A stretch of 22,006 nucleotides of DNA from a virus: positions 1 through 22,006 of the IMG/VR virus record IMGVR_UViG_3300020109_000147; one strand, written 5' to 3'. Positions 1 to 22,006 of this stretch are shown here, in pieces (the first letter of the stretch is position 1; each line of letters starts with the position of its first letter). The notes beneath the pieces were generated by a model. It searched no databases, was not told where the DNA came from, and saw only the letters and a list, made by a program, of their open reading frames with translations. The position numbers and the translations under genes were made by a program.

Positions 1-975
1 ATCGACCTAGGGCGGCTGGCCTCCTACCGTCGCATCCTGACCGGCACTCCGGTCTCGCAGGGCGCGGAGGATCTCTACAGCCAGTTCCAGTTTCTGGACG
101 AGGGTATCCTCGGGTACGGCAGCTTCTACGCCTTCCGGAATCACTTCTGCAAGCTGGGAGGCTTTCAGGGCAAGAAGATCGTCGGCTACCAGAACGAGCA
201 GGAGCTCATGGATAAGATCGACAGCCACACCTTCAGAGTACTGAAGGACGACTGTCTGGACCTTCCTGAGCGGAACTATATTCCGGTGATCGTCCCGATG
301 CACCCCGAGCAGCGCCGGGTCTACGATCAGGTACGCAAGGAGTTCTGGCTGGAGCTGGAGAACGGTGAGATCCTGACGGCGAAGATGGCGGTTCAGCGCA
401 TTACGCGCCTCCAGCAGATCGTCAACGGCTTCATCTGGAAGAACGCCAAGAAGGACAAGCACACCGGCCGGATCGTCGAGCCTTTCATGTACCAGGAGTT
501 TCCGCAGAACCGAGTGGAAGCCGCGCTCAACATCATCCGCTCATCCCGCCCCGACACGAAGGTGATCGTGTGGATCAAGTTCCAGGGCGACTATAAGCTG
601 ATGTCAGAGGCTCTCGAGAAGGAGGGCATAGGTTATGTGGACTATGTGGGCAGCACCCCGCAGGACAAGCGCAGTGAGCATATCGAGCGCTTCAGAACTG
701 ACCCTAAGTGCAAGGTCTTCCTGTCGACGCCCAAGGCTGGCGGCATCGGCCTCAACCTCACGGTAGCCTCGGAGGTAATCTGGTTCTCGCGGGACTTCTC
801 GCTGGAGAACGAGCTCCAGGCCAACGATCGCGTCCATCGCATCGGGCAGCATCGCGTGGTCAACTATCACTTCCTCACCTCACCGAGAACGGTGGACGAG
901 AAGATCGACAAGATCCTGAGGAAGAAACTCAGCGTAGCGGAGAATCTTATAGACTTGAGGGATATGCTGTCATGA
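1..975 (+). CDS. SNF2-family DNA helicase/translocase, C-terminal part (5' end outside window)
   Basis: The frame is open from base 1, so the gene begins upstream; 324 codons are visible. Motif III of the SNF2 group (TGTPVSQGAEDLY) is at visible residues 14-26, so the Walker A and DEAH-type motifs lie outside the window. A helicase-C domain follows, with motif V GGIGLNL at 247-253 and motif VI QANDRVHRIGQ at 273-283, the arginine-finger signature of SNF2 ATPases. SNF2 proteins use ATP to translocate on double-stranded DNA. In phages they occur among replication and recombination genes, which fits the downstream neighbours. The TGA stop overlaps the ATG of the next gene (ATGA, 972-975), suggesting translational coupling. 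The family is clear; the exact job (replication, recombination or anti-defence) is not visible. Confidence 0.93.
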   Translation: MDLGRLASYRRILTGTPVSQGAEDLYSQFQFLDEGILGYGSFYAFRNHFCKLGGFQGKKIVGYQNEQELMDKIDSHTFRVLKDDCLDLPERNYIPVIVPMHPEQRRVYDQVRKEFWLELENGEILTAKMAVQRITRLQQIVNGFIWKNAKKDKHTGRIVEPFMYQEFPQNRVEAALNIIRSSRPDTKVIVWIKFQGDYKLMSEALEKEGIGYVDYVGSTPQDKRSEHIERFRTDPKCKVFLSTPKAGGIGLNLTVASEVIWFSRDFSLENELQANDRVHRIGQHRVVNYHFLTSPRTVDEKIDKILRKKLSVAENLIDLRDMLS

Positions 976-1316
976 GTAGGGTTTACGTCATTCAATCAAC
1001 GCGGTATCAGGCCGACGTCAGCCCGGCTCAGGTCTACGGCACGATCGAGTTTGTGCTCGGTCCCTCCGATCGGACGAGCTCCTCTCCGGAGATCAGCCTG
1101 TCTCGTCTTCGCGAGGGTCTCCGCAACTTTGATCCCCGTCAGGACTACATTCTCTGGTCGGGAGGCGACCCGCTCTCGTGCATGCTCACGGGCTGGATCC
1201 TCTCGGAGATGGGCGTGGACAGCTTCAGGTACTTGCGCTACGAGAAAGCTGACCCTAGGAAGGTCGGGAGCTCGCCATTTTACGTCCCGGTGAGCATCAC
1301 TCCTACAGAAAGATAG
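972..1316 (+). CDS. Small phage protein of unknown function (114 aa)
   Basis: I start this gene at the ATG at 972, which overlaps the helicase stop by four bases; the frame stays open upstream only because it runs antiparallel-free inside the helicase gene. The product has a beta-rich opening (MSRVYVIQSTR) and a middle segment YILWSGGDPLSC, with no motif I can assign to a named family. It is probably expressed by coupling to the helicase. It ends in TAG, one of only four amber stops among the 30 genes called here, and the frame continues without another stop through a three-codon linker into the next gene's ATG. That matters because a tRNA-like gene with a CUA anticodon lies at 15466. Confidence 0.75.
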   Translation: MSRVYVIQSTRYQADVSPAQVYGTIEFVLGPSDRTSSSPEISLSRLREGLRNFDPRQDYILWSGGDPLSCMLTGWILSEMGVDSFRYLRYEKADPRKVGSSPFYVPVSITPTER

Positions 1317-1325
1317 GAATCCAGC

Positions 1326-1871
1326 ATGAGCGAAGTCGACTTCTTTGATACGGACGAGATGGAGTCCAACACCCCGGAAGATCTCAAGCACCGAATCTAC
1401 AAGCTGGTGCGAGAGCTTCAGGATCACCGCAACGCTCTGGAGGATCTGGATCGTCTCGTCTCCGAGCGCAAGAGCCTCATCGCCGATCTCGAGATGAAGA
1501 AGATCCCGGACGCGCTTCTGGAGGCGGGTCTCAGCGAGATCACCACGCTGGAGGGCCTCAAGGTCTCCACGCAGCTCTTCGTCGGGGCCATCCCCGCCGA
1601 GAAGAAGCAGGAGGCGTTCCGCTGGCTGGACGAGAACGGGCACGCCAGCATCATCAAGCGGCAGGTCAACGTTAGCTTCGACAAGGGGTCCACTGACGCG
1701 GCGAAGCGAGCCGAGGCCGCTATCCGCGAGCTCGGCCTGGAGCCGAAGACCAGCCTGGACGTACACTACCAGACCTTCAAGGCGTTCGCCAAGGAGCAGG
1801 TCAACAAGGGTAAGACTCTGCCCTTCGAGGCGTGGGGCGTGTACTACGGCAACAAGGCCGTCGTCAAGTAA
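1326..1871 (+). CDS. Conserved-looking phage protein, N-terminal coiled coil (181 aa)
   Basis: The ATG at 1326 follows an AGGAA site (1315-1319). Residues 20-60 are strongly heptad-like and charged (RELQDHRNALEDLDRL and following), predicting a coiled coil. A compact alpha/beta part follows, with IPDALLEAGLSEITTLEGL, then a segment on LDENGHASIIKRQVNV, and an end reading LPFEAWGVYYGNKAVVK. The general plan resembles small proteins found beside single-strand-binding and replication genes of podo- and siphoviruses, but I cannot name the family with certainty. It lies between helicase and SSB-like genes, so a DNA-replication or virion-scaffold role are both possible. The upstream TAG-terminated gene is in the same frame. 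Confidence 0.8.
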   Translation: MSEVDFFDTDEMESNTPEDLKHRIYKLVRELQDHRNALEDLDRLVSERKSLIADLEMKKIPDALLEAGLSEITTLEGLKVSTQLFVGAIPAEKKQEAFRWLDENGHASIIKRQVNVSFDKGSTDAAKRAEAAIRELGLEPKTSLDVHYQTFKAFAKEQVNKGKTLPFEAWGVYYGNKAVVK

Positions 1872-1944
1872 CGCGACTAAACTTTCCGCTTGCCTTCAGA
1901 GCAAGATAGGCTAGTAATTGAACACCCAGCACAGGAGTAAGATA

Positions 1945-2784
1945 ATGGCGGATACCAAGAGCTCGGCGGATAAGGCCGAGACGAAGGAAGTCGTCACCAA
2001 GACCACCGGCAACGAAGTGGCGATGGGTGACTTCTTCGACGGAGCCGGCGAGGGTCACGAGGACTTTAGCCAGAAGGACTTCACGGTCCCGTTCATCGGG
2101 GTGGTCCAGGCGCTGTCGAAGGTCACGCAGAAGAACCACTCCAAGTACATCAGGGGCGCGGAGCAGGGTCAGCTGATCAACTCGGCGACCTCCCAGCTCT
2201 ACGACGGCGACAAGGGCATCATCGTCGTCGCGGCCTACTTCCAGCATCGCTACGTCGCCTGGAAGCCCGACAACAAGGGTATCGCGCACGACTACGGCAC
2301 GGACTCCACCATCTACGACCAGATCCCCGTCGTCGAGGACGGCAAGGACAAGGGCAAGCGCCTGGACCCCGAGGGCAACGAAGTCGTGGACTCGATGGAG
2401 TATTTCTGCCTCATCGTCGATCCCGAGACCGAGACCATGGAGGCCGCGGTCATCCCCTTCGCCAAGATCCACGCGAAGAAGTCCAAGAAGTGGAACAACC
2501 TGATCCGCGCTCACACCGAGATGCACAATGGCAAGCCGGTGAAGCCCGCGATCTACTTCTACACCTACAAGATCACGACCGTTCCGGAGTCCAACGACAA
2601 GGGTAGCTGGTACAGCCACCAGATCGAGGACCACGGCAAGCTCATGGATCTCGGCGAGTTCGGGAAGATGGTCTTCCAGGCCGCTAAGGAGCTTCGCGCT
2701 TCGGTCGTCTCGGGCGAGTTGCGCGCAGCCACCGAGGATCCCGCCGACGACACCGCCGCCAACGACGGCGACGGCGCTTTCTAA
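1945..2784 (+). CDS. Candidate single-stranded-DNA-binding-like protein (279 aa)
   Basis: The start is the ATG at 1945, because an AGGAG site sits at 1933-1937; an upstream in-frame start at 1918 has no such site. The central part contains DFTVPFIGVVQALSK, a GQLINSATSQLYDGDKG segment and a beta-rich stretch IIVVAAYFQHRYVAWKP, a pattern I associate with conserved phage replication-accessory proteins. The last 20 residues are very acidic and end in an aromatic (DDTAANDGDGAF). An acidic tail ending in Phe is the hallmark of bacterial SSB and T7 gp2.5, where it recruits partner proteins. The SSB assignment is inferred from tail and context only; no OB fold is provable by eye. High lysine, aspartate and glycine content suggests an abundant soluble protein. 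Confidence 0.8.
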   Translation: MADTKSSADKAETKEVVTKTTGNEVAMGDFFDGAGEGHEDFSQKDFTVPFIGVVQALSKVTQKNHSKYIRGAEQGQLINSATSQLYDGDKGIIVVAAYFQHRYVAWKPDNKGIAHDYGTDSTIYDQIPVVEDGKDKGKRLDPEGNEVVDSMEYFCLIVDPETETMEAAVIPFAKIHAKKSKKWNNLIRAHTEMHNGKPVKPAIYFYTYKITTVPESNDKGSWYSHQIEDHGKLMDLGEFGKMVFQAAKELRASVVSGELRAATEDPADDTAANDGDGAF

Positions 2785-2826
2785 CACCCACCAGTTCCAC
2801 CACGAAGAAGAAGGAAGTAGAATATC

Positions 2827-3486
2827 ATGGCCAATAAGCTCGATACCGAGAAGCCCCTGTTCCTCGGCAAGACGCCGGTCCGCGAAGCCACCACCTTCGG
2901 TCAGATCCGCAAGAGCGTGAGCGAGCTCAACTCGGGCGACGGCGTGATGTACGCCGATCTCGAGAAGCACATGCTCGACAACTTCAAGCCGGCGAAGTCC
3001 GAGAACTACGGTGCCTCGTACATCAAGGCTTACGTGCGCGACGCCGTCAACAAGTTCGGCTATCTGTCGCACGACGACCTCGGCGCTGAGTACGAGGTTC
3101 TCGCCCCGGCCGAGAAGAAGGTCGCCGAGGAGAAGCCCAAGAAGCTGACCAAGGCCGACAACGCCAAGCTGGACGCTCTGGTGTTCGTGCGCGACCGCGG
3201 CGAGGTCGCCGACGAGGGCGACCTGGACTCCACCCAGATCACGACCGTGTCGATGATGGAGGAGACCAAGAAGAAGCAGAAGACCGTCGACAAGCTGGTC
3301 GAGGACATGGAGAAGGACGGCTTCGTTCGCACCGAGAAGGTCGACGACTCGGTCTACGTCTTCCTGACGCCGGTCGGCTACAGCCACGTCAACGAGCACC
3401 GTCCGCGCACGGACGAGACTCCGGAGTCGATGCCTGAGGGCACCGCCGCCGAGACCGCTGGTGACGACGAGGACGGCGAGGCCTAA
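2827..3486 (+). CDS. Phage protein with possible winged-helix segments and acidic tail (219 aa)
   Basis: The ATG at 2827 follows an AAGGAAG site. Residues 24-85 and 110-195 each look like helix-helix-wing units. The second is clearest: an LDALVFVRDRGEVA helix, a Lys/Glu-rich helix (KKKQKTVDKLVEDMEKDGFV), then beta strands TEKVDDSVYVFLTPVG, which resembles a winged-helix DNA-binding domain. The C-terminal 25 residues are acidic (GDDEDGEA at the end), like the preceding gene product. It is the last gene before a strong terminator, so it is co-transcribed with the candidate SSB. A DNA-binding accessory role is plausible, but I do not recognise a named family. Confidence 0.78.
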   Translation: MANKLDTEKPLFLGKTPVREATTFGQIRKSVSELNSGDGVMYADLEKHMLDNFKPAKSENYGASYIKAYVRDAVNKFGYLSHDDLGAEYEVLAPAEKKVAEEKPKKLTKADNAKLDALVFVRDRGEVADEGDLDSTQITTVSMMEETKKKQKTVDKLVEDMEKDGFVRTEKVDDSVYVFLTPVGYSHVNEHRPRTDETPESMPEGTAAETAGDDEDGEA

Positions 3487-3519
3487 TCGGGTCTGCGCTG
3501 ACAGCTTAGGCTGCTCGGA

Positions 3520-3553
3520 GGCCCGGCGTTCACCAGAGCGCCGGGCCTTCTTT
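3520..3553 (+). terminator. Rho-independent terminator
   Basis: A perfect 9-bp stem, GGCCCGGCG (3520-3528) and CGCCGGGCC (3539-3547), with a 10-nt loop is followed directly by TTCTTT (3548-3553). It lies 34 bases after a stop codon and separates the replication-protein operon from the modification cassette. Only 14 bases separate it from the next start codon, so some read-through or an unseen promoter must feed the downstream genes. Confidence 0.9.
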
Positions 3554-3567
3554 ATGGGAGAAGCCCC

Positions 3568-4464
3568 TTGATCAATAACAATCTGTACGAGATCTTCGTC
3601 GCCTATCTTCTGGAGCGCGACGCGATCTATCGCCGCAGGGCGGAGGGAGAACCCGGACCCTGGACTACTGACCCTATCCTGGCGAAGTACAAATTCACGA
3701 ACGTGCTCCGGAGCAGAGATCGTACGTCGCGCTGGCTGATCGAGAACTGGTACCAGCCTCACTGGGATGACCACCTCGAGGTCATCGCCCTGAACTGCGG
3801 CATCGCTCGGTACTTCGGGCGCATCGAGTTCCTGGAGGACCTCGGCTGGCAGAACAACTGGGATCCCACCTACGTTCTGGAGACCGCTCGCCGCCGCTTC
3901 CGTGAGAAGAAGCCCGTCTTCACCGGCGCGTACATCATCACCAATCAGGGGATGACGGATCCCAAGGAGGAGGTCGTCGTCAACCACTTCCTCTCCCCGT
4001 ACCGGAACGCGCTGGGGCGTCTCGTGGAGATCGCCACCACGCAGCACTCGTGGGAGTCCGTCGCGCGAGCGATGAAGGGTATGCCGGGCATGGGTCCGTT
4101 CATGACCAAGGAGATCCTGCTGGACTGGCAGTACACGCCTCTCCTCAAGTTCGCCAGCGATCGGCTGACGTGGACTCCGGCCGGACCGGGTGCCATCCGC
4201 GGCCTAAACCGGCTGCACGAGCGTCCTCTACAGCGAGGCATGACTCAGGAGCAGGCGCTCCGCGAGATGAAGGATCTGCTGGCTCGCCTGGCGAACGATC
4301 CCGCGATCATGAACAGCCGCTTCCCGACTCCCGGCGTGGAGTTCGGGGTGACCGACGTTCAGTTCTGCCTGTGCGAGCTGGACAAGTATCTCCGGGTGCG
4401 TAACCTGGAGGGGCGTCCGCGCTCCACCTTCAAGCCGAGCAGGCTGGAGGCGATCCGTGGCTGA
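3568..4464 (+). CDS. aGPT-PPlase / 5-hmdU DNA kinase helical-domain family protein (DNA base hypermodification)
   Basis: The start is a TTG at 3568, placed by GGGAG at 3556-3560 with 7-nt spacing. The 298-aa protein carries the family signature near the N-terminus: ERDAIYRRRAEGEPGPWT then DPILAKYKFTNVLRSRDR (about residues 17-53). Downstream are FTGAYIITNQG, GMPGMGPFMTKEIL and the glycosylase-like GPGAIRGLNRLHERPL motif. Aravind and colleagues described these all-helical proteins as alpha-glutamyl/putrescinyl-thymine pyrophosphorylases. Later work on phages such as ViI and M6 linked the group to 5-hydroxymethyluracil kinases and amino-acid:DNA transferases that decorate thymine in DNA. No P-loop kinase domain is fused here, so it is a stand-alone helical protein. 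It heads a cluster with a TAGT glycosyltransferase and a thymidylate-synthase-family enzyme, supporting a modification role. The exact clade and reaction cannot be set by eye. Confidence 0.82.
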   Translation: MINNNLYEIFVAYLLERDAIYRRRAEGEPGPWTTDPILAKYKFTNVLRSRDRTSRWLIENWYQPHWDDHLEVIALNCGIARYFGRIEFLEDLGWQNNWDPTYVLETARRRFREKKPVFTGAYIITNQGMTDPKEEVVVNHFLSPYRNALGRLVEIATTQHSWESVARAMKGMPGMGPFMTKEILLDWQYTPLLKFASDRLTWTPAGPGAIRGLNRLHERPLQRGMTQEQALREMKDLLARLANDPAIMNSRFPTPGVEFGVTDVQFCLCELDKYLRVRNLEGRPRSTFKPSRLEAIRG

Positions 4465-4657
4465 GTCTCCCTTTCCCGAATACCTGAGCGCCAAGCTGGA
4501 CGTGCGGATCCGGTTGGCCGACGGTCGCATCATGCAGGGCGAGCTGGTCATGGACAGTCTGGTCTTTCACCCAGACGAGGAGCAGGCGAAGAAGCTGGTG
4601 GAGGATCTGATCGAGACAACCAAGCGGAACTGGACTCTGGAGGTGAGAAATGGCTGA
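4457..4657 (+). CDS. Small hypothetical protein in the modification cassette (66 aa)
   Basis: The GTG at 4457 overlaps the end of the preceding gene by 8 bases, and the TGA overlaps the next ATG by 8, so it is embedded in a translationally coupled run. The product starts with a strand-rich segment (LDVRIRLADGRIMQGELVMDS) and ends in a helix (EEQAKKLVEDLIETTK). That resembles a small beta-barrel plus helix, but I recognise no family. Its conserved position between two modification or nucleotide genes is the only functional hint. Confidence 0.72.
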   Translation: MAESPFPEYLSAKLDVRIRLADGRIMQGELVMDSLVFHPDEEQAKKLVEDLIETTKRNWTLEVRNG

Positions 4658-4934
4658 CGAACGCTTCTTCCAGGATGGCCTGGAAAATATCATGAAGCAC
4701 ACCGGCGAGGAATGCACTGAACTTGCCGGTGCCATCTTCAAGACTCAGCGATGGGGCATGGTCTCCTACGATCCGACTATCCCTCCTGAGCAGCGCATCA
4801 CCAACGCTCAGTGGATCCGTCGCGAGATAGCTGACCTGCGCCGCCAGTGTGATCATCTCGAGGAGGCTATGATCATGGAGGGCTATCTTCGCGAGGATGG
4901 CAGCGAGATACCGTACGAGGAGATCTACCCGTGA
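4650..4934 (+). CDS. MazG-like nucleotide pyrophosphohydrolase domain protein (94 aa)
   Basis: The 94-residue helical protein shows the metal-binding pattern of all-alpha NTP pyrophosphohydrolases: E20-E21-x-x-E24 in HTGEECTELAGAIFKTQRWG, and E59-x-x-D62 in RREIADLRRQCDHLEEAM. These enzymes cut NTPs or dNTPs to the monophosphate plus pyrophosphate. Phage versions are used to shape nucleotide pools or lower ppGpp. The ATG at 4650 overlaps the preceding stop, and its own TGA overlaps the next GTG (GTGA). Sitting inside the modification cassette, it could remove an unmodified dNTP (inference). It is shorter than full MazG, as usual for phage homologues. Confidence 0.7.
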   Translation: MADERFFQDGLENIMKHTGEECTELAGAIFKTQRWGMVSYDPTIPPEQRITNAQWIRREIADLRRQCDHLEEAMIMEGYLREDGSEIPYEEIYP

Positions 4935-5173
4935 GGATACAGATAGGAACCAGCCCGCTGGACATCCGTCTTTTCGACGACGAAGGCAACGAGATCAAGG
5001 GTCTCAAGATCAGCCGACTCTCTATTGAAATGGAGGGCGGGGCTATCCCTCGCGCAGAGCTTCGCCTGGAGCTCTGGGATAAGGCGGATCTGGTCGTTGC
5101 CGACTTCGACCTGAGAGCAGCAGCCGACCTCGCGATTAGCGATGCCGTGCGGTATGATGGAGGTGATAAGTGA
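4931..5173 (+). CDS. Small hypothetical protein in the modification cassette (80 aa)
   Basis: The GTG at 4931 overlaps the upstream TGA, and the TGA at 5171 overlaps the next GTG at 5170, both with the GTGA arrangement typical of coupled phage genes. The first half is strand-rich (IGTSPLDIRLFDDEGNEIKG) and continues with SIEMEGGAIPRAELRLELWD, suggesting a small beta-sandwich or barrel. No motif identifies it. It lies directly upstream of the TAGT glycosyltransferase. Confidence 0.7.
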   Translation: MRIQIGTSPLDIRLFDDEGNEIKGLKISRLSIEMEGGAIPRAELRLELWDKADLVVADFDLRAAADLAISDAVRYDGGDK

Positions 5174-6024
5174 AGATTTTCATTCCGACGCGGGATCGCG
5201 TCCGCGCTCAGTACACCTGGGCGAACCTCACCCCGGAACTGCAACGGTACACTAGCCTAGTGGCACCGGCGGAGGAGGTCGAGGCCCATCGAGAGGCCGG
5301 TAGGAACGTCATCGCCCGCCCGCCCGTGCGGCTGGCCGCTGTGCGCCAGTGGCTTGTCGACGAGGCTGTAAACAGCGGGAACGGGCACGAGCCGATCATC
5401 ATGCTCGACGACGATCTGGCCTTCTTCGTGCGAGCCGATCCCAGCCGACACAATCTGCGACCCGCACTGGAGCGCAGTGAGATCGAGCTGGACCTCGTGT
5501 TCCAGAGGCTCTACTGTCTGGTCGCGGGCGGCGCGGCCGAGGGTCAGCAGCCGGAGATCGCCAAGCCGGTAGTCCACGCAGGTCTCAGCCCTCGTCAGGG
5601 GAACAACTGGAGCTTCCCGAACACGCTTGAGTACAACACGAGAATGAACGCGGTGCATTGCGTTCTGCCCGACGCTCTGCACCACTACGGCATCCGCTAC
5701 GACGATGTCGACATGATGGAGGACTACCATGTCACGCTCAGCCTTTTCGAGAAAGGCGAGGACAATGCTGCGATCTGCGACGCTGCCTGGGATCAGGTCA
5801 AGGGTTCAGGCGCCCCCGGAGGTTTCAGTCACTACCGAACAAATGACCGACAGGCTGCGGCTGCGGAGCGGCTGGCAGCTCTCCACCCGGAGTCAGTGAA
5901 GGTCGTCAAGAAGACGCCTAAGACCGGCGCTGGCGGCTTTGCCGGCGAGCGCACGGACGTTAGGGTGCAATGGAAGCAGGCTCGCAAGCGCGGTGCCGAG
6001 GCGACCTTCGTCAGAAAGGACTAG
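5170..6024 (+). CDS. TET-associated glycosyltransferase (TAGT)-family DNA base glycosyltransferase
   Basis: The 284-aa protein matches the TAGT pattern along its length: an N-terminal Rossmann start MKIFIPTRDRVRAQYTWANL, then RLAAVRQWL, the nucleotide-sugar/metal motif IIMLDDDLAFFV (acidic triad D80-D82), VHAGLSPRQGNN (135-146), an NTRMN segment, the acidic MEDYHVTLSLFEKG (183-196), GSGAPGGFSHYRT (212-224), and a basic end RTDVRVQWKQARKR. TAGT proteins are phage GT-A-type glycosyltransferases predicted, and in some cases shown, to add sugars to 5-hydroxymethylpyrimidines in DNA, protecting it from nucleases. The GTG start is set by overlap with the previous stop. It ends in TAG. No TET oxygenase is present in the window, so the acceptor base is probably produced by another route or elsewhere in the genome. 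Confidence 0.85.
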   Translation: MKIFIPTRDRVRAQYTWANLTPELQRYTSLVAPAEEVEAHREAGRNVIARPPVRLAAVRQWLVDEAVNSGNGHEPIIMLDDDLAFFVRADPSRHNLRPALERSEIELDLVFQRLYCLVAGGAAEGQQPEIAKPVVHAGLSPRQGNNWSFPNTLEYNTRMNAVHCVLPDALHHYGIRYDDVDMMEDYHVTLSLFEKGEDNAAICDAAWDQVKGSGAPGGFSHYRTNDRQAAAAERLAALHPESVKVVKKTPKTGAGGFAGERTDVRVQWKQARKRGAEATFVRKD

Positions 6025-6026
6025 AG

Positions 6027-6299
6027 ATGGAATTAGTTCGTCGCGCCACTACCATCAAGGGCATCAAGCTGCTGGACAGCGAGAAGGTCTCCGAAGAGGA
6101 GTGGGAGAAGCACGTCCAGGAGCTGCACGAGTTCTTTGGCCCGATACGATGGACCGGCGACGACTGCGGCGTGCAGATAGAGGACGTGGGAGACGCAGAG
6201 CCGGGCGAGTATGTCGTCGTGGAGACGTGGCCCAACGGTGACGAGGAAGTCGCCATCATCGAAGAGGAAGAGTTCCTCTCAGTCTACGAGGTAGCATAA
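6027..6299 (+). CDS. Small acidic hypothetical protein (90 aa)
   Basis: I take the ATG at 6027, two bases after the TAG of the glycosyltransferase and 6 bases past AAAGGA (6016-6021); a longer in-frame version would read through the upstream gene. The product is acidic. It has a helical first half containing SEEEWEKHVQELHEFFG, then a strand-rich second half with GEYVVVETWPNGDEEVAII and an end of EEEEFLSVYEVA. No family is recognised. Its stop (6297-6299) is one base from the next ATG. Confidence 0.72.
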   Translation: MELVRRATTIKGIKLLDSEKVSEEEWEKHVQELHEFFGPIRWTGDDCGVQIEDVGDAEPGEYVVVETWPNGDEEVAIIEEEEFLSVYEVA

Positions 6300-6300
6300 G

Positions 6301-7344
6301 ATGGAAATAAGGTACGAGCATCCCGACGAGGGGTTGCAGAAGACCCTCCGGGCGCTGAAGGAGTTAGGCGTGCGGGAGGAGTCCAGGAACGGTCCGGTGA
6401 TCCGGTTTCAGGAGCCGGTCATGCTGATCAACGTCGACCCCACCAACCGGGTCTCGCAGGCCAGTCCCCGAGACGCCAATCCGTTCTTCCACTTCATGGA
6501 GGCCCTGTGGATGCTGGGCGGCATGAACGAGGTCGCGCCGATGGCCTTCTACAACGGAGGGATCGGCCAGTACTCGGACGACGGCACCACCCTGCGCGGG
6601 ACGGCCTACGGCCACAAGTGGCGCAGTCACTTCGGCTACGATCAGCTGGAGCTGGCCGTCAAGCGCCTGCGAGACAACCCGCAGGATCGCCGAGTCGTGA
6701 TGACGATGTGGGATCCCAGAGGCGAGTGGCGCGACCCCGACTCCAAGGATCTGTCCTGCAATCTCCAGGTGATCTTCGGGACTCGCACCGTGAACGGTGT
6801 GACCCACCTGGACATGGAGGTGACCAACCGCTCCAACGACATCGTGTACGGGTGTCTCGGCAGCAACGTCTTTCACTTCAGCTACCTCCTGGAGTACATG
6901 GCTTTCCGCACCGGCTACGAGGTCGGTCGGTACTATCAGGTTGCCTTCAACCTGCACGGGTACGTTGATAACCCCGCCTTCGCCAAGGCGTACGAGTCGG
7001 CCAACCGCAGGGAGGACGATCACCTCTGGGAGCACTGGACGAAGGTAGGCCCTCCCCGCCAGCTTCTTCGTCAGATGGGGATCCAAGGATTCGCGGGAGA
7101 GATCGCCGACTTCGTTCGCACCGGACGCACCGAGGACGACTATCTCAAGGCCGTCGGCGTGCCTCTCGTGGAGGCCTATCGCATCTTCAAGCTGAAGTCG
7201 CTGGGCATCGTGACTGACGCCGAGAAGCGCATCGAGTTCGCGAAGGAGGTTGCCTCTCAGTGCGCCGACTATTCTCTCGCCGTCGCCGCCGTGCGCTGGC
7301 TGGAGCGCCGCAAACCTCAGAGGGACAGGGACACCGCGCTGTGA
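6301..7344 (+). CDS. Thymidylate synthase / deoxynucleotide hydroxymethylase family enzyme (347 aa)
   Basis: The fold signature of thymidylate synthase is present: NPFFHFMEALWMLGG (E67, W70), RGTAYGHKWR, the catalytic cysteine in DLSCNLQVIF (C153), RSND at 177-180, the substrate-reading Asn in GCLGSNVF (N189), and NLHGY (H219, Y221). The family transfers a one-carbon unit from methylene-tetrahydrofolate to C5 of dUMP or dCMP, giving dTMP or a hydroxymethyl nucleotide. The retained Asn at the position equal to E. coli N177 favours a uracil substrate; T4 dCMP hydroxymethylase has Asp there. The residue after the catalytic Cys is Asn, where ordinary synthases have His. Next to TAGT and aGPT-PPlase genes, a dUMP hydroxymethylase is an attractive but unproven reading. 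Confidence 0.88.
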   Translation: MEIRYEHPDEGLQKTLRALKELGVREESRNGPVIRFQEPVMLINVDPTNRVSQASPRDANPFFHFMEALWMLGGMNEVAPMAFYNGGIGQYSDDGTTLRGTAYGHKWRSHFGYDQLELAVKRLRDNPQDRRVVMTMWDPRGEWRDPDSKDLSCNLQVIFGTRTVNGVTHLDMEVTNRSNDIVYGCLGSNVFHFSYLLEYMAFRTGYEVGRYYQVAFNLHGYVDNPAFAKAYESANRREDDHLWEHWTKVGPPRQLLRQMGIQGFAGEIADFVRTGRTEDDYLKAVGVPLVEAYRIFKLKSLGIVTDAEKRIEFAKEVASQCADYSLAVAAVRWLERRKPQRDRDTAL

Positions 7345-7931
7345 AAGACTTCTACCAGACTTGGCGCTCCGGCAAGGTGAACCGGATGCACACCATGCCT
7401 CAGCTCCTTCGGGAGAATACCGCCGAGCACACCTTCGGCATCCACCTACTCACGGCTCGCTTCTACCCAGAGGCGCGCGCTGAGTTCTACCTCGCCGTCA
7501 CTCTCCACGACACCGGGGAGCTCGCTACCGGCGACATTCCGGCGCACGTGAAGAAGGCTGATCCCACGCTGGAGTTCATTCTCTACAGCAAGGAGTCGGC
7601 CTTCCTGGAGGAGTGCGGCCTGAAGATGCCGGATCTAACGCTGAACGAATCTCTCCTGCTGACGGTATTCGACAAGCTGGAGTTCTGCGTGTCCTGCGTT
7701 CACGAGATGCGGCTGGGGAACCTGAACGCCGCGCGCTACTTCAAGCGAAGTCTTCAGTACGCGCGGGACGCGTTCCACCAGATCGAAGTTCCCGGACCGT
7801 CTCGAGAGGACGACCAACCCTCTATCAGCCCCGAGTATCTTGCGGCGGAGCGCGCCATCAACGAGATCGACGGTCTGAAGATCGCCTACCTCTCGCACGT
7901 CAGGGAGCACGAATATGACCTCGGCCGCTAA
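7341..7931 (+). CDS. HD-domain 5'-deoxynucleotidase (YfbR-like)
   Basis: The GTG at 7341 overlaps the preceding TGA (GTGA) and gives a 196-aa product; an upstream in-frame start would lie inside the synthase gene. The HD metal ligands are visible as H30 in ENTAEHTFG, H56-D57 in AVTLHDTGELATGDIP, and D111 in VFDKLEF. The block from LLRENTAEH to GDIPAHVKKADP matches the YfbR-type deoxyribonucleoside 5'-monophosphatase pattern. Such enzymes dephosphorylate dNMPs and can deplete a chosen nucleotide. Here it could remove dTMP or another monophosphate competing with a modified base (inference). Its end overlaps the next gene by 17 bases. Confidence 0.85.
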   Translation: MKDFYQTWRSGKVNRMHTMPQLLRENTAEHTFGIHLLTARFYPEARAEFYLAVTLHDTGELATGDIPAHVKKADPTLEFILYSKESAFLEECGLKMPDLTLNESLLLTVFDKLEFCVSCVHEMRLGNLNAARYFKRSLQYARDAFHQIEVPGPSREDDQPSISPEYLAAERAINEIDGLKIAYLSHVREHEYDLGR

Positions 7932-8352
7932 CCAGATCCAGCACGGCGGGGATCACTACGCCGCCGTCGGACTCCAGCACTGGGATCTGTGCGAGATGTA
8001 CGGCATCGGCTATCTGGAGTCCGCCGCCACCAAGTATCTCTACCGATGGCGGAACAAGAACGGTCTGGAGGACTTGATGAAAGCCCTCCACTACACCCAG
8101 AAGCTGATCGAGCTGGCTCGTGACGGCTGGGTGGTTCAGCGACCGTGGGGAAAACGCCGCGTGTATCGTCTCCCGAGAGGCAGCGTGCCGCGTGCCGTCC
8201 TGCGAGACTGGTACGCCGAGAACAAGGTACCCATGGAGGAAGCCACCGCCTGCACTCACCTGTTCAACTGGAAGGACCATCACGACCTCCGCCGGGCCGA
8301 GAACGTCATCCTGGCCATCATCATGCAGAACTTTCCCGGGACTCAAATTTGA
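7915..8352 (+). CDS. DUF3310 protein, T7 gp1.7-like putative nucleotide kinase (145 aa)
   Basis: The DUF3310 signature is at residues 8-68: IQHGGDHYAAVGLQHWDL, then GYLESAATKYLYRWRNKNG, then LEDLMKALHYTQKLIE. T7 gp1.7 carries this domain and was reported to phosphorylate dGMP and dTMP without a classical Walker motif, and no Walker motif is present here either. The C-terminal half has a basic stretch (GKRRVYRLPRGSVPR) and is less familiar. The ATG at 7915 overlaps the HD gene. It closes the modification and nucleotide cassette before the promoter region at 8366. Confidence 0.82.
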   Translation: MTSAANQIQHGGDHYAAVGLQHWDLCEMYGIGYLESAATKYLYRWRNKNGLEDLMKALHYTQKLIELARDGWVVQRPWGKRRVYRLPRGSVPRAVLRDWYAENKVPMEEATACTHLFNWKDHHDLRRAENVILAIIMQNFPGTQI

Positions 8353-8365
8353 GCCATCTGATGGC

Positions 8366-8394
8366 TTGTCAACGGAGCGGGGTCGACCTACTGT
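8366..8394 (+). promoter_or_regulatory. Sigma70-like promoter upstream of the DNA polymerase gene
   Basis: TTGTCA (8366-8371), a 17-bp spacer and TACTGT (8389-8394) form a good sigma70-type promoter. It lies in the 96-bp gap between the cassette and the polymerase gene. The same CTTGTCAA context and exact spacing recur at 16069. Its spacer and -10 are covered by the inverted repeat at 8377-8403. Confidence 0.65.
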
Positions 8395-8403
8395 CGACCC
8401 CGC
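8377..8403. repeat. Perfect 11-bp inverted repeat overlapping the polymerase promoter
   Basis: GCGGGGTCGAC (8377-8387) and GTCGACCCCGC (8393-8403) are exact reverse complements separated by five bases. The element covers the second half of the promoter spacer, the -10 box and the likely start point. No T-run follows, so it is a weak candidate for a simple terminator. Possible readings are a repressor operator, or a hairpin at the 5' end of the polymerase mRNA. Confidence 0.8.
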
Positions 8404-8448
8404 GACGCACGGCCCTCGAGCTGTGTTGGTCGAGTCCGGGAGAAGCCA

Positions 8449-10497
8449 GTGACGGATCTGTTCAATCAGGCGAACATTAGCGCCGAGTACCAGTGTCCCA
8501 CGATGGACACCTTCAAGTTCCCAAGCCTCTGCGGCCCCATCACCATCGACACCGAGACCCACGATCCGCTGCTGACCGAGCGCGGAGCGGGCTGGGCGTA
8601 CGATCGATACGGGCAGAACGGCGGCAAGGTTCTGGGCTACGCAGTTCACGCCGACAACTTCCACGAGTATCTGCCCGTCGGCCACGTCGAGGGCAACATG
8701 GATCCGGCCCGCATAAAGTCGTGGCTCTCGCACGAGATCAACAAGGATCCCTCCCAGCCGAAGATCTTCGCGAACATCATGTACGACGAGGGCTGGATGG
8801 AGGCCGAGGGCGTCAAGATGACGGAGGAGCAGGATCGTCACGACGTGATGTACCAGGCTCCCCTTCTGGACGAGAACCGCTTCAACTACGGGCTGGACGC
8901 TCTCGGCAAGGACTTCCTGAACGTCGGCAAGGACGAGCGTCTCCTGAAGGAGGCCGCGGACAGGCTGGGCGTCAAGAACTCCAAGAAGGACAACGTCAAG
9001 AAGCACCTGATGCGGATCCACCCGAACATCGTCGGGGTCTACGCGAATCAGGACACCTTCGTCACCCGAAGCCTCTGGGATCACTTCACGCCGCTCATGG
9101 TGGAGCAGAATCTGCTGGAGGTCTACGCGCTGGAGATGGACCTCGTCCCGATGCACATCGCCATGCGAATGCGAGGCGTGCGCGTGAACGTCGAGGAGGC
9201 CGAGCGACGCCAGCGTCTGCTGACTACTCGCGAGAAGGAGGCCCGGATCTTCATCAAGGAGACCACGGGCATCGAGCTGGGAAGCTGGGATACGCCCGCT
9301 GAGATCGCCAAGATCTTCGACAAGCTGGAGATCAAGTACAATCTCACCGAGAAGTCAAAGCAACCGTCGATCACCGCGGGTTGGCTCAAGTCCCTCAATC
9401 ACCCAATCGCCGACGCAATCCTCGCCGGGCGCAAGGCCGCGAATATCCGGTCCACCTTCATTGAGAACTCGCTCCTCAATCTTCAGCAGCGGGGGCGAGT
9501 CTACCCCAACTTCAATCAGCTCCGCAAGAACAGCGACGACGGCTCGGCCGGTGTGCTCGGCAAGGAGCTCAAGTCCACCTCCAAGGGCACCGTCTCGGGT
9601 CGCTACTCCAGCTCCAACCCGAACTTCCAGCAGATGCCCTCGCCCGAGCGCGACTACGACACCGGCATGATGATCCGCGAGCTCTTCCTTCCGGAGGAGG
9701 GCGACATGTGGCACGGGCTGGACTACTCCTCGCAGGAGCCTCGCGGCATCGTTCACTTCGCGGAGGTGACCAACTGCCGGGGCGCGGCTAAGATGGCCGA
9801 CAAGTTCCGAGACGATCCGGACACCGACATCCACATGGAGAACGGCCTCCTGATCATCGCCAAGAAGCCGGACTACTACGGCGGCGACCCGAAGAAGGCC
9901 CGCAAGCCGACGAAGACCATCGGCCTCGGCATCGCCTACGGCATGGGCGGCGGCAAGCTCGCCCTTCAACTGGGACTCCCGTACACCTTCGCCAAGTTCA
10001 TGAAGGGGCTGGAGGAGTTCGAGTATATGAAGGCCGGTCCCGAGGCCCAGGAGATCATGAACGCCTTTGACGACGCCGCGCCCTATATCCGCGAGCTGGC
10101 GTACAAGTGCCAGAACGCCGTCAAGAAGAAGGGCTACATCGTCACGCCGATCGGTCGCCGCTTCCGCTTCCCGAAGGATGACAGCGGTCGCTATATGTTC
10201 CTGAACAAGGCGCTGAACCGACTGATCCAGGGCACCAGCGCCGACATGACCAAGCTGGCGATGCGGAACCTCTGGCGAGCGGGCATCCTTCCGCTGGGAA
10301 CCGTTCACGACGAGATCGACCTCAGCGAGTCCGATCCCAAGCGCGTGGCCCTCGCAAAGGAGATCATGGAGACCGCCCTTCCCATGACGATCCCGATCCG
10401 CGTTGACGTGGGTACGGGTAAGAATTGGGGAGACGCCAGCGTGCCCGATCTGGGCGGTGAGAATTACGTTAAGTTCATGGAAAGGATGGTAGCATGA
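8449..10497 (+). CDS. polA: Family A DNA polymerase with 3'-5' exonuclease domain
   Basis: The GTG at 8449 follows GGGAG (8438-8442) and gives 682 aa. A DnaQ-type proofreading domain comes first: ITIDTETHD with D34 and E36, then YANQDTF. Polymerase motif A is LDYSSQEPR (D425, E430). Motif B is RKPTKTIGLGIAYG with R485, K489, L493 and Y497, in the exact spacing of E. coli R754, K758, F762 and Y766. Motif C is VHDEID (H620, D621, E622). There is no 5'-3' exonuclease domain; that activity is encoded two genes downstream. Leu at the 762-equivalent is a variant discussed for viral polymerases with slower, more faithful synthesis and often temperate phages. The gene overlaps dUTPase by four bases. 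Confidence 0.97.
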   Translation: MTDLFNQANISAEYQCPTMDTFKFPSLCGPITIDTETHDPLLTERGAGWAYDRYGQNGGKVLGYAVHADNFHEYLPVGHVEGNMDPARIKSWLSHEINKDPSQPKIFANIMYDEGWMEAEGVKMTEEQDRHDVMYQAPLLDENRFNYGLDALGKDFLNVGKDERLLKEAADRLGVKNSKKDNVKKHLMRIHPNIVGVYANQDTFVTRSLWDHFTPLMVEQNLLEVYALEMDLVPMHIAMRMRGVRVNVEEAERRQRLLTTREKEARIFIKETTGIELGSWDTPAEIAKIFDKLEIKYNLTEKSKQPSITAGWLKSLNHPIADAILAGRKAANIRSTFIENSLLNLQQRGRVYPNFNQLRKNSDDGSAGVLGKELKSTSKGTVSGRYSSSNPNFQQMPSPERDYDTGMMIRELFLPEEGDMWHGLDYSSQEPRGIVHFAEVTNCRGAAKMADKFRDDPDTDIHMENGLLIIAKKPDYYGGDPKKARKPTKTIGLGIAYGMGGGKLALQLGLPYTFAKFMKGLEEFEYMKAGPEAQEIMNAFDDAAPYIRELAYKCQNAVKKKGYIVTPIGRRFRFPKDDSGRYMFLNKALNRLIQGTSADMTKLAMRNLWRAGILPLGTVHDEIDLSESDPKRVALAKEIMETALPMTIPIRVDVGTGKNWGDASVPDLGGENYVKFMERMVA

Positions 10498-10988
10498 CTG
10501 AGACTGCAAAGCGAGTACGAGTTAAGATCGCCAACGTGATGAAGCTCCCGCACGACGCCCCCGACGAGACGCTGGGCGTCAAGTTCCCGACCTACGGATC
10601 GGACGGCGCGGCCGGGATGGACCTCTACGCCGCCGAGAACGTAACGTTCCGCAAGGGCGAGACGAAGACTGTCGGTCTTGGCTTCGCCACCGAGCTCCCC
10701 GACGACGTCCACGCCCGCATTGAGGCCCGCAGCTCTCTCGCGCTGAAGAACCTCGTGGTCCTCACCGGCGTGATCGACGCCGACTACCGCGGAGAGTGGA
10801 AGGTCATCCTACACTTCCTGGGTCCGTGCGAGGCGAACGGCTACGCTGAGAGCTTCACGGTTGCCAAGGGAGACCGCATAGCGCAAGCTGTGCTGCGGCC
10901 CACCATCAGAGCCGTTCTCGACCCCGTCGAGGAGCTCGGTACCACGGGCCGGGGTGCTGCTGGCTTTGGTAGCACGGGAGCGCGCTAA
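10494..10988 (+). CDS. dut: dUTP diphosphatase (trimeric dUTPase)
   Basis: All five motifs are present in order: SDGAAGMDLYA (36-46), the RSSLAL block (79-84), GVIDADYRGE (92-101), GDRIAQAVL (126-134) and the glycine-rich RGAAGFGSTG (153-162) that closes over the substrate. The enzyme hydrolyses dUTP to dUMP and pyrophosphate, limiting uracil in DNA and supplying dUMP to the thymidylate-synthase-family enzyme at 6301. Length (164 aa) is typical. The ATG overlaps the polymerase stop (ATGA), so the two are translationally coupled. Confidence 0.96.
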   Translation: MTETAKRVRVKIANVMKLPHDAPDETLGVKFPTYGSDGAAGMDLYAAENVTFRKGETKTVGLGFATELPDDVHARIEARSSLALKNLVVLTGVIDADYRGEWKVILHFLGPCEANGYAESFTVAKGDRIAQAVLRPTIRAVLDPVEELGTTGRGAAGFGSTGAR

Positions 10989-11014
10989 GAGCGTTGTAGA
11001 TAAGGAGAACATAA

Positions 11015-11863
11015 GTGCCTAGAATGCTCATAGTGGACGGCATGTCCGTCCTGAAGACCACCGCCGGAGGGGCCGCGTTCCTGACCAACGGCTTCGCCTA
11101 CAACTTCTTCACTCAGCTGACCGCGATGTACAAGAGGTTTCCGGATCTCAAGGGCACCATCGTCTGCTGGGAGGGAGGCCACGGGGGACGAACCCAGATC
11201 TACTCCGGCTACAAGGCGGACCGCAAGGGCAGCGGACCCGAGATCAAGGCTCAGCGCGATCTGGTCCAGGATCTGCTGCATCACGTCGGAGCGGACCAGG
11301 TCTACGCGCCCGGACACGAGGCCGACGACTGCGCGGCTTGGCTGGTCAACAATCTCGGCGTTCCGGCGCTGATGATGTCCAACGACAACGACTGGTTGCA
11401 GCTTGTCCGGAAGGGCGTGTCCATCTATCAGAAGTCGGACTACAATCCGCAGAAGAAGGGCGCTCGCCTGGAGATCACGCGCGAGACCTTCCAGGCGCTC
11501 ACGGGATACGCATCGCCCGAGATGCTGCTGGAGGGTAAGTGCCTGATGGGCGACGGCGTGGACGGGATCCCTGGGATCGAGGGGATCGGCCCCACCATCG
11601 CGAAGGCGTACCTGCTGGGTCAGCACGTCTCGGCCAATCGCCGCGAGAAGATTGAGGACTTCATCAACTCGCAGGAGTACAGTCGCAACAAGATGCTGAT
11701 GGACCTCATCACGCCTCGCGACCTGAATCTGGTCTGGCGACGGGGCGAGGCGTCGGAGGAGCGCGCAAGGGATTTTCTTACGAACGTAGGTGGTACAGGG
11801 TGGCCTAGCGTAATGAAGAACTTCCCGGACTGGTGGGAGCTCTACGCCGCAGCGAGGTTGTAA
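11015..11863 (+). CDS. FEN-like 5'-3' exonuclease (T7 gp6 / Pol I N-domain type)
   Basis: The GTG at 11015 follows TAAGGAG. The 282-aa protein carries the metal-binding acids of the FEN family: D8 in MLIVDGMSV, E102, D104 and D105 in GHEADDCAAW, D124 and D126 in MSNDNDWLQL, and D180 and D183 in LMGDGVDGIPG. A helix-3-turn-helix motif follows (GIPGIEGIGPTIAKAYL). It would remove RNA primers and flaps, supplying the activity missing from the polymerase. The region GGAAFLTNGFAYNF is a phage-type N-terminus. Its stop overlaps the next ATG by one base (TAATG). Confidence 0.93.
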   Translation: MPRMLIVDGMSVLKTTAGGAAFLTNGFAYNFFTQLTAMYKRFPDLKGTIVCWEGGHGGRTQIYSGYKADRKGSGPEIKAQRDLVQDLLHHVGADQVYAPGHEADDCAAWLVNNLGVPALMMSNDNDWLQLVRKGVSIYQKSDYNPQKKGARLEITRETFQALTGYASPEMLLEGKCLMGDGVDGIPGIEGIGPTIAKAYLLGQHVSANRREKIEDFINSQEYSRNKMLMDLITPRDLNLVWRRGEASEERARDFLTNVGGTGWPSVMKNFPDWWELYAAARL

Positions 11864-12360
11864 TGCAGACGTTCCTTCCGTATCCCGACATGATGAAGTC
11901 CCTACGCAGCCTGGACCGGCTGCGTCTCGGGAAGCAGCGCGTAGAGTCCAAGCAGCTTCTCAAGTCCATCATTCGCGACGATCCGGAACAGGCACGTCAC
12001 CTTCGCGAGGACGCTGTTCGCCTTCTCAACGACCAGCAGAAGGGCAGCATCCTGGAGCTCGTCACGCCCAACAAGGGGTGGATCAACCACCCCGCCCGGA
12101 CGCAATGGGGGCAGAACGTAGGCGCGCTGGCCGTCTATCACGACATGAGTCTGCTCGTGTGGAAGGCGCGCGGCTACCAGAACAACATGCCCTTCCTCTC
12201 CAGTCGGGATCATCACAAGCTCCCCGACTGGTGGGGCGACGAGCGTTTTCACTCCTCGCATCGCAGCAACCTGCTGCGCAAGGATCCCCTCTGGTACGGA
12301 CAGTTCGGCTGGACCGACGACCCTGCCGCAGAATATTGGTGGCCCTCTCGCGAGGGCTGA
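11863..12360 (+). CDS. Pyrimidine-dimer DNA glycosylase-like protein (MSMEG_6728-type family)
   Basis: The start is the ATG at 11863, overlapping the upstream TAA by one base. The 165-aa protein matches the family pattern: MQTFLPYPDMMKSLRSLDRLR, LGKQRVESKQLL, GWINHPARTQWG, LPDWWGDERFHSSHRSNLL and RKDPLWYGQFGWT. This group is annotated as similar to pyrimidine-dimer DNA glycosylases (T4 endonuclease V relatives), but the activity is largely untested. A repair role, or recognition of a modified base, would fit its neighbours. The fold assignment rests on recalled family motifs only. Confidence 0.82.
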   Translation: MQTFLPYPDMMKSLRSLDRLRLGKQRVESKQLLKSIIRDDPEQARHLREDAVRLLNDQQKGSILELVTPNKGWINHPARTQWGQNVGALAVYHDMSLLVWKARGYQNNMPFLSSRDHHKLPDWWGDERFHSSHRSNLLRKDPLWYGQFGWTDDPAAEYWWPSREG

Positions 12361-12384
12361 CTCCAGCAGACGCACGGAGAATAT

Positions 12385-13935
12385 ATGGAACAAGAAGCAA
12401 CCGCGCCTCACGTCGGCAAGTTCCCCTTCAACAGTCAGCAGATCGCCGCCCTCACGGACATCACTCAGTGGTACGAGACGGCCCGCGCTTCCAAGCGTCA
12501 GTACGCGATGGAGGCCGCTGACTGGAGCTACCGCAACAAGCCTCAGCCGCGCGTTCTCAAGCTGCTCCTGTACGTCCTTCAGGGATACGCGGGCACTGGC
12601 AAGACGACGCTGGTCAAGGAGCTCCTGAGCCTCCTCAAGATCCCCGTCAGCCGCATCGCGCTGGTGGCCCCGACGAACCGAGCCGCCAAAGTGCTGGCGA
12701 ACAAGACCGGCCTCTACACCCGCACCCTGTTCAGCCTGATCTACATGTCGCAGCGCGAGGAGCTGGAGTTCCAGCGCCAGAAGCTGCGTGCCTGGGACGA
12801 GGCCACGAACTTCTCGCAGCTCGGTGACCTCCTGATCCGTCAGCTGGACATGGACCCCGAGGAAGAGTTCCAGCGGGAGTGGGAGGAGGCCGGAAATGAC
12901 ATCGACTACCAGAACGACGATCCCAGTATCCGCAACGAGGCCTACGACAAGGCTCGCGACAAGTTCCTGGAGCAGCGCCGCCTGACCATTCTCCAGTACG
13001 AGGACATCGTGCTCCCGGAGGATCCGGCCGAGCGACTGGCTCTCTTCGAGAAGATGAAGAAGGAGCGTGTCAAGTCCCACAAGGACCAGATCCGCGAGAT
13101 CCTCGCTGAGGACATGCCGGTCCGCAAGAAGGAGCCGAGCGAGATCCAATCCAAGTACGACGCGATCCTCGTGGACGAGAGCTCCATGGTCAACGAGACG
13201 CAGGGCTGGGATCTCATGTCCTACGGCGTTCCGGTCATCATGGTGGGCGACCCCTTCCAGCTACCGCCCGTTAAGGCCAAGGCTTTCTGGGACGGTATGA
13301 GGCCGCAGAGCGTCCTGACGAAGATCGAGCGGCAGAAGGGCGCTGGTGCTGGCATTCCGCTCGCCGGCGAGAAGATCCGGAACGGCGGAACACCGGAGCG
13401 CAACGAGTCCGTAGGCATCCACCACCGGAACACGCTGCCTGACGAGGCTTTCCTGAACGCCGATCAAATCCTCGTCGGTACGCACAAGACTCGCGAGCGC
13501 ATCTGTAACTTCGTGCGTCGGAACCTCGGCTACGAGACAGCCTATCCGCTGGAGGGTGAGAAGGTAGTCGCGGTCTACAACGACAAGGAGAAGGGCATCA
13601 TGAATGGTGAGCTGTACACCGTCATGAAGTCTGAGGTCATTCGCGGCGGCAGCGTCACCAAGATGACCATCAAGGATCCCTACGGCAAGATCATCGAGAA
13701 CGTGCAGGCTTGGACCAGCGGGTTCCCAGGTCGCAGCAAGACGGACTTCCTGGACGACGAGTTCGGCAAGTTCTGGTTCGGCTACGCGATCACGTGCCAT
13801 CAGTCGCAGGGATCGGAGTGGAAGAACGTCGTTGTCTGCGACGACTGGCCGAAGGGCGACAAGGAGGTCTACGCTCGCTGGCTCTACACCGCGCTGACCC
13901 GCGCGGCAACTCGAGTGGAGTGGATCAAGGGATGA
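12385..13935 (+). CDS. SF1B DNA helicase (RecD2/Dda-like)
   Basis: The 516-aa protein shows Walker A GYAGTGKTT (67-75), motif Ia ALVAPTNRAAKVL, Walker B ILVDESSMV (261-269), motif III GDPFQLPPV (288-296), motif V ITCHQSQGSEW (469-479) and motif VI YTALTRAATR (501-510). These are characteristic of 5'-3' superfamily 1B helicases such as Dda and RecD. Between motifs Ia and II there is a roughly 130-residue charged, helical insertion (about 125-255) that is larger than I expect for a phage helicase of this type. The gene sits with polymerase and exonuclease and is a candidate replicative or recombination helicase. The ATG follows CGGAG, and the stop overlaps the next ATG. Confidence 0.95.
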   Translation: MEQEATAPHVGKFPFNSQQIAALTDITQWYETARASKRQYAMEAADWSYRNKPQPRVLKLLLYVLQGYAGTGKTTLVKELLSLLKIPVSRIALVAPTNRAAKVLANKTGLYTRTLFSLIYMSQREELEFQRQKLRAWDEATNFSQLGDLLIRQLDMDPEEEFQREWEEAGNDIDYQNDDPSIRNEAYDKARDKFLEQRRLTILQYEDIVLPEDPAERLALFEKMKKERVKSHKDQIREILAEDMPVRKKEPSEIQSKYDAILVDESSMVNETQGWDLMSYGVPVIMVGDPFQLPPVKAKAFWDGMRPQSVLTKIERQKGAGAGIPLAGEKIRNGGTPERNESVGIHHRNTLPDEAFLNADQILVGTHKTRERICNFVRRNLGYETAYPLEGEKVVAVYNDKEKGIMNGELYTVMKSEVIRGGSVTKMTIKDPYGKIIENVQAWTSGFPGRSKTDFLDDEFGKFWFGYAITCHQSQGSEWKNVVVCDDWPKGDKEVYARWLYTALTRAATRVEWIKG

Positions 13936-14093
13936 GTGGAGAGCCTCCGAAGCCGGTCGTGCAGGCTTGCGACTACTGCGGAGAGAACGTGCGTGTCAAC
14001 GCCGTCTCTCCCAGCGAGTGCTTCTGCTCGGCGGAGTGCTGCGAGAAGTTCTACGAGGAGAGAGATCATGACCGAGATCGACTGGGCCGCTGA
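13932..14093 (+). CDS. Very small zinc-binding protein (53 aa)
   Basis: The ATG at 13932 overlaps the helicase stop (ATGA). The 53-aa product has a cysteine array C13-x2-C16 and C30-x-C32-x3-C36-C37, in ACDYCGEN and ECFCSAECCEKF, typical of a small treble-clef or MYM-like zinc fold. The C-terminal tail is charged (YEERDHDRDRLGR). The next gene starts before it ends, with its Shine-Dalgarno (GAGGAG) inside this gene, supporting translation of both. No specific role can be named; DNA binding or protein-protein contact with the helicase are guesses. Confidence 0.72.
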   Translation: MSGEPPKPVVQACDYCGENVRVNAVSPSECFCSAECCEKFYEERDHDRDRLGR

Positions 14094-14454
14094 CGACAAC
14101 GTAGGTCTCGCCTACCGGAAGCGAAAGCCGACCAAGGGGGACTATCTCCAGGCCGCGCACCAGATGCTGGAGATCGCCCTCTCCATGGGCACGAAGCACG
14201 AGTTCCGGGGATGCGTGTGCTGCGGTGACGCTCACTCGTATCAGGAGTGTCACCACAACATTCTGCTTCTCGCGCGAGAGCGGGTCGCAGAGCGCGGAAA
14301 GTGGCAATGCTTTCACTGCGGCTTCGAGACCGGCGACGCCGCGGAGGCCGAGGAGCACTTCGGTAAGAGCGAGAACGAAGTAGCTAAGTGTCTCGGCGAG
14401 AAGGCCGAGGAGATCAAAGAGAAGGCTTGGAAGTACGATGACCTCTGCGAGTGA
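14068..14454 (+). CDS. Zinc-finger phage protein (128 aa)
   Basis: I choose the ATG at 14068 because GAGGAG lies at 14055-14060, seven bases upstream; the frame is open further 5' only inside the preceding gene. The N-terminal part contains a helix (YLQAAHQMLEIALSMG) and a cysteine/histidine cluster in RGCVCCGDAHSYQECHH (C49, C51, C52, H56, C61). A C2H2-like finger follows, WQCFHCGFETGDAAEAEEHF, with C81, C84 and H97, and C108 possibly completing it. Small proteins with a finger ending EEHF recur in phage replication regions, but I know no demonstrated function. It overlaps the next gene by 17 bases. Confidence 0.8.
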   Translation: MTEIDWAADDNVGLAYRKRKPTKGDYLQAAHQMLEIALSMGTKHEFRGCVCCGDAHSYQECHHNILLLARERVAERGKWQCFHCGFETGDAAEAEEHFGKSENEVAKCLGEKAEEIKEKAWKYDDLCE

Positions 14455-14740
14455 CAAGTTCGGTACGAGGACAGGGAGGTTTCCCTCTTGGTCAACTCCC
14501 CCGATGCAGCAAATCCGAACCGAGAGCTATGTGGCTCAGCAGCTGAGAGCGTCGTTCTGGAGGCAGCGCGAGCACGAGAGGCTCATCGCCGGCGGCGCGA
14601 TCTGGGACGGGATGGACGGCTATGACATGACCAACTACCGGGAGCCTGATCTCTCCTCCATTGAGGAGCGTATCGCGCGTCACATGCCGGGCGAGGAAAA
14701 TAGCCCCTTGCCCTCCGAGCAACCGCCCGCTAAACCGTAA
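14438..14740 (+). CDS. Small hypothetical protein (100 aa)
   Basis: The ATG at 14438 overlaps the previous gene by 17 bases. An alternative in-frame ATG at 14504 would give a shorter product but has no close Shine-Dalgarno site. The middle of the protein is helical and basic, with ESYVAQQLRASFWRQREHER, followed by IWDGMDGYDMTNYREPDL and a proline-rich end. No family is recognised. It is the last gene before a 174-base non-coding stretch. Confidence 0.65.
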   Translation: MTSASDKFGTRTGRFPSWSTPPMQQIRTESYVAQQLRASFWRQREHERLIAGGAIWDGMDGYDMTNYREPDLSSIEERIARHMPGEENSPLPSEQPPAKP

Positions 14741-14914
14741 ATTCGCTTACCCGGCGGAGCCTTAGCGACAGGGCAGTCGGCATTCAGCGAGGCTCGGGAG
14801 GTCGCTTCTCCCGAGTCACCTATAGGAGAATGTCATGCGTTAGCAGAATCCTCGCGCTCCTCCGGTCCGTCCTATAACGACGACTAGACCGAAATACCTA
14901 CAGGAGTGAATAAA
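14741..14914 (+). other. Intergenic stretch with a perfect 8-bp hairpin and an ATG-CGT-TAG mini-ORF
   Basis: A hairpin CTCGGGAG (14793-14800) / CTCCCGAG (14808-14815) with a 7-nt loop has no T-run, so it is not a convincing terminator. Downstream, AGGAG (14824-14828) precedes the triplets ATG CGT TAG (14835-14843) at normal spacing. A second AGGAG (14902-14906) precedes the true gene at 14915, which also starts ATG CGT. No promoter of the TTGTCA type is visible here. Confidence 0.6.
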
Positions 14915-15457
14915 ATGCGTGCATACATCAATCGTCCGTGGATCTCGAGCTTTGACTTCCGCAAGGCTCCCTTCAGCGACAAGACGCTGGACCAGCTCCA
15001 CAAGCTCACCCGAAACTTCGTCGCCAGCCTGAGCCTCGGTTGCCCGAGCGCCAAGCACGTCAGCACCAGTCAGCGCGCGACAGCTGACGGGAAGCAGGAC
15101 GTTCGGGCCGAGTACAAGGCTTGGGTGAAGGACTGGAAGATCGTCTACAAGGAGATCAGCCAGCTGATCCGCGACCTGAAGTCCTACCGGCGAACCGTTC
15201 GGTTTCCCGTGCTGACCAAGGCTCAGCAGGAGATCTACATGGCCTGCAACGCGCAGGTCAACCTCTCCACGAGGCAACACCTCAAGGGTCTCACCGAGCG
15301 CCACCTGGAGCGCCTCCGCGAGACCGCGCAGGTGATGCTGAACGCCCGCTACAACGCGAAGCTGGCTGCGGCCGAGCGGTATCGCCGAGAGCAGGACCGC
15401 GTGGAGGTTCGGGATCTAGAGTCCCTTCGCCAGCTCGCCGACGAGGCGGTGGCGTAA
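14915..15457 (+). CDS. Hypothetical basic helical protein (180 aa)
   Basis: The ATG at 14915 lies eight bases after CAGGAG; a GTG nine bases earlier overlaps that site and is unlikely. The protein is rich in Arg, Lys and Ala and mostly helical: YKAWVKDWKIVYKEISQL, then QHLKGLTERHLERLRETA and NARYNAKLAAAERYRREQ. It has no transmembrane segment or recognisable catalytic motif. A virion-associated or DNA-binding role is possible, but I cannot assign one. It is the last protein gene before the tRNA-like region. Confidence 0.75.
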   Translation: MRAYINRPWISSFDFRKAPFSDKTLDQLHKLTRNFVASLSLGCPSAKHVSTSQRATADGKQDVRAEYKAWVKDWKIVYKEISQLIRDLKSYRRTVRFPVLTKAQQEIYMACNAQVNLSTRQHLKGLTERHLERLRETAQVMLNARYNAKLAAAERYRREQDRVEVRDLESLRQLADEAVA

Positions 15458-15465
15458 TCTGCGGT

Positions 15466-15540
15466 GACCCCGTCGGCATAATTGGAGTAATGCCTCCGTC
15501 TCTAAAACGGAATATGTCGGTTCGAGCCCGACCGGGGCCG
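15466..15540 (+). tRNA. Candidate amber-suppressor tRNA, anticodon CUA (15502-15504)
   Basis: A 75-nt cloverleaf can be drawn. The acceptor is GACCCCG (15466-15472) with CGGGGCC (15533-15539), with one A-C mismatch at the second pair. The D arm is GGCAT/ATGCC around a loop holding the conserved GG. The anticodon stem TCCGT/ACGGA (15495-15499, 15507-15511) closes the 7-nt loop CTCTAAA, with T at position 33 and CTA at 34-36. The T arm is GTCGG-TTCGAGC-CCGAC with the invariant TTCGA. The discriminator is G, and CCA is not encoded. CUA reads the amber codon UAG. Oddities are a 5-bp D stem without base 26, and a competing outer stem TGCGG (15460-15464) with CCGCA (15538-15542). The opposite strand translates to the nonsense peptides typical of tRNA shadows. 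Confidence 0.58.
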
Positions 15541-15903
15541 CAGGATTAAAAAAAGAGTTTGCGCGGTGAAGCGGTATGCCCCACACAGGGGCTGCAACCG
15601 GGCGGGGCATTCTGGTGCAGTCATGCAAGCCTCCACCCACTCCTTCTCGGTTGTCCCCGGAGGCTGGGGCTTGGTGATTCGGTTACTGGCCTCCGGGGTA
15701 GCTTCTGACCCTTTCAGGGTCGCGGATAGGGTTGATCGGTACAATCAGCCCGAAAAACAATGGGTCCTCGTCCGAGGGATAGTCGCTGGCTGGTTCGTGC
15801 CGGTCTTCGGTGGGTCCTTCTAAAGTAGATCACAGGTAGCACGAGCCTCGCTGATCTGCACGTCCCGAGGGGAAGTCCTCCGCGATCCTACAAGGCTCAG
15901 ATT
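15541..15903 (+). other. Hairpin-rich non-coding stretch between two tRNA-like genes
   Basis: I see no convincing protein gene in these 363 bases. Stable hairpins are visible: ATGCCCC (15575-15581) with GGGGCAT (15604-15610); CCCCGGAGGC (15655-15664) with GCCTCCGGGG (15689-15698); GACCC/GGGTC (15707-15721); and GGGTTGAT (15729-15736) with ATCAGCCC (15744-15751, one G-T pair). CCTC/GAGG follows near 15767. None ends in a T-run, so they are not ordinary terminators. A structured RNA, processed tRNA spacers or degenerate tRNA genes are possible. Confidence 0.5.
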
Positions 15904-15984
15904 CGGTTCGTAGCTCAGAGGTAGAGCGCCCTGTCGTCCGGACTTCAGGGAGGTCGCTGGTTCAACCCCACGCCGAACCGACCA
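15904..15984 (+). tRNA. tRNA-like gene with encoded CCA and a 12-nt anticodon loop (possible pseudo-tRNA)
   Basis: The acceptor stem is a perfect 7 bp, CGGTTCG (15904-15910) with CGAACCG (15974-15980), followed by discriminator A and encoded CCA (15982-15984). The D arm GCTC-AGAGGTA-GAGC is canonical, with TA at positions 8-9. The anticodon stem CCCTG/CAGGG is perfect, but its loop is 12 nt (TCGTCCGGACTT) instead of 7, so no anticodon can be read with confidence. The T arm GCTGG-TTCAACC needs a bulged C to pair. Intact outer stems with an abnormal anticodon loop suggest a decaying tRNA, a decoy, or one with insertions that change nuclease sensitivity. Confidence is for tRNA origin, not for decoding. 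Confidence 0.6.
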
Positions 15985-16020
15985 CAGGCACCGTCGGTGC
16001 GTCTTGAAAGCGGACAACCT

Positions 16021-16053
16021 AGCCCGCCGGTCTAGCCACCGGCGGGCTTTTTT
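16021..16053 (+). terminator. Rho-independent terminator after the tRNA region
   Basis: A perfect 10-bp stem, AGCCCGCCGG (16021-16030) and CCGGCGGGCT (16039-16048), with an 8-nt loop is followed by a T-run (16048-16053). It ends the transcript through the tRNA-like region. A new promoter starts 16 bases downstream. Confidence 0.93.
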
Positions 16054-16068
16054 CTTGCTCGACGCTAC

Positions 16069-16097
16069 TTGTCAAGCTCGACGGGCTGAGCTATGGT
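16069..16097 (+). promoter_or_regulatory. Sigma70-like promoter for the packaging operon
   Basis: TTGTCA (16069-16074), a 17-bp spacer and TATGGT (16092-16097) lie directly after the terminator and upstream of the exonuclease-terminase operon. The -35 and its flanks (CTTGTCAA) match the polymerase promoter at 8366. The leader carries a small hairpin, GGGAG-ATAA-CTCCC (16113-16126), ahead of the ribosome-binding site. Confidence 0.72.
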
Positions 16098-16146
16098 CGG
16101 AACCTGATACTAGGGAGATAACTCCCGTCTGTATAAGGGATAGCTC

Positions 16147-16734
16147 ATGCTCGCGCTAGTGTACGACACTGAGACCACCGGCCTTCTGGACTTCAAGAAG
16201 CCGCTCTTCGACAAGTCCCAGCCGGACGTTCTTCAGCTCTGCGCCAAGCTGGCCCTGGACGGAAAGATCGTCTCCAGCGTCAACCTCTTCGTACACGGCG
16301 ACCGAGAGATCGACGAGAAGGCGTACGAGACCCACCGCATCGATCGCAAGATGACCGAGCGCGTCGGCGTCAGTCGGCTCCAGATGGTCAAGACCTTCGT
16401 CGCGATGGCCGAGAAGGCGGACTTGCTGGTCGGTCACAACGAGGAGTTCGACCAGAAGATGCTGACTCTCGCCATGCAGCGCGAGGGAGGAAAGGGGCTG
16501 GTCATGCAGCAGAAGGCGCACTTCTGCACGATGAAGGCCAGCACCGACATCTGCCGCATCCCATCCCCGAACCCGAAGTTCCCCGGATCGCTGAAGTGGC
16601 CGTCTCTCGCCGAGGCGTACTCCATCCTTGTAGACCCTCGCGGCTTCTCCAACGCGCACGACGCCGAGGCGGACGTGGACGCGTGCCACGAAGTCTTTCG
16701 GGTCTTGCAGGCCCGCAATGTATCGGCGTCTTAA
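16147..16734 (+). CDS. DnaQ-like DEDD 3'-5' exonuclease (195 aa)
   Basis: The three exonuclease motifs are clear: Exo I VYDTETTG (D7, E9), Exo II LLVGHNEEFDQKML (N98, D102), and Exo III AHDAEADVDA (H171, D176), which is the HxxxxD form of the DEDDh subgroup. These enzymes degrade DNA or RNA 3' to 5'. The polymerase at 8449 already has its own proofreading domain, so this one probably serves repair, recombination or host nucleic-acid breakdown. The ATG at 16147 follows AAGGGA. The gene is first in the operon behind the promoter at 16069 and overlaps the terminase small subunit by 17 bases. Confidence 0.93.
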   Translation: MLALVYDTETTGLLDFKKPLFDKSQPDVLQLCAKLALDGKIVSSVNLFVHGDREIDEKAYETHRIDRKMTERVGVSRLQMVKTFVAMAEKADLLVGHNEEFDQKMLTLAMQREGGKGLVMQQKAHFCTMKASTDICRIPSPNPKFPGSLKWPSLAEAYSILVDPRGFSNAHDAEADVDACHEVFRVLQARNVSAS

Positions 16735-17245
16735 GGGGACTCTATTCCGCGGGGAGCGACTCACCGACGAGATCGCCGACCGGATCGTCGACCTGTACTT
16801 TCGGTGCGGCGGTGACCGGAGGCTCATAGGCCGAGAGTACGACGGAGGCCCGGCGGTCACCGACTCCGACCTGCAACTACCAGAGATCCGCAGCCGCATA
16901 ATCCTGGCCGCGAAGGAAATGAGGAGGAAGGGAGTGTACTCGAGGGAAGATCACGTCGCCAAGCTCAAGGAGATCCGGGACGCGGCTCTCCACGACGAGA
17001 ACTGGAAGGTGGGTCTCGCAGCGGAGGTCGCCGTCGGCAAGGCGGCGGGTCTCTACGAGAAGATCGATCCCGACGCCGACGACGTAGGCGGAAAGGCTCT
17101 CCCGCCTCCCGAGAACATGACGACTGAGCAGATCCGCGAGCGCATCGCGCGTATGCAGAGCCGAGCTCTTCCCGCGCCGGACAGCGAGCCTATGCGCCCG
17201 ATGGGCGAGTTCCGCGAGGCAACCCGAAACGAGAGGCCGTTCTAA
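16718..17245 (+). CDS. Putative terminase small subunit (175 aa)
   Basis: The identification is mainly positional: the gene lies immediately upstream of the large terminase gene, with a one-base overlap (TAATG). The N-terminal part has a helix-turn-helix-like stretch (TDEIADRIVDLYF, then GGDRRLIGREYD), as expected for the DNA-recognition domain that binds the packaging site. Middle helices (EDHVAKLKEIRDAAL and VGLAAEVAVGKAAGLYEKI) could form the oligomerisation core. The acidic, proline-rich C-terminus would contact the large subunit. Length fits small terminases, which are poorly conserved. Confidence 0.72.
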   Translation: MYRRLKGTLFRGERLTDEIADRIVDLYFRCGGDRRLIGREYDGGPAVTDSDLQLPEIRSRIILAAKEMRRKGVYSREDHVAKLKEIRDAALHDENWKVGLAAEVAVGKAAGLYEKIDPDADDVGGKALPPPENMTTEQIRERIARMQSRALPAPDSEPMRPMGEFREATRNERPF

Positions 17246-18672
17246 TGCTGAGCGAGGCGGACTACGAGCTCCAGCTGCTCCGAGAACTGGAGCGCCGCGA
17301 GGAGGCGAAGATCCACATGGGATCCTTCGTGCCCTACGTCACCGAGGGCGACCACGTCCCGGCTGCGCATCACCAGATCATCTGCGACGCGCTGGACCGA
17401 GCCGCCAGCGGACAGGTGAAGCGTCTGATCATCGCGATGCCGCCCGCGCACGCCAAGTCAGTCTACTCCTCGCACAACTTCCCTGCCTTCTGGCTCGGAC
17501 GACACCCGCGCGACAAGATCATCGCCGCCTCGCACACTCAGCCGTTCGCCGCCGAGATCGGGCGCAAGGTCCGCAACCTCGTCGGAAGTCAGCCGTACAA
17601 GCAGCTCTTCGACATCGAGGTCAGCGCCGACAGCCGCGCCAGCGATCGCTGGGAGACGACGGCCGGAGGTCAATATTACACGACCGGCGTGAACGGCTCG
17701 GTGGTCGGGCGACGCGCCAACCTCATCCTGATCGACGACCCGTACAAGTCCAAGCAGCTCGCGTACTCGGCGACCGAGCGCAAGAAGATCAGCGACTGGT
17801 TCTTCGTCGACGTGGTGCCGCGTCTCTTGCCGAACGGCGTCATCGTAGTCATCGCGACCCGCTGGCACGAGAATGACTTGACCGGCGAGATCCTCAAGAA
17901 GTCGGAGGCCGGCGAGATCGAGAAATTCGAGCTCATCAGTCTTCCCGCTCTCTGCGAGGATCCCGAGAACGATCCGCTGGGTCGGAAGTACGGTGACGCT
18001 CTCTGGCCGAGCCAGTATCCTCGCGCGAAGCTCCTGGAGATCCAGGGCGGTATGCCGGACGCCGACGAGTGGAACGCTCTGTACCAGCAGCGGCCTCGTC
18101 CCGCTGAGACCGGTGAGATCAAGAGCGAGTGGTTCGGCGAGTTCACGAAGCTGCCGGATGACGAGCAGTATCTGCGCATCACGAGCTGGGACACGGCGGG
18201 TACTGTCAACGAGCGATCGGACTATACCGTCGGCATCGCTATGGCGATCGGCCTCAAGAGCCGGAAGTTCTACATTCTGGACATGTATCGGCAGAAGGCC
18301 GAGTTCCACACCCTGATGCAGCATGTCCCGGCGTTCAACAAGAAGAACGGGGCGCACGCCGTCCTGATCGAGAACAAGGGCACCGGAACCTCGCTCATCC
18401 AGGTTCTCCGTAACAGCGGCCAGAACATCATCCCCATCGCTCCGCAGAAGCTGGGCGACAAGGAGTTCCGCTTCGAGCTGGCCGTTCCGGCGATGGAGGC
18501 CGGGCGAGTCTTTCTCCCTAAGTCTGCGGACTGGAGAGCGCAGTTCCTGGAGGAGATCCTCACCTTCCCCGGCGCTCTGCACGATGACGTCGTGGACGCG
18601 TTTACTCAGGCGATCAACCACTACGGTCAGCGGGGCCGAGGGCGCGGGGTGCGCAGCTTGCAGGGTGCGTAG
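17245..18672 (+). CDS. terL: Terminase large subunit (packaging ATPase and nuclease)
   Basis: The 475-aa protein has an ATPase half with a deviant Walker A, MPPAHAKS (65-72), and Walker B LILIDDP (160-166). Its nuclease half has the RNase H-like acidic residues in SWDTAG (D316), VLIENKGTG (E376) and LHDDVVDAF (D447, D448, D451). This is the TIGR01630/Terminase_6C type that cuts concatemers and pumps DNA into the prohead. The motif pair IATRWHENDLTG in the middle is also typical. The gene ends in TAG; the frame then stays open for 58 more codons to a TAA at 18847-18849. The ribonucleotide reductase follows instead of a portal gene, which is an unusual order. Confidence 0.96.
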   Translation: MLSEADYELQLLRELERREEAKIHMGSFVPYVTEGDHVPAAHHQIICDALDRAASGQVKRLIIAMPPAHAKSVYSSHNFPAFWLGRHPRDKIIAASHTQPFAAEIGRKVRNLVGSQPYKQLFDIEVSADSRASDRWETTAGGQYYTTGVNGSVVGRRANLILIDDPYKSKQLAYSATERKKISDWFFVDVVPRLLPNGVIVVIATRWHENDLTGEILKKSEAGEIEKFELISLPALCEDPENDPLGRKYGDALWPSQYPRAKLLEIQGGMPDADEWNALYQQRPRPAETGEIKSEWFGEFTKLPDDEQYLRITSWDTAGTVNERSDYTVGIAMAIGLKSRKFYILDMYRQKAEFHTLMQHVPAFNKKNGAHAVLIENKGTGTSLIQVLRNSGQNIIPIAPQKLGDKEFRFELAVPAMEAGRVFLPKSADWRAQFLEEILTFPGALHDDVVDAFTQAINHYGQRGRGRGVRSLQGA

Positions 18673-18675
18673 GAG

Positions 18676-18704
18676 TTGTGTCTCAGGCGGCGGGCGGGTA
18701 CAAG
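18676..18704 (+). promoter_or_regulatory. Possible weak promoter upstream of the ribonucleotide reductase
   Basis: TTGTGT (18676-18681), a 17-bp spacer and TACAAG (18699-18704) resemble the two TTGTCA promoters but match less well. A short hairpin CAAGGG-GTG-CCCTTG (18701-18715) follows, then the GGGAG Shine-Dalgarno at 18720-18724. The gap is too short for a cobalamin riboswitch. Confidence 0.3.
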
Positions 18705-18731
18705 GGGTGCCCTTGAGCCTGGGAGAAAACC

Positions 18732-20690
18732 ATGCAAACTCAGCTACCTGTGCAGTTGCCGACCCCCTACCAGTCATTCATCCACAAGTCCCGATACGCG
18801 CGCTTCCGAGACGATCTCGGCCGTCGCGAGAACTGGGATGAGACGGTAACTCGATACTTCGACTACTTCGAGGAAGACCTTCAGCGCCGCCACGGATACC
18901 GAGTTCCCGGCACTCTTCGCAGCGAGCTGACTGACGCCGTAGCCAACCTTCACGTCATGCCCTCCATGCGCGCTCTCATGACCGCAGGCGAGGCTCTCCG
19001 CCGCGAGAATATCGCCGGCTTCAACTGCGCCTACATGCCGATCGATCGCCCGCGCGCTTTCGCCGAGGCTCTCTACGTTCTGATGTGCGGCACCGGTCTC
19101 GGCTTCAGCGTGGAGCGTCAGGTGATCAAGGCTCTTCCGACGGTCCCCCATGACTTCGTGGACATCGGTGACGAGATCGTGGTCGCCGACTCCAAGCGCG
19201 GCTGGGCGCAGGCGCTCGACGAGCTCGTCCGCCACCTGTACGCGGGGCAGGTGCCAAAGGTAAACACGAGCGCTGTACGAGCCGCAGGAGAGCGTCTGAA
19301 GACGTTCGGCGGGCGGGCCAGCGGCCCGGCACCGCTGCTGGAACTCTTTGAGTTTGTGACGCGCACCTTCCGCCACGCAAAGGGTCGCCAGCTCAACTCG
19401 CTGGAGATCCACGAGATTGTCACCAAGATCGGGAAGATCGTCGTCGTGGGCGGCGTGCGTCGCAGCGCCGAGATCAGCCTGTCCAATCTCAGCGATCTTC
19501 GTATGCGCGAGGCGAAGTCGGGCAACTGGTATGCGGAGAAACCGCATCTGGCTCTCGCAAATAACTCCGCCGCCTACACCGAGAAGCCCGACGTAGGCAC
19601 CTTCATGGAGGAGTGGCTGGCCCTCTATCGGTCGGGCAGCGGAGAGCGCGGTATCTTCAATCGCTACGGCGCGATCGAGAAGATCCACCGGCTCGGTCGT
19701 CGCGAGGCTGGATACGAGTTCGGTACCAACCCGTGCGCCGAGATCATCCTCCGCCCGCGCGGCCTCTGCAATCTCAGCGAGATCGTGGTGCGCGAGAATG
19801 ACTCTCCGGCCGAGCTTCGCGAAAAGGCTCGTCTCGCCTCCATCATCGGCACTTGGCAGTCCACCCAGACGACGTTCCACTTCGTGGAGCCTGAGTGGGA
19901 GAAGAACGCCAACGAAGAACGCCTGCTCGGGGTCAGCCAGACGGGCATCTTCGACAACGCTCTCATGCGAGGCGACCTCGGTCATCAGGAGCTCGGTCGC
20001 GTTCTGGAGAGCACCAAGGCCGTCGTGATCAAGGCCAACCGACTGGAGGCCGCTGCCATCGGCATCAACCCGTCGGTCGCCACGACGACCATCAAGCCGA
20101 GTGGTACGGTCAGCCAGCTCGTACTCAGTCCCAGCGGCATACACGCGGGTCACGCTCCGTACTACACGCGCCGCGTCACTCAGGACAACAAGGATCCGGT
20201 CACGCAGTTCATGGTGGACGCCGGTATCCCGAATGAGCCACACTCGGCCGAGCCGCAGAACATGACGGTCTTCAGCTTCCCGATCGCCCTCGGCGCCAGC
20301 ACGAAGGACCGTAACTCGATGACGGCCATCGAGCACATGGAGCTGGTGAAGCTGTACAACCTTCACTGGTCCGAGCACGCCGTCAGCTGCACGATCAGCG
20401 TTCGCGAGGAGGAGTGGCCGGAGGTCGGCGGCTGGGTGTTCAAGCACTTCGACGATCTCGCCGGCATGAGCTTCCTGCCTCACTTCGAGGGGGACAGCAC
20501 CTACGTCCAGCTCCCGTACGAGACCATCTCCAAGGAGAAGTACGAGAGCGATCTTGCTGCGATTCCGAAGGATATCCGCTGGTCGGACCTCGCGTTCTAC
20601 GAGCAGGGCATCGACTCCGTGACCGGTACCCGCGAGTTCGCCTGCGTAGGCAACACCTGCGAGATCGTGGACGCCTCCCAGCCCGTGTAA
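18732..20690 (+). CDS. nrdJ: Class II (adenosylcobalamin-dependent) monomeric ribonucleotide reductase
   Basis: The 652-aa protein resembles the Lactobacillus RTPR-type monomeric enzyme. Redox and radical residues are C99 in GFNCAYMP, C335 and E337 in GTNPCAEIIL, and C346 in GLCNLSE; the spacing 335-337-346 equals RTPR 408-410-419. The C-terminal shuttle pair C638-x4-C643 (ACVGNTCEI) is present with the RTPR spacing. TTTIKPSGTVSQL supplies the phosphate-binding loop region. Class II enzymes reduce ribonucleotides without oxygen or an NrdB subunit and need B12 from the host, which suggests a cobalamin-containing host. It is shorter than RTPR (739 aa). The ATG at 18732 follows GGGAG. Confidence 0.95.
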   Translation: MQTQLPVQLPTPYQSFIHKSRYARFRDDLGRRENWDETVTRYFDYFEEDLQRRHGYRVPGTLRSELTDAVANLHVMPSMRALMTAGEALRRENIAGFNCAYMPIDRPRAFAEALYVLMCGTGLGFSVERQVIKALPTVPHDFVDIGDEIVVADSKRGWAQALDELVRHLYAGQVPKVNTSAVRAAGERLKTFGGRASGPAPLLELFEFVTRTFRHAKGRQLNSLEIHEIVTKIGKIVVVGGVRRSAEISLSNLSDLRMREAKSGNWYAEKPHLALANNSAAYTEKPDVGTFMEEWLALYRSGSGERGIFNRYGAIEKIHRLGRREAGYEFGTNPCAEIILRPRGLCNLSEIVVRENDSPAELREKARLASIIGTWQSTQTTFHFVEPEWEKNANEERLLGVSQTGIFDNALMRGDLGHQELGRVLESTKAVVIKANRLEAAAIGINPSVATTTIKPSGTVSQLVLSPSGIHAGHAPYYTRRVTQDNKDPVTQFMVDAGIPNEPHSAEPQNMTVFSFPIALGASTKDRNSMTAIEHMELVKLYNLHWSEHAVSCTISVREEEWPEVGGWVFKHFDDLAGMSFLPHFEGDSTYVQLPYETISKEKYESDLAAIPKDIRWSDLAFYEQGIDSVTGTREFACVGNTCEIVDASQPV

Positions 20691-20715
20691 CCTACGGCTC
20701 ACAGAGCATCCTGAC

Positions 20716-20749
20716 GGGGCGGGCGGTACCAGCGGGCACCGCCCGCCCC
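20716..20749. terminator. 12-bp inverted repeat at the convergent gene junction (likely bidirectional terminator)
   Basis: GGGGCGGGCGGT (20716-20727) and ACCGCCCGCCCC (20738-20749) are exact reverse complements with a 10-nt loop. They lie between the reductase stop (20690) and the stop of the minus-strand HNH gene (20756). T-runs are weak on both sides, so termination efficiency is uncertain. Position and stem strength argue for transcript separation. Confidence 0.7.
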
Positions 20750-20755
20750 TGACGT

Positions 20756-21163
20756 TTACAGCTGAGCATCTGCGGGGTTCTCGACTAGGTACGCCCCGGC
20801 CACCGCCATAGCCCGCCGCTGCGCCTTCCTGGCCTTCTTCTTCTGAGTCTTTCGGCGGGCGCGGGAGAACCTCTTCTCCCGGATCTTGTTGAGCTCCCGA
20901 AAGAACGCGTCGCTGCCCTCCAGCTTGCCGACGTAGTGCAGCCGCATCTTCTCCTCCACCGAGATGTGACCCACTCCGGAGTTACACTTGGCGTGAGCGG
21001 CTCGCAGGTTGCCGTAGTTGTCCTTCCCGCCGAGCTTCTTTGCCCGAAGGTGCTCCAGCGTGTTATCCTCGCCGAGACGAAGGTGGCAGAAGAAGCACTT
21101 CCCGTTCTGATCTCGCAGCAGGGAGGCTCTGAATCTAGCGTTCTTGCCTGCGTACTTACTCAC
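20756..21163 (-). CDS. HNH homing-type endonuclease (135 aa)
   Basis: The GTG start at 21163 is preceded by GGAG on the minus strand. The HNH fold is visible: zinc-site CxxC in GKCFFCHL (C23, C26), TLEHLRAKKLGGKDNYGNL with E37 and H38 and the asparagine N52, and AAHAKCNSG (H57, C60, N61). The C-terminal third is extremely basic (RKTQKKKARKAQRR), which would bind DNA. Free-standing HNH genes in phages are often homing endonucleases or packaging-associated nicking enzymes. It is transcribed against the packaging operon and is not next to an interrupted gene, so no homing site can be pointed to. It is first of three genes read on this strand from the window's end. Confidence 0.9.
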   Translation of the reverse strand: MSKYAGKNARFRASLLRDQNGKCFFCHLRLGEDNTLEHLRAKKLGGKDNYGNLRAAHAKCNSGVGHISVEEKMRLHYVGKLEGSDAFFRELNKIREKRFSRARRKTQKKKARKAQRRAMAVAGAYLVENPADAQL

Positions 21164-21192
21164 CGGGGACTCCGTAAATAAGGGGCTGTTTT

Positions 21193-21230
21193 GCGCCCTC
21201 TAATACGCGCCCCGGCGTAGGGCAGGGCGC
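21193..21230. repeat. 7-bp inverted repeat between two minus-strand genes
   Basis: GCGCCCT (21193-21199) and AGGGCGC (21224-21230) are reverse complements separated by 24 bases. They lie in the 66-base gap between the HNH gene and its upstream neighbour. No T-run follows on either strand. It may be a weak attenuator or chance in GC-rich sequence. Confidence 0.4.
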
Positions 21231-21652
21231 TAGGGGCGGGCTGTTGAGCGTTGTAGAAGCGCAGAATAGCGCGCCCCTGTGTCATTCTCTCGCTGTAGGC
21301 GTCCCAGAAAGTCCTGGGTGTCGATCGTGTGCCCGACGTACAGCCCGTGACGGATCCCGACGATGAGACTGTCACCCCAGATCCGGAAGTCCAGCCCGTC
21401 CAGAGTCCAGCTGGGGATCGACGGGTCGCGAGGATTGTCGTCCTGGCCGTTGCCGCGAAAGAAGACGGTGTGTCCGGGATACACGGCCTGAAGAGAGCCG
21501 GTGTCCAGGTCCGCCCAGTCGTACGATCCCAGCAGCCGCTTTGAGAAGTGACGTCGCTTTGAGCCGACCAGGATGCCCCTGACGTTGTAAGCTCCATCCC
21601 ACGCCTGCCGTCGTATCCACAGGGCGGCGATCGGGTTCTCGGCGTTTGACAT
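21230..21652 (-). CDS. Hypothetical protein (140 aa)
   Basis: The start is the ATG at 21652 (reading MSNAENPIAALW), behind AAGGAC on the minus strand. A longer open version back to 21787 would run through the terminator hairpin at 21672-21705 and is unlikely. The product is strand-rich with many aromatics and glycines: NVRGILVGSKRRHF, LGSYDWADLDTGSLQAVYPG, LDGLDFRIWGDSLIVGIRHG. No signal peptide, transmembrane helix or known motif is seen. It ends with TAG. The composition would fit a small virion or enzyme-like beta protein, but nothing specific can be said. Confidence 0.68.
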   Translation of the reverse strand: MSNAENPIAALWIRRQAWDGAYNVRGILVGSKRRHFSKRLLGSYDWADLDTGSLQAVYPGHTVFFRGNGQDDNPRDPSIPSWTLDGLDFRIWGDSLIVGIRHGLYVGHTIDTQDFLGRLQRENDTGARYSALLQRSTARP

Positions 21653-21666
21653 AGTATCAGTCCTTA

Positions 21667-21705
21667 TGAAAAGAGGACCGCCGACGCGAACGCCGACGGT
21701 CCTCT
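21667..21705 (-). terminator. Rho-independent terminator for the minus-strand operon
   Basis: AGAGGACCG (21672-21680) and CGGTCCTCT (21697-21705) form a 9-bp stem, with a GCG/CGC inner stem in the loop. Reading the minus strand, the stem is followed by a short T-run (complement of 21669-21672). It follows the stop at 21762 and precedes the gene starting at 21652, so it would partly separate them. Confidence 0.65.
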
Positions 21706-21761
21706 CGGTTCTGGGAGAAACCGGGTGCGACGCTCGCGCAAGCGCCGCCGCCAGCACCTTG

Positions 21762-21995
21762 TTAGCGGCCCGGCCGTCTGGTGGCAAGGCTCGTGAGCGT
21801 CTCGCGACCGTGCGCCCGGACGCTCAGCACGTTGTCCGCGGGGATGGTGCGGTACCCCTTCTTCTGCATGTCCCAGACCAGCAGAAGATTGTGCGCGCTG
21901 GGATCGTATGCGCGCTCCCCGCCGCCCGCCGGACGGACTCCGGTGCGGCACAGCATCTTCCGCTCCGCCCCGTCCGTACGACGAATGAACTTCAC
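21762..21995 (-). CDS. WYL_2/DUF2693-like SH3-fold protein (77 aa)
   Basis: The GTG start at 21995 is placed by GGAG at 22003-22006 with 7-nt spacing on the minus strand. The small product has the pattern of a phage SH3-barrel family (DUF2693, WYL_2): an N-terminal strand with a Lys/Arg-Asp-Gly turn (MKFIRRTDGAERKMLCRTGV), a variable loop, then NLLLVWDMQKKGYRTIPADNV and a last strand LSVRAH. Related proteins occur widely in phages without a settled function; nucleic-acid binding has been suggested from the fold. The family call rests on the VWDMQKKGYR-type core and is moderately secure. The gene ends about 56 bases before a terminator hairpin. Confidence 0.72.
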   Translation of the reverse strand: MKFIRRTDGAERKMLCRTGVRPAGGGERAYDPSAHNLLLVWDMQKKGYRTIPADNVLSVRAHGRETLTSLATRRPGR

Positions 21996-22006
21996 CGAGA
22001 CGCTCC

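Follow-up and report, generated by a model that had tools for sequence, protein, structure and literature searches.

The operon at positions 3568–8352 of IMGVR_UViG_3300020109_000147 probably yields phage DNA in which thymine is wholly or partly replaced by glycosylated 5-hydroxymethyluracil. The analyzed window comprises the whole record, a linear fragment of 22,006 bases. The broad idea of the first-pass annotation, namely, a cassette for the hypermodification of pyrimidines, is strongly supported, and the proteins encoded at 3568 and 5170 belong to the families predicted for them. The accompanying view that the chemistry could not be foreseen was too pessimistic: the active site of the thymidylate-synthase-family enzyme is of the uracil type and a glycosyltransferase is the only transferase of the core, which leads to a specific prediction, glycosylated hmdU. 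No report of glycosyl-hmdU from a phage was found in the literature searched; glycosyltransferases beside aGPT-PPlase proteins may have been mentioned earlier.

Organization of the cassette and its conserved core

All nine ORFs reported for the cassette were located on the plus strand, with neighbors overlapping by 4–17 bases or separated by gaps of 1–2 bases. Their presentation as a nine-gene unit was overstated, since the conserved core consists of five genes, encoding HMUDK_hel, TAGT, the thymidylate-synthase-family enzyme, an HD phosphohydrolase, and a DUF3310 protein, whereas the MazG-like gene and the three ORFs without a family count as accessory. The small ORFs at 4457–4657, 4931–5173, and 6027–6299 (+ strand), described beforehand as unknown, indeed belonged to no Pfam or PHROG family; the first two are not conserved, and the third had one weak match, in locus L081. 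The label of the MazG-like ORF (4650–4934, + strand) corresponds to a weak match (PHROG 4856, 1.8e-7; Pfam MazG, 0.053). Because none of these four ORFs had convincing relatives among the related loci, they were considered lineage-specific and placed outside the core.

Upstream of the cassette, a hairpin with a perfect stem followed by UUCUUU (3515–3556, + strand) is the probable terminator of the preceding unit: the segment near 3517–3550 folds at −32.5 kcal/mol (z = −4.2), and no shuffled sequence folded equally well. The strong terminator claimed here is thus backed by folding, a simple consensus scan having reported none, and the promoter said to bound the cassette found no support, as the simple consensus scan for sigma-70 promoters gave nothing. 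The cassette is adjoined by a family A DNA polymerase gene (8449–10497, + strand; Pfam DNA_pol_A, 1.3e-45), an order also found in phage M6 and in the close relatives of the cassette, and by a dUTPase gene beyond it (10494–10988, + strand; Pfam dUTPase, 3.4e-27).

The five-gene core was found again in many uncultivated phages, on divergent contigs with protein identities of 24–71%, and the positions of HMUDK_hel and TAGT were exchanged in some of these loci. The complete genome of an isolated phage, Brevibacterium phage LuckyBarnes, carries the core minus HD and DUF3310: its genes 38–41 resemble the cassette in HMUDK_hel, TAGT, the hydroxymethylase, and the lack of a kinase or an amino acid:DNA transferase (ADDT), but include two TAGT copies (28–29% identity), with no HD or DUF3310 gene found alongside. 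No analysis of LuckyBarnes DNA was found in the searched part of the text of PMC6588365; the host of this phage is Brevibacterium iodinum ATCC 15728. Microbacterium phage Casey likewise has HMUDK_hel and no kinase, with a weak TAGT. TAGT was present in all eight loci retrieved with HMUDK_hel, and HMUDK_hel in 15 of the 16 retrieved with TAGT, the exception being a contig that ends inside TAGT. At least three TAGT loci with the same uracil-type synthase and ample flanking sequence on both sides show no HMUDK_hel (L003, a complete record, L195, and L204), and TAGT may therefore not always depend on HMUDK_hel. Cytosine-type synthases were considered for the TAGT loci without HMUDK_hel and were rejected, Asn177 being present in all five tested.

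The predicted hydroxymethylase and glycosyltransferase

The gene at 6301–7344 (+ strand), previously assigned to the thymidylate-synthase/hydroxymethylase family, was confirmed as such by Pfam Thymidylat_synt (1.2e-16) and PHROG 5131 (1.3e-86). The active-site residues C146–N147, N168, and N177 (E. coli positions) are the same as in M6 gp58 and in the dUMP hydroxymethylase SPO1 gp29, and every alignable synthase (116 of 116) has them. Among the positions that separate cytosine-modifying from canonical synthases, 147 and 177 do so best (PMC8670742). The cytosine enzyme MilA has Asp where these synthases carry Asn; the Asp of T4 gp42 lies one alignment column off, so the cytosine contrast is based on MilA and the literature. 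The cytosine-type Asp at E. coli position 177 was absent, with Asn in the window and in every one of the 116 alignable relatives. From its residue pattern, the enzyme is predicted to be a uracil-type synthase, namely, a dUMP hydroxymethylase.

The gene at 5170–6024 (+ strand) had been assigned to the TAGT family, and the profile search agreed: Pfam TAGT (PF20691) matched at 2.4e-10 with 41.1 bits (cut-off 27.5), and PHROG 842 (beta-glucosyl-HMC-alpha-glucosyltransferase) at 1.3e-36. The score above the cut-off is accompanied by a predicted GT-A fold (AF2 model with pLDDT 86; GT-A structure matches with Z 13) and by the DxD and ED motifs, of which DDD at 80–82 is invariant and MED at 183–185 almost so in 13 relatives. 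The T4-type alpha- and beta-glucosyltransferases (PF11440 and PF09198) were absent from the window and from 28 other TAGT-bearing records, with the T4 positive control detected; TAGT is therefore proposed as the primary transferase and as the sole DNA glycosyltransferase for hmdU. In T-even phages, TAGT adds a second sugar onto glucosyl-hmC (PMC13216743). The family is not known to act on hmdU, which counts against the uracil reading. A TET/JBP dioxygenase (PF12851), expected in TET-TAGT cytosine hypermodification, gave no match in the 29 records, in a search in which no positive control scored either.

The glucosyl-hmC system of T-even phages (TAGT of T2/T6) thus shares with the cassette the TAGT family and a thymidylate-synthase-family hydroxymethylase, whereas here the hydroxymethylase is of the uracil type, HMUDK_hel is present, and no alpha- or beta-glucosyltransferase is. 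A cytosine pathway, in which the synthase would hydroxymethylate dCMP and TAGT would glycosylate hmC as in these phages, is quite improbable, since Asn occupies both specificity positions in all 116 relatives, as in dUMP enzymes, HMUDK_hel is otherwise known alongside hmdU, and neither glucosyltransferase was found. Such a cytosine pathway is favored by the naming of TAGT from cytosine systems and the HMC annotation of PHROG 842, by the best PDB match of the synthase, which is the CMP 5-hydroxymethylase MilA (1.4e-25, versus 4e-8 for the best thymidylate synthase), and by the name dCMP-hydroxymethylase that the LuckyBarnes authors give the enzyme (PMC6588365). Under the preferred uracil reading, the DNA would contain hmU bearing a sugar at its hydroxymethyl group, the product class to which kinetoplastid base J (glucosyl-hmU) belongs; base J arises when JBP oxidizes thymine in DNA (PMC6449724), whereas here hmdU would derive from the nucleotide pool.

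HMUDK_hel and its exchangeable partners

The protein encoded at 3568–4464 (+ strand) matched Pfam HMUDK_hel (PF18723, old name aGPT-PPlase1) with E = 4.6e-46 and 158 bits (cut-off 25), and the profile search set beforehand as a refutation test thus placed it in the aGPT-PPlase/HMUDK-helical family. The family in the earlier label was right, but the role implied by the older name needs correction: HMUDK_hel accompanies the 5-hmdU DNA kinase as its helical partner and is not known to be a pyrophosphorylase. Single-sequence and profile searches against the PDB gave no match. The best PDB fold match of the HhH-glycosylase-like AF2 model (pLDDT 89.8) was 8z2n, the 5-PmdU glycinyltransferase PaMx11 gp46 (Z 11.4, 217 residues, rmsd 3.7), with Z 10.4 for 3knt (8-oxoG DNA glycosylase) and Z 9.7 for 3n0u; the Foldseek E-value of 0.16 was not significant, and the fold similarity is moderate. 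The MPGMGPFMTKEI motif and D198, candidates for the helix-hairpin-helix and the Asp that follows it in the two-lobed helical fold of HhH DNA glycosylases, are conserved. The model suggests a base-flipping, DNA-glycosylase-like fold, with which HMUDK_hel may flip bases. PaMx11 gp46, the closest solved fold, works on derivatized hmdU in DNA, but its identity to HMUDK_hel is 9%, and the ADDT family is absent from the cassette system.

As the record is a fragment, it means little by itself that the window lacks a gene, and absences were checked in larger contigs of relatives and in complete phage genomes. The 5-hmdU DNA kinase (PF18748) was not found in the window, in any of 24 large contigs that carry both HMUDK_hel and TAGT, or in LuckyBarnes, in a search that detected the kinases of M6, Ag3, SBSphiC, and RHph_I72 but missed the divergent one of L140 and may thus overlook very remote forms. 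ADDT (PF18724) was absent from the same sequences and detected in M6, Ag3, Epa5, RHph_I72, and L140, every one of the kinase type. The usual partners are thus missing, as had been observed, but this is no oddity of the present phage, since the tested TAGT-type and GT-B-type relatives also lack the kinase and ADDT.

In Pseudomonas phage M6 (thymidine hypermodification, 5-NedU), the hydroxymethylase is also of the uracil type (38% identity) and is accompanied by HMUDK_hel (33% identity), an HD protein, a DUF3310 protein, and a family A polymerase, with the order kept; M6 also has the HMUDK kinase gp54, ADDT gp51, PLP enzyme gp52, and radical SAM gp53, none of which were seen here, where TAGT occurs instead. 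The shared gene order and the fragmentary record favor a remnant or incomplete pathway of the M6 type, with the kinase and amino-acid transferase in the unsequenced part, an aminated thymine as the product, and TAGT doing something else, e.g., modifying a surface or a protein; this is very improbable, as neither the kinase nor ADDT was found in the 24 large contigs that carry HMUDK_hel and TAGT or in the complete LuckyBarnes genome, and no HMUDK_hel neighborhood contained TAGT as well as the kinase.

The partner census covered 62 distinct HMUDK_hel neighborhoods, collected without using TAGT. The partner was TAGT in 24 of them, an unrelated GT-B-type glycosyltransferase in 22, and the kinase in 11, with no partner in 5; two partner types were never found together (0/62), and the HMUDK_hel tree requires the partner to have changed at least 12 times. 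In L092 and L103, the protein in the partner slot (361–362 aa) matched no Pfam or PHROG family. Although the domain is named after the 5-hmdU DNA kinase, glycosyltransferase partners were commoner than the kinase in this set. In Bacillus phage SBSphiC, the kinase is fused to HMUDK_hel, which argues that HMUDK_hel acts together with its partner; no HMUDK_hel–glycosyltransferase fusion was present among the ORFs of the retrieved loci.

The polar residues R17, R48, D51, K133, D198, C269, E270, K273, and R276 are invariant with every partner type, and these acidic and basic residues could equally serve catalysis by HMUDK_hel itself. That it performs a separate step on hmdU-DNA, e.g., through an activated intermediate, with TAGT acting before or after it to give a compound modification, is in keeping with this invariance and with a glycine transfer enzyme acting on 5-PmdU as the best structural match, but is unlikely: phosphorylation, GT-A transfer, and GT-B transfer are unrelated chemistries that a single fixed catalyst would need to fit, and a shared role in substrate recognition explains the partner exchange more simply; the SBSphiC fusion and the Pfam name indicate an accessory domain, and a profile comparison gave no significant relation to ADDT (0.2% probability).

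Predicted pathway and its implications

For the two remaining core genes, the profile matches agree with the earlier labels. The HD-domain protein (7341–7931, + strand), a YfbR-like nucleotidase or dNTPase, matched Pfam YfbR-like HD (5.5e-9), PHROG 6047 (2.5e-27), and the dATP triphosphohydrolase PHROG 7076 (2e-7). The DUF3310 protein (7915–8352, + strand) matched PHROG 5839 (2.3e-26) and, below the Pfam cut-off, Pfam DUF3310 (1.9e-4). T7 gp1.7, a nucleotide kinase with DUF3310 as its C-terminal part, matches the Pfam profile at residues 122–184 (4.5e-23). The DUF3310 profile built here did not reach T7 gp1.7, though the Pfam profile does, so a role as hmdUMP kinase is tentative; by analogy, the protein possibly aids hmdUMP phosphorylation.

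In the proposed pathway, the dUTPase would supply dUMP and, with the HD enzyme, shape the nucleotide pool, and the thymidylate-synthase-family enzyme would convert dUMP to hmdUMP. DUF3310 and/or host kinases would raise hmdUMP to the triphosphate, and the adjoining family A polymerase would incorporate hmdUTP. HMUDK_hel would then recognize hmdU in DNA and present the flipped base, and TAGT would transfer a sugar to its hydroxymethyl group, giving a product resembling base J. The enzyme activities, the sugar and how it is linked, the degree to which thymine is replaced, and any HMUDK_hel–TAGT complex are inferred. HMUDK_hel would thus be the substrate-recognition half of a system with exchangeable transferases, namely, a P-loop kinase in the M6 type, the GT-A-fold TAGT here, and GT-B-type enzymes in others. 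More tentatively, and with somewhat less than even confidence, HMUDK_hel may be, rather than a kinase domain, a general hmU reader in phage DNA coupled in evolution to three unrelated transferases, both glycosyltransferase forms making glycosyl-hmdU, which would seem to be common in uncultivated phages.

The prediction would link TAGTs of this type to hmdU rather than hmC, and it can be checked in an isolated phage, LuckyBarnes. If true, it bears on new enzymes for hmU labeling in DNA, and it would mean that phages alter the decoration of their DNA yet keep one recognition module, which bears on restriction escape.

Composition and conservation of the operon

The nine open reading frames described in the first-pass annotation as a pyrimidine-hypermodification cassette (3568-8352) were found at their coordinates; they share the + strand, and most overlap their neighbours or nearly do. 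Profile searches recovered the expected families for HMUDK_hel (3568-4464, PF18723, E-value = 4.6e-46; annotated as aGPT-PPlase/HMUDK-helical), the glycosyltransferase TAGT (5170-6024, PF20691, 2.4e-10), the thymidylate-synthase-family enzyme (6301-7344), a YfbR-like HD protein (7341-7931) and DUF3310 (7915-8352), all encoded on the + strand. The MazG-like assignment (4650-4934, +) was retained with a weak match, and the three small genes described as unknown matched no family in these searches. As for the proposed flanking terminator and promoter, a stable hairpin was present upstream of the operon, but the promoter was unsupported.

Two separate IMG/VR searches, with HMUDK_hel and with TAGT, returned largely identical contig sets. 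Comparison of neighbouring genes (8-10 kb on each side) revealed a core of five genes, HMUDK_hel-TAGT-synthase-HD-DUF3310; in close relatives, PolA, dUTPase and further replication genes usually come next. The MazG-like gene and the three small ORFs had no convincing relatives among the approximately 190 loci. Core protein identities ranged from 24% to 71%, and the HMUDK_hel/TAGT order was inverted in some lineages; therefore, the association does not reflect simple recent descent. Brevibacterium phage LuckyBarnes, whose genome is complete, likewise has HMUDK_hel, TAGT and a synthase grouped together. Three loci (L195, L204 and L003) contained TAGT and a uracil-type synthase without HMUDK_hel, despite room on both sides, and possibly represent an HMUDK_hel-independent form.

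Three consecutive genes at 972-2784 (+) matched families named for cyanophage Pam3 gp32, gp33 and gp34, and close relatives also keep the latter two upstream of the cassette. Between DUF3310 and PolA lies a 96-base intergenic stretch that folds strongly (-51.3 kcal/mol, z -4.05); it includes a long perfect GC-rich stem-loop without a U-tract (8376-8403, +). A gene of the pyrimidine-dimer DNA glycosylase family (11833-12360, +; Pyr_excise, 8.7e-16) lies downstream of the operon here and in several relatives. ARAGORN called a tRNA at 15466-15541 (+; anticodon CUA, labelled tRNA-Pyl), possibly an amber-suppressor tRNA of the phage.

Putative base and its decoration

The synthase shared 37-41% identity with its counterparts in M6-like and related phages. 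Positions 147 and 177 (E. coli numbering) best separate cytosine-modifying from canonical synthases (PMC8670742); both are Asn in the window, as in the dUMP hydroxymethylase SPO1 gp29, in M6 gp58 and in all 116 alignable synthases of related loci, whereas in the CMP hydroxymethylase MilA, which gave the best PDB match, the second of these residues is Asp. Position 168 is Asn in the window and in aligned hydroxymethylases, but Cys in E. coli ThyA. The enzyme is predicted from its sequence to hydroxymethylate dUMP.

In Pseudomonas phage M6, thymidine hypermodification is completed by the kinase gp54 (PF18748), the amino acid:DNA transferase (ADDT) gp51 (PF18724), and PLP and radical SAM enzymes. 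Neither PF18748 nor PF18724 was found in the first 25 records apart from M6, or in any of 24 large contigs (40-92 kb) holding both HMUDK_hel and TAGT, and a search of the window and 28 other TAGT-bearing records for T4-type alpha- and beta-glucosyltransferases, with T4 as positive control, found none. The absences were established in relatives because the window, the entire linear virus record of 22,006 bases, is itself a fragment. Since these enzymes were not found, TAGT is the sole known DNA-hydroxyl transferase available. Its model had a GT-A fold, GalNAc-T2 and cellulose synthase being the closest matches (Z 13), and the protein carries a DDD motif that is invariant and a MED motif that is nearly so.

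HMUDK_hel and exchange of its partner

Helical folds easily reach middling Z scores. The HMUDK_hel model (pLDDT 89.8) best matched the PaMx11 5-PmdU glycinyltransferase (8z2n, Z 11.4), followed by HhH 8-oxoguanine glycosylases (3knt, Z 10.4); for that reason, and because Foldseek E-values were not significant, the likeness is only suggestive. The protein carries a helix-hairpin-helix-like motif, MPGMGPFMTKEI, followed by D198. Across 51 sequences representing all three partner types (TAGT, GT-B-type glycosyltransferase and kinase), R17, R48, D51, K133, D198, G206-G208, C269, E270, K273 and R276 were invariant or nearly so, and most likely serve a common substrate, hmdU in DNA. From this conservation irrespective of partner, it is proposed that HMUDK_hel would recognise and flip hmdU and pass it to the partner enzyme; the main alternative is that HMUDK_hel is itself catalytic.

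Among 62 loci distinct by an approximate k-mer cut-off (from the best 80 of 327 matches to HMUDK_hel as the only query, biased towards closer relatives), the partner was TAGT in 24, a different protein of 430-460 residues in 22, the kinase in 11 and none of these in 5, and no locus had two. With TAGT-derived loci added (n = 100), the counts were 57, 22, 14 and 7, respectively. The 430-460-residue proteins formed a single cluster in which several members gave hits to Glycos_transf_1 or related GT-B families; most of these hits scored under the cut-off, while that of L098 (8.3e-8) passed it. In L089 (9111-10409) and 28 similar loci, this cluster, for which no well-fitting PHROG family was found, replaces TAGT between HMUDK_hel and the synthase. 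At least 12 partner changes were required on a tree of HMUDK_hel built by a quick maximum-likelihood method, 8 of them switches between a glycosyltransferase and the kinase; branches with good support require at least four involving GT-B and at least four involving the kinase. ADDT co-occurred only with the kinase, which is fused to HMUDK_hel in Bacillus phage SBSphiC.

The slot between HMUDK_hel and the synthase is occupied in L103 (9865-10950) and L092 (9431-10513) by two unrelated proteins of 361-362 residues, matching no Pfam or PHROG family and possibly representing further partners. In one locus (L109, 9562-10647), a radical SAM/SPASM enzyme adjoins the GT-B-type transferase, which suggests a compound decoration.

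Solitary TAGT homologues were reported in 288 of 753 phages, with novel transferases suggested (PMC13216743, 2026), and those who described LuckyBarnes recorded two glycosyltransferases as well as a hydroxymethylase, to which they assigned dCMP as the substrate. In the freely readable literature covered, no proposal of hmdU glycosylation by TAGT or of partner exchange was found. Each enzyme family is already known; what appears new is their combination and its logic.
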